A stretch of 64,000 bases of DNA, from NCBI GenBank assembly GCA_001800315.1, contig MGVE01000020.1, positions 1 to 64,000 on the forward strand, written 5' to 3'. The DNA comes from Elusimicrobia bacterium RIFOXYA2_FULL_47_53. Its GTDB lineage: Bacteria > Elusimicrobiota > Endomicrobiia > Endomicrobiales > XYA2-FULL-47-53. The notes under the pieces are model-generated. The model saw only the letters and a program-made list of their open reading frames with translations, was not told the DNA's origin and did no database searches. Both the position numbers and the translations under genes were made by a program. Below, piece by piece: positions 1-64,000 of the stretch (position 1 is its first letter; every line of letters begins with the position of its first letter).

Positions 1-20
1 AATAATAGAGTAATAATATA

Positions 21-100
21 GGGATAAGGGGTAAGCGTTAAGGGTTAAGTGACAGAAAGAGTTTTTTGCCACTTACCGCAGACCGCTTACCGCTGAAGGG
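21..100. repeat. Heptamer inverted-repeat element, copy 1
   Basis: The left arm is four tandem 7-nt units of the form NNRTAAG or NNTTAAG (21-51). The right arm (69-94) carries the complementary CTTACC units. It directly precedes the rpsJ ribosome binding site. Other copies lie at 3266, 7394, 12955, 13164, 14131, 17288 and 36094. Confidence 0.75.
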
Positions 101-105
101 ATTAT

Positions 106-432
106 ATGGTAACCGAAAAAGTAATAACTGCACAGCGCTTGAGAATCAAACTTCGCGCCTATGACCACAAGATGCTTGATGATTCATTAGGCAGGATCAT
201 TGAAACGGCAAAGAAAACCGGAGCCAGAATTACGGGCCCCGTGCTTCTGCCGACGGATATAAAGAAATATACCGTCAACCGTTCGGTCCATTCGGACAAA
301 AAGTCACGCGAACAGTTTGAGATGAGGATTCACAAAAGGCTTGTTGATATTTTGGAACCCTCGCAGAAAACGGTGGAAGAGCTCATGAAGCTTGACCTCC
401 CGGCTGGTGTAGATATTGAAATAAAAATGTAG
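106..432 (+). CDS. rpsJ: 30S ribosomal protein S10
   Basis: S10 sits in the head of the 30S subunit; as NusE it also joins transcription antitermination complexes. The 108-residue product is close to the usual 102-105. It shows the family signature [16 protein letters not shown] near residue 12 and the basic stretch [15 protein letters not shown] near residues 65-80. The ATG at 106 follows a GAAGGG ribosome binding site at 95-100. It heads the S10 operon in the normal position before rplC; whatever lies further upstream is cut off by the window edge. A heptamer repeat element lies directly in front of it. Confidence 0.97.
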
Positions 433-648
433 GTATATTGTCCGCCGTTAAGACGCTGGCGGATCCGCAGAATGCGGGAAATATTAATGTAGGGCATTTG
501 GAAATATTTTCCGGAAGACGGCGCTGCCCACCAATCGGCGCCTCGGCGCAGCCTCTCTAAGAGAACGCTAAGCCGTCGTCGCGGAGCTTTTTAAAAAAAC
601 ATTTCCTCACATGGTGGGTGGGATAAAAGGTAAAAGGAATTATTTAAA
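433..648. other. Spacer between rpsJ and rplC with small hairpins
   Basis: This 216-nt spacer is unusually long for the inside of an S10 operon. I see no credible reading frame in it. It contains a TCCGCC/GGCGGA hairpin near 440-462 and several GGCGC-rich inverted repeats at 518-560. These resemble the GC-rich spacer at 24599-24721, so it is probably a repeat remnant. A regulatory leader cannot be excluded. Confidence 0.4.
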
Positions 649-1344
649 ATGTTAAAATCAATTTTAGGAACAAAAGAAGGAATGACGCAGGTTTTTGACC
701 AGACCGGAAATCTGATCTCGGTCACCGTTATCCTGGCCGGCCCTTGCGTTGTAACCGACATCAAAACCAAAGAGAGGGACGGTTACGATTCGGTTCAGCT
801 GGGTTTTGGCGAAATAAAGGAAAAAGCTCTTTCCAGGCCGCAGCTCGGCCAGTTCAAGAAAAAAAATATCACGCCGAAAAGATATCTCAGAGAATTTCGC
901 GTGAAAGACACCGCGGCCATGCAGGTCGGACAGGAAATTAAGGTTGATATGTTTCATCCCGGCGACTATGTGGATGTGACCGGAACTTCCATCGGAAGAG
1001 GCTATGCCGGCGCGGTAAAAAGGCACGGATTTAAGGGCGGGCCGTCAACGCACGGCCAGTCTGACAGACAAAGAGCGGTGGGAAGCATCGGCGACCAGGG
1101 CCATCAGCATGTCACAAAGGGCCATCGTATGCCCGGAAGGCTGGGTTTTGAAACGGTTACCGTACAGAAACTGAAAGTTATAGCGGTTGAGCCCGAAAAG
1201 AATGTTATTCTTCTTGAAGGGTCCGTGCCGGGAGTAAAGAACGGGCTTTTAGTCGTAGCGAACACGCTCAAAAAAGTTACAGCGCACAAAGCCGCGAAAC
1301 CAGCGGACAAAAAGAAGGGAAAAGAAGCGCCGAAGAAAAAATAA
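649..1344 (+). CDS. rplC: 50S ribosomal protein L3
   Basis: L3 is an early assembly protein of the 50S subunit; its extended loop reaches toward the peptidyl transferase centre. The N-terminus LGTKEGMTQVFD and the loop GHRMPGRLGFETVTVQ (near residues 163-178) are diagnostic. At 231 residues it is longer than the usual 205-210 because of a lysine- and alanine-rich C-terminal tail of about 25 residues. The ATG lies 8-10 nt after an AAAGGAA-type ribosome binding site. It is followed by rplD after 27 nt, as in the canonical S10 operon. Confidence 0.97.
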   Translation: MLKSILGTKEGMTQVFDQTGNLISVTVILAGPCVVTDIKTKERDGYDSVQLGFGEIKEKALSRPQLGQFKKKNITPKRYLREFRVKDTAAMQVGQEIKVDMFHPGDYVDVTGTSIGRGYAGAVKRHGFKGGPSTHGQSDRQRAVGSIGDQGHQHVTKGHRMPGRLGFETVTVQKLKVIAVEPEKNVILLEGSVPGVKNGLLVVANTLKKVTAHKAAKPADKKKGKEAPKKK

Positions 1345-1371
1345 AGAATAACAAGGGTAATGGTATAATTT

Positions 1372-1983
1372 ATGGAAACGTCAGTATATAACACAAAGGG
1401 ACAGGAAAAAGGCAAAATAAATCTTCCGGAGGCTTTTGAGACGAAAATTTCCGGAGCTCTGCTGCACGAAGTAGTGGTGGGCCTTCAGGCGAATAAACGC
1501 TCCGGCACCGCCGCGACGAAAACCCGCGGAGAAGTTTCCGGCGGCGGAAAAAAGCCGTGGAAACAGAAAGGCACCGGCAACGCCCGCTCGGGTTCAAGCC
1601 GTTCTCCTCTCTGGAGAAAGGGCGGAATTATATTCGGCCCGGAACCCAGAAGCTATTACCAGAGCCTGCCGGCCAAAAAACGCCAGCTTTCTCTTAAAAT
1701 GGCGCTTACGGCGAAACTTTCCGCAGGAGAGCTTATGGTGCTTGATAATATCGCGGTGGACGAACCGAAAACAAAAAAAGTCGCCGAGATAATAAATAAT
1801 CTTAAACTCCAGAATAAAACAGTCCTTCTTGTCGTAGCCAAGCTTGACCCTAAATTGAAGCTGGCCGCGAAAAATGTCAAAGGGCTTGTTGTGAGCGAGG
1901 CGAGAAATCTTAACACATATCTGGTTCTGTGGCCCAATAAAATAGTTATGTCGCAGGACGCGGTAGAATATTTCAAAGCGTAA
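1372..1983 (+). CDS. rplD: 50S ribosomal protein L4
   Basis: L4 binds 23S rRNA domain I, and its long loop lines the peptide exit tunnel. In some bacteria it also represses the S10 operon. The 203-residue product carries the extended glycine- and arginine-rich loop around residues 43-90 (GGGKKPWKQKGTGNARSG and SPLWRKGG), followed by the RNA-binding alpha/beta domain. Length and position between rplC and rplW are standard. The ribosome binding site is weak, so translation may be coupled to rplC. No classical L4-responsive leader can be assigned with confidence. Confidence 0.97.
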   Translation: METSVYNTKGQEKGKINLPEAFETKISGALLHEVVVGLQANKRSGTAATKTRGEVSGGGKKPWKQKGTGNARSGSSRSPLWRKGGIIFGPEPRSYYQSLPAKKRQLSLKMALTAKLSAGELMVLDNIAVDEPKTKKVAEIINNLKLQNKTVLLVVAKLDPKLKLAAKNVKGLVVSEARNLNTYLVLWPNKIVMSQDAVEYFKA

Positions 1984-2023
1984 GCGAGCTGAAATAAAAC
2001 GAAGCAGAGCTAAAGGAACTAAA

Positions 2024-2311
2024 ATGGACATTAGAAAATTAATTAAAAAGCCCCTGATAACCGAGAAGGCTTCCTTGCTGAAGGAAAAAGATAATAAGTA
2101 TGTTTTCATGGTTGAGAAAACAGCTTCCAAGGGCCAGATTAAGCAGGCGGTGGAAGAGCTTTTCAAGGTTAAGGTTGAAGGTGTTCACACGGCAATAATC
2201 CCGGGCAAACTTCACAGGCTCGGCGCCCATGCCGGTTACAGGCCCGACTGGAAGAAAGCCACGGTTAAAGTAAGGAAAGGCCAGGAAATAAAACTGGTGG
2301 AAGAAGTCTAA
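2024..2311 (+). CDS. rplW: 50S ribosomal protein L23
   Basis: L23 sits beside the exit tunnel and is the docking point for trigger factor and the signal recognition particle. The 95-residue product begins with KKPLITEKA (residues 8-16), the usual L23 start, and keeps the conserved segment FKVKVEGVHTA near residues 47-57. It lies 40 nt after rplD and before rplB in the normal order. A short palindrome (ATCTCAAATTTGAGAT) follows the stop codon. Confidence 0.96.
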   Translation: MDIRKLIKKPLITEKASLLKEKDNKYVFMVEKTASKGQIKQAVEELFKVKVEGVHTAIIPGKLHRLGAHAGYRPDWKKATVKVRKGQEIKLVEEV

Positions 2312-2326
2312 GAAGTTCAATCTCAG

Positions 2327-2342
2327 ATCTCAAATTTGAGAT
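2327..2342. repeat. ATCTCAAATTTGAGAT palindrome
   Basis: This is a perfect 16-bp palindrome between rplW and rplB. The same sequence occurs at 7911-7926, and diverged forms occur at 3643-3669 and 21951-21970, always between genes. There is no T-run, so it is not a standard terminator. Confidence 0.7.
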
Positions 2343-2405
2343 TCCGGCCAAAGCCCGGAAATAAACTATGGGTTATCCGCCCGAAAATAAGGATAGGAAA
2401 ATAAT

Positions 2406-3248
2406 ATGCCGATAAAAACATTTAAGCCCTACACGCCCGTAAGAAGATTTATAACAGTTGAAGATTTCTCCGATATCACGAAAAAAGAACCCGAAAAGTC
2501 TTTGATCGTAGCCCTTAGAAAAAAAGGCGGCCGCAACAATACCGGCCAGATCATGGTCAGGCATCACGGCGGCGGCCATAAAAGGTATTACAGGATAATA
2601 GACTATAAGAGAAATAAGATTAATGTGGAAGCGAAGGTTGTTGCCATTGAATACGACCCGAACCGCTCAAGCCGCATCGCGCTTCTTGAATACGCTGACG
2701 GCGAGAAAAGATATATTATTCAGCCGGTAGGCATGAAAGTCGGAGATGCTGTGATGTCAGGCCCTGAGGCAGAAATCAGGCCCGGCAACGCGCTTCCTCT
2801 GGCTAACATACCGCTTGGTACTTTCGTTCATAATGTTGAGATGGTTGCCGGAAAGGGAGCCCAGCTGGTTCGTTCCGCCGGAAGCGCGGCTCAGCTTCTC
2901 GCTAAAGAAGGCGAGTATGCTCAGCTGAGAATGCCGTCCGGGGAAATCAGAATGATAATGCTCAACTGTTACGCGACAGTCGGGCAGGTAGGAAATATAG
3001 ATCACGAGAATGTGACGCTGGGTTCAGCCGGAAGAAGCCGCCACATGGGCATAAGGCCGACTGTCCGCGGAACCGCGATGAACGCGGTTGACCATCCTCA
3101 CGGCGGCGGAAGAGGAAAATCAAAAGGTAACAATCAGCCCAGATCGCCTTGGAATCAGCCCGCTAAGGGATACAAGACAAGGTCCAAGAAAATCTGGGAT
3201 TGGCGTATAGTCAGGCGCCGCAACAGAGCGAAAGAAACAGCCGTATAA
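2406..3248 (+). CDS. rplB: 50S ribosomal protein L2
   Basis: L2 is one of the most conserved 50S proteins and is needed for subunit association and peptidyl transferase activity. The 280-residue length is typical. It shows [15 protein letters not shown] near residues 55-70 and the invariant C-terminal segment [16 protein letters not shown] around residues 225-242, including the histidine linked to activity. The tail is strongly basic ([21 protein letters not shown]). The gene stands between rplW and rpsS as expected. The downstream gap holds a heptamer repeat element. Confidence 0.98.
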
Positions 3249-3265
3249 ATAAATATAACAGTGAG

Positions 3266-3334
3266 CAGCGGTAAGTGTTAAGGGATAGGCTAAGAGAATT
3301 CAGGCGGCTTTCCCCGAAAGCTTTACCCCTGAGG
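3266..3334. repeat. Heptamer inverted-repeat element, copy 2
   Basis: The left arm contains CGGTAAG and TGTTAAG units and the right arm CTTTACCCC. This is a shorter, more decayed copy between rplB and rpsS. Confidence 0.6.
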
Positions 3335-3351
3335 TTTAGGAGGAAGTAAAA

Positions 3352-3639
3352 ATGGGTCGTTCAACAAAAAAAGGTCCGTATATTGACGATAAGCTTTTGA
3401 AGAAAATCCAGAAGCTTAATGAAGCCGGCGAAAAAAAAGTTATTAAAACATGGGCGAGGGCTTCAATGGTAAGCCCGGAGTTTGTCGGCCACACGATAGC
3501 CATCCACAACGGCAGAAAGTTTCTCCCGATTTTTATTTCGGAGCACATGGTAGGCCACAAGCTCGGCGAGTTCGCGCCCACAAGGTTTTTCAGGGGCCAC
3601 GGCGCCGCTCACACTAAAGAAGCCACATCGCTTACATAA
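3352..3639 (+). CDS. rpsS: 30S ribosomal protein S19
   Basis: S19 binds 16S rRNA in the 30S head with S13 and touches the tRNA region of the A and P sites. The 95-residue product has the family start [13 protein letters not shown] (residues 3-15), [23 protein letters not shown] split across residues 52-74, and the end [11 protein letters not shown]. An AGGAGG ribosome binding site precedes the ATG. It follows a repeat element, which separates it from rplB by about 100 nt. Confidence 0.97.
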
Positions 3640-3642
3640 TTA

Positions 3643-3669
3643 TTGATTTGAGATTTGAAATTTGAGATT
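3643..3669. repeat. Diverged ATCTCAAATTTGAGAT-type palindrome
   Basis: The sequence is built from GATTTGAGATTTGAAATTTGAGATT-like halves between rpsS and rplV. It is a degenerate or duplicated form of the palindromes at 2327 and 7911. Confidence 0.55.
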
Positions 3670-3689
3670 CCCGAAGAAGTGAGGACTAA

Positions 3690-4070
3690 ATGGAAGCCAT
3701 AGCAATAAGCAAATTCGCAAGATTCGCACCCAGAAGAGTAAATCAGGTAATGCAGCTGATCAGGAACAAGCCGGTTGAAAAAGCGCTTGAAATACTTGCT
3801 TTTACTCCGAAGGTTTCGGCGGAGCCGGTTTTAAAAACCCTGAAAAGCGCGATAGCCAATACCGGCCGCGCGAAAAACCCGGCCGGTTTGAAAGTAAAAA
3901 GCGCCTGGATAGGCAACGGGCCGGTTCTTAAGAGAATGCGTCCGGGCCCCATGGGCCGCGGAATGGGCTACAAGAGAAAAATGACCCATATTACGGTTGT
4001 CGTGTGCGATATGGCGCCCGGCGAACTGAAAGTTAAAACGGCAAAGAAAAAAGAAGAAGCAAAAGCATAA
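3690..4070 (+). CDS. rplV: 50S ribosomal protein L22
   Basis: L22 contacts all 23S rRNA domains, and its beta-hairpin lines the exit tunnel near the macrolide site. The 126-residue product shows SKFARFAPRRVNQVMQLIRNK at the start (residues 7-27) and the hairpin segment RMRPGPMGRGMGYKRKMTHITVVV near residues 82-105. A short lysine-rich C-terminal extension (KVKTAKKKEEAKA) makes it slightly longer than usual. It lies between rpsS and rpsC in the usual order with a GAAGTGAGG ribosome binding site. Confidence 0.96.
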   Translation: MEAIAISKFARFAPRRVNQVMQLIRNKPVEKALEILAFTPKVSAEPVLKTLKSAIANTGRAKNPAGLKVKSAWIGNGPVLKRMRPGPMGRGMGYKRKMTHITVVVCDMAPGELKVKTAKKKEEAKA

Positions 4071-4115
4071 AAATACTCGGGGAACAAGCCCCGGATTCTA
4101 AAAGGTGAAAACGAT

Positions 4116-4883
4116 ATGGGCCAGAAAGTACATCCAAAAGCTATCCGTCTCGGTTACATAAAGGACTGGGATTCAAAATGGTTTAATCTCAAAGAAATGC
4201 CTGACTTCATTGAAGAGGACAGCCGCATCAGAGTTTATCTTAAGGACAAACTCCGCTCGGCGGCCGTAGCGAAAATCGGCATTGAGCGCGCCGGCAAATA
4301 TCTGCGAGTTAATCTTTTTACCGCGAGGCCCGGAATAGTCATCGGCAAAGGCGGCCAGGGCATTGAGAATCTTCGTTCCGAAATTGAATCAATGACCGGC
4401 AGAAAAACTTTTGTCAATGTCATGGAAATAAAAAGGCCCGAGCTTGACGCTCAGCTTATTTCAGACGGCATCGCCATGCAGCTTGAGAAGCAGGTTTCTT
4501 ACAGGCGCGCCTTGAAGCGCGCCATAGAAAGGGCCATGGCTTCCGGAGCGCAGGGCGTAAAGATAATGGTTTCCGGCAGGCTCGGCGGCGCTGAAATAGC
4601 GAGGCGCGAGTGGCTCAAAGAGGGAAGAATACCCCTTCAGACTTTCAGAGCCGACATTGATTACGGATTTTCCGAAGCCTTTACAACCATGGGCCTTATC
4701 GGCGTAAAAACATGGGTTTTCAAAAAAGAGCTGTTCAAAAAAACCGGCAAAGAACTTCTTGAAGAAGTGAAGCTGGTGGAGAAAGACAAACTGGAAGAAA
4801 TAGCGAAGAATCCGGAAATAGCAGCGCCTGTGCCTGTAGTTGACATTGAGGCCGCTGTGGAAGATATAGCAGAAAAAAAATAA
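4116..4883 (+). CDS. rpsC: 30S ribosomal protein S3
   Basis: S3 forms part of the mRNA entry channel of the 30S subunit. The KH-type RNA-binding domain is clear, with GIVIGKGGQGIENL around residues 71-84. The second conserved domain contains GAQGVKIMVSGRLGGAEIAR around residues 145-165. The product is 255 residues. About 40 residues of acidic, alanine- and valine-rich tail extend past the usual core and look lineage specific. The start GQKVHPKAIRLG is the standard S3 start. rplP follows after 19 nt. Confidence 0.97.
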   Translation: MGQKVHPKAIRLGYIKDWDSKWFNLKEMPDFIEEDSRIRVYLKDKLRSAAVAKIGIERAGKYLRVNLFTARPGIVIGKGGQGIENLRSEIESMTGRKTFVNVMEIKRPELDAQLISDGIAMQLEKQVSYRRALKRAIERAMASGAQGVKIMVSGRLGGAEIARREWLKEGRIPLQTFRADIDYGFSEAFTTMGLIGVKTWVFKKELFKKTGKELLEEVKLVEKDKLEEIAKNPEIAAPVPVVDIEAAVEDIAEKK

Positions 4884-4902
4884 GTTAACAGAGGTTTGAC
4901 AA

Positions 4903-5316
4903 ATGTTAATGCCAAAGAGAGTTAAATACAGAAAAGCACACAGAGGCCGCATGAAGGGAAAGGCAAAGGGCGGATCCAAAATTGCTTTCGGGCAGTATGG
5001 ATTGATGGCTCTTGAGCCGGACTGGATAACCAGCCAGCAGATTGAGTCCGCGAGGGTGGCCCTGACCAGGTTTATCAAAAAGGGCGGAAAGCTCTGGGTT
5101 AGAATATTCCCGGACAAGCCCGTATCAAAAAAACCGGCGGAAACACGCATGGGAAAAGGCAAGGGAGCTCCCGATCATTGGGTTGCCGTCGTAAAACCCG
5201 GCAGAATAATGTTTGAACTTGAGGGCGTGAACCTTGAGACCGGCAAAAGAGCTATGACGCTCGCGGCGCACAAACTGCCGATACTCACGAAGTTTGTATA
5301 CAGGAAAGAAGACTAA
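4903..5316 (+). CDS. rplP: 50S ribosomal protein L16
   Basis: L16 organises the aminoacyl-tRNA binding region of the 50S subunit. The 137-residue product starts [19 protein letters not shown], which matches the usual L16 N-terminus, so the first ATG at 4903 is preferred over the ATG two codons later. A conserved central portion includes [19 protein letters not shown] (residues 47-65) and ETRMGKGKG (near residue 77). Its place between rpsC and rpmC is canonical. Confidence 0.97.
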
Positions 5317-5361
5317 GAAAGCCCAGCTGATTATTATATTAAGGGTAAGAGGTTTAACGGG

Positions 5362-5568
5362 ATGAAAGCAAAAATCTGGCAGGAAATGAAGAATCTGAGC
5401 GCAACAGAACTGGAAGCGAAACTTCGCGAGAGCGAAGAGAAATTGTTTCGCCTTAAGTTTAAGCATACGACAACCCCACTGAAGAACCCCCTTGAAATAA
5501 GGAGCCTCAGAAAAGTTGTTGCCAAGCTTAAGACACTTATAAAACAGCAGTCGGTTAAAAAGGCTTAA
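5362..5568 (+). CDS. rpmC: 50S ribosomal protein L29
   Basis: L29 is a small helical hairpin protein near the exit tunnel that contacts L23. The 68-residue product has the typical first helix ending in LREKLFRL-like sequence (here SEEKLFRLKFKH, residues 25-36) and the second helix RSLRKVVAKLKTL near residues 47-59. The ATG follows a GGTTTAACGGG stretch with only a weak ribosome binding site. rpsQ follows after 17 nt, in the usual L16-L29-S17 order. Confidence 0.94.
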   Translation: MKAKIWQEMKNLSATELEAKLRESEEKLFRLKFKHTTTPLKNPLEIRSLRKVVAKLKTLIKQQSVKKA

Positions 5569-5585
5569 CAAACAAAGCGAGGAGC

Positions 5586-5846
5586 ATGATGGAACGCAAT
5601 AAAAGAAAAGCAAAAGTCGGAATAGTTATCAAGGACAAAATGGACAAGACCCGCGTAGTGGAAGTCGCGAGGGTTTATAGACATAAGACCTATGATAAAG
5701 TTATGCGCCGCAGCACAAAATTCTATGTCCACGACGAAAAGAACGAATCTCATATCGGAGATAAGGTGAGCATTATGGAAACCAGGCCGCTTTCGCGCCT
5801 GAAAAGATGGGGCCTTGTCGCGATACTTGAGAAAGGACAAAACTGA
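5586..5846 (+). CDS. rpsQ: 30S ribosomal protein S17
   Basis: S17 is a primary 16S rRNA binder with an OB fold. The 86-residue product shows KVGIVIKDKMDKTRVVEVAR (residues 10-29) and the C-terminal segment VSIMETRPLSRLKRW (residues 61-75), both diagnostic. Two ATGs are adjacent at 5586 and 5589. The GAGGAG ribosome binding site ends 4-7 nt before them, so either could be used; the second gives a more usual N-terminus. rplN begins 10 nt after the stop. Confidence 0.96.
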   Translation: MMERNKRKAKVGIVIKDKMDKTRVVEVARVYRHKTYDKVMRRSTKFYVHDEKNESHIGDKVSIMETRPLSRLKRWGLVAILEKGQN

Positions 5847-5856
5847 GGTCTAAGCA

Positions 5857-6225
5857 ATGATACAGGAAAGATCGATTTTAACAGTAGCCGACAATTCAGG
5901 TGCGAGAAAAATCCGCTGTTTCAGACTGCTCGGAGGAACGCGCCGCCGTTACTCCAGCCTCGGAGACATCATCATAGCGTCCGTGCAGGATGCCATACCT
6001 GAAGCAGCCATTAAAAAAGGCGAAGTTGTGCGCGCCGTGATAGTCCGCACCAAGAAGGAATGCAGGCGCCCCGACGGAACTTATATTAAGTTTGATGACA
6101 ACGCCGCGGTAGTCATCAACGAAGAAGGCGAACCGAAAGGAACGCGTATATTCGGCCCGGTCGCCAGAGAGCTCAGAGAAAAGAATTATTTGAAAATCAT
6201 CTCCCTGGCTCCGGAAGTGGTGTAA
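5857..6225 (+). CDS. rplN: 50S ribosomal protein L14
   Basis: L14 lies on the subunit interface and forms bridges to 16S rRNA. The 122-residue length is exactly typical. It begins [19 protein letters not shown], the standard start, and contains [20 protein letters not shown] (residues 62-81) and the ending [25 protein letters not shown]. It is tightly placed after rpsQ and before rplX as in the spc operon. Confidence 0.98.
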
Positions 6226-6285
6226 ATAAGCCGGTTGTTTTCGGCAGAGTAAAATAATAATACAGACTGAAACAAGGACAAAAAA

Positions 6286-6597
6286 ATGTTAAACATAAAG
6301 AAAAAAGACAAGGTCGTGGTTTTATCAGGCAAAGACAAGGGGAAACAGGGCGAAGTGCTGAATGTTTCTTCCGACAAGACAAGGGTAATAGTGGCGAAGG
6401 TGAATTTCGTCAAAAGACATACCCGTCCGACCCAGCAGGACCCGGGCGGCATCCACGAGAAGGAAGCGGCCCTGCACATTTCAAAGCTCATGCTCGTCTG
6501 CCCGAAATGCCAGAAGCCCACGAGGCCCAAGTTTGACAGCCTTTCCGACGGTAAAAAAATAAGAGTCTGCCGCAGCTGCGGCGAGATGATAGTATAA
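6286..6597 (+). CDS. rplX: 50S ribosomal protein L24
   Basis: L24 is an assembly initiator of the 50S subunit. The KOW motif is visible as KKDKVVVLSGKDKGKQGEVL at residues 4-23. Near the C-terminus are two cysteine pairs, CPKC (near residue 66) and CRSC (near residue 96), typical of zinc-binding L24 proteins. Its 103 residues are standard. The gap before it (about 60 nt) shows no clear element. Confidence 0.97.
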   Translation: MLNIKKKDKVVVLSGKDKGKQGEVLNVSSDKTRVIVAKVNFVKRHTRPTQQDPGGIHEKEAALHISKLMLVCPKCQKPTRPKFDSLSDGKKIRVCRSCGEMIV

Positions 6598-6617
6598 ACG
6601 CAAGATAGAGGAGCAAA

Positions 6618-7199
6618 ATGAAGAACTACACCCCGCGTATTAAGGAAACTTACAATAAAGGCATCGTCGCCGAGATGATGAAGAAGTTCAGCTATTCAAA
6701 CATCAACGAGGTTCCGCGCCTTGAGAAGATAGTGATCAATCTCGGGCTCAACGAAGCCAAAGAGAACATTAAGGTCGTGGATATCGCTTCCGCCGAAATG
6801 GGCGCGATCGCCGGACAGAAACCCAAGCTTTGCAAGGCAAAAAAATCCATATCAAATTTTAAGATCCGCCAGGGGATGCCTATCGGGCTTAAGGTGACTT
6901 TGCGCGGCGACAGAATGTACGAATTTTTTGACAGGCTTGTGAATGTCGCGATACCCCGCATAAGAGACTTCAGAGGCCTTGAGCCGAATTCATTTGACGG
7001 ACAGGGCAACTACAACCTCGGCCTTACCGAGCAGTATATTTTCCCCGAGATAAATGTGGAAAAGTCGGATAAGACCAGAGGCATGAATATAACAATAGTA
7101 ACATCGGCTATAAATGACAGCCAGGCCAGAGAACTTCTTGTGCTCTTAGGGATGCCGTTTAAGAAAAGAGACCAGGAAAATAAGAAAGCGAGAGAATAA
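6618..7199 (+). CDS. rplE: 50S ribosomal protein L5
   Basis: L5 binds 5S rRNA in the central protuberance and contacts the P-site tRNA. The 193-residue product is slightly longer than the 179 of E. coli, with a polar C-terminal tail. Family segments include [18 protein letters not shown] (residues 33-50), [19 protein letters not shown] (near residue 68) and [12 protein letters not shown] (residues 135-146). A GAGGAG ribosome binding site precedes the ATG. rpsN starts 3 nt after the stop. Confidence 0.97.
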
Positions 7200-7201
7200 G
7201 A

Positions 7202-7387
7202 ATGTCAACAATTTCAGCAATGGCAAAAATGAGGAAACCCCTCAAGTACTCAACGCGCTACCGCAACCGCTGCAGGCTCTGCGGCAGGCCCAGAGGTTTC
7301 TTAAGAGATTTCGGACTTTGCCGTATTTGTTTCCGTCAGCTGTCTCACCGCGGAGAAATCCCGGGTGTTACAAAGTCCAGCTGGTAA
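7202..7387 (+). CDS. rpsN: 30S ribosomal protein S14, zinc-binding short form
   Basis: This is the short, zinc-binding type of S14 (C+ form), with two CXXC pairs: CRLCG at residues 24-28 and CRICF at residues 39-43. It ends in PGVTKSSW, the usual S14 end. The 61-residue version starts at 7202, almost touching the rplE stop. The usual start [10 protein letters not shown] would use the ATG at 7220, giving 55 residues. No ribosome binding site decides between them, so coupling to rplE is likely. Confidence 0.95.
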
Positions 7388-7393
7388 CAAAAT

Positions 7394-7481
7394 GTCAGCT
7401 GCAAGTGGTAAGTTGTAAGTGGTGAGCAAAGGCGATTTTTAACCTTACTTACAGCTTAAAGCTTATAACTTATAACTTACA
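7394..7481. repeat. Heptamer inverted-repeat element, copy 3
   Basis: The left arm carries TGGTAAG, TTGTAAG and TGGTGAG units (7405-7426). The right arm carries CTTACTTACAGCTTA and ACTTATAACTTAC. It fills the gap between rpsN and rpsH. Confidence 0.7.
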
Positions 7482-7500
7482 TAATAGAGAGGTTATAGTA

Positions 7501-7896
7501 ATGATTACAGATCCCATAGCAGATATGTTCACGCGTATTCGCAACGCGAACGCGAAGTTGTTTGAAAAGGTTGATGTTCCGTCCTCTAAACTTAAGATTG
7601 AGATAGCGAAGATTCTTAAGGAAGAAGGCTATATCGCCAACTATAAGAGCATTGACGATTACAAACAGGGGATTCTCCGGGTTTATCTCAGGTATACCAC
7701 CACCGGAGCCAAGGTTCTCAAGGGAATCAAAAGAGTGTCAGGCCCGGGCCTGAGGGTTTACCGCAAGAGCACCGAACTGCCGAAAGTCACGGGCGGGCTT
7801 GGAATTGCCATTATTTCCACTCCGCGCGGACTTATGACGGACAGGAAGGCGCGGAAAGAGAAACTCGGCGGTGAAGTTTTAGGTTACGCCTGGTAA
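7501..7896 (+). CDS. rpsH: 30S ribosomal protein S8
   Basis: S8 binds helix 21 of 16S rRNA and, in many bacteria, represses the spc operon by binding its own mRNA. The 131-residue product starts [16 protein letters not shown], the classical N-terminus, and ends [26 protein letters not shown], the classical end (given here only as landmarks). The heptamer repeat before it sets it about 110 nt away from rpsN, which may disturb translational coupling. A perfect palindrome follows the stop codon. Confidence 0.97.
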
Positions 7897-7910
7897 TATA
7901 TTAATCTTAA

Positions 7911-7926
7911 ATCTCAAATTTGAGAT
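7911..7926. repeat. ATCTCAAATTTGAGAT palindrome
   Basis: A second perfect copy of the 16-bp palindrome seen at 2327-2342, here between rpsH and rplF. Confidence 0.7.
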
Positions 7927-7968
7927 ATTTAACAGATATTAATGAAACCAAAATAAGAGGAAAAGAAA

Positions 7969-8532
7969 ATGAGCCGCTTAGGAAAAAAACCGCTCCCGAT
8001 ACCGGAAAAGGTAAAAGCAGAATTCAAAAACCAGAAGCTTGAGCTGACCGGCCCGGCCGGCAAGCTGAGCCTGGATGTCAATCCCCGCCTTGACATAAAA
8101 ATTGAGAGCGGCAATATCACAATAATAGCCAAAGAAAACAATAAAGAAACGGATATGGTCCATGGCCTTGCCCGCGGAGTAATAAAAAACGGGCTTGAGG
8201 GCGTGACGAAGGGCTTTAAGAAGGATCTGGAAATCCAGGGGCTTGGTTTCAAGGCTGCCCTGGAAGGAAAAAATCTGACTTTGCAGCTCGGTTACTCGCA
8301 CTCGATAGTTTTTCAGGTGCCCGAAGGCGTTAAGATTGTTGTTGACAAGCAGACCATGCTTTCAATTTCCGGCGTAGATAAGATGCTGGTCGGCGAGACA
8401 GCCGCGAGAATCCGTTCCATGAAGAAACCCGAACCCTACGGCGGAACAGGCGTCAGGTATGTGGGTGAACATATAATAAGGAAGGCCGGAAAAGCTGCCG
8501 CTGGCGGAGCTGCCGGAGCCGTTAAGAAATAA
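7969..8532 (+). CDS. rplF: 50S ribosomal protein L6
   Basis: L6 lies near the factor-binding site of the 50S subunit. The 187-residue product begins MSRLGKKPLPIPEKV and has the two L6 repeats. The first carries KLELTGPAGKLSLDVNP (residues 24-40). The second carries GYSHSIVFQVPEGVKI near residues 108-123 and the conserved EPYGGTGVRYVGEHIIRKAGK around residues 150-170. The C-terminal AAAGGAAGAVKK tail is slightly longer than usual. Confidence 0.97.
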   Translation: MSRLGKKPLPIPEKVKAEFKNQKLELTGPAGKLSLDVNPRLDIKIESGNITIIAKENNKETDMVHGLARGVIKNGLEGVTKGFKKDLEIQGLGFKAALEGKNLTLQLGYSHSIVFQVPEGVKIVVDKQTMLSISGVDKMLVGETAARIRSMKKPEPYGGTGVRYVGEHIIRKAGKAAAGGAAGAVKK

Positions 8533-8560
8533 CAGCTAATTCAAAAGGCGAGGATTATAG

Positions 8561-8920
8561 ATGAGAGACTCATTAAAGAGATTTGAGACCAGAAAAGCAA
8601 AAGTGAGAAAAAAAATATTCGGCACGGCGGATAAGCCGCGCCTGAGCATTTATCGCGGGCACAAGCATATTTACGCCCAGCTGATAGACGATGAAAAGGG
8701 CGTCACGCTCGCGGCCGCTTCCACTCTCGCTGAAGAAATAAAGAGTAAACTTAAATCATGCGATACCATAGTCGCGGCGAAGGCAGTAGGCGAAGCCATA
8801 GCTAAAAAAGCGGTCGGCAAAGGCATAAAGAAAGCTGTTTTTGACCGCGGCGGCCACTTGTATCACGGAAGAGTTAAGGCGATTGCAGACGCGGCCAGAG
8901 AAGCCGGTTTGGAAATATAA
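8561..8920 (+). CDS. rplR: 50S ribosomal protein L18
   Basis: L18 binds 5S rRNA together with L5 and L25. The 119-residue product includes [20 protein letters not shown] (residues 26-45) and the diagnostic C-terminal segment [26 protein letters not shown]. Length and order (L6-L18-S5) are canonical. An AGGATT ribosome binding site precedes the ATG. Confidence 0.97.
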
Positions 8921-8985
8921 TAATAATATAACTTCTTTAGAGCCGGCTCACTGCGGTGAGCGGGACGGAGAAGCGGGAGGATGTC

Positions 8986-9486
8986 TTGGCGGATGAAACG
9001 AAAGTAAAAACAGAAAGCTCTCTTAAAGAGACCGTTGTCGCGATCAACAGAGTCGCAAAGGTCGTGAAGGGCGGAAAAAGATTTTCATTTAACGCGCTTG
9101 TTGTAGTCGGAGACGGAGCCGGGAAAGTCGGCTGCGCGCTCGGAAAAGCCAATGAAGTTCAGGCGGCTATTGCCAAGGGCAGCGCCCGCGCGGCTAAAGA
9201 GATGTTCTATGTGCCGCTTGTGGGCACAACCATTCCTCACGAGATAACCGGCGAGGCTGGAGCGGGCAGGGTGTTTCTGCGCCCCGCGGCCCCGGGAACC
9301 GGCGTTATAGCCGGCGGTCCGGTACGGGCCGTTCTTGAAGCGGTTGGAGTTAAAGACATCCTTACGAAATCACTTCGTTCGGCAAATCCTTTTAATGTGG
9401 TTTACGCCACGATGGCCGCGTTGAAAGAACTGCGCACCAAGGAAGAGGTCGCGAAATTAAGGAATAAAGAGGTCAACGAAATATGA
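8986..9486 (+). CDS. rpsE: 30S ribosomal protein S5 (TTG start preferred)
   Basis: S5 acts in translational fidelity at the mRNA entry site. The N-terminal double-stranded RNA-binding-like part carries [21 protein letters not shown], and the C-terminal part carries [20 protein letters not shown]. The frame is open back to a GTG at 8956, which has no ribosome binding site. A GGGAGG at 8975-8980 stands 5 nt before the TTG at 8986. That start gives 166 residues, the exact usual S5 length. The stop overlaps the rplO start by 4 nt (ATGA), suggesting translational coupling. The expected rpmD gene is absent after it. Confidence 0.95.
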
Positions 9487-9944
9487 TCGGCTTGCATAAT
9501 CTAAAACCAGCAAAGGGCTCACGCCATCGCAGAAAAATAATCGGTAGAGGTGAAGGGTCAGGGCACGGCGGCTCCGCCACTCGCGGAAGCAAAGGCCAGA
9601 AGGCCCGCTCCGGCGACGGAAAAATGACGGGTTTTGAAGGCGGGCAGATTCCGCTTATCCGCAGAATACCCAAACGCGGATTTACTTCCAGAAATAAAGT
9701 CCAGTACAATGTGATCAATGTTGAAACTCTCAACGCGGCGTTTGAATCCGGCGCCCAGATTAACCCGGAGATGCTCAAAGAGAACGGGATTATCTCCAGA
9801 AGGCTCCCGGTTAAAATTCTCGGCGACGGGAAGCTTGAAAAAGCCTTTACGGTCACCGCGGACGCGTTTTCAAAGTCCGCAGAGGAAAAGATAAAAAAAG
9901 CGGGCGGATCAATACAGAAGATTCAGCCTCAGACAAAAAAATAA
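9483..9944 (+). CDS. rplO: 50S ribosomal protein L15
   Basis: L15 joins the 50S subunit late and contacts many 23S rRNA helices. The 153-residue product has the glycine-rich N-terminal part with [19 protein letters not shown] at residues 20-38 and the conserved segment [17 protein letters not shown] near residues 50-66. The start overlaps rpsE by 4 nt, where rpmD (L30) stands in many bacteria. secY follows with one intervening base, so L15 and SecY are probably translated from one coupled message. Confidence 0.97.
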
Positions 9945-9945
9945 T

Positions 9946-11274
9946 ATGTTAAAATCTTTCGCGGATATATTCAAAGTACCGGAGCTGAAAAGAAGAGTAT
10001 TGTTCACTCTCCTTATAATTGCCGCCTACAGGCTGGGAGCGGCTATACCGATACCGGGCGTTAACGCCGCGGCTCTTAAATCGCTTTTCGCGGCCCACCA
10101 GAATTCTCTGCTCGGGTTCCTTGACATGTTTTCAGGCGGCGCGCTCGGCAGGCTGTCCATTTTTTCAATGGGCATAATGCCCTACATCAACGCGTCAATC
10201 ATAATGAGCCTTTTGCAGGGCGCCCATGTCCTGCCGTATTTAGACAGGCTCACAAAAGAGGGCGAGCAGGGAAGAAAAAAGATAAATCAGATCACCCGCT
10301 ACGGCACGCTGGCGCTTGGGTTTATTCAGTCTTTCGGGCTTGCCATGGCCATCAGCAGAATGCCGGCTCCCGGCGGTATGCCGATTGTTGACAATCCCAG
10401 CGCGGCCTGGATAACCCTTACGGTCATGACCCTTGTGACGGGAACTGTTTTCATCATGTGGCTGGGCGAACAGGTTACGGAAAACGGAATAGGAAACGGT
10501 ATTTCGCTGATAATTTTCGCGGGTATAGTAGACAGGCTTCCTTCGGCGATAAAGGACTTAATAAGGCTTGTAAGGCTTGAGGAAATATCAATTATATCAG
10601 CCGTTGCGCTTCTTGCGCTTGTGCTCGTGGTTACAACCCTCGTGGTTTGGGTTCAAACAGCTCAGAGGAAGATTCCCGTGCAGTACGCGAAACGCGTTGT
10701 CGGCAGAAAAATGTACGGCGGTTCAAGCACATTTTTGCCGATTAAAGTTGACCAGTCGGGAGTAATCGCGGTAATTTTTGCCATATCGCTTCTTTCCACT
10801 CCCCTTACGGTCGCGCAGTTCTTTCCCAATGCCGTATGGGCCAAAACCATAAGCGATCTGTGGAACAGGGCATCGCTGGCGTATGAACTGGTTTACGCGT
10901 CTTTGATTATTTTCTTCTGTTACTTTTATAATTCCGTCTCCTTTAACCCCAAGGAATTGGCCGAGAATATGAAAAAGTGGGGAGGTTTTATTCCGGGGCT
11001 CAGGCCCGGCGAACCCACCGCTGAATACATACAGAAAGTTTTAGAGCGAGTTACGCTTGGCGGAGCCGTGTTTGTGGCCGCCATAGCGGTTCTACCCGAC
11101 TATATGAGGCATTTCATGAACGCGCCGTTTTTCTTCGGTGGCACCTCTCTGCTTATCGTTGTTGGTGTCGCGCTTGACACCATAGGCCAGATAGAGTCTC
11201 ACCTGATAATGCGTCACTACGAAGGTTTCATGAAAGACGGCCGCATCAAGGGCCGCTGGTTTAATATAAAATAA
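9946..11274 (+). CDS. secY: Preprotein translocase subunit SecY
   Basis: SecY is the channel-forming subunit of the SecYEG protein export complex in the inner membrane. The 442-residue product has about ten hydrophobic segments. Family motifs include RLGAAIPIPGVN (near residues 29-40) in and after the first helix, FSGGALGRLSIFSMGIMPYI (near residue 62) and GNGISLIIFAGIV (near residue 184). Basic cytoplasmic loops follow, including QRKIPVQYAKRVVGRKMYGG, which is the ribosome-binding loop. The stop codon and the adk start overlap (TAATG). Confidence 0.98.
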   Translation: MLKSFADIFKVPELKRRVLFTLLIIAAYRLGAAIPIPGVNAAALKSLFAAHQNSLLGFLDMFSGGALGRLSIFSMGIMPYINASIIMSLLQGAHVLPYLDRLTKEGEQGRKKINQITRYGTLALGFIQSFGLAMAISRMPAPGGMPIVDNPSAAWITLTVMTLVTGTVFIMWLGEQVTENGIGNGISLIIFAGIVDRLPSAIKDLIRLVRLEEISIISAVALLALVLVVTTLVVWVQTAQRKIPVQYAKRVVGRKMYGGSSTFLPIKVDQSGVIAVIFAISLLSTPLTVAQFFPNAVWAKTISDLWNRASLAYELVYASLIIFFCYFYNSVSFNPKELAENMKKWGGFIPGLRPGEPTAEYIQKVLERVTLGGAVFVAAIAVLPDYMRHFMNAPFFFGGTSLLIVVGVALDTIGQIESHLIMRHYEGFMKDGRIKGRWFNIK

Positions 11275-11918
11275 TGAACATAATTTTATTAGGGCCTCCG
11301 GGCGCCGGAAAAGGAACACAGGCTAAAAAAATAGCGGCCAAATACAGCCTGCCGCATATTTCCACGGGAGATATGTTTCGCGAGACCGCCGCGAGCGGTT
11401 CCGAGCTCGGCAAACAGCTGCAGAGTTATATGTCGGCGGGCAAACTTGTTCCCGACGAACTCGTTATAGCGGCCGTAAAAGAAAGGCTTTTAAAGAAGGA
11501 CTGCGCCGCCGGATTTCTTTTAGACGGTTTCCCGCGGACACTGCCCCAGGCCGCGGCGCTGGACAAAGCGCTGGCCGAGGCCGGCAAAAAAATAGAAAAA
11601 GTAATTTCGCTTACCGTTGACGAAGAAGAGATCGTCAAAAGGCTTTCCAGCCGCAGGGTTTGTTTAAGCTGCGGGGCGACCTATAATCTTGCCGGACAGA
11701 TGCCCGCCAAAGAAGGCGTCTGCGATACTTGTTCCGGAAAAGTTATTCAGCGCGCCGACGACAACGAAAACACTATTCGCAAAAGAATGAGCGTATATAG
11801 AGAGCAGACAAGCCCTTTGATAAAGTATTACACGGACAACCGCGTGCTAAGAGAAGTTAACGGCATGCTTTCAGTTGAAGAAGTTTTTAAAAAGATCTGT
11901 GAAGCCATCCAAGGATAA
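11274..11918 (+). CDS. adk: Adenylate kinase
   Basis: Adenylate kinase interconverts AMP and ATP with two ADP and sets cellular energy balance. The P-loop GPPGAGKGTQ is at residues 7-16, the AMP-binding segment STGDMFR at 30-36, and DGFPRT at 84-89. The lid contains four cysteines (C130, C133, C150, C153), which marks the long, zinc-binding type. The 214-residue length is typical. Its location between secY and map is widespread. The coding end overlaps the start of map. Confidence 0.97.
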   Translation: MNIILLGPPGAGKGTQAKKIAAKYSLPHISTGDMFRETAASGSELGKQLQSYMSAGKLVPDELVIAAVKERLLKKDCAAGFLLDGFPRTLPQAAALDKALAEAGKKIEKVISLTVDEEEIVKRLSSRRVCLSCGATYNLAGQMPAKEGVCDTCSGKVIQRADDNENTIRKRMSVYREQTSPLIKYYTDNRVLREVNGMLSVEEVFKKICEAIQG

Positions 11919-12693
11919 TATCATCGGCAAAGTACCCAGGCCGCCCATAGAGCTGAAGTCAGCTTCTGAGCTGGCTGTCATGAGAGCGGCGGGAAGAAAG
12001 GCCGCCGAGGTTCTGCAGAAAGTTTCAAAGAGCCTCAGGGCCGGAATTACCACCAAACAGCTTGACGAGATAGCTTTAAATGAAATTCGTTCTTTGGGCG
12101 CGAAGCCGGCTTTTTTAGGGTACCGGGATTATCCGGCCACAGCCTGCATTTCAATTAACAACGAGCTTGTTCACGGCATTCCGTCGTCAAGCCGGGTGAT
12201 TAAAGACGGCGATATAGTCAGCATTGACCTGGGTGTTATCCACGAAGGGTATTACGGCGACACGGCGGCTACCTACGCGGTAGGCAATATTTCTCAGGAA
12301 ACCCAAAAATTGATAAATGTCACAAGAGAGTCTCTTGAGCTTGCGATAGCGCAGGCCAAGCCCGGCAAAAGGCTCGGAGATATTTCCTGGGCGGTCCAAG
12401 CGTACGCCGAGAATAACGGTTTTTCAGTCGTAAGGGATTATTGCGGACACGGAGTCGGCAGGCGGCTGCACGAAGAACCATCCATACCGAATTTCGGGAA
12501 GCCCAACAGCGGCATAAGGCTTATTCCGGGCATGGTTTTAGCCATTGAGCCTATGATAAATCAGGGAAACTACGATGTAAAAACCCTGGGCGACGGCTGG
12601 ACGGTGGTTACGGAAGACGGCAAGCTGTGCGCCCACTTTGAGCACATGGTTGCCGTAACGGAAGACGGAAACGAAGTTTTAACAAGGATATGA
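11899..12693 (+). CDS. map: Methionine aminopeptidase, type I
   Basis: The enzyme removes the initiator methionine from new proteins. All five metal ligands are visible: the aspartates in SIDLGVIHEGYYGDTA, the histidine in GHGVGRRLHEEP, and the glutamates in LAIEPMIN and HFEHM. The frame is open back to a TTG at 11875 inside adk. The GTG at 11899 (264 residues) gives a normal length and overlaps adk by 20 nt. The ribosome binding site is weak at both, so the start is uncertain; translation is probably coupled to adk. Confidence 0.95.
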   Translation: MKPSKDNIIGKVPRPPIELKSASELAVMRAAGRKAAEVLQKVSKSLRAGITTKQLDEIALNEIRSLGAKPAFLGYRDYPATACISINNELVHGIPSSSRVIKDGDIVSIDLGVIHEGYYGDTAATYAVGNISQETQKLINVTRESLELAIAQAKPGKRLGDISWAVQAYAENNGFSVVRDYCGHGVGRRLHEEPSIPNFGKPNSGIRLIPGMVLAIEPMINQGNYDVKTLGDGWTVVTEDGKLCAHFEHMVAVTEDGNEVLTRI

Positions 12694-12729
12694 TTCCAAA
12701 TTTTAGATAGAAACGCAAAAAAGGATAAT

Positions 12730-12948
12730 ATGCCGAAAGAAGACAAGATTTTAATTGAAGGTAAAATTTTAGAAGCGCTTCCCAACGCCATGTTCCGCGT
12801 AGAGATTGAAGGCGGGCATAAAGTTCTGGCGCATATCTGCGGGAAGATGCGCATGCATTATATCAAGATCCTGCCGGGAGATAAGGTTAAGGTTGAGCTT
12901 TCTCCCTACGATTTAACCAGAGGCAGAATAACATACAGAGAAAAATAA
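12730..12948 (+). CDS. infA: Translation initiation factor IF-1
   Basis: IF-1 occupies the A site of the 30S subunit during initiation. The 72-residue protein is a single S1-like OB fold: [20 protein letters not shown] at the start (residues 6-25), then [19 protein letters not shown] and the ending [12 protein letters not shown]. It is nearly a textbook IF-1 in length and sequence. It sits between map and rpmJ, the usual place. An AAGGATAAT stretch serves as ribosome binding site. Confidence 0.98.
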
Positions 12949-12954
12949 ACACCG

Positions 12955-13034
12955 GTTGCAGGCTATTAGTTGTAAGCCGTAAGAAAAGACTTTGACACAA
13001 TCTTATAACTAAAACTTAAGACTTGTAACTTACA
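12955..13034. repeat. Heptamer inverted-repeat element, copy 4
   Basis: The left arm carries TTGTAAG and CCGTAAG. The right arm carries CTTATAACT, ACTTAAGACTTGTAACTTACAGG-type units. It lies between infA and rpmJ; the rpmJ ribosome binding site (GGAG at 13034) abuts its end. Confidence 0.65.
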
Positions 13035-13045
13035 GGAGTATATCA

Positions 13046-13159
13046 GTGAAAGTAAGAGCGTCGGTAAAACAGATTTGCCAGAAATGCAAAGTTATCAAAA
13101 GAAAGGGCGTCACCAGAGTGATCTGCACTGACCCGAGACACAAACAGAGACAGGGATAA
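13046..13159 (+). CDS. rpmJ: 50S ribosomal protein L36
   Basis: L36 is the smallest 50S protein. The 37-residue product begins with a GTG codon and reads [20 protein letters not shown], then [17 protein letters not shown]. It has the CXXC...C...H zinc ligands (C11, C14, C27, H32), so this is the zinc-binding C+ form. A GGAG ribosome binding site lies 8 nt upstream. The gene stands between infA and rpsM as in most bacteria and is flanked on both sides by heptamer repeat elements. Confidence 0.97.
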
Positions 13160-13163
13160 ATTA

Positions 13164-13239
13164 CAGTGGTAGGGGATATGTGTTAAGGGATAAGTGACTT
13201 GAATTCACTTACCGCTTACCACTTACAACTTAACCCTGA
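13164..13239. repeat. Heptamer inverted-repeat element, copy 5
   Basis: The left arm (AGTGGTAGGGGATATG then TGTTAAGGGATAAG) and the right arm (CACTTACCGCTTACC then ACTTACAACTTAACC) are complementary around a short GACTTGAATTCAC loop. It lies between rpmJ and rpsM. Confidence 0.75.
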
Positions 13240-13255
13240 TTTTCGGAGGATATAA

Positions 13256-13648
13256 ATGGCACGCGTAGCAGGAATGGATTTAAATAAAACAAAAAGGCTG
13301 GATGTCGCTCTCCGTTATATTTACGGGATCGGCCCGGCTTTGGCATCGCGCATAATTGAAGAAGCGCAGATTGATCCGGCGAAAAGAGTAAAGGATTTAA
13401 GCGAAGAAGATGTAAACAAATTAAATAATATTATCAGCAAAAATTATAAGGTTGAAGGCGACCTGAGGCGCGAGATTCAGGCTAATATCAGAAGGCTCAT
13501 GGATGTCGGCTCCTATCGCGGCTTCAGACACCGCAGGAACCTTCCGGTAAGAGGCCAGAGAACAAAGACAAACGCCCGCACAAGGCGCGGCAGACGCAAG
13601 ACGGTAGGAGCTTCAAAGGTCGCGAAGGAAGCGGCTCCTAAAGCCTAA
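13256..13648 (+). CDS. rpsM: 30S ribosomal protein S13
   Basis: S13 lies at the top of the 30S head and contacts the P-site tRNA and the 50S subunit. The 130-residue product starts [19 protein letters not shown] and carries the helix-two-turn-helix segment [17 protein letters not shown]. The basic C-terminal tail [18 protein letters not shown] (near residues 101-118) binds RNA. The ribosome binding site is a strong CGGAGG. Order rpmJ-rpsM-rpsK is canonical. Confidence 0.98.
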
Positions 13649-13726
13649 AGCCGTAAAATATAGAATCAACTTCATTTATCAGACGCCTGACGCGGCAATT
13701 CGGCAGGCAAGCGGAGGAGTAATTAA

Positions 13727-14128
13727 ATGGCAGACGAGAAAAAAGCAGCGGCACCCAGAGGCAAAAGAAAAATTCGTTTTGGCGGCGGAATAGCCAAGGC
13801 TTATGTGCAGTCTTCGTTTAATAATACTATTATTACGATAACCGACGAAAAGGGCAACACGCTTGCCTGGGCGTCGGCCGGAAACAGCGGATTCAAAGGC
13901 ACGAAAAAAGGAACTCCGTTCGCCGCGCAGATGACGGCGTCAAATGTCGCCAAGAGGGCGGTGGATTCGGGAGTTAAGCAGGTGGCGGTTCTTGTAAACG
14001 GCCCCGGGCCGGGAAGAGAAACGGCTATCAGAGGGCTTCAGGCCGCAGGACTCGTCATAACGACAATAAGAGATATAACGCCGGTTCCTCACGACGGATG
14101 CCGTCCGCCGAAACCCAGAAGAGTATAA
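13727..14128 (+). CDS. rpsK: 30S ribosomal protein S11
   Basis: S11 forms part of the platform of the 30S subunit near the mRNA exit site. The 133-residue product contains [20 protein letters not shown] (residues 22-41), [19 protein letters not shown] (near residue 64) and the C-terminal [18 protein letters not shown]. All are strongly conserved in S11. The GCGGAGGAG ribosome binding site is strong. rpsD follows after a heptamer repeat element. Confidence 0.98.
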
Positions 14129-14130
14129 AT

Positions 14131-14215
14131 GCAGCGATAAGTGGTAAGTGATAAGAGGTAAGCGAACTTTAAAAGTTTTTTAACTTACCCTTACCGCGCA
14201 GCCCTTACCCCTGAC
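14131..14215. repeat. Heptamer inverted-repeat element, copy 6
   Basis: The left arm reads CGATAAG, TGGTAAG, TGATAAG, AGGTAAG in perfect 7-nt register. The right arm carries CTTACCCTTACC and CCCTTACCCC. It lies between rpsK and rpsD. Confidence 0.8.
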
Positions 14216-14231
14216 TTTGGAGGTCATATAG

Positions 14232-14855
14232 ATGTCACGCTATTTAGGTTCAGCTTGTAAACTTTGCAGAAGAGAAAAAGAAAAGTTATTCTTGAAGGGA
14301 GAGCGCTGTCAGACAAAGTGCACTCTTGACAAGAAACGCGGAAAGAATGTTCCCGGGTCCAAGGGTATGTCTCGGTCAAAAGTGTCCGAATACGCCCGCC
14401 GCCTTCGCGAGAAACAGAAAGCAAGAAGAGTGTATGGTCTGAACGAAGAACAGTTCAGGCATTATTTTGAGCGCGCGGAAAGGCTTAAAGGCCTTACTGG
14501 CGACAACCTGCTGCGCCTGCTTGAAACAAGGCTGGACAATGTCGTGTTCCGCCTTGGCATATTTACCTCAAGAAAACAGGCCCGTCAGATGGTTAACCAC
14601 GGCCTTGTGATCGTCAACGGAAAGAAAGTTGACCTGCCCGGTTACCAGCTTAAGAACGGCGACAAGATTACCCTTAAGGAAAAAATCAAAGAGAATGTCA
14701 TGATAAAGAAGTCGCTTGAAAGAAGCGTTAACTTCCCTTCGTGGCTCGCTTTTGACAAACAGAATCTTACGGGATCGGTGCTCGGGCTTCCTTCGCCGAC
14801 GGAGTATTCGCACCCCATTAACAGCCAGCTCATAGTAGAATTGTATTCAAAATAA
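14232..14855 (+). CDS. rpsD: 30S ribosomal protein S4
   Basis: S4 is a primary 16S rRNA binder and, in many bacteria, the translational repressor of the alpha operon. The 207-residue product has the N-terminal cysteine cluster (C9, C12, C26 and C31 as visible in ACKLCRREK and RCQTKCTL), seen in zinc-binding S4 proteins. The S4 RNA-binding domain follows with LDNVVFRLGIFTSRKQARQM around residues 98-117. A GGAGG ribosome binding site precedes the ATG. rpoA follows directly. Confidence 0.97.
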   Translation: MSRYLGSACKLCRREKEKLFLKGERCQTKCTLDKKRGKNVPGSKGMSRSKVSEYARRLREKQKARRVYGLNEEQFRHYFERAERLKGLTGDNLLRLLETRLDNVVFRLGIFTSRKQARQMVNHGLVIVNGKKVDLPGYQLKNGDKITLKEKIKENVMIKKSLERSVNFPSWLAFDKQNLTGSVLGLPSPTEYSHPINSQLIVELYSK

Positions 14856-14889
14856 GTCAGAGAAAAATATTTCCACAGTGAGGTCATAA

Positions 14890-15858
14890 ATGAAAACGCC
14901 CGATTTAGAAAAACTCCGCAGATTAACTTTAGACGAGAAGACCGCGACACCGACTTACGGCCGCTTTGTCGCGGAACCGTTTGAAAGAGGTTACGGACAC
15001 ACCATCGGCAACTCGTTGCGCCGCATATTGCTTTCAAGCCTTGAGGGAGCCGCGATAACCTCCGTAAGGATCAAGGGCGCTCTGCATGAGTTCGCCGTTA
15101 TCAAAGGAATAAAAGAAGATGTCGCGAGCATCGTTTTGAACCTTAAAAAAGTAAGGCTTAAAATGTATACTCCGGGCCCGGAGACCCTTTATATCAAAAT
15201 AAAAAAAGAGGGTGTTGTGACGGCCAAGAGCATTGAGACAAACCCCAATATAGAGATACTTAACCCCGAGCAGGAGATAGCAACGCTTGACGCGGGCGCA
15301 GAGCTGGAGATAGAGATGGAAATCTGCCGCGGAAAAGGTTATGTTCTTGCCGAAGAGTCAAAAGCAGGCAAGTATCCCGTCAACACGATAATAATGGACG
15401 CTCTTTTCTCGCCGGTAGTGAAAGTCAACTACGAAGTTGAGAATACCCGCGTTGAACAGATAACAAACTATGACAGGCTTATAATGGAAATATGGACCGA
15501 CGGTTCGGTCGCCCCGGCGGACGCTCTGGCCTATTCGGCGAAAGTTCTGAAAAATTCGCTCAGCATATTCACGGGCGCGGAGCCGGAAGAGCCGAAAGTT
15601 TCCACCAATGAAATTCAGGAAGAAAAAATGAAGGAACTCTTAAGCCAGCCGCTTTCAATAATGGACCTCTCGGTCCGTTCAGCGAACTGCCTGGCTTCGG
15701 CGGGCCTTAAAACCATAGGCGACCTTGTTTCCAAACAGGAAGAGGAAATCATCTCTTTTAAGAATTTTGGAAAACGGTCTCTTACTGAGATAAAAGAAAA
15801 ATTAAGCGAACTCGGCCTTTCGCTCAATATGAATGTGAAGGGGAACAAGAATGATTAA
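14890..15858 (+). CDS. rpoA: DNA-directed RNA polymerase subunit alpha
   Basis: The alpha subunit dimerises to nucleate RNA polymerase, and its C-terminal domain binds UP elements and activators. The N-terminal domain shows EPFERGYGHTIGNSLRRILL near residue 30. The C-terminal domain shows LDLSVRSANCLASAGLKTIGDL-type helix-hairpin-helix sequence near residues 258-280 and FGKRSLTEIKEKLSELGL near residues 293-310. The 322-residue length is normal. Its last 8 nt overlap the rplQ start. It completes the alpha operon order S13-S11-S4-alpha-L17. Confidence 0.98.
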   Translation: MKTPDLEKLRRLTLDEKTATPTYGRFVAEPFERGYGHTIGNSLRRILLSSLEGAAITSVRIKGALHEFAVIKGIKEDVASIVLNLKKVRLKMYTPGPETLYIKIKKEGVVTAKSIETNPNIEILNPEQEIATLDAGAELEIEMEICRGKGYVLAEESKAGKYPVNTIIMDALFSPVVKVNYEVENTRVEQITNYDRLIMEIWTDGSVAPADALAYSAKVLKNSLSIFTGAEPEEPKVSTNEIQEEKMKELLSQPLSIMDLSVRSANCLASAGLKTIGDLVSKQEEEIISFKNFGKRSLTEIKEKLSELGLSLNMNVKGNKND

Positions 15859-16204
15859 AAATAGAGGAAGCCGCAAACTCTCCGTTACAAGCGCGCATCG
15901 CAGGTCGCTTTTGCGCAATCTTGCGACATCACTTTTTCTGCACGAGAAAATAACGACCACTCTCGCAAAGGCGAAGGAAGTCTCGGGTTTCAGCGAACGC
16001 CTTATCACGGTAGCCGGCAGGAAAGATGTCAACGCGAAACGCGCGGTAGCCAAAGAGATAAGCAACAAAGAAGTTATGAAAAAGCTGTTTGAAGTCCTGG
16101 TCCCGAGATACGAGGGGCGCAAGGGAGGCTTCACGAGAATATACAAGCTTGGCACAAGAAAAGGCGACAGGGCAAGCACGGCGATAATTCAGCTTCTCGC
16201 GTAG
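15851..16204 (+). CDS. rplQ: 50S ribosomal protein L17
   Basis: L17 lies on the solvent side of the 50S subunit near the tunnel exit. The 117-residue product contains RKLSVTSAHRRSLLRNLATS at residues 8-27 and the segment GGFTRIYKLGTRKGDRASTAIIQLL at the end, both typical. It overlaps rpoA by 8 nt, so the two are coupled. It is the last gene of the ribosomal cluster; a small GC-rich hairpin with a TTTT tail follows. Confidence 0.97.
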   Translation: MIKNRGSRKLSVTSAHRRSLLRNLATSLFLHEKITTTLAKAKEVSGFSERLITVAGRKDVNAKRAVAKEISNKEVMKKLFEVLVPRYEGRKGGFTRIYKLGTRKGDRASTAIIQLLA

Positions 16205-16207
16205 CAT

Positions 16208-16232
16208 CCGGCGGCAGCGCCGCGGTTTTGAA
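16208..16232 (+). terminator. Weak terminator-like hairpin after rplQ
   Basis: A GCGGC-AGC-GCCGC hairpin is followed by GGTTTTG. The stem is short and the T-run brief, so termination between rplQ and mreB is possible but weak. Confidence 0.3.
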
Positions 16233-16256
16233 TCAAAATATTTAGAAGGAATTTAA

Positions 16257-17285
16257 ATGTTTAACTACTTTTTCAGCCTGTTTTCAAACGATATGGGCAT
16301 AGACCTGGGCACCGCTTCGGTGCTTGTTTATGTTAAAGGGCAGGGAATAGTTTTAAGAGAGCCGTCCGTAGTCGCGATAGAAAGAGACACAAAGAGAGTC
16401 CTTGCCATCGGCGCCGAAGCCAAGCGCATGCTCGGCAAGACGCCCGCGAACATTATAGCTGTCCGGCCGCTGAGAAACGGCGTAATAGCCGATTTTGAAG
16501 TTACCGAGCAGATGATCCGCTACTTTATTAAAAAAGTTCACAACCGCAGAAGCCTGCTTCATCCGAGAATAGTAATAGGCGTTCCTTCCGGCATTACCGA
16601 GGTAGAGCGCAGAGCCGTAAGGGAGTCCGCGGAGCAGGCCGGAGCCAGAGAAGTTTATCTTATTGAAGAGCCCATGGCGGCCGCTATCGGCGCCAATATA
16701 CCCATACAGGAACCGGAAGGAAATATGATTGTTGATATCGGCGGAGGCACCACCGAGGTCGCCGTCATTTCTCTCGGCGGTATGGTGGTATCCAAGTCCA
16801 TTGATGTCGCCGGCGACGAGATGGACGAAGCCATAGTCCAGTATTTCAGAAGAAAATATAATCTGCTTATCGGCGAAAATACCGCCGAGGATGTTAAAAT
16901 AAAAATAGGCTCCGTATTCCCGCTTACCGAAGAAACAAGCCTGGAGGTCAAGGGCAGGGACCAGGTCACCGGTCTTCCGAAAACGATTTCCATAACTTCG
17001 GAAGAGGTCAGGTCAGCTCTCGCGGAACCTACAAAAGCAATCATTGAGGTCATAAAAAATACTTTGGAAGAAACTCCGGCCGAACTTTCGGCGGACTTGG
17101 TGGACCGTGGCATTGTGCTTGCGGGCGGCGGATCGCTTATAAGAGGCTTCGGCGATCTGCTGAGCCAGGAGACCGAGCTTCCCGTAAATCTCGCTGAAGA
17201 CCCGCTCACCTGCGTCGTGCGCGGAACCGGAAAGTATCTTGAAGAACTTGACAACCTCAGGTACAACAAGAAAAGTATTGTATAA
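16257..17285 (+). CDS. mreB: Rod shape-determining protein MreB
   Basis: MreB is the bacterial actin that organises lateral cell wall synthesis. The 342-residue product has the actin-fold ATP-binding segments [18 protein letters not shown] (phosphate 1, residues 13-30), [17 protein letters not shown] (phosphate 2, near residues 159-175) and [16 protein letters not shown] (adenosine, near residues 286-301). A short hydrophobic and aromatic N-terminus ([10 protein letters not shown]) fits a membrane-binding amphipathic helix. It heads the mreBCD-mrdA-rodA operon. Confidence 0.97.
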
Positions 17286-17287
17286 TA

Positions 17288-17376
17288 GCAGTGGTAAGCA
17301 ATAAGCGATAAGCGGTAAGCGCGCCAGTATTTAGAATTCCGGCGTTTTACCCTTACCACATAGCCCTTACCCCTAA
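17288..17376. repeat. Heptamer inverted-repeat element, copy 7
   Basis: The left arm is the cleanest in the window: GGTAAGC, AATAAGC, GATAAGC, GGTAAGC in exact 7-nt register (17292-17319). A GGCGC-type loop stem follows. The right arm is CCCTTACCACATAGCCCTTACCCC. It separates mreB from mreC. Confidence 0.8.
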
Positions 17377-17405
17377 CGATCACGGGTTCAAATCCCTGGG
17401 GAATC

Positions 17406-18233
17406 ATGGAAGAAGAATTTCTTTCCCACCGGCATTCCAATTATATTTTCATATTTCTTTTGGCTGTTTGCACGCTTCTGCTGAGTGCCCGCCTGAGCTC
17501 TTATGTCAGAGGCCTTAAAGACCTGCTTTTCTATGTAGTTATCCCTTCTCCGCAGTCCGCCGCGAGGTTCATCCAGTCCGGACAGAAACTTTCCGAAAAC
17601 CTTACCCAGATAGTAAAAGTCCACCAGGAAAATATTGAGCTTAAAAAAACCCTGGGCCGCTACGCCTTTCTGGAAAACGAATATTATAATCTGAAAAGAG
17701 AAAACACCCGTTTGCGCTCCATAGCGGGCCTGGATATCCCGGGCGAGAAAAAACCCGTTATCGCGCAGGTTATCGGAAGAGAGCCGAGCAGCTGGTACCA
17801 GTGGATAGTGATAAATAAGGGTTTTAAAGACGGCATAACCATTGACGCTCCTGTAATCAGCGTTGTTAACAATGTGCCGGTGGCGCTCGGCAGAATAAGC
17901 GAGTCCGGCGTCAATTCGTCTAAAGTGGTGCTGATAACAAATATCCTTTCCGCCCTTCCGGCTATGAGCCGTACGACCAACGAGGACGGGCTTATGGAAG
18001 GGCAGAATTCCGGCACGCTCAAGCTCAACTACCTGTCGCGAAATTTAAGTGTTTCCATAGGCGATGAGATTGTTACAAGCCCGCTCAGCTATGTTTTCCC
18101 TTCCGGTGTCCTTGTTGGCAAGGTTGAAGATATATATCAGCACAAAGATGAGCCTTACAGCTACGCCATTGTGAAACCCGCTGTCAATTTAAATTCACTG
18201 CGCGAGGTTTCGGTTTACATACAGGTAAAATGA
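17406..18233 (+). CDS. mreC: Rod shape-determining protein MreC
   Basis: MreC is a bitopic inner-membrane protein whose periplasmic part activates PBP2. One membrane segment is visible at residues 15-33 (IFIFLLAVCTLLLSARLSS). A coiled-coil stretch rich in E, N and K follows at about residues 60-105 (ENIELKKTLGRYAFLENE). Then comes the double beta-barrel domain with IAQVIGREPSSWYQWIVINK and GVLVGKVEDI. The 275-residue length is usual. The coding end overlaps mreD by 4 nt. A GGGG stretch at 17397 is the only ribosome binding site candidate. Confidence 0.94.
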   Translation: MEEEFLSHRHSNYIFIFLLAVCTLLLSARLSSYVRGLKDLLFYVVIPSPQSAARFIQSGQKLSENLTQIVKVHQENIELKKTLGRYAFLENEYYNLKRENTRLRSIAGLDIPGEKKPVIAQVIGREPSSWYQWIVINKGFKDGITIDAPVISVVNNVPVALGRISESGVNSSKVVLITNILSALPAMSRTTNEDGLMEGQNSGTLKLNYLSRNLSVSIGDEIVTSPLSYVFPSGVLVGKVEDIYQHKDEPYSYAIVKPAVNLNSLREVSVYIQVK

Positions 18234-18736
18234 AACGCATATCGGGTTATCTTATCTTGTTTTTTGCCGGGCTTGTCATTCAGTTCGGCTGGAGCCAGTA
18301 CCTGTCCTATAAAGGGCTGAGCCCGAATTTTCTTTTAATAATACTGATATTCATAGGAATGTTCCGCGGTTCTCTCACGGCGCAGCTCCTCGGATTTATG
18401 TGGGGCCTGTCCTGGGATGTGGTTTCCGTGGACCTGTTCGGTTCGCACGCCCTGCTGCTGACCGCCGTAGGTTTTCTCTCGGGCAAACTCAACAGGAAAT
18501 GGGATGAGGATAAGGTGGTCAACCAGATAATAATAACATTCGCGGCGAGCGTCGCCTTCTGGTTCGGGCTTTTCTGCCTGTATTTTATTTTCGGGCAGGG
18601 CGAATATAAATTCAGGTTAAATTCAATAATATTTTTTCAGCCATTTTACAACATGCTTGTTGCTCCGGCCATTTTCTGGCTGGGAGAGCGGCTTCTTGAT
18701 ATTTTTGATGTCAGAAAAGAAGAAGAAGAATATTAA
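18230..18736 (+). CDS. mreD: Rod shape-determining protein MreD
   Basis: MreD is a small polytopic membrane partner of MreC in the elongasome. The 168-residue product has about five hydrophobic segments, for example YLILFFAGLVIQFGWSQYL near the start and IIITFAASVAFWFGLFCLYF near residues 102-121. The motif SPNFLLIILIFIGMFRG matches MreD sequences. Position directly after mreC with a 4-nt overlap and before a PBP2 gene supports the assignment. Primary sequence conservation in this family is low, so context carries weight. Confidence 0.9.
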   Translation: MKRISGYLILFFAGLVIQFGWSQYLSYKGLSPNFLLIILIFIGMFRGSLTAQLLGFMWGLSWDVVSVDLFGSHALLLTAVGFLSGKLNRKWDEDKVVNQIIITFAASVAFWFGLFCLYFIFGQGEYKFRLNSIIFFQPFYNMLVAPAIFWLGERLLDIFDVRKEEEEY

Positions 18737-18772
18737 CAGCCGCTAAGCATACGGCAAAAATTTGGGATAAAT

Positions 18773-20584
18773 ATGGTTTGGCAGCAGGAACACAGGCTTT
18801 CCTACGAGGATTTTCTTGAGAAATATCAGTTTATTATATACCTGTTTATTCTGCTTTTTCTTTTCGTATCGCTGCGCCTTTTTCACCTCCAGGTAATCCG
18901 CGGAAACTACTACAGAACAATCTCGGAACAGCAAAGAACACAGATTATCCTTGAGCGCGCTCCCAGGGGAATAATTTATAGCGCCGGCGGGGAAGTAATA
19001 GTGGGCAATAAAACATCCTATGTGGCGTTGTTCTATCCGTTCACTCAGGAGGCCACCCCGCCCAAAACGACATTAGACAGGCTCGGCAGGATACTCAAGG
19101 AAAAGAAAGTCATTAATTCGCTGGTTAAAGGATGGCGCAGCGGACAGGTTGTGCGGCTTGCGGAAGACTTAACGCGCCAGGAAATGTTTTCGCTCCTGGA
19201 ACAGCGGCTTATGATACCCGGTATTTCCGTTGTTAAGGAAGCCAGAAGGGAATACGCTTACCCCGAGGCCGTCTCTCACCTTGTAGGTTATATCAATGAA
19301 ATAACCAGGCGCGAGCTTGATTCTATGTCCGAAGAGGGCTACAGGAGCGGCGACTGGATGGGCCGCGGCGGCCTGGAGCAGTTTTACGACCCTAAAATAA
19401 GAGGCACTGACGGGGGCTGGCAGATTGAGGTGGACGCCATGGGCCATCAGACCAGGCTTGTGCGCCATGTCCGCTCAACGATAGGCAACAGCCTCTACAC
19501 GACCATAAATTTAAAACTTCAGGAGGTTGCGGCTTCGGCGCTTGCCAAATCCCCGACCGGGCGCGGCGCCGTTGTCGGAGTGGATCCTCGCAACGGCGAG
19601 GTGAGGATACTTGTGTCAAGCCCGGGCTTTGACCCCAACCTCGCGGTTACCGGAGAGTTCACCCAGTTTTTAAAACGCAAGGACCTGCCGCTCTTTAACA
19701 GAACCATGCAGGCTCTTTACCCGCCGGGCTCAACTTTTAAAATAGTCACCATGGCCGCGGCTCTCGCGGGCAACAAAGCCAGTCTCTCGCAAGTCTATAA
19801 CTGCCAGGGCAGTTTTAAATACGGCAATAAAACTTTCAAATGCTGGGAAAAAAAGGGCCACGGCAGGCTTAATATGACGCAGGCTTTCGCAAAGTCCTGC
19901 AATGTGTATTTTTACCAGCTGGCTCTTAAAGTCGGCCCCGAGCTCCTTGAGAAATACTCCAGGGATTTCCGCTTAGGCGAGCCGACGGGCCTGGAAGGCT
20001 ATTCGGAAAAAGCCGGCCTGGTGCCGTCGCCCGAGTGGAAAAAAGAAAAACTTCGCGATTCGTGGCATCCCGGCGACACGATAAATATGGGCATAGGCCA
20101 GGGGGCTTTATGGGTTACGCCCGCGCAGATGGCATCATTGATAAGTACCGTCGCCAACGGCGGAACCGTATTTAAACTTCATCTTGTAAGCAAAATAGTC
20201 AACCAGTCCAACGAGACTGTGGCGCGCTTCCGGCCTCAACGGACGGGCATGGTAAATTTGCCCGGCGATGTCTGGGCCAACCTGCATTTCGCGCTTAAAG
20301 AGGTCGTGAAAAACGGCACCGCCGGCGCCTGCAACTTTAAGGAGTTTGAGGTCGCCGGAAAAACCGGCACGGCGCAAAATCCGCACGGCAAAGACCACGC
20401 GTGGTTTGTTTCTTACGCGCCCGCGGACGACCCACAGCTGGCGCTTGTGGTAATAGTTGAAAACGGCGGGAGCGGCGGCGGCGTCGCGGCTCCGCTTGCC
20501 AGGGAGATTTACGCCGAGATGTTCAATAAGAAAATAGAAAAGGATGTAAAAATTGAAGGCGTTGAAAAGGCAAGCGACGAATAA
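18773..20584 (+). CDS. mrdA: Penicillin-binding protein 2 (peptidoglycan transpeptidase)
   Basis: PBP2 cross-links peptidoglycan during elongation together with RodA. An N-terminal membrane helix lies at about residues 22-40 (QFIIYLFILLFLFVSLRLF). A dimerisation domain and the transpeptidase domain follow. The active-site motifs are STFK (catalytic Ser320, Lys323), SCN (in KSCNVYFYQ, near residue 375) and KTG at residues 530-532. At 603 residues it has the usual size. It lies between mreD and rodA, the standard elongasome arrangement. Confidence 0.97.
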   Translation: MVWQQEHRLSYEDFLEKYQFIIYLFILLFLFVSLRLFHLQVIRGNYYRTISEQQRTQIILERAPRGIIYSAGGEVIVGNKTSYVALFYPFTQEATPPKTTLDRLGRILKEKKVINSLVKGWRSGQVVRLAEDLTRQEMFSLLEQRLMIPGISVVKEARREYAYPEAVSHLVGYINEITRRELDSMSEEGYRSGDWMGRGGLEQFYDPKIRGTDGGWQIEVDAMGHQTRLVRHVRSTIGNSLYTTINLKLQEVAASALAKSPTGRGAVVGVDPRNGEVRILVSSPGFDPNLAVTGEFTQFLKRKDLPLFNRTMQALYPPGSTFKIVTMAAALAGNKASLSQVYNCQGSFKYGNKTFKCWEKKGHGRLNMTQAFAKSCNVYFYQLALKVGPELLEKYSRDFRLGEPTGLEGYSEKAGLVPSPEWKKEKLRDSWHPGDTINMGIGQGALWVTPAQMASLISTVANGGTVFKLHLVSKIVNQSNETVARFRPQRTGMVNLPGDVWANLHFALKEVVKNGTAGACNFKEFEVAGKTGTAQNPHGKDHAWFVSYAPADDPQLALVVIVENGGSGGGVAAPLAREIYAEMFNKKIEKDVKIEGVEKASDE

Positions 20585-20586
20585 AT

Positions 20587-21939
20587 ATGGCAATGAATTT
20601 TGAAAACAAATCATCTCTAAACAGGTTCATCCAGAATATAGACTGGATACTCGTTGCCACGGTCGCTTTTCTCGTTGCCACGGGGCTTGTGGCCGTGTAT
20701 TCAGCGACGCTCCATTACGGAAGCCCCGGAAAGTTCGTGGCCACGCAGGTGGCGGCTGTTATAATAGGTTTTGTGGGCCTGCTGTTTTTTGCCATTGTAA
20801 ATTACCAGTTTTTTAAACAGCCGACCTGGGTGCTTTACGCTCTTTCATCGCTTTTTCTGCTCTCGGTTCTTTTCTTCGGAACTACGATCAGGGGAACTAA
20901 GGGCTGGTTTAATTTCGGATATTTCTCTTTTCAGCCGGTGGAAGTAGTTAAAATAATATTTATTCTGGTTTTGGCGGGCTACCTTGATAAGAACTGGCGC
21001 GAGATGAAATATCTTCCCAAAATTGCTATACCCGTGCTTTTGCTTCTCGGCCAGGTCGGGCTCGTGCTGATGCAGCCGGATTTCTCTTCAACGCTTGTAT
21101 TTTTTCCGGTTACTATCATTCTTCTTTTCGCGGCTGGTGTTGAACCGCTTTACCTTATCGCCATGATGTTGTTCGGTTCAATTGCCGTGGGCATCCCGCT
21201 TTTTGCCACATTTCTGAAACTTCAGCCGGGATTTCTCGGAGCGCACCACTATTTCGCGTATTTCGTTAAAGCCACTCGCGGCGGATGGCCCGCCTTTAAT
21301 ATTCTGGTCGCGGTAACGGGGTCGCTGTTTCTGTTCTGGTGGTTGTTAAACAAGTTCCGCGTAAAGATTCCTTTTGTATATTTCGTGACCCTGGCGGCTA
21401 TCATAATTGGCGGCAGCCTTTCCTCGGCGGTCGTGCAAAAGTCGCTGAAGGAATACCAGAGAAAAAGGCTTATCGTGTTTTTAAATCCGGAGGCCGACCC
21501 GCTTGGCTCGGGATACAATATCATTCAGTCCAAAATAGCCATCGGTTCGGGACGGTTTGTGGGCAAGGGCCTGTTTTCGGGTACTCAGTCTCAGCTGGGT
21601 TTTCTTCCTGAACAGCACACGGATTTTGTTTTTTCGCTGATAGGCGAGGAAACCGGGTATTTTTTCACCCAGCTGGTTCTGCTGGCGTATTTTATTCTCA
21701 TCTGGCGGGGCATGGTTATCGCGCGCGAATCACGAGACAGGTTTGGCTCGCTGGCCGCGGTGGGGATATCCACGATGTTCGCGTTTTACGGTGTCATTAA
21801 TATCGGCATGGTTATGGGGCTTATGCCGGCGACAGGTCTGCCCATGCCTCTTTTGTCATACGGCGGCTCCTGCATGGTCAGCGCGCTGTGGGCGATAGGA
21901 ATACTTTTTTCTATTCATGTAAGAAGGTTTACACATTAA
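20587..21939 (+). CDS. rodA: Peptidoglycan glycosyltransferase RodA
   Basis: RodA is the SEDS-family glycosyltransferase that polymerises lipid II for lateral wall growth. The 450-residue protein has about ten hydrophobic segments. SEDS signatures are visible: RGTKGWFNFG near residue 98, QPVEVVKIIFILVLAGYL near residue 117, QPDFSSTLVFFPV near residue 160, and LPEQHTDFVFSLIGEETGYFF near residue 340. It is longer than E. coli RodA (370) owing to a larger central loop. It begins 3 nt after the mrdA stop. ATGs at 20587 and 20593 are both possible. Confidence 0.96.
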   Translation: MAMNFENKSSLNRFIQNIDWILVATVAFLVATGLVAVYSATLHYGSPGKFVATQVAAVIIGFVGLLFFAIVNYQFFKQPTWVLYALSSLFLLSVLFFGTTIRGTKGWFNFGYFSFQPVEVVKIIFILVLAGYLDKNWREMKYLPKIAIPVLLLLGQVGLVLMQPDFSSTLVFFPVTIILLFAAGVEPLYLIAMMLFGSIAVGIPLFATFLKLQPGFLGAHHYFAYFVKATRGGWPAFNILVAVTGSLFLFWWLLNKFRVKIPFVYFVTLAAIIIGGSLSSAVVQKSLKEYQRKRLIVFLNPEADPLGSGYNIIQSKIAIGSGRFVGKGLFSGTQSQLGFLPEQHTDFVFSLIGEETGYFFTQLVLLAYFILIWRGMVIARESRDRFGSLAAVGISTMFAFYGVINIGMVMGLMPATGLPMPLLSYGGSCMVSALWAIGILFSIHVRRFTH

Positions 21940-21950
21940 GGTGTTTTTTT

Positions 21951-21970
21951 GAGATCTCAAATTTGAAATT
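21951..21970. repeat. Diverged ATCTCAAATTTGAGAT-type palindrome
   Basis: GAGATCTCAAATTTGAAATT is a one-base variant of the palindromes at 2327 and 7911. It lies just after rodA. Confidence 0.55.
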
Positions 21971-21992
21971 GTTCTTTATCTAAAGAAACAAA

Positions 21993-22060
21993 GTCGCGGG
22001 GCTTGCGGCCCCAGCACCCCGTTCAACTTTTCTTTGCACGCTCAAAGAAAAGCGGTAAAA
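21993..22060. repeat. Structured repeat family, partial copy E
   Basis: Only the 5-prime part of the family is present: a GGGGC/GCCCC hairpin, CAGCACCCCG, and a CTTTTCTTTG (22027-22036) to CAAAGAAAAG (22043-22052) stem. The longer 3-prime hairpin of the full copies at 26150, 38925, 44188 and 60180 is missing. Confidence 0.65.
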
Positions 22061-22147
22061 AGGTTTGGCTTTTAGGCCAAGAAATAGAAATAAATCAATC
22101 AATTCCGCTCCTGCAGGGGGAGAGGATGAAAAGGACATAAATTTTAT

Positions 22148-24598
22148 ATGGATATAAACAAGATACTTCCATTAGTTCAGCGGCCTACAAGATACATCAA
22201 TCACGAGCTTAACTCGGTTCGCAAAGAAAAAGCCGAGGTTTCCCTGGCTTTGTGTTTCCCGGACATGTATGAGCTGGGCGCTTCAAACCTGGGGCTTGAG
22301 ATACTCTATCACATAGTTAACGCGCGGCAAGACGCTGTTGCCGAGCGCTGTTACGCTCCCGCCACCGATATGGAAGCCATGCTGAGGAAAGAAAACTACC
22401 CTCTTTTTTCGCTTGAGACAAAAAAGCCGCTCAAAGAGTTTGATGTCATAGGTTTCGGCCTTCAGTACGAACTTTGCGCGACCAATGTTTTGAATATGTT
22501 AAATCTCGGCGGGTTGAAGCTGTTGTCCTCGGAGCGCACCGAGGCTTTCCCTCTTGTCATAGGCGGGGGGCCTTTGACCGCGAACCCCGAGCCGCTCGCG
22601 GATTTCTTTGACGCTTTCGTGCTTGGCGACGGAGAAGACGCGATTAATGAAATAGTTGACGCGGTTAAAAAACTTAAACAAAAAGCCGCGGGTAAAACAC
22701 AGCTTCTTGAAGAGCTTTCTAAAATAGAGGGCGTATATGTGCCTTCGTTGTACGCCGTAAACTATAAATCCGACGGCACGATAGAATCGGTGAAGCCCCG
22801 GGGCTCCGCGCCGGAAAAAATAGTGAAAAGAACCGTCAAACTGCAGGACTCGTTTTTTCCCGCGGCCCAGATGGTTCCGTATCTTCAGACGGTGCACAAC
22901 AGGCTCAACATTGAAATAGCCCGCGGCTGTCCGCGCCGCTGCAGGTTCTGCCAGGCCTCGCGGTATTATTACCCTTGGAGAATAAGGCCCCGCGAAAAAA
23001 TAATGAGCCTGCTGGAGCAGGGCCTCGCGGCCACCGGTTACGAAGAGGTCGCGCTCTCATCGCTTTCCTGCACCGAGTACAAAGGGCTTGACGGCCTGTT
23101 AGACGAGATAAACTACAAATACGGCGCCGGGCGCCTCAATGTTTCAATCCCTTCCCTTCGGTGCGACCAGTTTTCGCTTAAAGTTGCTTCAAATCTCGGG
23201 CACAACAAAAGGTCCAGCCTTACTTTCGCGCCCGAAGCGGGGAGCCAGCGCTTAAGAGAAGTCATAGGCAAAGAACTTACTGAAGCCGATATTTCCGGAA
23301 CTCTGACCATGGCCTATAAAATGGGCTGGCGGCTGATAAAGCTGTATTTCATGCTGGGGCTCCCGACAGAAAACGATTCCGATGTCTCCGCCATAGTTGA
23401 GCTGGTGCGTTCCGTGAAAAGGCAGGCCCAGGGTTTAAATTTCAACATCACCCTTTCGCCTTTTGTTCCGAAAGCCCAGACGCCCTTCCAGTGGAGCGCC
23501 ATGGCAACCAAAGAAGTTTTAAAAGAGCGGATAACCAGGCTTGAAAAACAGCTGCCCGCCTCGGTAAAAAGCCACAACATTGACTCAAGCATACTTGAGG
23601 CTGTTTTCGCGCGCGGCGACAGAAAACTTTCAAAAGCCATAGTCAGGGCCTGGGAAAAGGGCTGCAAGTTTGACCAGTGGAAAGAGCACATGAAGTTCGG
23701 CGTATGGAACGAGGCTTTCGCCGAAACCGGAATAGACACGGCATTTTATCTGGGCCGCGAACGGGGAAGAGGAGAGGTTCTGCCCTGGGACCACCTTGTG
23801 TTCGCTTCGGACAAAAATGCCCTCATAGAAGAGCACGACCGCGGCATGGCGGCCTGCGAAGCTGCGGAAAAAGTTTCCGCGCCCGAACCCGCCGCGGCTC
23901 CCGTAAGCGCGCAGAGGCCCGTGCCGGTAGCGGCGCCGCAGGGCAAGACTGTATCAAGAGTGCGCCTGCGTTTTTCCAGAAAGGGCGAGACAAGGTTTTT
24001 GTCCCATTTAGAACAGATAGAAGTTTTCAGGCGCGCCATAAGAAGAGCAGGACTGCCGCTGGTGTTTACCTCCGGATTTCACCCTCAGCCGAAGGCCGCC
24101 TTCGGCCCGGCTATTTCGGTGGGCTACGAAAGCCAGAGCGAATACATGGAGCTGGACTTGTTCCGCCGCGTTGAGCTTCCCGAGATAACGCAGATGTTAA
24201 ACAATGTCCTGCCGCCGGATTTTGAACTTATTGAGGTAAAAAGGGTGCCGCTGTTTTTTCCTTCATTTGATTCGCTTGTAAATGTGGCTGAATATAGAAT
24301 ACAATATAGCGTGACCCAGGAGCAGATAGACGCCCTGCTCGCCAAAAGCGAGATAATTATTGAAAAACACAAGGACGGCAAGGTGACCAGGATTGACGCC
24401 AGGCCGTTGATAAAAGAATTGAAAATAGAGAACGGCGGATTGTTGTTTAGAATAGCTTTCGGCCCGAAGAAAAATGTTAAGCCGGAAAAGATTTTGCAGG
24501 TTCTCTGCGGCCTGGACGAAACGGGCGCGAAGCTTGTTCCTATCACAAGGACCGGGCTTCTGGTGGAGAAGAAAGACGGGACGATAAGCGTTCCGTAA
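22148..24598 (+). CDS. B12-binding-type radical SAM protein fused to a DUF2344 domain
   Basis: The 816-residue protein joins two domains often encoded separately. Residues 1-580 match the TIGR03960 radical SAM family. They have a B12-binding-like N-terminal region (VIGGGPLTANPEP near residue 138) and a CX3CX2C cluster site at C261, C265 and C268 in ARGCPRRCRFCQASRYYYPW. Residues about 602-816 match the DUF2344 (TIGR03936) family, starting at RVRLRFSRKGETRFLSHLEQ. An alanine- and proline-rich linker at about 575-600 separates them. The substrate of the family is not established to my knowledge. The neighbouring RNase G, rplU, rpmA and obgE genes are common companions, which suggests an RNA- or ribosome-related role. 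Confidence 0.9.
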   Translation: MDINKILPLVQRPTRYINHELNSVRKEKAEVSLALCFPDMYELGASNLGLEILYHIVNARQDAVAERCYAPATDMEAMLRKENYPLFSLETKKPLKEFDVIGFGLQYELCATNVLNMLNLGGLKLLSSERTEAFPLVIGGGPLTANPEPLADFFDAFVLGDGEDAINEIVDAVKKLKQKAAGKTQLLEELSKIEGVYVPSLYAVNYKSDGTIESVKPRGSAPEKIVKRTVKLQDSFFPAAQMVPYLQTVHNRLNIEIARGCPRRCRFCQASRYYYPWRIRPREKIMSLLEQGLAATGYEEVALSSLSCTEYKGLDGLLDEINYKYGAGRLNVSIPSLRCDQFSLKVASNLGHNKRSSLTFAPEAGSQRLREVIGKELTEADISGTLTMAYKMGWRLIKLYFMLGLPTENDSDVSAIVELVRSVKRQAQGLNFNITLSPFVPKAQTPFQWSAMATKEVLKERITRLEKQLPASVKSHNIDSSILEAVFARGDRKLSKAIVRAWEKGCKFDQWKEHMKFGVWNEAFAETGIDTAFYLGRERGRGEVLPWDHLVFASDKNALIEEHDRGMAACEAAEKVSAPEPAAAPVSAQRPVPVAAPQGKTVSRVRLRFSRKGETRFLSHLEQIEVFRRAIRRAGLPLVFTSGFHPQPKAAFGPAISVGYESQSEYMELDLFRRVELPEITQMLNNVLPPDFELIEVKRVPLFFPSFDSLVNVAEYRIQYSVTQEQIDALLAKSEIIIEKHKDGKVTRIDARPLIKELKIENGGLLFRIAFGPKKNVKPEKILQVLCGLDETGAKLVPITRTGLLVEKKDGTISVP

Positions 24599-24721
24599 TC
24601 CGCCACTACGGCGTTGGCGGACTTTCCGCCAATACGGATTAGGCGGACTCATCCGCCGCTTCGGCGGCGGGAGTTGAAAATTTATCGCGCATGGCGCGAA
24701 ATCAAATTGCGAGGTATTAAG
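24599..24721. other. GC-rich hairpin spacer
   Basis: The spacer contains nested CCGCC/GGCGG inverted repeats (CCGCCACTACGGCGTTGGCGG-like, then CATCCGCCG CTT CGGCGGCGGG). An upstream ATG at 24614 is in frame with rng, but the translation across these hairpins is low-complexity and has no family similarity. It is treated as non-coding. Confidence 0.5.
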
Positions 24722-26146
24722 GTGAAAAAAGAAATTGTCGTGAACAGGGCGCCCGAGGAGACCCGGGTAGCCATTTTAGAGGACGGGAACCTGGTTGACC
24801 TTTTTATTGAAAGGCGGGAGTCCGAGAAAATAGTGGGCAACATTTACAAGGGGCGGGTGGAAAACATACTGCCCGGCATATCCAGCGCTTTTGTGGACGC
24901 GGGCCTGGATAAAAACACTTACCTTTTCGTTGACGATGTGGTTTCGGAAACAAAAGACCGCAAAATTGAAAAGATGATTTCGCGCGGCAGCGAAGTGCTT
25001 GTGCAGGTGGACAAAGAGCCCATAAGCACCAAGGGCGCGAAGGTCACTATGGATATTTCCCTGCCCGGCAGGCTGCTGGTTTATATGCCGTTCAGCCGGC
25101 ACGGAGGGATATCTAAAAACATAGAGGACCACAACGAACGCACGAGGCTTAAGAAAATAATATCGGATATAAAACCCGAAACCGGAGAGATAATAGTGCG
25201 CACGGAAGCCGAGGAGGCGACCGAAAAAGAGTTAAAAAGAGAGATGCGCTATCTCAAAAGGCTGTGGGATTCCATTAAAGAACGGTCAAAAAGCGCCGCC
25301 ACGCCGTCGCTGGTACACCGCGACCTGGGCATAGTCTTTCAGACCATAAGGGATTTCTTTAATGACGAAGTAAATATCATGCTTATTGATTCCGGCGCGG
25401 AATACAAAGAAGCCGCCGAGTTCGTCAGCATCGTTTCCCCCGAACTGCAGGAGCGCGTTAAGCAGTATTCCGGCAGAACCCCGATATTTAAGGCCTACGG
25501 CATTGAGGAAGAAATAAAAAAACTTCATTCAAACCGGGTCAACCTGCCTTCGGGCGGCTCCATAATAATACAGGAAGCCGAATCGCTCTGCGCCATTGAT
25601 GTCAACACGGGGCGTTTCGCCGGCAAAAAAACTCAGGAAGAAACAGTAACTGTCACGAACATTGAAGCCGCCAAAGAGGTCGCCCGCCAGATAAGACTGA
25701 GAAATATAGGCGGCATAGTGGTTATAGATTTTATTGACATGAAAAAAGCCAAGAACAGGCACAGAGTGCTTGAGGCTCTCACGCAGGCGGTAAAGAGCGA
25801 CAAGGCCAAAACAAAAATCTGGCCGATAACAAGGCTCGGGCTTATTGAGATGACACGCGAGCGCAAAAGAGAATCTTTTTTCTCTCTGCTCGGAGAGACC
25901 TGCCCGCACTGCGGCGGCACCGGCTCGGTAATTTCAAGGGAATCGCTTTTTATTCAGCTGGTAAACGAACTGACTCAGATGAAGGTCACCCGCCACAGCG
26001 GCAAGGTGCGCATCAGGCTTCATCCGGATGTCGCGGGATATTTTAAGGAAAGAGCTTCCAGGCTCGCGAAGGTGGCGGGAGAAAAAGTTGAGATCCAGCC
26101 CTCGCACGATATTGAGTGGGAAGATTATCAGATCATCGTAGAGTAA
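24722..26146 (+). CDS. rng: Ribonuclease G/E family endoribonuclease
   Basis: The enzyme processes rRNA precursors and helps decay mRNA. An S1 domain lies at about residues 35-110 (GNIYKGRVENILPGISSAFV). The catalytic magnesium ligands are D293 (AIDVNTG) and D336 (VVIDFIDM). C394 and C397 in CPHCGGTG form the zinc link. The protein ends soon after, without the long RNase E scaffold, so RNase G is the better name. The GTG at 24722 is chosen because GAGGT stands 8 nt upstream and it gives the family start KKEIVVNRAPEETRVAILEDG. The frame upstream runs through a hairpin spacer. Confidence 0.93.
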   Translation: MKKEIVVNRAPEETRVAILEDGNLVDLFIERRESEKIVGNIYKGRVENILPGISSAFVDAGLDKNTYLFVDDVVSETKDRKIEKMISRGSEVLVQVDKEPISTKGAKVTMDISLPGRLLVYMPFSRHGGISKNIEDHNERTRLKKIISDIKPETGEIIVRTEAEEATEKELKREMRYLKRLWDSIKERSKSAATPSLVHRDLGIVFQTIRDFFNDEVNIMLIDSGAEYKEAAEFVSIVSPELQERVKQYSGRTPIFKAYGIEEEIKKLHSNRVNLPSGGSIIIQEAESLCAIDVNTGRFAGKKTQEETVTVTNIEAAKEVARQIRLRNIGGIVVIDFIDMKKAKNRHRVLEALTQAVKSDKAKTKIWPITRLGLIEMTRERKRESFFSLLGETCPHCGGTGSVISRESLFIQLVNELTQMKVTRHSGKVRIRLHPDVAGYFKERASRLAKVAGEKVEIQPSHDIEWEDYQIIVE

Positions 26147-26149
26147 TTG

Positions 26150-26360
26150 CGAGGGGCTAACCCCTACGACCCTTTTTAAGGTTTCTTTGCCTGCTCAAAG
26201 AAACCTTAACAAAGAAACGCACCCCGCGAGCCATTCGCTGAACATTTTTGGGAATCTTTGAAAACTCGCCCGTCGGCTCCCGCCAGGACGGGCTCAAACA
26301 TTCAAAGATTAATTCCCCGAAAATATTCAGCTCATAATCGGCTCGGAAGGGGTATGAAAT
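26150..26360. repeat. Structured repeat family, copy A
   Basis: It opens with an AGGGG/CCCCT hairpin. Next is the stem AAGGTTTCTTTG (26178-26189) with CAAAGAAACCTT (26196-26207). A long imperfect hairpin follows, closed by ACCCC (26221) with GGGGT (26349), GAGCC (26228) with GGCTC (26340), GCTGAA with TTCAGC, and CCCGTC with GACGGG at the tip. The stems are kept in other copies with different bases, which is compensatory change. Confidence 0.75.
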
Positions 26361-26382
26361 ACAACGATCCCATTTAAGGTCA

Positions 26383-26640
26383 AGCCGTCATACTGATCTC
26401 CCGAAGGGAGAGAAGTATCTCTCTTTTTCGTCATTCCGGAATTGTTCTGTCCCACAGCGAAAAATCACCCGTCTTTGGACGGGTGAAGAATGCTTCGCAT
26501 TCGCCTGGGAGGCCGGCTGATTTTATCCAAAGCATTGGGCCGTCACTCCGGGATCCACAAACAAAACAAAAGACTGTATCACAGACTACTATCTCTGGCA
26601 TGACAACACAAATAAGTTTGCAGTTCACTTAAAACTTACA
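26383..26640. repeat. Mixed short palindromic repeats
   Basis: The stretch contains a GATCTCCCGAAGGGAGAG motif, a CATTCCGGAATTGTTCTGTCC fragment of the GTCATTCC repeat type, and a TCACCCGTC/GACGGGTGA hairpin at 26466-26487. I see no credible gene in it. Confidence 0.5.
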
Positions 26641-26650
26641 ACTTAAAACT

Positions 26651-26801
26651 TGAGTCAGTTGAAAAAGTGTTTCTGGCCGTCTTTGCGAGGAGTGCAACGA
26701 CGCGGCAATCTCGTCGTTCCCGACGGAAAAGCGAGATTGCTTCTCTCCCTTCGGGAGATCGCAATGACAGGGTCTTATTAAGGGTTTTTCAATTGACTCA
26801 A
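26651..26801. repeat. GTCTTTGCGAG...GCAATGAC palindromic repeat F1
   Basis: A 150-nt palindromic element. The outer arms are TGAGTCAGTTGAAAAA and TTTTTCAATTGACTCA (15 of 16 complementary). Inside are GTCTTTGCGAGG...GGCAATCTCGTC and its complement ending TCGCAATGAC, with a CTCCCTTCGGGAG hairpin. A close relative lies at 50333-50440. Confidence 0.7.
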
Positions 26802-26838
26802 CTTAAAACTTATAACTTTATTTCCGTTTGATTGATTT

Positions 26839-28023
26839 TTATTTCACTGCTTCTTCAAAACGGTCCAGGCCTTTTTTGATGTTCTCAATGGATGTCGCGT
26901 AGGAAAGCCTGATAAATCCCGGCGCGCCGAAGGGTTCGCCCGGCACAACCGCTATCTTAGCTTTTTCAAGAAGAACCTGTGCCAGTTCCAGCGAGCTGTT
27001 GATTTTCTGGCCCGACACGGATTTGCCGAACAGGCCGGAAACATTGGGGAACACATAAAAAGCGCCCTGCGGCTTGAGGCAGGAGACGCCGGGTATTTTG
27101 TTCAGGCGATCAACTATATAGTTCCTTCTTTTTTCAAATTCAACCCTCATCTTTTCAATATCTTCCTTGGGGCCGTTAAGCGCCTCGGTTGAAGCTTTCA
27201 GCGAAATGGATGTCGGGTTTGAAGTGGACTGGCTCTGAATCTTTCCCATGGCGGCGATTATCTCTTTTGGGCCCGCGGCGTAACCGATGCGCCAGCCGGT
27301 CATGGCAAAAGCCTTTGAAACGCCGTTGACTACCACTGTAAGCGCTTTCGCTTCGGGGGAAACCGAGGCTATGGACGCGAATTTAAAGTTGTCAAAAATA
27401 AGCTTTTCGTAGATCTCGTCGGAGATTATAAGAATTTTGTGCTTCACGCAGACTTCGGCTATCGCCTTTAGCTCCTCTAAAGAGTAGGCTCCGCCGGTAG
27501 GGTTTGAGGGTGAGTTTATAACGATGGCTTTTGTCTGTTTAGAAACGGCTTTTTCTATCTGTTCAGGTTTAACTTTAAATCCGGATTCCTGCGAAGTCGC
27601 GATAAATTTCGGCACGGCTCCTGCCAGTATCGCCATATCCGGATAGGATACCCAGTAAGGCGCGGGTATCAGCAGTTCGTCTCCGGGGTTAAATATCGCC
27701 TGAAAGAGATTATAAAGCGAATGTTTCGCGCCGCAGGACACTATTATTTCTTCCGGGGTATACTCAAGCGAGTTCTCGGCTTTGAATTTGTTGATAATCG
27801 CCTGTTTTAAATCCGGAGTGCCGGTTACGGGGCAGTATTTCGTAAAGCCCGAGTTTATGGCTTTAATGGCGGCGTCTTTAATGTTGGCGGGGGTGTCAAA
27901 GTCGGGTTCACCTGCGCCGAAACTGACAATATCTATTCCCTGGGCTTTGAGGCTTTGAGCCTTTGCTTCAATTGCGAGCGTTGCCGACGGTTTTACTGCC
28001 TGTACGCGCTGTGAAAGAAACAT
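26839..28023 (-). CDS. aspC: Aspartate aminotransferase (class I PLP aminotransferase)
   Basis: The enzyme moves amino groups between aspartate and 2-oxoglutarate. The fold type I signature is clear: N174 in SPSNPTGG, D202 and Y205 in SDEIYEKL, and the pyridoxal-phosphate lysine K237 in VNGVSKAFAMTGWRIGYA. From the ATG at 28023 it has 394 residues, the usual size. That start has GGAGG 6 nt upstream and begins MFLSQRVQAVKPSATLAI. The frame is open further upstream, but that sequence overlaps the promoter zone of rplU. It is the only minus-strand gene between rng and rplU and looks inserted in an otherwise conserved run. Confidence 0.94.
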   Translation of the reverse strand: MFLSQRVQAVKPSATLAIEAKAQSLKAQGIDIVSFGAGEPDFDTPANIKDAAIKAINSGFTKYCPVTGTPDLKQAIINKFKAENSLEYTPEEIIVSCGAKHSLYNLFQAIFNPGDELLIPAPYWVSYPDMAILAGAVPKFIATSQESGFKVKPEQIEKAVSKQTKAIVINSPSNPTGGAYSLEELKAIAEVCVKHKILIISDEIYEKLIFDNFKFASIASVSPEAKALTVVVNGVSKAFAMTGWRIGYAAGPKEIIAAMGKIQSQSTSNPTSISLKASTEALNGPKEDIEKMRVEFEKRRNYIVDRLNKIPGVSCLKPQGAFYVFPNVSGLFGKSVSGQKINSSLELAQVLLEKAKIAVVPGEPFGAPGFIRLSYATSIENIKKGLDRFEEAVK

Positions 28024-28115
28024 AGTACGCCTCCGTATTGCAAAAAAGCGATGAGCCAACGCCCGCGGGCCGGTTATCATGTCCGTGCCCTGCCTGCGCC
28101 TCATCACTTTTTATT

Positions 28116-28157
28116 GGTTAAAGGTTCTTGACTTTTAACCTGATTTTGTGCTATTAT
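28116..28157 (+). promoter_or_regulatory. Promoter of rplU-rpmA-obgE with overlapping inverted repeat
   Basis: TTGACT (28128-28133), an 18-nt spacer and TATTAT (28152-28157) form a promoter. The -35 box lies in a perfect inverted repeat, GGTTAAAGGT (28116-28125) and ACTTTTAACC (28131-28140, one G-T pair), which could be an operator. Confidence 0.6.
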
Positions 28158-28183
28158 TCTACAACATAGAAAGGAGCAAGTCA

Positions 28184-28498
28184 ATGTACGCAGTCGTCCA
28201 GACGGGCGGTAAACAATACCGCGTAGAAGAAGGAAACATAGTTTTAATAGAAAAGCTTCCCACAGAGGCCGGCAAGGAAGTTGTCCTTGACAAGGTTCTG
28301 CTTATTGGAAACGATGATAAGGTCACGATCGGCCGCCCCGTTGTAGAGGGCGCGAGCGTTCTCGCCGAAGTCGTGCGCCAGACGCGCGGTCCGAGAATAA
28401 TTGTATTCAAAAAGCGTTCCAAAAAAGGATACAAGAAAACCCAGGGCCACAGGCAGTATCTGACGGAAGTAAGAATAAAGAAAATAAAAGCAGCGTAA
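28184..28498 (+). CDS. rplU: 50S ribosomal protein L21
   Basis: L21 binds 23S rRNA domain I. From the ATG at 28184 the product has 104 residues, the standard length, and starts MYAVVQTGGKQYRVEEG. An AAGGAG ribosome binding site lies 7 nt upstream. An in-frame ATG at 28148 would lie at or before the transcription start predicted from the promoter, so it is rejected. The end FKKRSKKGYKKTQGHRQYL is diagnostic. It is followed by rpmA and obgE as in most bacteria. Confidence 0.96.
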   Translation: MYAVVQTGGKQYRVEEGNIVLIEKLPTEAGKEVVLDKVLLIGNDDKVTIGRPVVEGASVLAEVVRQTRGPRIIVFKKRSKKGYKKTQGHRQYLTEVRIKKIKAA

Positions 28499-28573
28499 AC
28501 GCCGCTGATTGATTGTTCACGGGTTATTTTTTCAATCCGTGGACATTTTAATTAAGAAAGCAGGAGTAATCAA

Positions 28574-28840
28574 ATGGCACATGTAAAAGCGCAGGGATCA
28601 TCCAGCAACGGCCGCGACTCGGCAGGCCAACGGTTAGGCGTAAAAGCCTTCGGAAGCCAGGTTATCAACGCCGGCTCCATAATCGTAAGGCAGAGAGGAA
28701 CCAAGTTTATGCCCGGCAGGAATGTGGGTATGGGCTCGGACAACACTCTTTATGCCAAAGTTACCGGAACGGTAAAATTTCAGTGGAAGGCCGGAAATAA
28801 GTCGCATGTCAGCATAGTACCCGCTGCCACAAAGGCGTAA
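28574..28840 (+). CDS. rpmA: 50S ribosomal protein L27
   Basis: The flexible N-terminus of L27 reaches the peptidyl transferase centre. The 88-residue product starts [20 protein letters not shown], close to the family pattern, so no N-terminal cleavage peptide of the Firmicutes type is present. [21 protein letters not shown] (residues 34-54, here only as a landmark) is typical. GCAGGAG serves as ribosome binding site. It lies between rplU and obgE. Confidence 0.96.
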
Positions 28841-28897
28841 GCTTCGTATCGCTCACGCCCCAAGCCCGGGTATTCATGACCGGTCACTGGATTTATT

Positions 28898-30151
28898 ATG
28901 TTCATAGATAAAGCAAGGATATATGTTACAGCCGGACGCGGTGGCGCCGGCTGTTCTTCATTTCGGAGAGAAAAATTTGTCCCTCTTGGCGGGCCCGACG
29001 GCGGCAACGGCGGCAAGGGCGGGGATGTTTATCTCGTAGCCGATCCCCACATGTCAACGCTGTTAGACCTTACCTACCGGCCGCACTACAGGGCTCAGGA
29101 CGGCAACCCCGGCCAGAGCGCCAACAAATACGGCAGGGGCGCGCATGAGCTCGTTATCAGACTGCCGCTCGGCACCGTGGTTTACAAAAACGGTGAAGCT
29201 GTTGCCGACCTTAAAACTCCCGGAGAAAAAATTCTAATTGCCAAAGGCGGCCGCGGAGGCCGCGGCAATGCCGCTTTTAAAACCAGCCGTCACACGGCTC
29301 CCAGGGTTTTTGAAAAGGGGGAGCCCGGCGAAGACATTATCCTTGAACTGGAACTAAAACTTATAGCCGATATAGGCCTCGTCGGTTTTCCCAACGCGGG
29401 CAAATCAACTTTTCTGGCCAGAACCAGCGCCGCCAGGCCAAAAATAGCAGACTATCCTTTTACCACTCTTTCTCCCAATCTCGGAGTCGTGACTATGGGA
29501 GAGAAAAACTTCGTGGTTGCCGATATTCCCGGGCTTATAGAGGGAGCGCACGAGGGCCGCGGCCTGGGCGACGATTTTTTAAGGCATATTCAGCGCACAA
29601 GAACCCTAATTCACATTATTGATATTTTTGGTTTTGACAACAAAACCGCCTACCAGAATTATGTGGCTCTAAATAAAGAGCTCTCCAAGTATTCCAAGGC
29701 ATTAGCCAAAAAACCTGCAATTATCGCGGTAAATAAAATGGACCTTACAGGTTCAAAAGAAAAACTCCTGGCTTTCAAAAAGAAGCTCAAGGGAAAGAAG
29801 GTCTTTGCCGTCTCGGCGGTAAGCGGAGAAGGCATTAAGGAAGTGCTTATCGCGGCTTTTAAGGCGGTAGAAGTTTCCAAAGAAGAGATCTCGGTGTTTA
29901 AGGAAGGCGCGGTAAAGAAATATGTTTACGAACCCGAGTTCTCGGTGGAAAGAATAGACGATGTCTTCATTATTTCCGGAAAGAAGATAGAGAAACTCGC
30001 CGCCATGACCGATTTCGCGAACTACGAGGCGCTTGTCCGCTTTGACAATATTTTAAAGAAGCTCGGCGTTGATAAGATACTTAAAGAAAAAGGCATTACG
30101 CCGGGCTGCACCGTTAAAATCGGTGAGCATGAATACATATACGAAGATTAA
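28898..30151 (+). CDS. obgE: GTPase Obg
   Basis: Obg is an essential GTPase tied to late 50S assembly and stress signalling. Three domains are visible. The glycine-rich Obg fold spans residues 1-157 (AGRGGAGCSSFRREKFVPLG near residue 12). The G domain has the P-loop GFPNAGKST at residues 165-173, DIPGLIEGAHEG as the switch and G3 region, and NKMD as G4. The C-terminal OCT domain begins near residue 330. The 417-residue length is typical. It ends the rplU-rpmA-obgE unit; a repeat-rich gap follows. Confidence 0.97.
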   Translation: MFIDKARIYVTAGRGGAGCSSFRREKFVPLGGPDGGNGGKGGDVYLVADPHMSTLLDLTYRPHYRAQDGNPGQSANKYGRGAHELVIRLPLGTVVYKNGEAVADLKTPGEKILIAKGGRGGRGNAAFKTSRHTAPRVFEKGEPGEDIILELELKLIADIGLVGFPNAGKSTFLARTSAARPKIADYPFTTLSPNLGVVTMGEKNFVVADIPGLIEGAHEGRGLGDDFLRHIQRTRTLIHIIDIFGFDNKTAYQNYVALNKELSKYSKALAKKPAIIAVNKMDLTGSKEKLLAFKKKLKGKKVFAVSAVSGEGIKEVLIAAFKAVEVSKEEISVFKEGAVKKYVYEPEFSVERIDDVFIISGKKIEKLAAMTDFANYEALVRFDNILKKLGVDKILKEKGITPGCTVKIGEHEYIYED

Positions 30152-30500
30152 CAGCTATTGCCTAAACGCCATTATCCAAAATTACCTCCCGGTTTTTCTC
30201 TTCAAAAAATGTCCTGTCATTGCGATCTCCCGAAGGGAGAGAAGCAATCTTGTCATGTCGTTGCCGTCGTTGCGAGCAAAGCGCGGCAATCCCGGTTTTG
30301 ACCTTGAAACCGAGATTACTTCGGCCATGAGACAGAGCCGGCCTCGTAAAGACAGGCAAAAAGCGTCGTCATTCTGATCTCCCGATGGGAGAGAAGAATC
30401 TCGTCGTTGGATAAAAAACCAGACCCTTCACTTCGTTCAGGGTGACTTTACATATCGTTGAAATCTTCACCGTCAGCCCCTGGGCTCTATCCGTGGATTA
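30152..30500. repeat. Cluster of GTCATTGCGAG-type and related repeats
   Basis: CTGTCATTGCGATCTCCCGA and its partner GCAATCTTGTC begin the cluster. A GTTGCGAGCAAAGCGCGGCAATCCCGG unit and a second GATCTCCCGATGGGAGAG unit follow. A roughly 72-nt segment at 30406-30477 (CCCTTCACTTCGTTCAGGGTG core) recurs inverted at 38714-38791. No credible gene was seen. Confidence 0.55.
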
Positions 30501-30516
30501 GAAACACCATTCCTTA

Positions 30517-30545
30517 TTGAAATTACTGCCTAAAAAAGATAGAAT
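30517..30545 (+). promoter_or_regulatory. Promoter of the VanZ-like to helicase gene run
   Basis: TTGAAA (30517-30522), a 17-nt spacer and TAGAAT (30540-30545) form a good sigma-70 promoter about 80 nt before the VanZ-like gene. Confidence 0.6.
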
Positions 30546-30625
30546 CTATTAACTCAAATCATGGCGGGGCTGACTTTGGTTATGTTGCGTCGCTTTTTCC
30601 ATAAAACGAAAAAACAGGAAAATAA

Positions 30626-30997
30626 ATGCTGAAGAAACTTGTCGCGGCCTGGCTGCCGGTTGCCGCCTGGTGCGGGCTGATATTTTATTTTTCCTCAATA
30701 CCCGACCTGAAAACTTCGCTGGGATTATGGGATTTAATTTTAAGAAAAGCCGCTCACGCGTTTGAATATTTTGTGCTGTTCGCTCTTTCTTTCAGGGCGT
30801 TTAAGGCCGGCGCCGTTTCCGGCAGGAAGTTGTTTTTTTTCGCTTTTGTATTTACGGTTCTCTATGCCTGCTCTGACGAGTTTCACCAGTCCTTTGTGGC
30901 CGACAGGGTCGGTTCGGTAAAAGATGTAGGCATAGATTCCTTCGGCGCTCTGCTGGGATTAATCACCATAAGGAAAATATATGATAAGTCAAAATAA
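30626..30997 (+). CDS. VanZ-like membrane protein
   Basis: The 123-residue protein has three to four membrane segments and the VanZ family pattern: FYFSSIPDLK near residue 21, KAAHAFEYFVLFAL near residues 46-59, and the SDEFHQSFVADRVGSVKDVGIDSFGALLG region at residues 85-113. The last contains the conserved acidic and histidine residues. VanZ of the vanA cluster gives low-level teicoplanin resistance, but most chromosomal members have no known function. It overlaps the following lipoprotein gene by 17 nt, so the two are probably co-translated. Confidence 0.85.
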   Translation: MLKKLVAAWLPVAAWCGLIFYFSSIPDLKTSLGLWDLILRKAAHAFEYFVLFALSFRAFKAGAVSGRKLFFFAFVFTVLYACSDEFHQSFVADRVGSVKDVGIDSFGALLGLITIRKIYDKSK

Positions 30998-31826
30998 GGC
31001 ATTGTTAGCAGTTGCGGCGGCCGCGCTTTTTCTCTCGGGCTGCGGGGCTAAATACCAGTTTGAGAAAGCCAGAAAGCTTGAGGCCAAAGGGTATTTCGTT
31101 GAAGCGGCTATCCAATACGAGAATGTCAGCAAAAAGTATCCGGAATTTGAGAAGTCACCGGAGGCGTTGCTCAGTATAGGCGATATTTACCGCAAAAGGC
31201 TTAAAATATATTCACACGCGCACAGATACTACAGAGAGCTTCTGGAAAAATACCCGAATTCAAAACCCTGGGCGGGGCTGGCTAAAGAGGGGCTGTTAAA
31301 CTCGCCGGATTATTATCCGCTTAGAGCCGGAAGTTTCTGGATAGAGGGAGATTCGGCTTCGGGCGGCAGGAATATGCGTTCGGAATGGAACTGCGCGGAA
31401 GTTTCCACGGGAGTTTACTCGGTCCAGAGGCGGATTTTCGCCGGAGCGCGCAAGGTCACGGAGATAACCAGATATTTTAAGAAAAGCGGCTATGAGCTGC
31501 TGGAGTCGGTGACTAATTCTTTTAATGATTCGTCGGTAATACTGGCTTACCCCCTGGTTACGGGCCGCCAGTGGGAAACAAATAAGGACGGCAGCACGGT
31601 GGTATTCAGGGTGGAGGCCGAGAAGCTTCAGGTTACGGTAAAAGCGGGCAGTTTTGAAGGATGCCTGAAAATAAGCGAAGAGTCCCAGGCCGCCAGAGGC
31701 TCAAGAAAATATATTTACTACGCGCCCGAAGTAGGCTGGATATTGACCTCGGTCGCCGCCGCGGGCGGAGAAGAACACAGAAATACGGAACTGCTCTCGT
31801 ACAAAATAAGCCAGCAGGAGAAATAA
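30981..31826 (+). CDS. Lipoprotein with tetratricopeptide-like N-terminal part
   Basis: The signal peptide ends in the lipobox LFLSGC with Cys21, so the mature protein is probably lipid-anchored. Residues 25-100 resemble the TPR pairs of BamD and YbgF-type proteins (AKGYFVEAAIQYENVSKKYP, then YRELLEKYPNS). The C-terminal 170 residues look beta-rich and contain GSFEGCLKISEES and YYAPEVGWILT. That pattern is seen in several uncharacterised secreted proteins. A link to envelope biogenesis is inference. It overlaps the VanZ-like gene and precedes the GDT1 gene by 2 nt. Confidence 0.75.
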   Translation: MISQNKALLAVAAAALFLSGCGAKYQFEKARKLEAKGYFVEAAIQYENVSKKYPEFEKSPEALLSIGDIYRKRLKIYSHAHRYYRELLEKYPNSKPWAGLAKEGLLNSPDYYPLRAGSFWIEGDSASGGRNMRSEWNCAEVSTGVYSVQRRIFAGARKVTEITRYFKKSGYELLESVTNSFNDSSVILAYPLVTGRQWETNKDGSTVVFRVEAEKLQVTVKAGSFEGCLKISEESQAARGSRKYIYYAPEVGWILTSVAAAGGEEHRNTELLSYKISQQEK

Positions 31827-31828
31827 GA

Positions 31829-32101
31829 ATGGATTTAAAAACGCTGTTAAGCGCGTTTGGCCTCATCTTTCTCGCCGAACTGGGCGACAAGACACAGCTC
31901 GCCGCGATAAGCCTTGTGAGCTCAACGAAAAAACCCCTTGAGGTATTTTTAGGCGCCGCGGCCGCTCTGGCCGCTGTAACCGCCATAGGAGTGCTTTTCG
32001 GGGAAGGGCTTGTTAAGCTTGTGCCCGAGAATATCATTCATTCCGGCGCCGCGGTTCTCTTTATAGCGATAGGCGTGCTTATGCTGACGGGCAAGTTTTA
32101 A
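31829..32101 (+). CDS. Half-size GDT1/TMEM165 family membrane protein
   Basis: This family (UPF0016) moves divalent cations such as calcium or manganese. The signature E-X-G-D-K-T is present as ELGDKTQ at residues 17-23. Most members carry two copies of the EGDKT domain, but this 90-residue product carries one. Three membrane helices are visible. One-domain members occur in bacteria and are thought to pair or dimerise; no second copy is next to it here. The ATG at 31829 has a CAGGAG ribosome binding site and follows the lipoprotein stop directly. The frame is open upstream inside that gene but has no supporting ribosome binding site. Confidence 0.85.
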   Translation: MDLKTLLSAFGLIFLAELGDKTQLAAISLVSSTKKPLEVFLGAAAALAAVTAIGVLFGEGLVKLVPENIIHSGAAVLFIAIGVLMLTGKF

Positions 32102-32124
32102 TTTTTGTTTAAAAAGGATTACCG

Positions 32125-32541
32125 ATGGCATTTCCCAAAATAATTTTCCCGGGCATTTTTAAAAATAAAAATACGGTAAAAATAGCCCGAAGCGACCGCG
32201 AAAGAAGAAATTCTCTGCGCGTTGACATGATCGCCCCCCTGGTGCTTAGAAGGCCGGCCGGGAAACAGCATGATATTATGCGCGACATCAGCGAAGTGGG
32301 ACTGCGCCTTGAGTCGGAGGCCGACCTCGGCATAAACGGCGTATACGATTTTGAGATAAGCCTGCCCGAGGGGCCCAAAATAAAGCTCGGCGGCGAGGTT
32401 AAGTGGAAAAAAGACCGCGGCGGCACTATTTTTTACGGTATCAAATTTAACAATGTCGGGTTTCTTTCCGGAGTAAGGCTGAAATCATACTTAAGGAAAC
32501 ACGAGAAAAGCGCCATAAAGGAAACCAACAGAAGAAAATGA
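32125..32541 (+). CDS. PilZ domain protein
   Basis: PilZ domains bind cyclic di-GMP. Both binding motifs are visible: R28XXXR32 in RRNSLR and the D/NXSXXG pattern as DISEVG at residues 54-59. A beta-barrel with VKWKKDRGGTIFYGIKF near residues 92-108 follows. The product is 138 residues with a basic C-terminal tail. It overlaps the nitroreductase gene by 4 nt. The output it controls is unknown; motAB genes lie about 7 kb away. Confidence 0.9.
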   Translation: MAFPKIIFPGIFKNKNTVKIARSDRERRNSLRVDMIAPLVLRRPAGKQHDIMRDISEVGLRLESEADLGINGVYDFEISLPEGPKIKLGGEVKWKKDRGGTIFYGIKFNNVGFLSGVRLKSYLRKHEKSAIKETNRRK

Positions 32542-33092
32542 AAACGCTTGACGAAATAATCAAAGAAAGACGAAGCATAAGAAAGTATTCGGACAAGCCC
32601 GTGGAAACCGAGAAAATACAACAGGCGCTTGAAGCGGCAAGGCTCGCTCCTTCGGCCTGCAACGAACAGCCCTGGCGTTTTGTCGCGGTCAGCGAGAAAA
32701 GTTTAAGAGACAGCCTCATTGAAAACGGGCTCGGCGTTATCGTCCCGAACAAATGGGCAAGATCGGCCCCGGCCGTAATAGTTGTCTGCAGTGAGCTTAA
32801 ACTCTTTACTCATAAAATCGCCGAACAGGTTCAGGGGGTCCATTACCATCTTATAGATATTGGAATAGCCTGTGAACACCTGGTTCTGAAAGCCGCGGAG
32901 CTGGGGCTTGGCACCTGCTATATCGGCTGGTTTAACGCCAAAGGCGTTTCCAAAGTTCTGGGCCTGCCTTCGTCATGGAAAGTTGAGTGCCTTATAACGC
33001 TCGGCTACCCGGCCGACACGCCCGACGCGTCCCCGAGAAAGCCGCTTGATAAAATCTCCTTCATAAACCCTGATAAAAACAGTTTTAAATAA
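32538..33092 (+). CDS. Nitroreductase family protein
   Basis: An FMN-dependent reductase of the nitroreductase superfamily. RRSIRKYSDKPVE at residues 11-23 holds the FMN phosphate-binding arginines. SACNEQPWRF near residues 39-48, DIGIACEHLVLKAAELGLGTCYIGW (near residues 107-131) and LPSSWKVECLITLGYPAD complete the pattern. At 184 residues it is the usual size. The physiological substrate cannot be read from sequence. It overlaps the PilZ gene by 4 nt, indicating a shared message. Confidence 0.9.
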   Translation: MKTLDEIIKERRSIRKYSDKPVETEKIQQALEAARLAPSACNEQPWRFVAVSEKSLRDSLIENGLGVIVPNKWARSAPAVIVVCSELKLFTHKIAEQVQGVHYHLIDIGIACEHLVLKAAELGLGTCYIGWFNAKGVSKVLGLPSSWKVECLITLGYPADTPDASPRKPLDKISFINPDKNSFK

Positions 33093-33147
33093 ATTCCGCC
33101 AGCCGGCGCGGTTGACGCGCCGCCGCGAATATTTCCGCCGGTTAAAT

Positions 33148-36090
33148 ATGAAAAACAATCCCTCTGCGAAACCCGCCGCGAAAACCGAAATCCTCAAAGA
33201 AATCCTGACGGGATTAAATCCGCTGCAAAAAAAAGCCGTCAAGTTTTCCGACGGCCCTCTGCTGATAGTCGCGGGCGCAGGCACGGGCAAAACCACGGTT
33301 ATTACCCGCCGCATAGCTTACCTGATATCTTCAAAAAAGGCCAAACCCTCCGAGATACTCGCGCTGACATTTACGGATAAAGCTGCTTCCGAGATGGAAG
33401 AGCGCGTGGATATGCTGGTCCCTTACGGGTTCAACGATGTCTGGATATCCACATTCAACGCTTTCGGCGACAGGGTGCTGAGGGAAAACGCGCTTGAAAT
33501 AGGGCTCTCAACGGATTACAGGCTGCTTGCCGCGCCGGAAGCCGCGGTGCTCATAAAGGAAAATCTTTTTTCGTTCCCTTTAAAACATTACAGGCCTCTC
33601 GGCAACCCGTCCCAGTATATCGCTTCGCTTTTAGAGGTTTTTTCCAGGGCCAAGGACGAAAACATCGGGCCCGACGAATACATAAAGTTCGCGGAAACCG
33701 CGCTGGCCGCGGCCAGAGAACCCGAAGCCGTGGAGAACTGCGAGAAACAGCTTGAGGCGGCTCTTTCCTACAAACGCTACGAGGAAATAAAAGACAAAGG
33801 CGGTTTTCTGGATTTCGGAGACCAGGTCGTAAAGACTTTAAAGCTCTTCAGCGAAAAGCCTTCGGTGCTGGAAAAATACACGGGTATGTTTAAGTATGTT
33901 CTTATTGACGAGTTTCAGGATACCAACTACTCCCAGTTTGAAATGATAAAGCTCCTCTGCTCAAAACACGGAAACATCACTGTCGTAGGCGATGACGATC
34001 AGTCTATTTACAAATTTCGCGGAGCCTGCCTGTCCAATATTTTAAACTTTAAAAAGACTTATCCCGCGGCGGCCCAGGTGGTTCTGCGCGACAACTACCG
34101 TTCCACCCAGCCTATATTGGACTCGTCTTACAAACTCATAAACCACAACAATCCCGACCGCCTTGAGGTAAGGAACAAAATAGTCAAGAAGCTCAAATCA
34201 CAGCTCCAGGGCGGGCACGAGGTCAAGCACCTTCACTACGATACGCTTTCAAGCGAGGCCGACGAGATAGCAAAAATGATAAAAGAAAAACACGGCTCCG
34301 GAAAATACGCGTACAAAGATTTTGCCGTGCTCGTGCGCCTCAACAGTTCGGCCGCTCCGTTCATAAAATCATTTAATCTCTTCGGCATACCCTGGCGTTT
34401 CTCAGGAAACAGCGGGCTTTATAACAGGGAAGAGATAAGGCTTCTTCTCTCATTTTTAAGGGTCATGGCAAACCCCGAGGATTCCCTGAGCCTGCATTAC
34501 CTTGCCTCTTCGCCGGTTTACACTTTTAACGCGGTGGACCTGGCATTGCTCAACCATGCCGCGAGCCATTACAGGCGTTCGCTCTATTTCGTGCTTGAAA
34601 ACCGCGAGAAATTCAAGGAGCTTGAAAATATATCCGAGCACAGCCTGGCGAACATTGAAAAACTTAAGGCGGACCTCGCTGAATATTATGCCATGGCCCA
34701 GAACTGCCGCACGGGCGAGCTGCTCTACACCTTTTTAAAGAAAAGCAAAATACTTGAGCGGCTTTACAACGCGACGGAGATAAAAGAAATAGAGCAGGCC
34801 CAGAACATAGCCAAGTTTTTCTCAATAATTTCAAGGTTCGGGGATTTCGCTCCTTACGACAGGGTCCAGCGGTTTGTGGAACACTTAGACACCCTTGCTT
34901 CCTGCGGAGACGACCCTTCAGTGGCGGAAGCGGATTTTGACATTGACGCCGTCAACATTATGACTATCCATAAGGCCAAGGGGCTTGAGTTTCCCGTGGT
35001 GTTTATGGTAACGCTGGTGGAACAAAAATTTCCCCTGCCCGATAAAGGCTCAAAGATTGAACTTCCCGAGGGGCTTATCAAAGACATCCTGCCGGAAGGC
35101 GAATTCCACATTCAGGAAGAGAGAAGGCTTTTCTATGTGGGAATGACCAGGGCCAAGGACGAGCTTTACCTTACAAGCGGCAGGGATTACGGCGGAAAGA
35201 AGGCCAGAAAAATATCCCGTTTTGTTCTGGAAGCCGTTGACAGGCCTCAGGCCGACGCCGCGGTTTTTAAAGCCGGCATTAAAGAGACCATTGAACGCTT
35301 TGCTCCGCCCTTCGTCGCGGCCGACGCCAATCTCGTGCTTCCGGGCGACCGGGGAATATTAAACCTCTCTCCCTACGCCATTGACGACTATATTACCTGC
35401 CCGCAGAAATACAAATATGTGCATATACTTAAAGTCCCGCTCCTGCGCCACCACGCCATTGTCTTCGGCGACGCCGTTCACAAGGTTTTGCGGGAATACT
35501 ATATGGCAAAGAAAAATTCGCGCGATTTTACCGAGCAGGACCTGGTCAGGGCCTATGAGGCCGCGTGGTCTCCCGCAGGCTTTTTAAGCCGCGAGCACGA
35601 AGACGAAAGGTTCCGCGCCGGCCGCGAAGTGCTTATTAAATATTTCCGTTCCGAGGAAAAATCGGGCATAGTGCCGGTATCGGTAGAAGAGGATTTTAAA
35701 TTTTTATTAAACGACAAAGTCCGCGTGAAGGGCCGCTGGGACCGCCTTGACGAGAGAGGAAAAGAAAGGGTTATAGTGGATTTTAAGACCACCGGCAGGA
35801 TAAAAGACCAGGAAGACGCCGACGCGGAAATTAAAAAAACCAAGCAGCTGTTAATCTATGCCATGGGCCACGAGGCGAAATACGGTTCCCTGCCCGACTA
35901 CCTGGAACTGCATTTTCTTGAGCCGGGCCTGATATCAAGAATTAAACCCGATTTGGAAGCCATAGTAAAGCTTAAAGCCGAGATAATCAAAGTAGCCGAA
36001 GGGATTTCCTCGCGGAACTTCACCGCAAAGCCCGCCTATATGGCCTGCCAGTACTGCGCTTATTCAAACATCTGCCCTGAACAGGATTAA
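33148..36090 (+). CDS. UvrD/Rep-type helicase fused to a PD-(D/E)XK Fe-S nuclease
   Basis: The 980-residue protein is a superfamily 1A helicase with Walker A GAGTGKTT at residues 43-50, DEFQDT near residue 254, VVGDDDQSIYKFRGA, and VNIMTIHKAKGLEFPVV. The C-terminal 230 residues form a RecB/AddB-type nuclease with GDAVHKVLREYY and VIVDFKTTG. Four cysteines (C751, C967, C970, C976) are spaced as in AddB-type 4Fe-4S nucleases. It probably resects or repairs DNA as one chain. The ATG at 33148 is preferred over a TTG at 33112 that lies in a GC-rich inverted repeat. It ends the run that starts with the VanZ-like gene. Confidence 0.9.
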   Translation: MKNNPSAKPAAKTEILKEILTGLNPLQKKAVKFSDGPLLIVAGAGTGKTTVITRRIAYLISSKKAKPSEILALTFTDKAASEMEERVDMLVPYGFNDVWISTFNAFGDRVLRENALEIGLSTDYRLLAAPEAAVLIKENLFSFPLKHYRPLGNPSQYIASLLEVFSRAKDENIGPDEYIKFAETALAAAREPEAVENCEKQLEAALSYKRYEEIKDKGGFLDFGDQVVKTLKLFSEKPSVLEKYTGMFKYVLIDEFQDTNYSQFEMIKLLCSKHGNITVVGDDDQSIYKFRGACLSNILNFKKTYPAAAQVVLRDNYRSTQPILDSSYKLINHNNPDRLEVRNKIVKKLKSQLQGGHEVKHLHYDTLSSEADEIAKMIKEKHGSGKYAYKDFAVLVRLNSSAAPFIKSFNLFGIPWRFSGNSGLYNREEIRLLLSFLRVMANPEDSLSLHYLASSPVYTFNAVDLALLNHAASHYRRSLYFVLENREKFKELENISEHSLANIEKLKADLAEYYAMAQNCRTGELLYTFLKKSKILERLYNATEIKEIEQAQNIAKFFSIISRFGDFAPYDRVQRFVEHLDTLASCGDDPSVAEADFDIDAVNIMTIHKAKGLEFPVVFMVTLVEQKFPLPDKGSKIELPEGLIKDILPEGEFHIQEERRLFYVGMTRAKDELYLTSGRDYGGKKARKISRFVLEAVDRPQADAAVFKAGIKETIERFAPPFVAADANLVLPGDRGILNLSPYAIDDYITCPQKYKYVHILKVPLLRHHAIVFGDAVHKVLREYYMAKKNSRDFTEQDLVRAYEAAWSPAGFLSREHEDERFRAGREVLIKYFRSEEKSGIVPVSVEEDFKFLLNDKVRVKGRWDRLDERGKERVIVDFKTTGRIKDQEDADAEIKKTKQLLIYAMGHEAKYGSLPDYLELHFLEPGLISRIKPDLEAIVKLKAEIIKVAEGISSRNFTAKPAYMACQYCAYSNICPEQD

Positions 36091-36093
36091 TAT

Positions 36094-36209
36094 CAGTGGT
36101 AAGGGGTAAGGGATATGCGGTAAGTGAGGGGCTTTTTTCTCAGGCTGATCGGCCCGCGTTTTTACTTACCCCTTACCACCTACCACATACCACCTACCCC
36201 TTACCCCTG
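36094..36209. repeat. Heptamer inverted-repeat element, copy 8
   Basis: The left arm carries GTGGTAAGGGGTAAGGG and GCGGTAAGTG. The right arm is extended: ACTTACCCCTTACCACC, then TACCACATACCACC and TACCCCTTACCCC. It lies between the converging helicase and DUF2156 genes and could act as a transcription barrier, although it lacks a plain T-run. Confidence 0.75.
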
Positions 36210-37106
36210 CTACTTCTGTGATATTATATATTTCTCGGCGAAATGGTGGGGATAATAGGACATCTTGGCTTTTCTCAGGCCGTCGTCGCCCATGTCCTGC
36301 TCTCTGTTCACAAATTTAAAACTTTTCAGCTTCTCCGAACAGAAAAAATTGTTTATAGCCTGGTAAATACCGCGGAAGTGAGTGTTGGCCTTCTCAATGT
36401 GTATCACGGCGGTGCTGTCGTCTAAAGCTTCCCCGACGGCAAACGCCTCCACCTCGTCGTTGATAATTATGGCGGCGCCCAGGAGTTTAAGCTTGTGGTA
36501 ATTGCTCAAAATCTTGAATACAAACCTGCTTTCCATGGACATGGATTCATCCATCAGGCAGGATTTAATGTTGCACCATTTCTCCTGCAGCTGCATGCAG
36601 GCGAAGAGCACGCGCTTATCCATTTCAACGAGCCTGTAATCGTAATTTCTCTTAAACTGCGCGACAAGGTTTCGTTTCGCCTGGTACTTTGAGCCCGGCA
36701 GGTCAATAAGGTCTTTCGTCAGGTAGGTATAATCAAAATTATTCCGGTCGCTTTCAATTTCGTAGCGCGGGTTGTCCTGGAAGCGGCGCAGAAACTCTTT
36801 TGGCGCGGCGACAAAACGCCCGCCGCCGTATTTTTCTTTGAGGTGTTTAAAGCAGGTATTAACAGTTTCGTTTATTTTATTTGAGCCGAGGGGCGGCAGA
36901 AAAAAATGTTTTTTCAGGTAGCGCCCGAAAATACAGATGTTGCCGTTTATTTTGGACGCCTCAAGCTCCAGGCTTTCCAGGTACCCGAAAATAAATCCCG
37001 TTGAAAATTCGGAGAGGCCGTAAGCCGTCTGCCGGGCCGCTGTTTCAATCTCGGCGAGGTCTTCAATTGACGGGGCGCGAACAGCCGGGTAATCTGGTAT
37101 CGCCAT
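36210..37106 (-). CDS. DUF2156 protein (GNAT-fold, phosphatidylglycerol lysyltransferase-like)
   Basis: The 298-residue protein matches the DUF2156 family, which has the same fold as the catalytic part of MprF and FemABX-type acyl transferases. Landmarks are DYTYLTKDLIDLPGSKYQAK near residues 125-145, then RNLVAQFKRNYDY, and FVNREQDMGDDGLRKAKMSYYP near the end. No membrane segment is seen, so it is not a full MprF. A GGAG ribosome binding site precedes the ATG, which lies 4 nt after the ABC permease stop. The tight placement suggests it works with that exporter. Confidence 0.85.
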   Translation of the reverse strand: MAIPDYPAVRAPSIEDLAEIETAARQTAYGLSEFSTGFIFGYLESLELEASKINGNICIFGRYLKKHFFLPPLGSNKINETVNTCFKHLKEKYGGGRFVAAPKEFLRRFQDNPRYEIESDRNNFDYTYLTKDLIDLPGSKYQAKRNLVAQFKRNYDYRLVEMDKRVLFACMQLQEKWCNIKSCLMDESMSMESRFVFKILSNYHKLKLLGAAIIINDEVEAFAVGEALDDSTAVIHIEKANTHFRGIYQAINNFFCSEKLKSFKFVNREQDMGDDGLRKAKMSYYPHHFAEKYIISQK

Positions 37107-37110
37107 AATT

Positions 37111-37890
37111 TTACTCCGATAGCCGCAGTATCATGCCGCTTTTCCTGGCTTTTTCAAAGGCAAAGCCCAGGAGCCAGAAGAGCAAAAACACATAGGCCGC
37201 GCTGAGCGTAAAACCGGTTAAAAGCGAGTTTGAAAAAACCGGCGTATAGCCGTAAAAGGACCTGTAATATTCCAGAAAATGAGTCAGCGGGATAGCCGCG
37301 GCCAGCAGCGCGAAAGGTTTGGGCAGAAAACTCACGGGATAGTATATGCCGCTGACAAGCATTAACAGGGTGGAAAGAGACCAGGCCGTCACTTCAACCC
37401 TCTGGCCGTAAAGCATGATAAGCAGGCAGACCAGCATTCCTATCACCAGCGCGCTTAAAAAAATCCCGCAGGCAAAAATCAGTGTCGGAACGGCGCCGGC
37501 AAGCCTGAAATGAAAGGCCCACATGGCGAAAACCCCGAGCATGGCAAAAACTATCGCGCCGCGCAGAACGCCTATTATCCACGAGCCGATAATGTAGTCA
37601 AACTGGCTGACCGGCGCCATAAAAGTGTGCTTTATGCTTTTAGACCAGATGTCGTAGAGCAGGCTGTAGGAAACATCCAGCTGGGCCACCTGCACCACGC
37701 CGGCTGTTATCGCGCCCGTCAGAATAAAGGCGAGCGCGTCGCCGTCTAATTTGAGGAAAGAGCCCATGATGCCGATGGACAGGAGGCTCACAATTGGCCA
37801 GAAAAGAATTTCCATGAACGCGAAGAAATTTCTTTTGGCGAAAATATAGTTTCTGTAGGAAAAGGCATAAGTTTTATTCAGCAAGCTCAA
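37111..37890 (-). CDS. ABC-2 type transporter permease
   Basis: The product has six hydrophobic segments in the ABC-2 pattern: ILFWPIVSLLSIGIMGSFL, then FILTGAITAGVVQVAQLD, then paired segments around residues 110-200, and FLLFWLLGFAFEKA at the end. The motif YPVSFLPKPFALLAAAIPLTHFLEYYRSF is typical of ABC-2 permeases. The TTG at 37890 is preferred because GAGGAGG lies 6-7 nt upstream; the frame also extends to a TTG at 37905. The start overlaps the ATPase gene, so the two subunits are coupled. The substrate is unknown. Confidence 0.88.
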   Translation of the reverse strand: MSLLNKTYAFSYRNYIFAKRNFFAFMEILFWPIVSLLSIGIMGSFLKLDGDALAFILTGAITAGVVQVAQLDVSYSLLYDIWSKSIKHTFMAPVSQFDYIIGSWIIGVLRGAIVFAMLGVFAMWAFHFRLAGAVPTLIFACGIFLSALVIGMLVCLLIMLYGQRVEVTAWSLSTLLMLVSGIYYPVSFLPKPFALLAAAIPLTHFLEYYRSFYGYTPVFSNSLLTGFTLSAAYVFLLFWLLGFAFEKARKSGMILRLSE

Positions 37891-38620
37891 TGAACGCCTC
37901 CTCAAGGTTATGGCCTTCCGTAAGAGCTACAATCTCGCTTCTGGTGCCGACGGCTTTAATAATCCCGTCTTTTATGAAGGCTATCCTGCCGCAGAGCTCC
38001 TCGGCTTCTTTCATGTAATGGGTAGTGAGTATTATGGTAATGTCCCTCTCGCCGTGAATTTTTCTTATAAGTTCGCGGATTTTCTTGGCTATATCCGGGT
38101 CCAGGCCTATGGTGGGCTCGTCTAAAAACAGCAGTTTGGGGTTGTTTATCATGGATTTTGCCAGAGCGAGCTTCTGCTTGTTTCCCGAGGAGAGCTGGTC
38201 GTAGCGGACGGAGCGGTATTTTTCCAGAGAAAACATCTTGATGCAGTTTTGAATGATATCGCCGCAGTCTTTGTCGCAGATGCCGTAAAGGAGCGAGTAG
38301 AATTTCAGGTTTTCCTCTACGGTAAGGCTCCACGGGAAGTTGGGTATGCCCGAGCACATGTTTAATTCTTCTTTAAGGCTTACCGGCATCTTTTTTGAGA
38401 TGTCGTGCCCCAGGACCTCCACGAAACCCGAGTCGGCGGCGAGCTGGCCCGAAAAAATATTCAAAAGCGTGGTTTTGCCGGCCCCGTTGGTTCCGAGCAG
38501 GCCGAAAATCTCGCCTTTATTTACGGAGAGCTCCACGCCCTTGAGCGCGTGATTTTTTTTGCGCCCCATGAATCCGGAGCGGTATGTTTTATGGATATCC
38601 CTGGCGTTTATGCTTAACAT
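37874..38620 (-). CDS. ABC transporter ATP-binding protein
   Basis: The 248-residue protein has Walker A LLGTNGAGKTT near residue 41, the signature LSSGNKQKL near residue 143, Walker B LLFLDEPTIGLDP near residue 163, and the switch histidine in TTHYMKEAEELC. This is the DrrA/NodI-like group that pairs with ABC-2 permeases to export lipids, polysaccharides or drugs. It heads a three-gene minus-strand operon with the permease and DUF2156 protein. A promoter is visible at 38644-38672. Confidence 0.92.
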   Translation of the reverse strand: MLSINARDIHKTYRSGFMGRKKNHALKGVELSVNKGEIFGLLGTNGAGKTTLLNIFSGQLAADSGFVEVLGHDISKKMPVSLKEELNMCSGIPNFPWSLTVEENLKFYSLLYGICDKDCGDIIQNCIKMFSLEKYRSVRYDQLSSGNKQKLALAKSMINNPKLLFLDEPTIGLDPDIAKKIRELIRKIHGERDITIILTTHYMKEAEELCGRIAFIKDGIIKAVGTRSEIVALTEGHNLEEAFIELAE

Positions 38621-38643
38621 ATATATAGTCCCTGCTGAGTTTT

Positions 38644-38672
38644 ATTCTAACAAATATTGCTTATCCGGACAA
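38644..38672 (-). promoter_or_regulatory. Promoter of the ABC exporter-DUF2156 operon
   Basis: Read on the minus strand: TTGTCC (38672-38667), a 17-nt spacer and TAGAAT (38649-38644). It lies 24 nt before the ATPase start codon. Confidence 0.55.
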
Positions 38673-38713
38673 TAGCATATATTTCCCCAAATCCTCAGAT
38701 AGCGACCAAGTCC

Positions 38714-38791
38714 TGACGGTGAAGATTTGACCAGACAGCTAAAGTCACCCTGAACGAAGTGAAGGGTCTCGTTTTTCATTCAACGACGAAG
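38714..38791. repeat. Inverted copy of the repeat at 30406-30477
   Basis: Read on the minus strand, it matches 30406-30477 across about 75 nt with roughly one difference in five. It shares the core CCCTTCACTTCGTTCAGGGTG and the end ATCTTCACCGTCAG. Confidence 0.6.
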
Positions 38792-38924
38792 TTCTTCGTT
38801 CGCCACGGGTCGTCATTGCAGAATTGTTTAGTCAGAAGACACCAAAGTAACTGATTTTAAAGCAGTGATTATATATTGATATACCGAGAAGCGGCTTAAC
38901 TGCCGGTGAGTCGGATATTCCAAC

Positions 38925-39110
38925 ACCTGATTTTAACTTTCTTTGAGCGCTCAAAGAAAGTTAATAAAGAAACGCGCCCCCGCGAGCCATTCGCAAAAGT
39001 ATTTTAGGCAGTCTTGCAAACTCCCTGCCTTGTCGGCAGGTCAAACAGGCAAGACTGAAGACCTCCAAAAAAACTTTTGCTCATAACCGGCCCGGAAGGG
39101 GTGTGACGAC
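38925..39110. repeat. Structured repeat family, copy B
   Basis: It begins with a perfect 32-nt palindrome (38933-38964; half TTAACTTTCTTTGAGC). A long hairpin follows: GAGCC (38984) with GGCCC (39089), GCAAAAGT with ACTTTTGC, AGTCTTGC with GCAAGACT, and CCTGCC with GGCAGG at the tip. It is nearly identical to copy D at 60180, and the similarity continues about 100 nt further downstream. Confidence 0.75.
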
Positions 39111-39236
39111 ACAAAGAAGTCCGCCGTTCACTTACAACTAAAACTTATAACCTAAATGTTTGTCTACAATCCACAAAAACCCAGAACGACCACGCCACCT
39201 TACCGGAGGATTAGGTATTTTCAGGCGAAATCCCTC

Positions 39237-39265
39237 TTGACAATCGTCAATAATTGAGTTAGAAT
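39237..39265 (+). promoter_or_regulatory. Promoter of flbD-motA-motB
   Basis: A perfect -35 box TTGACA (39237-39242), a 17-nt spacer and TAGAAT (39260-39265). Transcription should start near 39272, about 40 nt before flbD. Confidence 0.7.
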
Positions 39266-39310
39266 TAGCCCTGAAGCCTGGACAAAACCAGCCTGAAGAA
39301 ATACCAAATA

Positions 39311-39508
39311 ATGATAAAACTAACTAAATTAAACGGCCAGGAAATCTATATTAACCCGGATCTTATGGGTAATATGGAGGCCCAGCCTCATACCATAATT
39401 CATATGACCACGGGCGAGAGAATAATAGTCAAGGAAGGCACCGCTCAGGTCGCGGATTTAATAATCAGTTACAAAAGAAAAATATACCTGGAAAATAAAA
39501 GCGTTTAA
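39311..39508 (+). CDS. flbD: FlbD family flagellar protein
   Basis: The 65-residue protein matches the small FlbD family found in flagellar operons of spirochaetes, clostridia and others: MIKLTKLNGQEIYINPDL, TIIHMTTGERIIVKEGT (near residue 28) and VADLIISYKRKIY. The biochemical role is not established. It directly precedes motA, as in many genomes, under a consensus promoter. No other flagellar gene is in the window. Confidence 0.88.
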   Translation: MIKLTKLNGQEIYINPDLMGNMEAQPHTIIHMTTGERIIVKEGTAQVADLIISYKRKIYLENKSV

Positions 39509-39554
39509 GCATACTGTTTGGGCGCTTAAGAGCCGCATTTAAGGGAGATTTTCA

Positions 39555-40361
39555 ATGGATTTAGCAACAATCTCGGGCATAATAGTCTTCCTCGGATTTG
39601 TATTTGTCTCAATTTTCGTTCAGGAGGGGCTCGGCGGGTTCGCGCCCTTTATCAATCTGGAAGCTTTCATGATTGTTATCGGAGGCACTTTTTGCGCTCT
39701 GCTGGTCAACTATCCCATGAGCCAGGTTTTAGGGCTGGGCAAGGTTATAAAAAAGGTAATGCTTACCCAGGGCGAAGATACCACCGAGATAGTCAGCACT
39801 TTCGTGGAGTTCACGAAAAAGTCCAGGACAGAAGGCCTGCTCGCGCTTGAAAATAATGTAAGAAATGTCAGAAACGACTTTATGAAACGAGGCGTCCAGC
39901 TGGTTATTGACGGCTTTGACTCCGAGTTTATCAGAAACATGTTGGAGACCGAGATAGGCTTTATCCGCGAACGGCACAAAGTAGGCCAGGAAATATTCAA
40001 CTCGCTCGGAACTTACGCGCCCGCCTTCGGTATTATCGGCACGGTGCTCGGAATGATACTGCTTCTTAAGGGCGTTGATGATGTGGCGATGATCCCCAAG
40101 AGAATGGCGCTTGCTCTCGCGGCCGCGTTTTACGGCCTCTCGGCGGGATACCTTCTGTTTTACCCCATGGCGGGTAAACTGCGCCGCCGCTCGGAAGAAG
40201 AGCTTCTGGTAAAGGAAATTATTATCCGCGGCGTGCTGCTCCTGCAGTCCGGCGTCAGCCCAACGATAATGGAATCAAATTTGAAAGCGTACATAGAGCC
40301 GGCTCAGAGGCTCGCCATAAAAACCGCGGGGCCCGCCGCGAAAGCCGGACCCAGAACATAA
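39555..40361 (+). CDS. motA: Flagellar stator protein MotA
   Basis: MotA forms the pentameric ring around MotB in the ion-driven stator. The 268-residue product has four membrane segments: residues 4-22, 30-52, and the pair near 155-200 with the family motif YAPAFGIIGTVLGMILLLKGV. The cytoplasmic loop between helices 2 and 3 carries the charged stretches that touch the rotor. Length is typical. It lies between flbD and motB. Confidence 0.95.
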   Translation: MDLATISGIIVFLGFVFVSIFVQEGLGGFAPFINLEAFMIVIGGTFCALLVNYPMSQVLGLGKVIKKVMLTQGEDTTEIVSTFVEFTKKSRTEGLLALENNVRNVRNDFMKRGVQLVIDGFDSEFIRNMLETEIGFIRERHKVGQEIFNSLGTYAPAFGIIGTVLGMILLLKGVDDVAMIPKRMALALAAAFYGLSAGYLLFYPMAGKLRRRSEEELLVKEIIIRGVLLLQSGVSPTIMESNLKAYIEPAQRLAIKTAGPAAKAGPRT

Positions 40362-40388
40362 GCGGAAGTTGTTTGATACGGAGAAATA

Positions 40389-41030
40389 ATGGCTTCATCT
40401 TTCAGGCCGCCAAGAGGATATATTTCCGAGAGTGACCCGCGCGTTTCCCAGGTGGGACACGCGGCGCCGCCCTGGCTTATCAACTATGCCGACTTAATGA
40501 CGGAACTGGCCTGCTTCTTTCTTATGATCTACGCGCTTTCAGCGGCGATGTCCGGCACTTTGCAGAAAGTCAGCCAGGAAGTCAAAGAAGCGATGAAAGA
40601 AGAGCAGATCGCGGGCCAGGTCAAGATGACCAAAGAGGGCCTGCAGATAACTTTTGAGGAAAAAGAAAGCGTTTCCTTATTTCTTTCGGGCAGCGCCGAA
40701 CTGACGCCGACAATGAAAGAATATATTGATAAAATAGTCCCGCCCCTGCGCCAGGGAGTGGATGTAAAAAGCAATCTTCTGGTGATAGAAGGGCATACGG
40801 ACAATGTGCCGATAGCTACAAGCAGGTACGCTTCAAACTGGGAACTTTCCACGGCCCGCGCCACTACGGTGGTGCGGTATCTGGTTGATATCCATAAATT
40901 CCCTCCTGACAAAGCCGCGGCCATAGGCTACGGCGAGTTTAAACCCATCGCTGCAAATGACGCCGACGCGAACAGGGCTAAAAACCGAAGGGTTGTGTTT
41001 CTTATCAAAGTTTCGCCTCAGGGAGCCTGA
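40389..41030 (+). CDS. motB: Flagellar stator protein MotB
   Basis: MotB anchors the stator to peptidoglycan. The N-terminal segment PPWLINYADLMTELACFFLM holds the ion-binding Asp35, followed by one membrane helix. The OmpA-like domain is clear (VIEGHTDNVPI, then NWELSTARATTVVRYLV, then GYGEFKPIAANDADANRAKN). At 213 residues it is shorter than E. coli MotB (308) because the linker is short. Whether protons or sodium drive it cannot be decided here. Confidence 0.95.
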   Translation: MASSFRPPRGYISESDPRVSQVGHAAPPWLINYADLMTELACFFLMIYALSAAMSGTLQKVSQEVKEAMKEEQIAGQVKMTKEGLQITFEEKESVSLFLSGSAELTPTMKEYIDKIVPPLRQGVDVKSNLLVIEGHTDNVPIATSRYASNWELSTARATTVVRYLVDIHKFPPDKAAAIGYGEFKPIAANDADANRAKNRRVVFLIKVSPQGA

Positions 41031-41146
41031 AGTCCGGGTAGTTGAGGCCGGGGCTGAAAAAAGAAACGCGGTTCCTTCGCGGGTGTGTTTTGTTGACGCA
41101 TAAAGCGGAAAAAAAGCTGTAAAAAATAGAAAAGGAGAAAAAGACA

Positions 41147-43900
41147 ATGGCAAAGAAGAATGTGTACTTTTTCGGCGGCGGAAAAGCCGACGGAAACGAA
41201 TCAATGAAGAACCTGCTGGGCGGCAAAGGCGCCAACTTAGCGGAGATGGCCGGCCACAAAGCGTTGAAGCTTCCGGTTCCACCGGGTTTCACGATCACGA
41301 CTGAGGTTTGCACCCATTATTACGCGAACAAACGGAGATATCCCGCAACCCTCAAAGCCGAAGTTAACGCGGCTATGAAGAAAATAGAAGCCATTATGGG
41401 CAAAAAGTTCGGCGATGTAAAAGATCCGCTTCTTATGTCCGTTCGTTCGGGCGCCCGCAAATCCATGCCGGGAATGATGGACACGGTGCTTAATGTCGGT
41501 CTTAACGACGACACCATAAAAGGGCTTATTGAAAAAACCGGCAGCGAGCGTTTTGCTTACGACGCTTACCGCAGGCTTATAATGATGTATGCCGATGTCG
41601 TTATGGAAAAAGCCGAAGGCAGAGCTCCGGCGCGCGGCAAGGGCATCCGTAAACTGATGGACGAAAAACTCGTAGAACTTAAAAATAAAAAAGGCGTAAA
41701 GAGCGACACAGAGCTTACCGCGGAAGACCTCAAAGGCCTTGTAGCGGTATTTAAGGAAATGGTCAAAACCGAAATGGGCCAGCCATTCCCCGAGAAACCC
41801 GAAGATCAGCTCTGGGGCGGCATCGGAGCCGTGTTTATGTCCTGGAACGGCAAACGCGCCATAGAGTACCGCCGCATTGAAAGAATTCCCGACGAATGGG
41901 GAACCGCGGTGAATGTGCAGGCCATGGTGTTCGGCAATATGGGCAACGATTGCGCGACCGGAGTCGCTTTCACAAGGAACCCCGGCAACGGCGAGAAGTA
42001 CTTCTACGGCGAATACCTTGTCAACGCGCAGGGCGAAGATGTGGTTGCCGGCATCCGCACGCCGTCTCCTATCAACGAGCAGTCAAAGAACGACCACTCA
42101 AGAAACCTTCCCACGCTTGAAAAAACAATGCCGCAGGTTTACAAGGAACTCAATGATATCCAGAAACGCCTTGAGAACCACTACAAGGACATGCAGGACA
42201 TAGAGTTCACCATAGAGAAAGGCAAACTATTCATGCTTCAGTGCCGTATCGGCAAACGCAACGGCACCGCGGCAGTGAAAATAGCGGCCGACATGTACAA
42301 GGAAAAATTTATTGACGCGAAAACAGCCATTATGCGCGTTAACCCGCAGCAGCTCGTTGAGCTTCTGCTCCCGATGATAGAGCCGAAATTTGAAGCCACA
42401 AGCAAAGTCATAGCCAAAGGGCTTCCCGCGGGCCCCGGCGGAGCGGTAGGCAGAGTGGTCTTTACATCGCACGAAGCGGTACAATGGGGAGAAAGAGGCG
42501 AGAAAGTTATTCTTGTCCGCGAAGAAACATCCCCTGAAGATGTTGACGGAATGCATAAATCCCAGGCTATACTTACCTCCAAGGGCGGCATGACCTCGCA
42601 CGCGGCGCTTGTAGCGCGCGGCTGGGGAAAATGCTGCATAGTCGGATGCGAAGGGCTTGAAATAGCCGACGACGAAAAGAGCTTCACGACAAAGTCGGGC
42701 GTAACCGTAAAAGAAGGCGACTGGATAACGCTGAACGGAACCAAAGGTACCGTTTATGCCGGTAAGCTTGAACTTATGGACCCGAACCTGGAGCACAATA
42801 CATCATACACCGAGCTTATGAAGCTCGTTGACAAAACGCGCACCTTAAAGGTCCGCACCAACGCCGACACTCCCAAAGATACGCAGAAAGCAATAGATTT
42901 CGGCGCCGAAGGCATCGGCCTTTTCCGCATAGAACATATGTTCTACGGCGAAGGATCGGACAAGCCGCTGTTCCTGCTGCGTAAAATGATAATGTCAAAA
43001 ACTCTTGAAGAGCGCAAAGCCGCCCTCAAAGAGTTGTCAGTATTCGTCAAGTCGGATGTCAAGGCGACCATGGAAGTTCTTAACGGCTTCCCGCTTACCA
43101 TCAGGCTTATAGATCCCCCGCTTCACGAGTTCGTGCCGCACTCGGCCGACAAAGTAGCCGACATGGCAAAAGAACTCGGCATAAGCGTTGAAGACGCGAA
43201 AAGGCGCGGAGAAGCGCTTAAGGAAAACAATCCGATGCTTGGCCATCGCGGCGTCCGCCTCGGCGTCACCTATCCCGAAGTAACCGAGATGCAGGTGCGC
43301 GCGATACTGGAAGCGGCCGGCGAGCTCATTAAATCGGGCAAAAAAGCGGTTCCCGAAATAATGATACCGGTCACCTGCTCGGTAAACGAACTCAACGACC
43401 AGAAAGTATTGGTTGATGCCATCCTCGCGGATGTCCAGAAGTCGCTTGGCGTCAAGATACCGATGTCCTACGGCACCATGATAGAAATTCCGCGCGCGGC
43501 TCTGCTTGCCGATAAAATGGCGGAAACCGCTCAGTTCTTCTCGTTCGGCACCAACGACCTTACGCAGATGACCTTCGGTTTCTCAAGAGACGATATAGGC
43601 GGTTTCCTTCCTTCATATCTTGAAAGAAAGATATTGCCCTACGACCCGTTCCAGACCGTTGATTTTGACGGCGTCGGCCAGCTGATGCAGTATGGAATTG
43701 AGCGCGGCAGAAAGACGAAAAAGGACCTTAAGATCGGAATCTGCGGCGAACACGGCGGCGATCCGGCTTCGGTGGAGTTCTGCCACAACATCGGCATGAA
43801 CTATGTCTCCTGCTCGCCGTTCCGCGTGCCCATAGCTCGCCTTGCGGCGGCTCAGGCGGCGCTTAAATACGGCGCAGGCAAAAAAGCAAAAAAGAAATAA
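41147..43900 (+). CDS. ppdK: Pyruvate, phosphate dikinase
   Basis: PPDK interconverts pyruvate, ATP and phosphate with PEP, AMP and pyrophosphate. In anaerobes it often runs in the glycolytic direction. The N-terminal ATP-grasp part shows SVRSGARKSMPGMMDTVLN (near residues 99-117). The swivelling histidine domain has GGMTSHAAL with catalytic His485. The C-terminal PEP domain has GTNDLTQMTFGFSRDD and ICGEHGGDPASVEFC. At 917 residues it is full length. A GGAG ribosome binding site precedes the ATG. A strong terminator lies 99 nt after the stop. Confidence 0.97.
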   Translation: MAKKNVYFFGGGKADGNESMKNLLGGKGANLAEMAGHKALKLPVPPGFTITTEVCTHYYANKRRYPATLKAEVNAAMKKIEAIMGKKFGDVKDPLLMSVRSGARKSMPGMMDTVLNVGLNDDTIKGLIEKTGSERFAYDAYRRLIMMYADVVMEKAEGRAPARGKGIRKLMDEKLVELKNKKGVKSDTELTAEDLKGLVAVFKEMVKTEMGQPFPEKPEDQLWGGIGAVFMSWNGKRAIEYRRIERIPDEWGTAVNVQAMVFGNMGNDCATGVAFTRNPGNGEKYFYGEYLVNAQGEDVVAGIRTPSPINEQSKNDHSRNLPTLEKTMPQVYKELNDIQKRLENHYKDMQDIEFTIEKGKLFMLQCRIGKRNGTAAVKIAADMYKEKFIDAKTAIMRVNPQQLVELLLPMIEPKFEATSKVIAKGLPAGPGGAVGRVVFTSHEAVQWGERGEKVILVREETSPEDVDGMHKSQAILTSKGGMTSHAALVARGWGKCCIVGCEGLEIADDEKSFTTKSGVTVKEGDWITLNGTKGTVYAGKLELMDPNLEHNTSYTELMKLVDKTRTLKVRTNADTPKDTQKAIDFGAEGIGLFRIEHMFYGEGSDKPLFLLRKMIMSKTLEERKAALKELSVFVKSDVKATMEVLNGFPLTIRLIDPPLHEFVPHSADKVADMAKELGISVEDAKRRGEALKENNPMLGHRGVRLGVTYPEVTEMQVRAILEAAGELIKSGKKAVPEIMIPVTCSVNELNDQKVLVDAILADVQKSLGVKIPMSYGTMIEIPRAALLADKMAETAQFFSFGTNDLTQMTFGFSRDDIGGFLPSYLERKILPYDPFQTVDFDGVGQLMQYGIERGRKTKKDLKIGICGEHGGDPASVEFCHNIGMNYVSCSPFRVPIARLAAAQAALKYGAGKKAKKK

Positions 43901-43949
43901 GAACAGATGTTGTCTTTGTAGCTGCCGAGCTTGCTCGGCTGATGTTGAA

Positions 43950-43990
43950 CTTGCCGTCATTCCCGAGGTAGTAGTCGGGAATCCAGAATA
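43950..43990. repeat. CATTCCCGA...TCGGGAATCC hairpin repeat
   Basis: CATTCCCGAGGTAGTAGTCG and the complementary GGGAATCC tail form a hairpin. Similar units lie at 44115-44145 (CATTCCGGAATTGTTCTGTC, then CGGAATCC) and 60098-60130. Confidence 0.55.
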
Positions 43991-43998
43991 TAAAGAAT

Positions 43999-44038
43999 GG
44001 CCCCTTGGGATTGTGGAAACCAGGGGGCCTTTTCTTTT
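43999..44038 (+). terminator. Rho-independent terminator after ppdK
   Basis: Stem GGCCCCTTGG and CCAGGGGGCC (10 bp with one G-T pair) with an 11-nt loop, followed by TTTTCTTTT. Confidence 0.85.
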
Positions 44039-44059
44039 CCGCATCTGGCAAAACAGACC

Positions 44060-44187
44060 ATCCTGTCGCCTCTGTGCCGTCATCCTGAGCGCAGCGAAGG
44101 ATCTTGCAGTTGCCGTCATTCCGGAATTGTTCTGTCCGGAATCCATTAGCGCAAACGCTCGGAATCTGTTTTCCTGCCGGACGGCGT
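44060..44187. repeat. GTCATCCTGAGCGCAGCGAAGGATC-type repeats
   Basis: Short repeats of the CGTCATCCTGAGCG...GAAGGATCT and CATTCCGGA...TCCGGAATCC types fill this stretch. No gene was seen. Confidence 0.5.
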
Positions 44188-44397
44188 TGTTCGCGGGGCT
44201 TTGCCCCAGCACCCCGTTTTAACTTTCTTTGGATGTGCAAAGAAAGTTATAAAGAAACACACCCCGCGGACTATTTGCCTCATATTTTTTGGAAGCTGTG
44301 GAACTCGCCCGTCGGCTTCGCCAGGACGGGCTCAAACAGTCCTCGCTTAATTCCCAAAAAATAATCGGCGCATAAACAGTCCGAAAGGGGGTGAAAA
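44188..44397. repeat. Structured repeat family, copy C
   Basis: GGGGC/GCCCC hairpin and CAGCACCCCG; stem AACTTTCTTTG with CAAAGAAAGTT. The long hairpin is closed by CACCCC (44260) with GGGGTG (44388), GGACT (44268) with AGTCC (44378), TATTTTTTGG with CCAAAAAATA, and CCCGTC with GACGGG. The GGACT/AGTCC pair replaces GAGCC/GGCTC of the other copies. Confidence 0.75.
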
Positions 44398-44435
44398 ACG
44401 CTTTACCCCCTCGCAATGAAACACAAAAAAACGCA

Positions 44436-44660
44436 ATATGCCCCCGCCGTCATTCCTGCAGAAGCAGGAATCCAGAGGCGTGTCGTTTCTGTGCCGTCAT
44501 CCTTTCATCTTTTGTAGCCGCCGAGCTTGCTCGGCTGACATTGCCCTTGCCGTCATCCTGAGTCGGCTGCAACAGACGAAGGATCTCGCAGTTGCCGGGT
44601 CCATGTTTGTTTTTGCCGTCATTGCGAGTTGAGCGAAGCAATCTCCAAGTTAACACTCGC
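44436..44660. repeat. GTCATTCCTGC, GTCATCCTGAG and GTCATTGCGAG repeats
   Basis: Three adjacent short repeat units: CGTCATTCCTGCAGAAGCAG with GAATCC, CGTCATCCTGAGTCGGCTGC with GAAGGATC, and CGTCATTGCGAGTTGAGCGA with AGCAATCTCC. No credible gene. A CCTTATCCCTTACCGCTTACC half-element of the heptamer type follows at 44692. Confidence 0.5.
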
Positions 44661-44737
44661 AATATGTTTCTTTGTCGTAGAGGTGCCCCTTATCCCTTAC
44701 CGCTTACCCCTGCTCAATTCATTTGTTTCGCACCTCG

Positions 44738-44766
44738 TTGACAACGCTTTTTAACCTTGTTATAAT
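44738..44766 (+). promoter_or_regulatory. Consensus sigma-70 promoter before the RAYT element
   Basis: TTGACA (44738-44743), 17-nt spacer, TATAAT (44761-44766): a perfect match to the sigma-70 consensus. The -10 box lies inside direct repeat R1. Confidence 0.75.
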
Positions 44767-44822
44767 CCGCTTAGTTGCACACCTATCTCAATGGGCGGGG
44801 TAGCGGGGGAAATACATATCTT
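44757..44822 (+). repeat. Direct repeat R1
   Basis: It starts TTGTTATAATCCGCTTAGTT and contains GCACACCTATCTCAATGGGC, then a GGGGTAGCGGGG stretch and ACATATCT. R2 (45555-45620) matches it over about 65 nt with about six differences. R3 (45978-46015) matches the middle part. Confidence 0.8.
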
Positions 44823-44837
44823 TAGGCGAACATAAGT

Positions 44838-44854
44838 GGGGACGGTTCTATTTA
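44838..44854 (+). repeat. Left inverted repeat of the RAYT element
   Basis: GGGGACGGTTCTATTTA is the exact reverse complement of 45531-45547 at the other end of the transposase gene. Confidence 0.85.
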
Positions 44855-44874
44855 ATTAAAATTATGGGGGGGAT

Positions 44875-45537
44875 ATGCCGCGTGGCGCAAGGATATTGCC
44901 TGAAATCGGAGTGCTTCACATTATAACTCGCGGGAATAACAGGCAGAAAGTATTTAAAGATGATGCTGATTATAAAAAGTATCTTTGGTTGTTAGGGCTT
45001 TATAAGGAAGAACATGGTTTCAAATTGTACCACTATTGCCTTATGAGCAATCATGTCCACCTTATTATTGAGACCTCTCGGAAAACCAATCTTCCGAAAA
45101 TGATGAAGCAGATTAATTTATCTTACATGCATCACTTCAGAAAGAAATATAAATACTTCGGGCATTTTTGGCAAGATAGATATAAAAGTTTATTGATCGA
45201 AAAAGACAGCTATCTTCTATCATGTGGAAAATATATTGAACTTAACCCTGTGCGTGCAAGGATTGTTTCGAGGCCCGATGAATACCGGTGGCACAGCTAT
45301 AATGTATATTCCGGAATGGGAGAAGATAAACTAATTGCTTTTGATCCGGTATACGAGAGCTTGGGAAAGACGCAAAATGAACGAGCTGAAAAATACAAAG
45401 AATTGACTTGTGAGAATATAAATTTAAATAGCCGTTTCATAGGTAGCGAATCGTTTGTAAAAGATCAGGAAGAAAAGTTTGGTGTAAGGAATATTGGGGT
45501 CAGGAAAGGAAGACCATCCAAAGTTAAAAATAAATAG
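44875..45537 (+). CDS. REP-associated tyrosine transposase (Y1/HUH family)
   Basis: The 220-residue protein is a Y1-type HUH single-strand endonuclease related to IS200/IS605 TnpA, of the RAYT (DUF1568) group. The metal-binding HXH pair is H60 and H62 in SNHVHLII. The catalytic tyrosine is Tyr120 in KYIELNPVRARIV. The N-terminal RGARILPEIGVLHIITRGNN is the usual start of the group. The basic C-terminal tail (VRKGRPSKVKNK) may bind DNA. A run of G (GGGGGGG) before the ATG acts as ribosome binding site. Base composition is more AT-rich than the core genes, consistent with recent transfer. Confidence 0.92.
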   Translation: MPRGARILPEIGVLHIITRGNNRQKVFKDDADYKKYLWLLGLYKEEHGFKLYHYCLMSNHVHLIIETSRKTNLPKMMKQINLSYMHHFRKKYKYFGHFWQDRYKSLLIEKDSYLLSCGKYIELNPVRARIVSRPDEYRWHSYNVYSGMGEDKLIAFDPVYESLGKTQNERAEKYKELTCENINLNSRFIGSESFVKDQEEKFGVRNIGVRKGRPSKVKNK

Positions 45538-45547
45538 AACCGTCCCC
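45531..45547 (-). repeat. Right inverted repeat of the RAYT element
   Basis: TAAATAGAACCGTCCCC contains the transposase stop codon (TAG at 45535-45537). It is the exact reverse complement of the left repeat at 44838-44854. Confidence 0.85.
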
Positions 45548-45554
45548 TTTAATA

Positions 45555-45620
45555 TTGTTATAATCCGCTTAGTTGCACACCTATCTCAATCGGCGGGGAG
45601 CGGGGAAAACACATATCTAT
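45555..45620 (+). repeat. Direct repeat R2
   Basis: A second copy of R1, keeping the TATAAT box (45559-45564). The -35 box TTGACA is replaced by the transposon end, so the promoter in this copy is broken. Confidence 0.8.
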
Positions 45621-45631
45621 AAGGGGGTATC

Positions 45632-45955
45632 ATGTCACAGCTTGTATTGTCAAATGGTTTCTGGGTATTTGCATGCGGTGTAAGCGCGATATGGGCAGCG
45701 TATGGCGGATTTTGTGAATATGAAGAGAAAAAAGAACATGAAGTTAATATTTGTCCACATGTCTTTGTCGCAATAGTATCAGAATTGCTCGGAGCTTTCG
45801 CGGGATTTTGTTGTGTTAGAATATTGGCAAGAAGACTAATGATTACTGGTTTATCATTTGGAGTATTTGAAGTTGCTTTGCTAATAGGAGCATTTGTCGG
45901 AATAACCGGATATACATACAAAATAGGTGAAATAATAGAAAAGTACGCAGAGTAA
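45632..45955 (+). CDS. Small membrane protein of unknown function between R2 and R3
   Basis: I do not recognise a family. The 107-residue product has three hydrophobic segments: residues 7-27, 42-62 (VFVAIVSELLGAFAGFCCVRI) and 74-94 (GLSFGVFEVALLIGAFVGIT). A charged stretch EYEEKKEHE lies between the first two. It starts after an AAGGGGG ribosome binding site and lies between direct repeats R2 and R3. It therefore looks like cargo of an accessory cassette. Low GC compared with the core genes supports transfer. Confidence 0.65.
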   Translation: MSQLVLSNGFWVFACGVSAIWAAYGGFCEYEEKKEHEVNICPHVFVAIVSELLGAFAGFCCVRILARRLMITGLSFGVFEVALLIGAFVGITGYTYKIGEIIEKYAE

Positions 45956-45977
45956 ACGCAAAGAACCCACAATGTAA

Positions 45978-46015
45978 GCGCACACCTATCTCAATGGGCG
46001 GGTAAGCGGGGAAAA
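45978..46015 (+). repeat. Direct repeat R3 (partial)
   Basis: CGCACACCTATCTCAATGGG, then CGGGTAAGCGGGGAAAA, repeats the middle of R1 and R2. The TATAAT part is missing. Confidence 0.7.
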
Positions 46016-46086
46016 TAATTATAATTAAGTTAATAAATTCTGCATATTGCATGTTACAATAAACAAAAAAACTGTTCTAATAGTTT

Positions 46087-46113
46087 GTTAAGTTAGTGAA
46101 GCCTGACACCATT
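46087..46113 (+). repeat. Left 27-bp inverted repeat of the two-gene element
   Basis: The 27 bases contain TTAGTGAAGCCTGACACC and are the exact reverse complement of 47644-47670. No mismatch is seen. Confidence 0.85.
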
Positions 46114-46298
46114 TACAAGCGCACTCCCTCATACCGCATTAAAGTCGCTCAAAGCAAATTCCTGAACGCTTTGGCATGAAGATGCACTAATCATTAAAAC
46201 ATTTATTAGATTTGCTATGTCCATTTTAGTTGCCAAACCTTCCAACTAGGCGGTGAATTAAAATACAAAAAATAAAGTTACTAAAGTAAAAATAAATG

Positions 46299-46327
46299 TT
46301 GACAAAACGATACATTTATAATATGAT
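46299..46327 (+). promoter_or_regulatory. Promoter of the HTH/HEPN-like gene pair
   Basis: TTGACA (46299-46304), 17-nt spacer, TATGAT (46322-46327). Two palindromes overlap and follow the -10 box. Confidence 0.8.
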
Positions 46328-46357
46328 AAATGTATCATTTATAACTATAATGATACA
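46309..46357. promoter_or_regulatory. Tandem palindromic operators
   Basis: Palindrome 1 (46309-46336): GATACATTTAT, 6 nt, ATAAATGTATC. Palindrome 2 (46331-46357): TGTATCATT, 9 nt, AATGATACA. They share a half-site and cover the -10 box and start region, a layout expected for tight autorepression. Confidence 0.75.
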
Positions 46358-46383
46358 CTAAATGAATTAAAGGAGAATGTGTT

Positions 46384-46881
46384 ATGCAATTTGAACCAGA
46401 GTTGAATGCCATGAACGACATTTTGAAGGCTTTAAAGGAACTTGAGCCCGAGGCTCAAGAAAGAGTTGTTAATTGGGTGACTGGAAAACTTAATTTGCCT
46501 AAGGCCTCGGCTATTTTAAATAAGGGGCAAAAACCGAAAGAAAATATTATTGAAGACAATATTAACAATAATACCCTTGCGGAGGTATTTGCAGCAACAA
46601 ATCCAAATAGTGACTCGGACAAAGTGCTTGTGGTTGCCACTTATATTCAAAATAGGGATAGTAAAGATGAGTTAACAGGGCGTGAAATCAATAAAGAGTT
46701 GGTACATCTTGGACATGGGGTAGGGAATATTACAAATGCAATATCAGGATTAATGAATAGAACTCCAAAACTTATGATACAAACACGTAAAGATGGCAGT
46801 ACTAAACAAGCACAGAAAAAGTACAAAGTTACAATAGAGGGTTTAAATGCTTATAAAAAGATGTTCGGGAAGGCTGAATAA
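46384..46881 (+). CDS. Predicted winged-helix protein, first gene of a two-gene cassette
   Basis: I cannot name a family. The 165-residue protein has an N-terminal helical segment (LEPEAQERVVNWVTGKL, residues 20-36), a polar linker at 45-75, and a C-terminal segment that looks like a winged helix. That segment spans DKVLVVATYIQNRDSKDEL at 79-97, REINKELVHLG at 100-110, and TPKLMIQTRKDGSTKQAQKK at 127-146 with a basic wing. This makes it a likely DNA-binding autorepressor of the operators just upstream. AAGGAGA serves as ribosome binding site. The gene is AT-rich compared with the core. An antitoxin or sensor role is inference. Confidence 0.7.
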   Translation: MQFEPELNAMNDILKALKELEPEAQERVVNWVTGKLNLPKASAILNKGQKPKENIIEDNINNNTLAEVFAATNPNSDSDKVLVVATYIQNRDSKDELTGREINKELVHLGHGVGNITNAISGLMNRTPKLMIQTRKDGSTKQAQKKYKVTIEGLNAYKKMFGKAE

Positions 46882-46914
46882 TAAGATTAAAAACAATATA
46901 TTTTGGAGTAAATT

Positions 46915-47610
46915 ATGATTCCGATGGAAAAATTAAGTGACTATGTTCATAAGAGTTCTCTATCTCAATTAGATAAATTACTTCTTATTTTAGCTGTTGA
47001 GCATACAAAACCAAAGCAGATTGGCGAGATAAGGAACATTGGGCGAAACGCAGGGCTTGTTAAAATATACAAGTGGAATATTCCCGATGCCCTTACAAAA
47101 TCACGAGACAAAGCGATCCACCTGCCTAAGGGTTGGATCATCAAAGGTCCAGGAAAAGACAGAGTACGAAATATCATAAATGTTTTGGAAATTCCCAAGA
47201 CAGAGGAAACCCTTATTGGTACATATGTAGATAAAAAAAGAATTGTCGAATTAAAAAATATTAAATGCCATTACGATTTGACTAGATTAGTTCAAATGCT
47301 TTACGAGTTAGATGATGCTTCTAGTCGTAATAATTATATTTCAGTTATTATGTTAGTAAGAGCAATATTAGATCACGTGCCTCCATTATTTGGCAATAAA
47401 AATTTCCTTGAATTTGCAAATAACTATAATGGTGGAAGGAGCTTTAAGGAATCGATGGTAAGGTTGCAAGAGTCATGTCGTAAAATTGCAGACAGTTATC
47501 TGCATGGACAGATTAGAACGAAGGAAAGTTTGCCTAATAGAATACAAATAAATTTTTCAAATGATATTGATTTGCTATTATCAGAAATAATAAGAATAAA
47601 TAGTCAATAG
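46915..47610 (+). CDS. Predicted HTH plus HEPN-like protein, second gene of the cassette
   Basis: No named family is recognised. In the 231-residue protein, residues 15-85 resemble a winged helix (LDKLLLILAVEHTKPKQIGE, then NIPDALTKSRDKAIHLPKGW). Residues 125-231 are helical and carry an RX4H motif, R149-AILD-H154, in MLVRAILDHVPPLFG. They also carry a second conserved-looking stretch, SCRKIADSYLHGQIR (R189 and H197). RX4-6H is the catalytic motif of HEPN ribonucleases, so an RNase toxin or abortive-infection effector is a reasonable guess. A GGAG ribosome binding site stands before the ATG; the gene follows its partner after 33 nt. Confidence 0.65.
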   Translation: MIPMEKLSDYVHKSSLSQLDKLLLILAVEHTKPKQIGEIRNIGRNAGLVKIYKWNIPDALTKSRDKAIHLPKGWIIKGPGKDRVRNIINVLEIPKTEETLIGTYVDKKRIVELKNIKCHYDLTRLVQMLYELDDASSRNNYISVIMLVRAILDHVPPLFGNKNFLEFANNYNGGRSFKESMVRLQESCRKIADSYLHGQIRTKESLPNRIQINFSNDIDLLLSEIIRINSQ

Positions 47611-47643
47611 GTGCAAAACAATGGAGGCGCTTCTATTTGTAGC

Positions 47644-47670
47644 AATGGTGTCAGGCTTCACTAACTTAAC
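47644..47670 (-). repeat. Right 27-bp inverted repeat of the two-gene element
   Basis: Exact reverse complement of 46087-46113; contains GGTGTCAGGCTTCACTAA. It lies 34 nt after the second gene. Confidence 0.85.
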
Positions 47671-47739
47671 TAACTTATTGGAACTAACTGAACTACAATG
47701 CAACACAATGGAATTTGAAGCCGAAGTTAAGGAGTTAAA

Positions 47740-48153
47740 GTGAAAAACAAGAGTATAATAATTCCAAAGGGTGAGTCTGGGTGCAGCGGGTGCCCGTCAT
47801 ATTGCTGTCACGATCTTGCCATGGTTATAACCAGGCCAACAAATGCGACGGAAATAGACGAATTGAGATGGTATTTGCATTACGATACCATAAATATCTT
47901 TATAACTAACCACCGGTGGCATATACTGGTTAAAGGCAGATGCATTTACCTTAACAAACAGAATCTGTGCGATATTTATAATAAGCGTTCTCGCCGCTGC
48001 AGGGCGCATAAAGCTCCCGATTGTGAACGCCATGGCGATTATCATGATGTTATGCTTAAAACTCCGGAAGAGCTGGACAAATATTTGATGTCGGAAAAAG
48101 CTAAACGCGCCAGGCGGGCAAAAGCCCGGTCCAGAAAGGCGCTAAAGAAATAG
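47740..48153 (+). CDS. YkgJ-type cysteine cluster protein
   Basis: The 137-residue protein carries the YkgJ (CxxCxxxCC) pattern: C15, C18, C22 and C23 in GCSGCPSYCCHDLAM. Further cysteines lie in RCIYLNKQNLCDIYNKR and RRCRAHKAPDCERH, giving about eight in all, arranged as for a zinc or Fe-S site. The last 30 residues are very basic. The start is a GTG at 47740 with AAGGAG 5 nt upstream. It lies just outside the right inverted repeat, so it need not belong to that element. Function is unknown. Confidence 0.8.
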   Translation: MKNKSIIIPKGESGCSGCPSYCCHDLAMVITRPTNATEIDELRWYLHYDTINIFITNHRWHILVKGRCIYLNKQNLCDIYNKRSRRCRAHKAPDCERHGDYHDVMLKTPEELDKYLMSEKAKRARRAKARSRKALKK

Positions 48154-48184
48154 CCAGCGGCATGGCGCAACAAACCTCTTTTTA

Positions 48185-48228
48185 ATTCGCCTGTTCCTTT
48201 CCCGCATCGGAACGGGCGAATATATTAG
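48185..48228. other. Long hairpin
   Basis: ATTCGCC-T-GTTCC pairs with GGAAC-G-GGCGAAT (13 bp including one G-T) around an 11-nt loop. There is no T-run after it. It may block or end transcription between the flanking genes. Confidence 0.5.
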
Positions 48229-48256
48229 TCTGTTGCGCTGGTTCGCTCTTGATTTG

Positions 48257-48294
48257 TACCATAAATTATGGTAACACTACCATTATTTATGGTA
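48257..48294. promoter_or_regulatory. Two tandem TACCAT-N5-ATGGTA operators
   Basis: Palindromes TACCATAAATTATGGTA (48257-48273) and TACCATTATTTATGGTA (48278-48294) have centres 21 bp apart, two helical turns. They lie 23 nt before the next start codon. They look like sites for a dimeric repressor. Confidence 0.65.
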
Positions 48295-48316
48295 ATAACA
48301 TTTTACCGGGGGCATA

Positions 48317-48811
48317 ATGGCAGAAAATTCTAAGCACAAAAGATCCGAAATTTTGTTCTGGCTCGCGCTGGCGTTCGGCGCGGCGCATTTTATCGGCATT
48401 TCGCTTGAAATAGCGGGGCAGGTTTCCGGTTTTGTTCTTGATAAGTTTCCGCTCAAATCGTCCTTATTCCTGGGCAACATTTATCTGGCCCTGCTTTCGG
48501 CTTACGCGGGACAAAAGGAGTTTTCCCGCTGGCAGTCCGATCCGGACAGTACCGTTCTTGGGTCAAAAACAATAAAGAAAATATCGCGCGGGGAGATTAT
48601 CATAGGGCTCTGGACGCTTCTTTTGGGCGCCGCGGTTCTGCTGGTAATTACCGCGCATATAACCGCTGTCTCCGAAAACCTGCTGATAACTGTCGGCGAG
48701 GTGGTTATTATATATTTTGGCACCGGCGCGTCAAAATACTTAAAAAACAAGAAAACCGCCCGAGCCGGGAAGCCGGCCGCGGAACCTGTCAAGCCGGAAA
48801 CCGCGGATTAA
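48317..48811 (+). CDS. Membrane protein of unknown function
   Basis: The 164-residue product has three to four hydrophobic segments: residues 12-32 (ILFWLALAFGAAHFIGISLE), 49-66, 93-114 (IIIGLWTLLLGAAVLLVITAH) and 120-137. The tail is alanine-, proline- and lysine-rich. I do not recognise a family. Its GC content resembles the core genes, unlike the island to the left. Two palindromic operators lie just upstream. The next gene follows after 9 nt, so the two are probably co-transcribed. Confidence 0.7.
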   Translation: MAENSKHKRSEILFWLALAFGAAHFIGISLEIAGQVSGFVLDKFPLKSSLFLGNIYLALLSAYAGQKEFSRWQSDPDSTVLGSKTIKKISRGEIIIGLWTLLLGAAVLLVITAHITAVSENLLITVGEVVIIYFGTGASKYLKNKKTARAGKPAAEPVKPETAD

Positions 48812-48820
48812 GGAGCAGAA

Positions 48821-49132
48821 ATGAATACCGAAATAGTTGTGGCAAGGTGCGGGCTGATTTGTTCCAAATGCGGGGCGTATCTTAAAAAGAAATGTCAGGG
48901 ATGCCATAGCGATAAGCCGATGTTTAAAGGCTGTCCGGTAAAAAAGTGCGCGATTGAGAAGAATATACTTACCTGCGCAGACTGCAAGGATTTTTCCGAC
49001 CTTAAAGAATGCAGAAAATTAAATAACATGATTTCTAAAATAATTTCACTTTTCACAAAATCCAACAGAGTCGGTTCACTTTGCCGCATCCGCGAAATCG
49101 GCCTTGATAAATTCAAATCCGAAAACGCTTGA
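48821..49132 (+). CDS. Cysteine-rich DUF3795-like protein
   Basis: The 103-residue protein has about ten cysteines: ARCGLICSKCGAYLKKKCQG (residues 8-27), then CH, GCPVKKCAIEKNI, and LTCADCKDFSDLKECRKL. The pattern CGLICSKCGAY...C.GC fits the DUF3795 group of small metal-binding proteins found mainly in anaerobes. The function is unknown. It follows the membrane protein gene with a GGAG ribosome binding site. Confidence 0.75.
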   Translation: MNTEIVVARCGLICSKCGAYLKKKCQGCHSDKPMFKGCPVKKCAIEKNILTCADCKDFSDLKECRKLNNMISKIISLFTKSNRVGSLCRIREIGLDKFKSENA

Positions 49133-49223
49133 CGCTTTACCTCGTCTAAAACCACAAATATTTTGCTACAATTGAAACTATAAAGCGGTCTGCTTTGTCT
49201 AATTTTTGAACGGGAGGCGGGCG

Positions 49224-49781
49224 ATGGCAAACAATACAGTAAAAACTACAGCCGGATCATTGCTTCTGGTTGCGTTGGTTTTGGGAGCCTGGATTTATCT
49301 CGGAGCCGACGAGCGGAAGAGCGGCGGCATGACGCTTGCCGAAGCGGTAAACCTCGCCCGTGAGGGAAAACAGAACGAGGCTGTTGAGGCGATAAAGAAA
49401 ATTATCGCGGGTATGCCCGAACAGGAAAGCCTTGAGGCTCATTTAAGCCTGGGGCTGGTTTATTTTAAGGGCAATCAGCACGAGAACGCCCTGTCGGAGT
49501 TCTCAAAAAGCGTGGAAATAAAAAAAGATACGCCCATGGCATATTATTTCATGGGCTTGATTTATGAGTCTAAGGCGCTGGAGTCCGGGCTCTCTGCCGG
49601 CGCTTCCGGGGATTTAAAAAGAAAGGCGCTTGCCCAGTGGGAGTCTTATCTGGAGGCAAGCGAGAAATCGGAAATAAGCCGGTCGCACAGGCATTTAGGA
49701 ATATCAAGGGAAGAAAGCATTCAGCGCGCTCAAAAACACATACATATATTAAAGGAGGAGCTTGAGTATGAGAATAAATAA
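49224..49781 (+). CDS. Membrane-anchored tetratricopeptide repeat protein
   Basis: From the ATG at 49224 (GGGAGG ribosome binding site 7-8 nt upstream) the product has 185 residues. One membrane helix lies at about residues 10-27 (AGSLLLVALVLGAWIYLG). TPR units follow: AVNLAREGKQNEAVEAIKKI, AHLSLGLVYFKGNQHENALS, and AYYFMGLIYESKALESG. It ends in a lysine- and glutamate-rich helix. The stop overlaps the start of the CsgG-like lipoprotein gene by 14 nt, so the proteins probably act together at the envelope. Confidence 0.8.
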   Translation: MANNTVKTTAGSLLLVALVLGAWIYLGADERKSGGMTLAEAVNLAREGKQNEAVEAIKKIIAGMPEQESLEAHLSLGLVYFKGNQHENALSEFSKSVEIKKDTPMAYYFMGLIYESKALESGLSAGASGDLKRKALAQWESYLEASEKSEISRSHRHLGISREESIQRAQKHIHILKEELEYENK

Positions 49782-50337
49782 ATTAAGCCTCCTCTTCGCG
49801 CTGGCCTTCGCCGTATTTTTCTCTTCCTGCGCCACGCAGACGCTGGTTCTCAAGCAGGGTTACGATTTCAGCAAAGTAAAACGCGTTGCCGTGCTTCCCT
49901 TCAGCGGCGATATATATTCCAACTCGGGCCAGATGGTTTCCGAGATATTCATGAAACACCTCCTCGGAGCGGGTTATAATGTCGTGGAAAGAAACGAGCT
50001 TGACGCTATAATGAAAGAATATAACCTCTCAAAATCAGGGCTGATGAACCCCGAACAGATAAAGCAGTTAAAACTCTCGGGAGTTGACGCTCTTGTAGCA
50101 GGTTCCATTACCAAAGATACCCCCGAAATGAATCTTTTTGAGAACGGTTACCCGCGTTTTGTAGCGGCGCAGGCGGGCATAACCTGCAGAATGATAGATG
50201 TTGAGACAGGCGAGCTTCTCTGGGCCGGTTCCGACACTTACGACGGCATGACACAGCAGACGGCTTTTGATTATCTGGCTGAATCCATTGTGCGCCAGCT
50301 TGTCAGAGACATACGAAACGCGAAAAAAATTGAGTAA
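49768..50337 (+). CDS. CsgG-like lipoprotein
   Basis: The signal peptide ends in the lipobox FFSSC with Cys21, so the protein should be lipid-anchored. The mature part resembles the CsgG/TolB-N-like family: KVKRVAVLPFSGDIYSNSGQ, then YNVVERNELDAIMKEYNLSK (near residues 70-90) and GVDALVAGSITKD. CsgG forms the outer-membrane secretion pore for curli, but many shorter relatives are uncharacterised envelope proteins. At 189 residues this one is shorter than CsgG and may lack the beta-hairpins. The ATG at 49768 has a GGAGGAG ribosome binding site. Confidence 0.8.
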   Translation: MRINKLSLLFALAFAVFFSSCATQTLVLKQGYDFSKVKRVAVLPFSGDIYSNSGQMVSEIFMKHLLGAGYNVVERNELDAIMKEYNLSKSGLMNPEQIKQLKLSGVDALVAGSITKDTPEMNLFENGYPRFVAAQAGITCRMIDVETGELLWAGSDTYDGMTQQTAFDYLAESIVRQLVRDIRNAKKIE

Positions 50338-50440
50338 GTTGAAAAAGGTGTCTTTGCGAGGCCGCAGGCCGAGGCAATCTCGCTGTTTCGTCGGAAAGAC
50401 GAGATTGCTTCTCTCCCTTCGGGAGTTCGCAATGACAAAC
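50333..50440. repeat. GTCTTTGCGAG...GCAATGAC palindromic repeat F2
   Basis: It starts GTTGAAAAAGGTGTCTTTGC and closely matches the element at 26651-26801, including GAGATTGCTTCTCTCCCTTC, then GGGAG and CGCAATGACA. It overlaps the end of the CsgG-like gene. Confidence 0.65.
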
Positions 50441-50459
50441 GCGGCAAATATGATCCCGA

Positions 50460-50480
50460 ATTACACCCCGGGGGTGTAAT
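50460..50480. promoter_or_regulatory. ATTACACCCC palindrome
   Basis: ATTACACCCC, one G, GGGGTGTAAT: perfect 10-bp arms, 26 nt before the -35 box of the thiamine promoter. It could be an operator or a repeat remnant. Confidence 0.4.
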
Positions 50481-50505
50481 AAGGTTATGGCTCTTATCTG
50501 GTGAG

Positions 50506-50534
50506 TTGACAGAAATTACAGGTTATAGTAAAAT
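50506..50534 (+). promoter_or_regulatory. Promoter of the TPP riboswitch-thi4 unit
   Basis: TTGACA (50506-50511), 17-nt spacer, TAAAAT (50529-50534). Transcription should start near 50541, just before the aptamer. Confidence 0.75.
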
Positions 50535-50557
50535 TACCGCATTGAAAACTTAATAGT

Positions 50558-50652
50558 TCACGAGGGAGGCCGTAAAACGGCCTGAGAGTTCCGCACTTTA
50601 AGCGGATTACCTTAAGAACCTGATCTGGTTAATACCAGCGTAGGGAGGTGAT
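50558..50652 (+). ncRNA. TPP (thiamine pyrophosphate) riboswitch
   Basis: The THI element is clear: ACGAGGGAGG, then GGCCTGAGAG, then CTTAAGAACCTGATCTGGTT, AATACCAGCGTAGGGAGGTG. A terminator hairpin 39 nt downstream (50691-50718) makes control at transcription termination likely. The regulated gene is thi4. Confidence 0.95.
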
Positions 50653-50690
50653 AAATGATTTTTGGGGCCGTCGGCCCAGCTTTCAGAACT

Positions 50691-50718
50691 CCTCGTACCG
50701 CTCAGGTATGAGGTTTTT
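50691..50718 (+). terminator. Riboswitch-controlled terminator
   Basis: CCTCGTACC and GGTATGAGG form a 9-bp stem (one G-T) with loop GCTCA, followed by seven T. It lies between the aptamer and thi4. Confidence 0.8.
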
Positions 50719-50792
50719 TTATTTGCAGTGTTCAAACGCCATATTTCAGCAGGATAACCTGGGAAAAACCCCGCAAAAAGGAGAGTATATTT

Positions 50793-51572
50793 ATGTTAGA
50801 CGAAGTCGTCATTTCAAGAGCGATTACGGAAAGTTTCATGAAGGTGTTTATGGATTACATGGATGTGGATGTTGCCATAGCCGGAGCCGGGCCCGCCGGT
50901 CTTGTCTGCGCGTATTACCTGGCCCGGGCAGGCAAAAAAGTAGCGGTGTACGAGAGGCACCTTAAAGTCGGGGGTGGAATGCCCGGCGGAGGAATGATGT
51001 TTAATCGCATAGTAATACAAGATGAAGCCAGGCCGATACTCCAGGGAGAGATTGGCGTTGATATAGAAAGCTATAAGGACGGCATGTATATAGCCGACTC
51101 GGTTGAGGCCATAGCGACCATAACTTCAAAAGCCATTAAGGCGGGCGTTAAGATATTTAACCTTATGAGCGTTGAGGATGTTATGATAAGGGAAAACAAA
51201 GTTTCAGGTGTTGTGCTTAACTGGAGCTCGGTCGGCTGGTCCAAGCTCCATGTGGACCCGCTTTGCGTGCGCGCCAAAGCCGTGGTTGACGCGACCGGCC
51301 ACGATACCGAGGTCTGCAAAATAGTTGAGCGCAAGTCGGGCCCGGTTCTTAACACAAAAACCGGCGGCGTGCTGGGTGAAAAATCCATGTGGGCCGAGGT
51401 TGGCGAGGGTGTAATAATGGATAATACAAAAGAAGTTTATCCCGGGCTTTATGTCTGCGGCATGGCCTCAAACGGGGTTTACGGTTCGCCCCGCATGGGC
51501 GCGATTTTCGGCGGCATGATTCTGTCCGGCAAAAAGGCCGCGACCCTGATTTTGCAGAATATAAGCCGCTAA
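50793..51572 (+). CDS. thi4: Thiazole synthase, Thi4 family (sulfide-dependent type)
   Basis: Thi4 builds the thiazole part of thiamine from NAD and glycine. The FAD/NAD-binding motif GAGPAG is at residues 31-36. The region VGWSKLHVDPLCVRAK places His153 where yeast Thi4 has its sulfur-donating cysteine. Archaeal Thi4 proteins with histidine there use free sulfide and are catalytic, so the same is expected here. The C-terminal GMASNGVYGSPRMGAIFGGM is typical. Length is 259 residues. Expression is under a TPP riboswitch. A strong terminator follows. Confidence 0.93.
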   Translation: MLDEVVISRAITESFMKVFMDYMDVDVAIAGAGPAGLVCAYYLARAGKKVAVYERHLKVGGGMPGGGMMFNRIVIQDEARPILQGEIGVDIESYKDGMYIADSVEAIATITSKAIKAGVKIFNLMSVEDVMIRENKVSGVVLNWSSVGWSKLHVDPLCVRAKAVVDATGHDTEVCKIVERKSGPVLNTKTGGVLGEKSMWAEVGEGVIMDNTKEVYPGLYVCGMASNGVYGSPRMGAIFGGMILSGKKAATLILQNISR

Positions 51573-51602
51573 GGCCCCAATTTGCATCGCGTAAACGCGA
51601 AT

Positions 51603-51648
51603 GAATCGCTTTCCGGAGGCGCGCCTTCCGGGAGGCGATTCTTTTTTT
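51603..51648 (+). terminator. Rho-independent terminator after thi4
   Basis: GAATCGCTTTCCGGAGG pairs with CTTCCGGGAGGCGATTC (16-17 bp with a few G-T pairs), followed by seven T. Confidence 0.85.
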
Positions 51649-51657
51649 GCCGCGCGT

Positions 51658-51687
51658 TTGGAACTTCCCGTCCAAAATTGTTATAAT
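51658..51687 (+). promoter_or_regulatory. Promoter of the CsgG-barrel gene
   Basis: TTGGAA (51658-51663), 18-nt spacer, TATAAT (51682-51687), 35 nt before the start codon. Confidence 0.55.
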
Positions 51688-51721
51688 TAATCTGATGCTA
51701 ATCCCGTATAATGAGGTACAA

Positions 51722-53002
51722 ATGAAACTTTTTAGAATTATCGCATTAATTTTTGTGGGTGTAACCTTCGCGGCCGGTATTTCTTTTGCCGACTCCTACG
51801 ACAGGCTTGCCTCGGAACTTTCCCAGTCCGCCCAGCTTTTAAAAAACCCCAAGGTCGCCATAATTCCGTTTAGCTATGTTGATAAAAGGAAATCCGACGG
51901 CGGCGCGATAGTCGTTGAGCGCCTGACGACGCGTATCGTCAAGCTTAAAAAGTTTCAGGTTATTGAACGCCAGCTTCTTGAAAATGTTCTTCAGGAACTC
52001 CATCTTGAAACCACGGGGGTCGTGGACGCGGAGACGACCAGGCAACTCGGCAAAGTGCTCGGAGTTGATGCCATAGTGGCGGGAACTCTGCTGGATGTGG
52101 AAAACGGCATGGTGGAACTCAACGCCCGCGTGATTAAGACTGAAACCGCCGAGGTTATAGGAACAGCCTCGGTTGAAATAGAAAAAATATGGCAGGACAT
52201 CAGCACGGCCCAGGCTCAACAGCCCGCCGCGCCGCAGCAGCAACAGCAGCAGCCGTCGGCTCAGCAGGTTTACTACGCGCCGCCGCCAAAAGCCGCGCCA
52301 AAGGTAAAGCAGGATGTATTCTTTGACCTCTTTTTTGCCGGAGGAAGCGGCAAGGCCACTATAACTTTTAACAATTATTCCTTTCCGGTGAGGGAAACCG
52401 ATCTGAATATTGATTTTGACGGCGACGGCACGCTTGAAAACGCGGTTTCTTACACAAAAATAATCATCAATGACGCCGCTACCGATAATTCGTCCACGCT
52501 GTTTGGCGGCAGGATGGTGGCTTTCTCAAGGAATTTCGGCTTCAGCTTTGAGATGTCAAATTTTGCCCAGGTGACAACCAGGCAGAAAACGACTATCTCG
52601 CTCGGTTCGTCCAGCAAGGCGCTGAGCATTAATTCCGATGACTATATTAAAGTAAATTCCTTTGCCCTTCTGTCGGGAGATCTGCTCTTGAGGTTCGCGA
52701 AAAAGAAGTTTCAGCCTTATGTGGGCATAGGCCTGGGCCTGGCTATCAATAACATCAGCTCGCCGTACATATACGCGTATTCCGGCTCCGTGTATACAAA
52801 GCCGATGAACGAAACAGTCGCGGGATTCCTTTTCAGGGTGCCGATGGGCGCGAGAATAGTGCTTGGCGACGACGCTTCGGCGTTTATTGAGTATCGGCCG
52901 GTAGTAAACAGTTTCAATTTCACGAGAGGCATAAAAAATGAAACCGATTCGGTGGCGCTTACCGCGGGGTTTCTGCTTCTCGGAGCCGGATTTAAATTCT
53001 AA
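51722..53002 (+). CDS. CsgG-like domain fused to a predicted outer-membrane barrel
   Basis: From the ATG at 51722 the 426-residue product has a signal peptide (LFRIIALIFVGVTFAAGISF, cut near SFA-D). Residues 30-165 are a CsgG/TolB-N-like domain (NPKVAIIPFSYVDKRKSDGG, then FQVIERQLLENVLQELHLE and GVDAIVAGTLLD). A proline- and glutamine-rich linker covers 175-205. The rest is beta-rich with alternating polarity, ends in GAGFKF with a terminal phenylalanine, and fits an outer-membrane barrel. A DFDGDGTLEN loop near residue 238 resembles a calcium site. A secretion or surface role is inference. Confidence 0.75.
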   Translation: MKLFRIIALIFVGVTFAAGISFADSYDRLASELSQSAQLLKNPKVAIIPFSYVDKRKSDGGAIVVERLTTRIVKLKKFQVIERQLLENVLQELHLETTGVVDAETTRQLGKVLGVDAIVAGTLLDVENGMVELNARVIKTETAEVIGTASVEIEKIWQDISTAQAQQPAAPQQQQQQPSAQQVYYAPPPKAAPKVKQDVFFDLFFAGGSGKATITFNNYSFPVRETDLNIDFDGDGTLENAVSYTKIIINDAATDNSSTLFGGRMVAFSRNFGFSFEMSNFAQVTTRQKTTISLGSSSKALSINSDDYIKVNSFALLSGDLLLRFAKKKFQPYVGIGLGLAINNISSPYIYAYSGSVYTKPMNETVAGFLFRVPMGARIVLGDDASAFIEYRPVVNSFNFTRGIKNETDSVALTAGFLLLGAGFKF

Positions 53003-53023
53003 AAACAGCGCCGACAGCCCTTT

Positions 53024-53072
53024 CCCCCTGCCTTCACCTCTGCTGAAACTACGAAGAGGCGGAGCCAGGGGG
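53024..53072 (+). promoter_or_regulatory. Hairpin that sequesters the MFS ribosome binding site
   Basis: CCCCCTGCCTTCACCTCT pairs with AGAGGCGGAGCCAGGGGG over 18 positions (two mismatches, one G-T). The GGGGG that could serve as Shine-Dalgarno sequence is in the 3-prime arm, 8 nt before the ATG at 53081. Confidence 0.5.
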
Positions 53073-53080
53073 ACAATTTT

Positions 53081-54448
53081 ATGGAACGCTCAAGCAAAAA
53101 AATACTGCTGATAGTAACCGCGATGGGTTCGTTTCTCGCGCCGTTTATGGGCTCGGCCATTGTCGTCGCTTTGCCCGTGCTCGGCGCCGAATTCTCCATG
53201 AGCGCGGTCTCGCTCACCTGGGTAGCGATGTCTTACCTGCTCTCCGCCGCGGTTTTTCTTCTGCCGGCGGGTAGGCTCTCCGATATTTTCGGCAGAAAGC
53301 ATATGTTTGCCGGAGGGATAGCGCTTTTCGGCGCGTCCTCTCTGCTCTCGGCCTTTTCAAATTCGGTATCCCTTCTGCTTGTTTCAAGATTTATTCAGGG
53401 TATTTCCGGAGCGATGATATTTTCCAGCCCCATGGCCATGCTCATGACTGCTTTTAAGCCTGACGAGCGCGGGAAAGCCATAGGCATTAATGTCGCCTCG
53501 GTTTATATCGGCCTTTCCGCGGGGCCGTTTGTCGGAGGGATTTTTACGGGGCAGTTCGGCTGGCGCAGTATTTTTATTTTGCAGTCGGCGCTCGCTTTCA
53601 TTACTCTTGTCCCCGCGGTTTTTATGCTTGAAAAAGAAACGCCGGCCGCAAGCGGAGAAAAATTTGACTGGAAGGGGTCGCTGGTCTACTGCGCGGTGCT
53701 GGCGGCTTTGATGTTCGGAGTCACTCATCTGACGCTTTCGTACGGAGCGGCGCTGGCGGTGGCGGGTTTTCTGGGATTATTCGTTTTCTGGCAGATAGAA
53801 GAGAGGGTTGAATTCCCGGTATTTAACGCCCGTCTTTTCATGCAGAACAGGGTTTTCGCGTTCTCAAATCTCGCCGCTCTCATTAATTACAGCGCCACGG
53901 CGGCTGTTGGTTTTATCCTCAGCCTTTACCTGCAATATATAAAGGGGTTCAGCCCGCAGGTTTCCGGGCTGCTGCTCGTGGTGCAGCCGGTTATCCAGGC
54001 GGTTTTTTCGCCGTTCGCGGGAAGGTTGTCGGACAAAAAGGAGCCGCAGCTTATAGCTTCCTTTGGCATGGCGCTGACTGCCGCCGGGCTTTTTATACTT
54101 ATTTTTCTTGATAACTCCACTCCGCTGTGGCTGATAGTTTTTTGTCTCGCGCTCATGGGCTTTGGATTCGCGCTGTTTTCTTCGCCCAACACTAACGCTG
54201 TTATGAGTTCTGTTGACAGGAAATTTTACGGTGTTGCTTCCGGAATCCTCGGGACGATGCGTCTGACAGGGCAGATGATGAGCATGGCAGTGGCAACGCT
54301 TGTCTTCTCTATTGTGATAGGCGGTTTGCGGATAACCCCCGAAAGCCATCACCTTTTTCTAAAAAGCTCAAGGATAGTTATTACCGTCCTGGCCGCGATG
54401 TGTGTCAGCGGCATATTCGCGTCGTTGGCGCGCGGCAAAGTCCGTTGA
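53081..54448 (+). CDS. MFS exporter, DHA2 (EmrB/QacA) type
   Basis: A 455-residue transporter with about 14 hydrophobic segments, likely a drug or metabolite:proton antiporter. MFS motif A is GRLSDIFGRK near residue 64, motif B is RFIQGISGAMIF near residue 102, and motif C is GLSAGPFVGGIF near residue 143. These fit the DHA2 group. No EmrA or TolC gene is adjacent. The upstream hairpin covers its ribosome binding site. The promoter of the next gene overlaps its stop codon. Confidence 0.9.
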   Translation: MERSSKKILLIVTAMGSFLAPFMGSAIVVALPVLGAEFSMSAVSLTWVAMSYLLSAAVFLLPAGRLSDIFGRKHMFAGGIALFGASSLLSAFSNSVSLLLVSRFIQGISGAMIFSSPMAMLMTAFKPDERGKAIGINVASVYIGLSAGPFVGGIFTGQFGWRSIFILQSALAFITLVPAVFMLEKETPAASGEKFDWKGSLVYCAVLAALMFGVTHLTLSYGAALAVAGFLGLFVFWQIEERVEFPVFNARLFMQNRVFAFSNLAALINYSATAAVGFILSLYLQYIKGFSPQVSGLLLVVQPVIQAVFSPFAGRLSDKKEPQLIASFGMALTAAGLFILIFLDNSTPLWLIVFCLALMGFGFALFSSPNTNAVMSSVDRKFYGVASGILGTMRLTGQMMSMAVATLVFSIVIGGLRITPESHHLFLKSSRIVITVLAAMCVSGIFASLARGKVR

Positions 54449-54473
54449 CACCGCGAGTCGGAATTTGTATAAA
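54445..54473 (+). promoter_or_regulatory. Promoter of the YHS protein gene
   Basis: TTGACA (54445-54450) overlaps the MFS stop codon; 17-nt spacer; TATAAA (54468-54473). Confidence 0.7.
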
Positions 54474-54509
54474 TAGAAATATAAAATAATAACTTAAGGA
54501 GGAATTACA

Positions 54510-54710
54510 ATGGTAATAGACCCGGTTTGCAAGATGGAGATTGAAGAGTCAACCGCAGTGGCGACCAGCGAATACAACGGTAAAAAGTATTATTTCTGCG
54601 CCAAGGGCTGCAAAATAGCGTTTGATAAAAACCCGGATAAATATGTGGCCGGAACCGAGAAAGGCAAAGGCGGCTGCGGTTGCTGCGGCGGAGGAAATTG
54701 CGGGGAATAA
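54510..54710 (+). CDS. YHS domain protein with cysteine-rich tail
   Basis: The 66-residue protein has a YHS metal-binding domain: DPVCKMEIEESTA (C7) and YNGKKYYFCAKGCKIAFDKN (C30 and C34). A glycine- and cysteine-rich tail, KGGCGCCGGGNCGE, adds four cysteines. YHS domains occur in copper and other heavy-metal ATPases and in toluene monooxygenase. A soluble metal-sequestering or chaperone role is plausible. It has its own consensus promoter and an AAGGAGG ribosome binding site, so it is likely well expressed. Confidence 0.88.
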   Translation: MVIDPVCKMEIEESTAVATSEYNGKKYYFCAKGCKIAFDKNPDKYVAGTEKGKGGCGCCGGGNCGE

Positions 54711-54790
54711 TCCGCGGCGGGGCGGCGCGAGCGTCCGGGCGAAATTCGGATCGCGTTAGCAGTTTAATTTTAAAGCGGAGGAATATATTT

Positions 54791-55267
54791 ATGGCAGACA
54801 AAATAGCCGTGCTTGAAACCAACCAGGGAACCATTGAGATAAAGCTTATGCCCGAAATCGCGCCCAAGGCCTGCGAAAATTTTGAGGGCCTTATAAAAAA
54901 GGGCTACTATGACGGCATAATATTTCACCGTGTCATAAAAAACTTCATGATTCAGGGTGGAGACCCGACGGGCACCGGCACCGGCGGCAAATCCATATGG
55001 GGAAAAGCTTTTGCCGACGAATTTTCCAAGGATGTCGCGTTTACCAAGGCCGGCCTGCTCGCCATGGCAAACGCCGGGCCAAATACGAACGGCAGCCAGT
55101 TTTTTATCACGACCGCCAAAACCCCCTGGCTTAACAACCATCATACGATATTCGGCGAAGTGATTTCCGGCTACGACGCGGTGGCAAAAATTGAAAATAC
55201 CTATACCGATTCGGACGATGTCCCGCGCGAAACACAGTCCATTAAACGCGCTTACATGAAAAGCTGA
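54791..55267 (+). CDS. Cyclophilin-type peptidyl-prolyl isomerase
   Basis: The enzyme speeds up proline cis-trans isomerisation in folding proteins. The 158-residue product has the cyclophilin core: GIIFHRVIKNFMIQGGDPTG (residues 42-61, catalytic arginine in FHRV), LLAMANAGPNTNGSQFFIT (near residues 88-106) and HTIFGEV. No signal peptide is seen, so it is probably cytoplasmic. The ATG at 54791 has GGAGG 9 nt upstream; the frame is open further upstream without similarity. The radical SAM gene starts 2 nt after the stop. Confidence 0.94.
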   Translation: MADKIAVLETNQGTIEIKLMPEIAPKACENFEGLIKKGYYDGIIFHRVIKNFMIQGGDPTGTGTGGKSIWGKAFADEFSKDVAFTKAGLLAMANAGPNTNGSQFFITTAKTPWLNNHHTIFGEVISGYDAVAKIENTYTDSDDVPRETQSIKRAYMKS

Positions 55268-55269
55268 AA

Positions 55270-56160
55270 ATGTTTGAGGGCGCGGTAAGCTATGAGGGCG
55301 TGGTGATTCGCCCGCCGAGCGAGGCGGGAAGCCTGATCCTGCAGGCCACTCTGGGCTGCTCGGACAACGGGTGTATTTTCTGCCCCGCCTATAAAGAAAA
55401 ACAATTCAGAATTAAGGATTTTGCGGTTTTTGAAAGAGAGGTTTCGGCGGCCGCAAAAGTTATGCCGGATATCCGCCGGGTTTTCCTAGCCGACGGAGAC
55501 GCCCTGGCTATTCCCGCGGCCGGATTTCTAAAAATACTTGACCTGCTCTCTGAAAAATTCAAGGCTCTCTCGCGGGTTTCCGCTTACGGTTCCGTCAAAA
55601 GCCTTGAAAATAAAACGCTTGCCGAACTCAGGGAATTTAAAGCGCGCAAGCTCGGCACGGTGTATCTCGGCTTTGAAACCGGCGATGAGAAAGTCTATAG
55701 GCTGATAAATAAATACGGTTCGCCCGGGGGCAATGTTGAAACCTGCCTCAAGGTAAAAGAGGCCGGCCTGACAGCTAATGTTACGGTAATTCTGGGGCTC
55801 GGCGGCAAAGCGCTTTCCGAAGCGCACGCGGTAAATACGGCCAGAGTTTTGACCCTGGCAGCACCTTCCCAGGTGGCGGCGCTTACCCTTATGATAGAGC
55901 CGGGCACGCCGCTCCATGATTTGCGGGCCAGCGGCGAATTCCGGGAGATAGACGAGTTTGAAATTCTCAGCGAACAGAAAATTATGCTTGAGAATATGGG
56001 CGATTTCAGGTGCCAGTATTTTTCAAACCACGCCTCAAACTTTTTACCGGTAGCCGCGAGGTTTCCGAAAGACAAGGCCGCGGTTATAGACGCCTTAAAC
56101 CAGATATTGCTTTCTCGGAATAAGTCCGGCCTCACGCCGGATTTTATGAGAGGTTTATAG
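55270..56160 (+). CDS. Radical SAM protein with CX4CX2C cluster motif
   Basis: The 296-residue protein has a radical SAM cluster site spaced CX4CX2C, C30, C35 and C38 in LGCSDNGCIFC, followed by FRIKDFAVFEREV. This spacing occurs in a group of COG1032-type radical SAM proteins of unknown reaction (TLGCSxNxCxFC...Y). Later segments, FLADGDAL, YLGFETGDEKVYRLINK and LMIEPGTPLHDL, fit a TIM-barrel. It has no B12 domain. The tight spacing after the cyclophilin gene implies one message, but a functional link is not obvious. Confidence 0.85.
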   Translation: MFEGAVSYEGVVIRPPSEAGSLILQATLGCSDNGCIFCPAYKEKQFRIKDFAVFEREVSAAAKVMPDIRRVFLADGDALAIPAAGFLKILDLLSEKFKALSRVSAYGSVKSLENKTLAELREFKARKLGTVYLGFETGDEKVYRLINKYGSPGGNVETCLKVKEAGLTANVTVILGLGGKALSEAHAVNTARVLTLAAPSQVAALTLMIEPGTPLHDLRASGEFREIDEFEILSEQKIMLENMGDFRCQYFSNHASNFLPVAARFPKDKAAVIDALNQILLSRNKSGLTPDFMRGL

Positions 56161-56169
56161 GGGATATTC

Positions 56170-56667
56170 ATGACAAAAAAACTAAAAATCAAAAATCTTC
56201 TCATCGCATCTTTGGTCGCGCTCTCTCTGGGCGGATGGCTGCTTCACTTAAAAGTGCACGCCCCGTCCTCTGATGCCGCCGACTACATCCCGTTTTTATC
56301 CGGCATATTCAGCGTTTTTATTCTTCCGGTGATGTTTTATTTCAGGGCTTCTTTGCCTTACGCTTATGTGTTAAACGGCATGACCGTCATAATCGGGACA
56401 ATAACCATGGCTCATTTTTCAATCGCGCACATGGCTTTTCCGGTTACAATCGGCGATATTATCCTGCGCACCACGCTTGCCGATATACTGCTTCTGTGGG
56501 GAAAGTTTTTCGCCGGGAAAGCCGTATTTGACCTGGAATATTTAAAGAACGATACCGACCCGGCCCAGAAGGGCAGGTACTTCCGCTACCCGAATATGGG
56601 CTGGTGGCTGGTTCACTTGATCCTGATGGCCGCGGTTTACGCTTTGGGCAACATATATTGGTTATAA
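56170..56667 (+). CDS. Membrane protein of unknown function
   Basis: The 165-residue product has five hydrophobic segments: residues 9-26, 42-58 (FLSGIFSVFILPVMFYF), 65-86, 95-112 and 143-163 (GWWLVHLILMAAVYALGNIY). It carries several histidines in helices (LHLKVHAP, MAHFSIAHMAFP). I do not recognise a family. It begins 9 nt after the radical SAM stop, with GGGGATA as ribosome binding site. It heads a group of small membrane protein genes that runs to 57,892. Confidence 0.65.
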   Translation: MTKKLKIKNLLIASLVALSLGGWLLHLKVHAPSSDAADYIPFLSGIFSVFILPVMFYFRASLPYAYVLNGMTVIIGTITMAHFSIAHMAFPVTIGDIILRTTLADILLLWGKFFAGKAVFDLEYLKNDTDPAQKGRYFRYPNMGWWLVHLILMAAVYALGNIYWL

Positions 56668-56727
56668 CGCTTCATGCCCGCTACTTGACGGCTGGCGGGC
56701 CAGCTGAAGTGTCGGCGGGAGGCTGCC

Positions 56728-56823
56728 ATGTTCAGATTTATGCTGTTTAAACCGTTGTGGTGGGTGCTTCATATAGCCGCGGTAGTTTTTATGTTCTGGC
56801 TCGGGCACATTGTGAGGTTCTAA
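56728..56823 (+). CDS. 31-residue predicted membrane peptide
   Basis: The frame reads MFRFMLFKPLWWVLHIAAVV, then FMFWLGHIVRF. It has a GGGAGG ribosome binding site 6-7 nt before the ATG. Almost the whole product is one hydrophobic helix with positive ends. It ends 3 nt before the next gene, which supports real translation. Function is unknown. Confidence 0.6.
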   Translation: MFRFMLFKPLWWVLHIAAVVFMFWLGHIVRF

Positions 56824-56826
56824 TCC

Positions 56827-57282
56827 ATGAAAAAGTTTTTCCTAACCTGGCTGGTGAACTCGGCCGCGCTTATTGTCGCGGCTAATATTTATTCCGGCAT
56901 CAGGGCCGAAAGCTGGCAGATACTTATTGTGGCGGCTCTTGTCCTGGGCCTGCTCAACGCTTTTATTAAGCCGGTGATAATGCTGGCGACGCTGCCGTTA
57001 AATATTATGTCGCTTGGCATTTTCACTTTGTTTATTAACGGCGCTATGTTTTACGCGCTGTCTCGGCTGGTAAACGGTTTTTATGTCAACGGTTTCTGGG
57101 GAGCTTTCTGGGGAGCTCTGCTTTTCAGCGTTATAAACACGGTTTTCAGCGGCATGGCGAAGGTTTCGGTGCACAGTTCGCGCGTTGCTCCGGAGCCGCG
57201 GCCGGTGCATACGGGTAAAGTAATAGATACCGAGATCGTGGATACACCGGGGGAAGACAGGCGGATACTCGAAAAAAAATGA
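56827..57282 (+). CDS. Phage holin family 4 / YvlD-like membrane protein
   Basis: The 151-residue protein has four membrane segments and the YvlD (PF04020) pattern: LVNSAALIVAANIYSGI at residues 10-26, LVLGLLNAFIKPVIMLATLP near residues 38-57, and LFINGAMFYALSRLV near residues 68-82. A cytoplasmic tail of about 35 polar residues follows. Despite the holin label, chromosomal members are not lysis proteins, and their role is unsettled. It is preceded by the 31-residue peptide gene and followed by another membrane protein gene. Confidence 0.85.
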   Translation: MKKFFLTWLVNSAALIVAANIYSGIRAESWQILIVAALVLGLLNAFIKPVIMLATLPLNIMSLGIFTLFINGAMFYALSRLVNGFYVNGFWGAFWGALLFSVINTVFSGMAKVSVHSSRVAPEPRPVHTGKVIDTEIVDTPGEDRRILEKK

Positions 57283-57295
57283 GAGGTTTTGGCCG

Positions 57296-57892
57296 ATGGG
57301 TAAAACCGAAAAACTGATAACGGGTTTTGTGCTGGCTGTCTTTGTGCCCGTAGTATTTTCAATGTTCGGCTGGTGGGCCGCGACGCTTCTATACATGATG
57401 AAAAGCGGTTCTCTTAAATCCGCGGTGATATTCAACGGCGCCATGATAGGCCTGGGCGCCGGCATTATCATTAATCTTTTATACCTCTCCGGAATGGTAA
57501 AAAAACTCTACGAAATAAACGATAAACTCCTCACGCTGGCCTTTTTATTCCTGTCTTTCATGGTGCTGATGTTTTTTAAGGGTTTTGTGCTCGGCAATAT
57601 TCTGCTCGGTTCGGCCGCGGGCATTTATTACGGCCGAAGAGCGCATTTTCGGGCGCTTTCCGACGGCGCCCTGAGCCTTGAATCCTCAAGGGTCTCAAAA
57701 TTTTTCGGTATTATTACGGCTCTGGCTGTTATGTTTGTGGGGTTTACTTCGGAGGGCGCCGCAACGAGGCTGAAAGACCTTCTCTACATAGCGACTCTGC
57801 TTCTTGCCGGCGGGGCCAGCGGCATATTCCAGTACTGGGTTTCAAAATACAGCATTTATTCGGCGTTTAATCTGACCGGCGATATTTCCTAA
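57296..57892 (+). CDS. Membrane protein of unknown function
   Basis: The 198-residue product has about six hydrophobic segments, among them LITGFVLAVFVPVVFSMFGW, LLTLAFLFLSFMVLMFFKGF and LYIATLLLAGGASGIFQYWV. A short soluble loop (RRAHFRALSDGALSLESSR) lies near residue 114. I do not recognise a family. Its end overlaps the converging PBP1A gene by 4 nt. No terminator is visible between the two. Confidence 0.65.
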   Translation: MGKTEKLITGFVLAVFVPVVFSMFGWWAATLLYMMKSGSLKSAVIFNGAMIGLGAGIIINLLYLSGMVKKLYEINDKLLTLAFLFLSFMVLMFFKGFVLGNILLGSAAGIYYGRRAHFRALSDGALSLESSRVSKFFGIITALAVMFVGFTSEGAATRLKDLLYIATLLLAGGASGIFQYWVSKYSIYSAFNLTGDIS

Positions 57893-60009
57893 AATCCGCC
57901 TTCCACGCTTCCGTCATCTATTGTTTCGTTTGGAACCACATTTATGTTTTCTTCCGGTATCGGCAGGTCTTCTTCCGGTTTGGCGTAAAAATCTTTTGGT
58001 TCGGCGCCTTTGGTGAAGGCTTCAAGGTAAGCGCCCGGAGTTTTGCTAAGCGCGAGCAGTCCTGTTTTCGGGTCCACCAGCGTGAACACAATGCCGTCGG
58101 GCGGAGTGAAGTTCATGACCTGCTCGTTTACCAGAGCGTCGCGCATGAAATTTGTCCAGATGGGGCAGGATATGCGGCCGCCGGTATTTTTGTTGCCCAG
58201 CTGAGTCCTGTCGTCGTAACCTACCCAGACGCCCGCCGCCAGCTGGGGCGTAAAACCGACAAACCAGGCGTCGGTGAAATCGTTGGTGGTTCCGGTCTTT
58301 CCGGCGCAGGGCCTGCCCAGCGCCCGCGCGGCTACGCCGGTGCCGCGTTTGACAACCCCCGTGAGCAGGTGAGTCATAATAAATGATGTCTGCGGCGACA
58401 GCGCCTCCTGTTCCCGCGGAAGATTTTCCTCAAGCACTCTCCCGTTTTTATCTTCAACCCTGGTAATCGCGTAAGGTTCAGTAGCTATCCCTCCGGAGGC
58501 GAGCACCGACATGGCTCTTGTCATCTCAAGCAGGGTCACATCGCTTGAGCCTAAGGCCAGTGAAAGCGTATTTGTCAGCGGGCTGGAGATGCCCATTTTT
58601 CTGGCGTATTCTATGGCGCGCGCCGGCCCGACAGCGTCTAAAAGCTGTATGGAGCACATGTTAAGCGAATGCTCCAGCGCCGAGCGGAGCAACACGCTCC
58701 CGAAATACTTGTTATTGTAGTTTTCCGGAACCCAGACCTTCATGGGGTCTTTTAAATCTTCCGGCGGCAGAGTTGAAAGAAAATCTGTCGTTCTTGAGGA
58801 AAGCCTCCAGTCCCTGCCGTCGTTTACAAATATCATCGGCCTGTCGTCAAGAACCGAAACGGGAGAAAAACCGTTTTCAATGGCGGCGGTATATATGATA
58901 GGTTTAAAGGACGATCCCGGCTGGCGCTTGGCGCTGGTCGCCCTGTTGAACTGCGATTCTTTAAAAGATCTGCCGCCAACCATGGCCCTTATCGCGCCGG
59001 TTTTCGGGTCCAGCGCTATCAGGCTTCCCTGAACGCTGGTGGGAGTGGATTTTTTAAGCTCAAAAAAAGGAATCCTCTCGCTGTCAAAAGCCGTCAGGCC
59101 CTCGCCCATGGCTTTTTCGGCGGCCAGCTGAGCCTGAATATCCAGGGTGGTGTGTATGGAAAGCCCGCCTTTGTAGATCATCTGGTTGCCGTATTTTGGT
59201 TCAAGCTGAAGCCTGACATATTCAATGAAATACGCTCCGAGCCCGACGGGTATGCCGACTTTCTGCGTTTCAATGGGGAAGGCGTTGGCTTGCTTTTCCT
59301 CTTCCTCTGTGATATATTTAAGCTCCCTCATCTTGCGAAGCACCGTCGCGCGGCGCGCCAGGGCTCTCTCGGGATTGTTCAGCGGAGAATAATAGTTGGG
59401 AGCTCTCGGAAGCCCGGCTATCATGGCGCATTCGGCAAGGTTTAAATCTTTGGTGTGCTTGGAAAAGTATATCCTGGAGGCGGCCTCAACGCCGTAGGCG
59501 CCGGAGCCGAAATAAATCTGGTTTAAGTAATACTGGAGAATTTCTTCTTTTGTGAAGTTGTGCTCCAGCTGGACAGTAAGCAAAAGTTCTTTGATTTTTC
59601 TGTTAAATGTGCGTTCCGGTGTCAGGAAAATAGCTTTTGCGAGCTGCTGGGTAATGGTTGAGCCGCCCTGGAGCCCGCGGTGCTTGAGAGCGTTGTTAAT
59701 CGCGGCGCGCGTTATGCCTTTTGGCGAAATGCCCCAGTGCTTAAAGAAATCGTTGTCTTCAATGGACAATATGGCGTTTTGGAGGTCTATAGGAATGTCT
59801 TTGAGCGGTGTCAGGGTCCTGCGCTCGGTAAAGAGCTCGGTTATAATATTGCCTCTGAAATCATACACTTTTGTAACAAGGCTTGGAGTGTAATCATCAA
59901 GAATGTGAATAGATGGTATATCCTTAACAAGGCCTCTCAGGTGGGCGGAAGAAGCTGCGAAAAAAATAAGAACAAGAGCGATTATCCACACAAAACGGTT
60001 ATTTTTCAT
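57889..60009 (-). CDS. mrcA: Penicillin-binding protein 1A (bifunctional)
   Basis: PBP1A polymerises and cross-links peptidoglycan. From the ATG at 60009 the product has 706 residues. One membrane helix lies at residues 6-22. The GT51 domain has catalytic Glu84 in ILSIEDNDFFKHWGI and the segment GGSTITQQLAKAIFL. The transpeptidase domain has SSFK in RQPGSSFKPIIYTAAIE and KTGTTNDFTDAWFVG. A consensus promoter lies so close that the transcript may start at the ATG (see findings). The frame runs on upstream to 60045 through the promoter, and that start is rejected. Confidence 0.95.
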   Translation of the reverse strand: MKNNRFVWIIALVLIFFAASSAHLRGLVKDIPSIHILDDYTPSLVTKVYDFRGNIITELFTERRTLTPLKDIPIDLQNAILSIEDNDFFKHWGISPKGITRAAINNALKHRGLQGGSTITQQLAKAIFLTPERTFNRKIKELLLTVQLEHNFTKEEILQYYLNQIYFGSGAYGVEAASRIYFSKHTKDLNLAECAMIAGLPRAPNYYSPLNNPERALARRATVLRKMRELKYITEEEEKQANAFPIETQKVGIPVGLGAYFIEYVRLQLEPKYGNQMIYKGGLSIHTTLDIQAQLAAEKAMGEGLTAFDSERIPFFELKKSTPTSVQGSLIALDPKTGAIRAMVGGRSFKESQFNRATSAKRQPGSSFKPIIYTAAIENGFSPVSVLDDRPMIFVNDGRDWRLSSRTTDFLSTLPPEDLKDPMKVWVPENYNNKYFGSVLLRSALEHSLNMCSIQLLDAVGPARAIEYARKMGISSPLTNTLSLALGSSDVTLLEMTRAMSVLASGGIATEPYAITRVEDKNGRVLEENLPREQEALSPQTSFIMTHLLTGVVKRGTGVAARALGRPCAGKTGTTNDFTDAWFVGFTPQLAAGVWVGYDDRTQLGNKNTGGRISCPIWTNFMRDALVNEQVMNFTPPDGIVFTLVDPKTGLLALSKTPGAYLEAFTKGAEPKDFYAKPEEDLPIPEENINVVPNETIDDGSVEGGF

Positions 60010-60016
60010 GCTGGTA

Positions 60017-60045
60017 ATTATAGCCCAAAATAATGGCTTTGTCAA
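60017..60045 (-). promoter_or_regulatory. Consensus promoter of PBP1A, possibly leaderless
   Basis: On the minus strand: TTGACA (60045-60040), 17-nt spacer, TATAAT (60022-60017), then 7 nt to the ATG at 60009. The expected transcription start falls at or next to the start codon. Confidence 0.75.
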
Positions 60046-60097
60046 AACGACGGGACGGCCGAGTTATAACGAAATAGATATCTCTAATCATGTGCTG

Positions 60098-60130
60098 CCC
60101 GTCATTCCCGAGTTTCTTTGTCGGGAATCC
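60098..60130. repeat. CATTCCCGA...TCGGGAATCC hairpin repeat
   Basis: TCATTCCCGAGTTTCTTTGT, then CGGGAATCC, a relative of the hairpin at 43950-43990. Confidence 0.5.
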
Positions 60131-60179
60131 AATGTCGCAAACGCTCGGAATATGTTTTCCTGCCGAACAGCGTTTGTCG

Positions 60180-60435
60180 CGGGGCTTTTGACCCAGCACC
60201 CCGTTTTAACTTTCTTTGGGCGCCCAAAGAAAGTTAATAAAGAAAGGCGACGCCTCACCATCTCGGCGTCCTCATGGAAGTCCGCACTTATTCGTGCGGA
60301 CATTCGCCCCCGCGAGCCATTCGCAAAAGTATTTTAGGCAGTCTTGCAAACTCCCTGCCTTGTCGGCAGGTCAAACAGGCAAGCCTGAAAGCATCCAAAA
60401 ATACTTTTGCTCATAACCGGCTCGGAAGGGGTGTG
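60180..60435. repeat. Structured repeat family, copy D
   Basis: A perfect 32-nt palindrome (60206-60237; half TTAACTTTCTTTGGGC) replaces the AGC of copy B with GGC on both sides. The long hairpin has GAGCC (60314) with GGCTC (60419) and the 13-bp stem GCAAAAGTATTTT with AAAATACTTTTGC. A 59-nt insert (60246-60304) with its own GTCCGCAC/GTGCGGAC hairpin separates the two parts. Confidence 0.75.
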
Positions 60436-60579
60436 ACGACACAAGAAGTCCATTGTTCACTTATAACCTAAATGTTATGTCTGGAATCCACAAAAACCAA
60501 GAACGACCGCGCCGCCTTACCGCAGGTTTGGGGGTTCTTTTGCGGGCATGATAATTCACAAAAAATTTTCAAAAAAACC

Positions 60580-60608
60580 TTGCGGCTGTCACATATTGCA
60601 GTTATAAT
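60580..60608 (+). promoter_or_regulatory. Promoter of the secreted-protein gene pair
   Basis: TTGCGG (60580-60585), 17-nt spacer, TATAAT (60603-60608). It lies about 45 nt before the ATG at 60654. Confidence 0.6.
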
Positions 60609-60653
60609 TATCATGCAGTAAAGAAATGCTCGGAATATATTTAAAAGAGCGCG

Positions 60654-61280
60654 ATGCCTATGAACAAAAATATGCGCAAACTAATCGCGGTTTTTGTGGT
60701 TTTTATCCAGCTTTCAATGCCGGCTTTTTCTTCTTTTGGGGCCGGCTCTCCGGCTTCTGCGCCGGGAGAAGAGACGGCCTCGGTGCAGCAGGTGGACGGA
60801 ATTTCAGCGGTTTTTGTCATAATTAATTCCAATATAAGCCAGCAGATGAGAAGGCTGGTAGATCTTGCCTGCCTCGCTGCAAGCCTCGCGCATACCCCCA
60901 AACCAATCAGCCACGAAAATACCAGGAATACAGGGGCGGATGGTTCCGTTTCGCCGTCAATAGTTATTTCCAATTCCTTTTCCGCCGACAATTCAGTCAA
61001 AAATTTCGCGCCCGGCAATGACATAGACGGCCGGATGCTTGTCAGTATCGTGCTTCTCTGCGCTCTTTTTGCCGCGGTATTTTTCACCGGGCTAATGAAG
61101 TGGAAGAGGTTTTTTTACCTTTTGCCCAGAGGAAGTATTGACGATATTATAATCAATTTTAACAGTATGGGTAAAACCCTCATTGAGCTGAATCCAATGA
61201 GGGTTTTTCTTTTGCCCGCAGAAGATAATAAATCACTATATCCTGGAGGATCTTATGTTCCGCGAAAACAAGTTCGTTAA
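60654..61280 (+). CDS. Signal-peptide protein with one C-terminal membrane helix
   Basis: No family is recognised. The 208-residue product has a signal peptide (residues 7-31, RKLIAVFVVFIQLSMPAFSS), a polar serine- and asparagine-rich middle, and a membrane helix at about 128-148 (LVSIVLLCALFAAVFFTGL) followed by KWKR. The middle and tail would lie on opposite sides of the membrane. Its last 35 codons run through an intrinsic terminator hairpin and its end overlaps the next gene by 26 nt. The true C-terminus may be functionally unimportant, or the overlap may be a control device. ATGs at 60654 and 60660 are both possible. Confidence 0.65.
   Translation: MPMNKNMRKLIAVFVVFIQLSMPAFSSFGAGSPASAPGEETASVQQVDGISAVFVIINSNISQQMRRLVDLACLAASLAHTPKPISHENTRNTGADGSVSPSIVISNSFSADNSVKNFAPGNDIDGRMLVSIVLLCALFAAVFFTGLMKWKRFFYLLPRGSIDDIIINFNSMGKTLIELNPMRVFLLPAEDNKSLYPGGSYVPRKQVR
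61173..61214 (+). terminator. Intrinsic terminator hairpin inside a coding region
   Basis: AAAACCCTCATTG (61173-61185) and CAATGAGGGTTTT (61195-61207) form a perfect 13-bp stem with a 9-nt loop, followed by TTCTTTT. It lies within the 208-residue gene and 41 nt before the next start codon. Confidence 0.8.
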
Positions 61281-64000
61281 ATTTATCGCCTGCACGATCG
61301 TAGCGTGTTTCAGCTACAGCTTTGTGCTTTTTGAGCCGCTCTACGGCGCGGTGCAGGAATACCGTGACGGGGCGCTCGCTCGGGCTATGTCCTCCAAGAT
61401 GGAGCGTTTTGTCCTGCCGTACCGCTATGGCCGGGTTATGGGCGGCAGCTATTCCGGAGGAGAGAGGCTGGTGGTGTTTGTTCAGGATCTCCACTGCCAT
61501 CCCGAGGTTCAGAGAAACATAAGCGAAATTGAAAACCTTCTTGACAAGCGGTACGGTCTGGAAAAGATATTCGTTGAAGGCGCCCCGATGGGCAGGGTGG
61601 ACACAAAGGTGCTTGACACAATGCCCGCCCGCATCAAGGATAAAGTGTTGGAGAGCTTATTAGACCAGGGGCTGCTGAGCGGAAGCGAATATTACGCCGT
61701 AAAAAATAAACAGGATAAGCTCTACGGCCTTGAAGAGTGGGGAACCTATCTCGGGAACTACAACAGGATAAAAAGATTAATAGAGAGCAGGGACGGCCGC
61801 GTGAAAGCCGCTCAGGATGTCGCGGCGCGCATTGAGGCCATAAAAAGAGAACACCTCTCGCCCGAACTCAGGAAGCTTGAGCGGTATATCAAAAAAGCCG
61901 AAGCGCCGGGCGCCGATAAGTCCGCGCTGGCAAAAACCGGCAAGAAAAGCGAAGAGCACTATTTTGAGCTGGAAAAGCTCGGAGCCAAAGTCAACGAGGA
62001 TGTAAGCCAGTATCCGAACCTGAAGAAATTTATTGATATGGCGCGCTTCGGCCGGGAAATAAATTATAAAAAACTTCCCACTCAGATGCAGGAATATGTG
62101 GAAGAGCTGAAAAAAGTCGTGCCCTTCGGCGTTTACCGCCAGCTGACAAAAAAACTTGAGGAGGGAAACCGCGAGGAAGAGTACTATTTCGCCATGAGCG
62201 AGATCGCGGCGCAGTACGCGCCTTTATTAAACACAAGATACCCGGAAGTAAATAAATTCCTGGCTTACATAAGATTAAACTACAGCATAAATCCCATATA
62301 CCTGGTAAACGAGGAGAAGGGTTTCGGGGAGAGAATACTTGATAAAACCGCCAAACGCCTCGTGGACAAAGAGCTAATATTTTTAAGCCGCATGAGCGAG
62401 GCTTTCGCGGGCATGGCCGATCTTAAAGTTACGCCGGAGGAATACGGCTATTTTAAGGAAAATGTCGGCAGGTACCGCGCCCTGCTTCAAAAATACATAA
62501 GCAGGGATGAGCTTTCTGATGCCATGGCGGTTATGGGCGATGAGGATTTATATAAATATTTTGAAGTCAATATAGGCAGAAATGACATATTCAGCTCGGT
62601 CATTATTGACAAGGAGCAGGGATCCGGCGGCGCCGCGGCAACCCTCGGTTATGAGGCCGTGCTCTCCAACATAAACAAGTTTTCAAAGATTGATGTGGTT
62701 GTCACGGGAGGCTTTCACAGCGAGGTCGTCAAGGCCCTGGATAAAGCCGGCATTTCTTATGTCGCGGTAACGCCAAACGCCACAAAGATGTTTGATGAAG
62801 GCGTGTACGAAAGGCTGATGGTAGGCAGGCTTGAGGCAAAAGATATTATGCGCGCTTCTTTAGCCCCGGCGCTCATTTCCGCGGGAGCTACGCCACAGCA
62901 GGCAAACGCTCTTGTTACAATGCTGGCCGGGCTTACATTTTCAGAAAATTCCTCAAAAAACCGGGCTGAGATAGACAGAGGAATAAATGAGCTTGTTGAG
63001 TGGTTTGAAAGCGCGAACCTGCAGGCAAAAACCACCCTTGAAATAGACCGAAGCAAAAACGCGGTTACCATCGGCATAGGGTTGGATAAATGGCTTGTTT
63101 CAGCTGACCCGGGCAACGGCAAAAAAATTAAGATGGTCAGGAAAACCCCGGAATTCAAAAATAAAATTGGGGAATTGCTGTATAAAGTTGATGTTTCCCG
63201 CAACGGGAGAACCATTGGATTTGATGCATCGGCGCAGTCAACGGCAGAAGATGATGTGCCGCTTGACCCAAGGAAGAAAGTATTCGCGAAGACAAGCGCG
63301 GTTGAGGATAAATTCTACAATGAGTTCAGCAAAATGAGCGAGTTGGAAATACAGGATTACCTGAGAAATAAGATGGACTCATCATCAGGCGACCCTCTTG
63401 CCGCTGTTACGACTCAAATTGAAAAAGTTATGGACACGGATACAAATAATAAGTTTGCTTTATTGGAGGCCTTCTTTCGCGTTCTTGAGGCCAATGACGG
63501 TTACCTGATAGGACATTACCTGGGTAATATTAAAGCAAATATTGAACAGATGACCGACGGACCGATTGTGACCCGCCTTTACAGCCTGCAAGACCAGGAA
63601 AAAATAATGGAAGACCTGTTCAAGCAGAGGGCTTTTGCCCGCAGGATTTTTGAGATATGGGAAACCAGCCTTGCTTCGCAAGGCAGAGTTAAGACTGACA
63701 GCTCCCAAAGCGGTTTCGCGGATCCCCTTTTGCTTATGGGGCTTGCCGGCGCCGCCCTGCTGTTTGGCGCGCTTGGTTTCGTGGGCCTGGGAATAATTTC
63801 TTCGGCTTTACTGCATGACATTTATTATTTTTACATGCAAAACGGATCCTTAAACGGTTACGGTTTTGCCGGACTGCCGCGGCGGGTAGCGAAGCGTTTT
63901 ACCGTACTGCTGGCCCTTGCCAGGGGAAAGCCGGAAATAATATCCGGTGAAAAAGTTCCCGGTATAAACGCGGCCCTCCTGAGCTTAAAATTGTCACCCG
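61255..64000 (+). CDS. Very large secreted or membrane protein, N-terminal part (runs off the window)
   Basis: The frame is open from the ATG at 61255 (TGGAGGA ribosome binding site 4-5 nt upstream) to the window end, at least 915 residues. A hydrophobic N-terminus (residues 8-31, KFIACTIVACFSYSFVLFEP) suggests export. Residues 70-111 contain VVFVQDLHCHPEVQRNISEI (73-92) and IFVEGAP, and residues 480-500 contain VVVTGGFHSEVVKAL. The QDxHCxxExQxNI pattern recurs, from memory, at the start of very large Omnitrophota proteins. The spacing of the histidines and glutamate recalls TIKI/TraB/ChaN proteins. A second membrane helix lies near 824-846. Function is unknown. Confidence 0.8.
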   Translation, partial: MFRENKFVKFIACTIVACFSYSFVLFEPLYGAVQEYRDGALARAMSSKMERFVLPYRYGRVMGGSYSGGERLVVFVQDLHCHPEVQRNISEIENLLDKRYGLEKIFVEGAPMGRVDTKVLDTMPARIKDKVLESLLDQGLLSGSEYYAVKNKQDKLYGLEEWGTYLGNYNRIKRLIESRDGRVKAAQDVAARIEAIKREHLSPELRKLERYIKKAEAPGADKSALAKTGKKSEEHYFELEKLGAKVNEDVSQYPNLKKFIDMARFGREINYKKLPTQMQEYVEELKKVVPFGVYRQLTKKLEEGNREEEYYFAMSEIAAQYAPLLNTRYPEVNKFLAYIRLNYSINPIYLVNEEKGFGERILDKTAKRLVDKELIFLSRMSEAFAGMADLKVTPEEYGYFKENVGRYRALLQKYISRDELSDAMAVMGDEDLYKYFEVNIGRNDIFSSVIIDKEQGSGGAAATLGYEAVLSNINKFSKIDVVVTGGFHSEVVKALDKAGISYVAVTPNATKMFDEGVYERLMVGRLEAKDIMRASLAPALISAGATPQQANALVTMLAGLTFSENSSKNRAEIDRGINELVEWFESANLQAKTTLEIDRSKNAVTIGIGLDKWLVSADPGNGKKIKMVRKTPEFKNKIGELLYKVDVSRNGRTIGFDASAQSTAEDDVPLDPRKKVFAKTSAVEDKFYNEFSKMSELEIQDYLRNKMDSSSGDPLAAVTTQIEKVMDTDTNNKFALLEAFFRVLEANDGYLIGHYLGNIKANIEQMTDGPIVTRLYSLQDQEKIMEDLFKQRAFARRIFEIWETSLASQGRVKTDSSQSGFADPLLLMGLAGAALLFGALGFVGLGIISSALLHDIYYFYMQNGSLNGYGFAGLPRRVAKRFTVLLALARGKPEIISGEKVPGINAALLSLKLSP

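Follow-up and report, generated by a model that had tools for sequence, protein, structure and literature searches.

A putative winged-helix and HEPN-domain gene pair between inverted repeats in an Elusimicrobia genome

The cassette and its promoter

The DNA analysed here, referred to as the window, is a stretch of 64,000 nucleotides from Elusimicrobia bacterium RIFOXYA2_FULL_47_53. It includes two AT-rich genes on the + strand, gene 1 at 46384-46881 (165 aa) and gene 2 at 46915-47610 (231 aa), which are 33 nt apart and lie between inverted repeats, and we refer to the repeats and what they enclose as the cassette. A preliminary description made from the sequence had drawn attention to this arrangement, and the list of open reading frames confirms both the two same-strand genes with their spacing and the lack of any transposase gene between the repeats. 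The perfect 27-bp inverted repeats that it reported at 46087-46113 and 47644-47670 are indeed present and are the cores of longer arms. They extend to 32 bp if one mismatch is allowed, and in a self-alignment with gaps allowed the left and right arms cover about 46074-46118 and 47637-47684 respectively, and are about 90% identical over some 45 bp.

The whole window was dinucleotide-shuffled 20 times, and no shuffle contained a perfect inverted repeat above 17 bp within 5 kb, the longest in each being 13-17 bp. The 27-bp repeat of the cassette is thus not due to chance. Pairs of dispersed repeats longer than that of the cassette are found elsewhere in the window, for example at 26734/30224, and inverted repeats as such are thus not unusual in this genome. 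An intergenic dispersed repeat with the core GATCTCCCGAAGGGAGAGAAG is present at 26395, 26734 and 30224, and its inverted pairs exceed those of the cassette in length.

The GC content of the cassette is 33.6%, which is 15 points below the 48.6% of the window, and the cassette looks foreign and horizontally acquired. It is surrounded by ordinary genes, for a transposase, a small membrane-like ORF and a CxxCxxCC protein, with no recognised defence island. An Rfam scan of 44.0-48.4 kb gave no match, and there is no integrase among the ORFs of 42-52 kb. There are three near-copies of TTGTTATAATCCGCTTAGTTGCACACCTATCTCAATGGGCGGGG.AGCGGGG, at 44762-44815, 45557-45612 and 45980-46014, the third being short, and each is just 5' of an insert, these being in turn a REP-associated-type Y1 transposase (RAYT) gene, a 107-aa membrane-like ORF and the HEPN cassette. 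The near-copies may be either promoter or leader copies, or cassette borders.

The single promoter of the preliminary description is also borne out, as there is one good sigma-70-like site ahead of gene 1, at 46299-46327 on the + strand (TTGACA-17-TATGAT, with 11/12 consensus matches), which is predicted to serve both genes. Promoter-like sites are no more numerous in the region than in shuffles, and the main argument for this site is its location upstream of gene 1. The -10 box is covered by a palindrome, GATACATTTAT-N6-ATAAATGTATC at 46309-46336, that is a candidate operator, and an overlapping second palindrome, TGTATCATT-N9-AATGATACA at 46331-46357, is a candidate extra half-site. A palindrome arm of 11 bp turns up in 1/500 and 9/2000 shuffles, and the location of the first palindrome over the -10 box suggests autoregulation of the gene pair.

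The two proteins and their conserved residues

Gene 1 is predicted to encode a DNA-binding regulator or antitoxin with a helical N-terminus followed by a winged-helix domain (aa ~65-161). The AlphaFold2 model, based on a three-sequence alignment, has pLDDT mostly 70-85 over aa 61-160 and the order helix-helix-helix-strand-strand-helix, and the structural matches listed are winged-helix or winged-helix-bearing proteins, including MarR, PadR and ORC, with Z 8.2-9.3. Model and matches thus support the earlier suggestion of a winged-helix protein. Searches of Pfam, NCBIfam and PADLOC gave no meaningful match for either gene, the best for gene 1 in PADLOC-DB 2.0 being a weak match to Csm2 (E=0.016). 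This and the matches of the window genes to Tox-MPTase3 and Ntox50 are weak and look like chance. PDB sequence searches with gene 1 and with the HEPN profile gave nothing usable, and nothing meaningful came from a search of the viral structure library.

Gene 2 is predicted to encode an RNase effector or toxin, with a wHTH-like N-terminal domain (aa 1-~95) and a HEPN domain (aa ~103-231). The N-terminal half was modelled poorly, with pLDDT 42-66. The C-terminal domain was modelled with pLDDT mostly above 90, and its best 14 structural matches are all to HEPN proteins, with Z 7.5-9.1, rmsd 2.9-4.1 and 99-114 residues aligned. HepT and AMPylated HEPN toxins are among the best matches. The first match outside the HEPN proteins is to hemerythrin with Z 7.1, which is a modest margin for a helical bundle, and Foldseek with the same domain gave nothing significant, the best E value being 1.0. 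The model and the 14 matches thus give a case for a HEPN fold that is good but not beyond doubt, as had been proposed, and a model lacking that fold, which the preliminary description named as evidence against itself, was not obtained. No Pfam family matches gene 2 at E<=1, DUF4145 (PF13643) included, and the DUF4145 model found no match among ten sampled gene 2 relatives either. There is also no match for gene 2 to any model in PADLOC-DB 2.0, and matches for relatives of the pair were likewise weak.

With regard to the catalytic residues, the preliminary description proposed R149-X4-H154, in the RAILDH sequence (codons at 47359-47376), as the HEPN motif. In an alignment of 26 distinct sequences of gene 2 HEPN-domain relatives R149, I151, H154, P157, F164 and H197 are invariant, so the loss of R149 and H154 among homologues, which had been named as grounds for doubt, is not what we find. 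D153, P156, R189, D193 and L196 are nearly invariant, with R189 kept in 24 of the 26 (K in the other 2) and D193 also in 24. However, while R149-X4-H154 is present and fully conserved, it is probably not the canonical HEPN catalytic motif. The HEPN survey of Anantharaman et al. 2013 (PMC3710099) places the motif (Rx4-6H) where helix 3 ends, and in the gene 2 model helix 2 is 141-154 and helix 3, the long helix before the last, is 175-196. R189-X7-H197, in RKIADSYLH (codons at 47479-47505), is thus at the place expected of the motif and is predicted to be the catalytic one, although its spacing is one residue longer than that published. The DUF4145 domains in L059 and L026, two of the loci discussed below, also have R-X7-H. 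In an hhalign comparison the R149/H154 helix aligned with the DUF4145 helix MMRRLLEIL and not with the RELGNLSAH motif, with a probability of 30% and over one helix only, and on this and its position in helix 2 we have set R149-X4-H154 aside as the HEPN motif and treat it as a signature of the family. In some HEPN families a different histidine, located N-terminal to the motif, may be used instead (PMC3710099), so R149/H154 may join R189/H197 in a composite active site in this RAIxDHxPPxF family of HEPN domains.

Relatives and conservation of the pair

In tblastn searches with gene 2 the C-terminal half alone was matched in 13 plasmids, and scans of 84,980 species genomes and of viral contigs gave 28 loci, which include representatives of Spirochaetes, Chloroflexi, Bacteroidetes/Ignavibacteria, Acidobacteria, Cyanobacteria, Pseudomonadota and Streptomyces. 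We conclude that the C-terminal domain (aa ~103-231) is a module that occurs behind many different N-termini. The pair itself is rare and scattered. Gene 2 has one further match in 198 sampled genomes of the window's own phylum, and searches from gene 2 gave one clear further pair in 398 sampled genomes of Pseudomonadota. Gene 1 has no further match in 340 sampled genomes and single matches elsewhere, with nothing in plasmids or phages by tblastn and no relatives found in viral contigs. Three matches were treated as chance, that in G510 (E=1.2e-4) being short and partial, and those in G1341 and G1366 (E about 0.008 and 0.007) being in open frames of 783 and 463 aa.

The wHTH-HEPN relatives for which there is upstream sequence each adjoin a small gene. 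The two genome loci with the winged-helix-like N-terminal layout of gene 2 are L020 from a Spirochaete and L022 from Woeseia, and in both the small gene is directly upstream, with a 14-nt overlap in L020 and a 4-nt gap in L022. In L059 from Pseudomonadota there is also a small upstream gene, with a gap of about 24 nt, and the C-terminus of the larger protein is a DUF4145 HEPN domain (Pfam E=4.5e-7). L014, from the phylum of the window, has an N-terminus 41% identical to that of gene 2 joined to another HEPN-like domain (REYRNLVHP), and the contig ends upstream of it.

Searches from gene 1 gave four credible homologues, in G400, G1033, G1051 and G1355, and three of the four have a HEPN-like/winged-helix partner. 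The G400 homologue has 43% identity to gene 1 and is divergent from its partner gene, for which the N-terminus matches that of gene 2 (28% identity) and the C-terminus is again of a different HEPN-like type, with RNGCGH. The G1033 homologue has a 26-nt overlap with a gene encoding an IRNNRNVGH helical domain and a C-terminal winged-helix-like domain. In G1051 the gene 1-like ORF, which has an in-frame stop, precedes a HEPN-like gene with an IRNNR.VGH/IRNNRGVGH-type motif and a C-terminal wHTH, and for the G1355 homologue no HEPN neighbour was found. The HEPN-like label for the domains in G400, G1033, G1051 and L014 is based on R...H motifs and a helical pattern judged by eye, and not on a library match. 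In a Chloroflexota version (L094:3209-5275) three genes follow one another, the first being an additional winged-helix-like ORF, the second a gene 1-like ORF interrupted by a single in-frame stop, and the third a HEPN-like plus winged-helix gene.

A profile made from four gene 1 homologues and run against all ORFs of the fetched loci found the upstream gene of L022 (E=7e-5), with that of L059 next (E=0.096), and did not find that of L020. For L020 and L059 we therefore claim a shared layout and not homology, and across the pairs "same layout" would be a firmer statement than "same family". The spacing of the two genes is 33 nt in the window, -14 in L020, +4 in L022, about +24 in L059 and -26 in G1033, with the genes divergent in G400. 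Homologous pairs, as predicted in the preliminary description, were thus found independently from both genes, and the situation in which homologues never occur as a pair does not apply. What is constant is the winged-helix layout, while the type of HEPN domain is swapped. The promoter palindrome does not share this constancy: there is none as strong as that in the window upstream of gene 1 in L022, G1033 or G1355, and those of L020, G400 and G1051 are weak, so we do not claim a conserved operator.

Function, transport and comparison with known systems

We suggest, with a probability of roughly two in three, that the pair is a modular and horizontally acquired two-gene growth-arrest module of the HEPN-RNase toxin or abortive-infection type. 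In gene 2 a HEPN ribonuclease would be the effector, with a winged helix attached to it. The separate winged-helix protein of gene 1, most likely acting jointly with gene 2, would bind the operator at their common promoter and repress transcription, and would also keep the HEPN domain inactive in an antitoxin or sensor role. If phage infection, the loss of gene 1 or some other event upset this complex, the HEPN dimer would become active and use R189/H197 to cleave RNA, with R149/H154 perhaps nearby, and growth would stop. We infer the RNase activity and toxicity of gene 2, and the formation of a complex, autoregulation and any role in phage defence are likewise our inferences. The toxin-antitoxin and abortive-infection versions of this proposal cannot be told apart, but the pair does look like a little-studied family of one or the other kind.

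One sub-case is that the pair is a stand-alone anti-phage Abi system and not an addiction-type toxin-antitoxin, in which the two winged helices sense phage DNA or a phage protein, the HEPN domain is active solely upon infection and gene 2 is non-toxic alone. We rate this at a little under even odds, a confidence that overlaps with that for the growth-arrest module as a whole. A DNA-binding fold in both proteins would suit it, as would the rare and scattered distribution, and for several HEPN families a role as Abi effectors is established (PMC3710099). There are also HEPN relatives with unrelated N-termini that adjoin defence genes: that on a Methylobacter plasmid (L016) is beside GajA and GajB of Gabija (E 1.9e-230 and 2.2e-234) and a PDC-S19 protein, that in L026 is beside a Type I specificity gene and a PD-T7-4-like protein, and that in L027 is beside a Type IIG enzyme-methylase and a PDC-S72 Fic protein. 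The three serve as examples and give no frequency, and in all of them the N-terminus is other than winged-helix. Neighbouring defence genes are thus a feature of these relatives of the HEPN domain and not of the wHTH pairs, and the pair in the window is outside any recognised defence island. The promoter palindrome fits toxin-antitoxin autoregulation equally well, and the orphan gene 1 of G1355 fits an antitoxin.

A different question is how the cassette came to be where it is, and here the proposal concerns transport and not function. The cassette could be an element that is bounded by its inverted repeats and moved in trans, be it as a transposase-less element, through the neighbouring RAYT, or because REP-like repeats recombine. 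From the composition and borders mobility is plausible, the repeats being near-perfect and inverted and the GC content so much lower, but movement in trans by any of these routes seems to us rather doubtful. The exact repeat core has no second site in the 2.4-Mb genome, the rest of the cassette is also single-copy, and no target-site duplication was seen, as the flanks did not match at any border that was tried. Of the transposase-less mobile element proposed in the preliminary description the terminal inverted repeats thus stand, but the single copy and lack of a target-site duplication speak against it.

Degenerate repeats of the same family do bound an unrelated pair of genes, for an MBL-fold hydrolase and a cupin, at C20:121992-123443 (L013:1995-3436), which speaks for transport in trans. 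However these repeats (GGTGCCTGGCTTCACTAACTTCACTAA) are in direct and not inverted orientation. No transposase was recognised among the genes bounded by degenerate repeats; there is another degenerate copy at C3:16678, and a search of viral contigs with the pattern of the cassette repeat found none. The RAYT gene (44875-45537) is 0.5 kb upstream and outside the cassette repeats, and its nearness and its having flanking repeats of its own also favour transport in trans, but those repeats, inverted GGGGACGGTTCTATTT copies at 44838-45547, are unrelated to those of the cassette. Related copies are found elsewhere in the genome, at C3:16636-16988, around a gene fragment, and at C8:117465 and C14:80870. 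A further point for transport in trans comes from the Spirochaete MAG, in which a tyrosine integrase with an integron-type SAM-like domain is followed by the same-strand pair and further small genes (L020:181-5140). The spacers between these genes are palindromic with similar ACGTTRTA ends, and are attC-like as judged by eye without formal scoring, so the segment looks like an integron array.

The remaining alternative to a growth-arrest module, a two-protein transcriptional regulator with no toxin, in which the HEPN-like bundle serves for dimerisation or ligand binding as in MtlR or the C-terminal HEPN of nucleotidyltransferases, would account for the winged helices in both genes and the non-canonical R-X7-H spacing, and HEPN domains with lost activity are known (PMC3710099), but we consider it improbable, as the invariance of R149, H154 and H197 and near-invariance of R189 and D193 over 26 sequences are more in keeping with an active site than with a passive bundle, and the swapped-in HEPN types retain R...H motifs of their own (RELGNLSAH, RNGCGH and IRNNRNVGH).

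Returning to the growth-arrest module, one may go further and, as a speculation, see in the pairs an undescribed two-gene family of RNA-targeting immune or toxin systems that crosses phyla, in which the winged-helix pair is a control platform and the HEPN domain is swappable (at least four HEPN or HEPN-like types), carried in compact cassettes that are bounded by inverted repeats in the window and located behind an integron-type integrase in the Spirochaete, and with R149/H154 and R189/H197 forming the composite active site of the RAIxDHxPPxF domain. If the reading as a growth-arrest module is right it adds a HEPN family with a strong invariant R-A-I-x-D-H-x-P-P signature that was missed by the library models used, and it would be the constant winged-helix half, rather than the fast-evolving nuclease, that could reveal unannotated toxin or defence modules. 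The pair would also offer residues and an operator sequence open to direct testing. Text searches of the open literature, which leave most subscription papers and preprints outside their coverage, gave no description of a winged-helix plus wHTH-HEPN pair, but fusions of HEPN and winged-helix domains as such are already known (EC042_2821; PMC3710099).

With regard to known systems, the pair resembles Type II toxin-antitoxin operons in having a small regulator first and the effector second, a short gap or overlap, and a palindrome at the promoter. It differs in that the effector also carries a domain of DNA-binding type and that the genes in G400 are divergent, and the toxicity of gene 2 and its neutralisation by gene 1 are putative. 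MntA-HepT (HEPN-MNT) likewise consists of two small genes with a HEPN-fold effector, and the C-terminus of gene 2 best matches HepT-type toxins. However gene 1 is modelled as a winged helix and not a minimal nucleotidyltransferase antitoxin, and gene 2 has its own N-terminal winged-helix-like domain, and R-X7-H in place of the shorter motif of HepT.

EC042_2821/DUF3644 (wHTH-HEPN-REase) and AbiJ are similar in that HEPN is fused to a winged helix or has swappable N-termini (PMC3710099), but gene 2 is of another HEPN family and lacks a REase or zinc ribbon, and the recurrent partner here is a second, separate winged-helix gene. DUF4145 (PF13643), which includes the PD-T7-4-like protein in L026, differs from gene 2 in that there is no match at E<=1 and gene 2 has its own RAIxDHxPPxF signature. 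The R-X7-H spacing is nevertheless shared by the DUF4145 domains in L059 and L026, helix 2 aligns, and in L059 a DUF4145 domain takes the place of the HEPN domain in the same pair layout.
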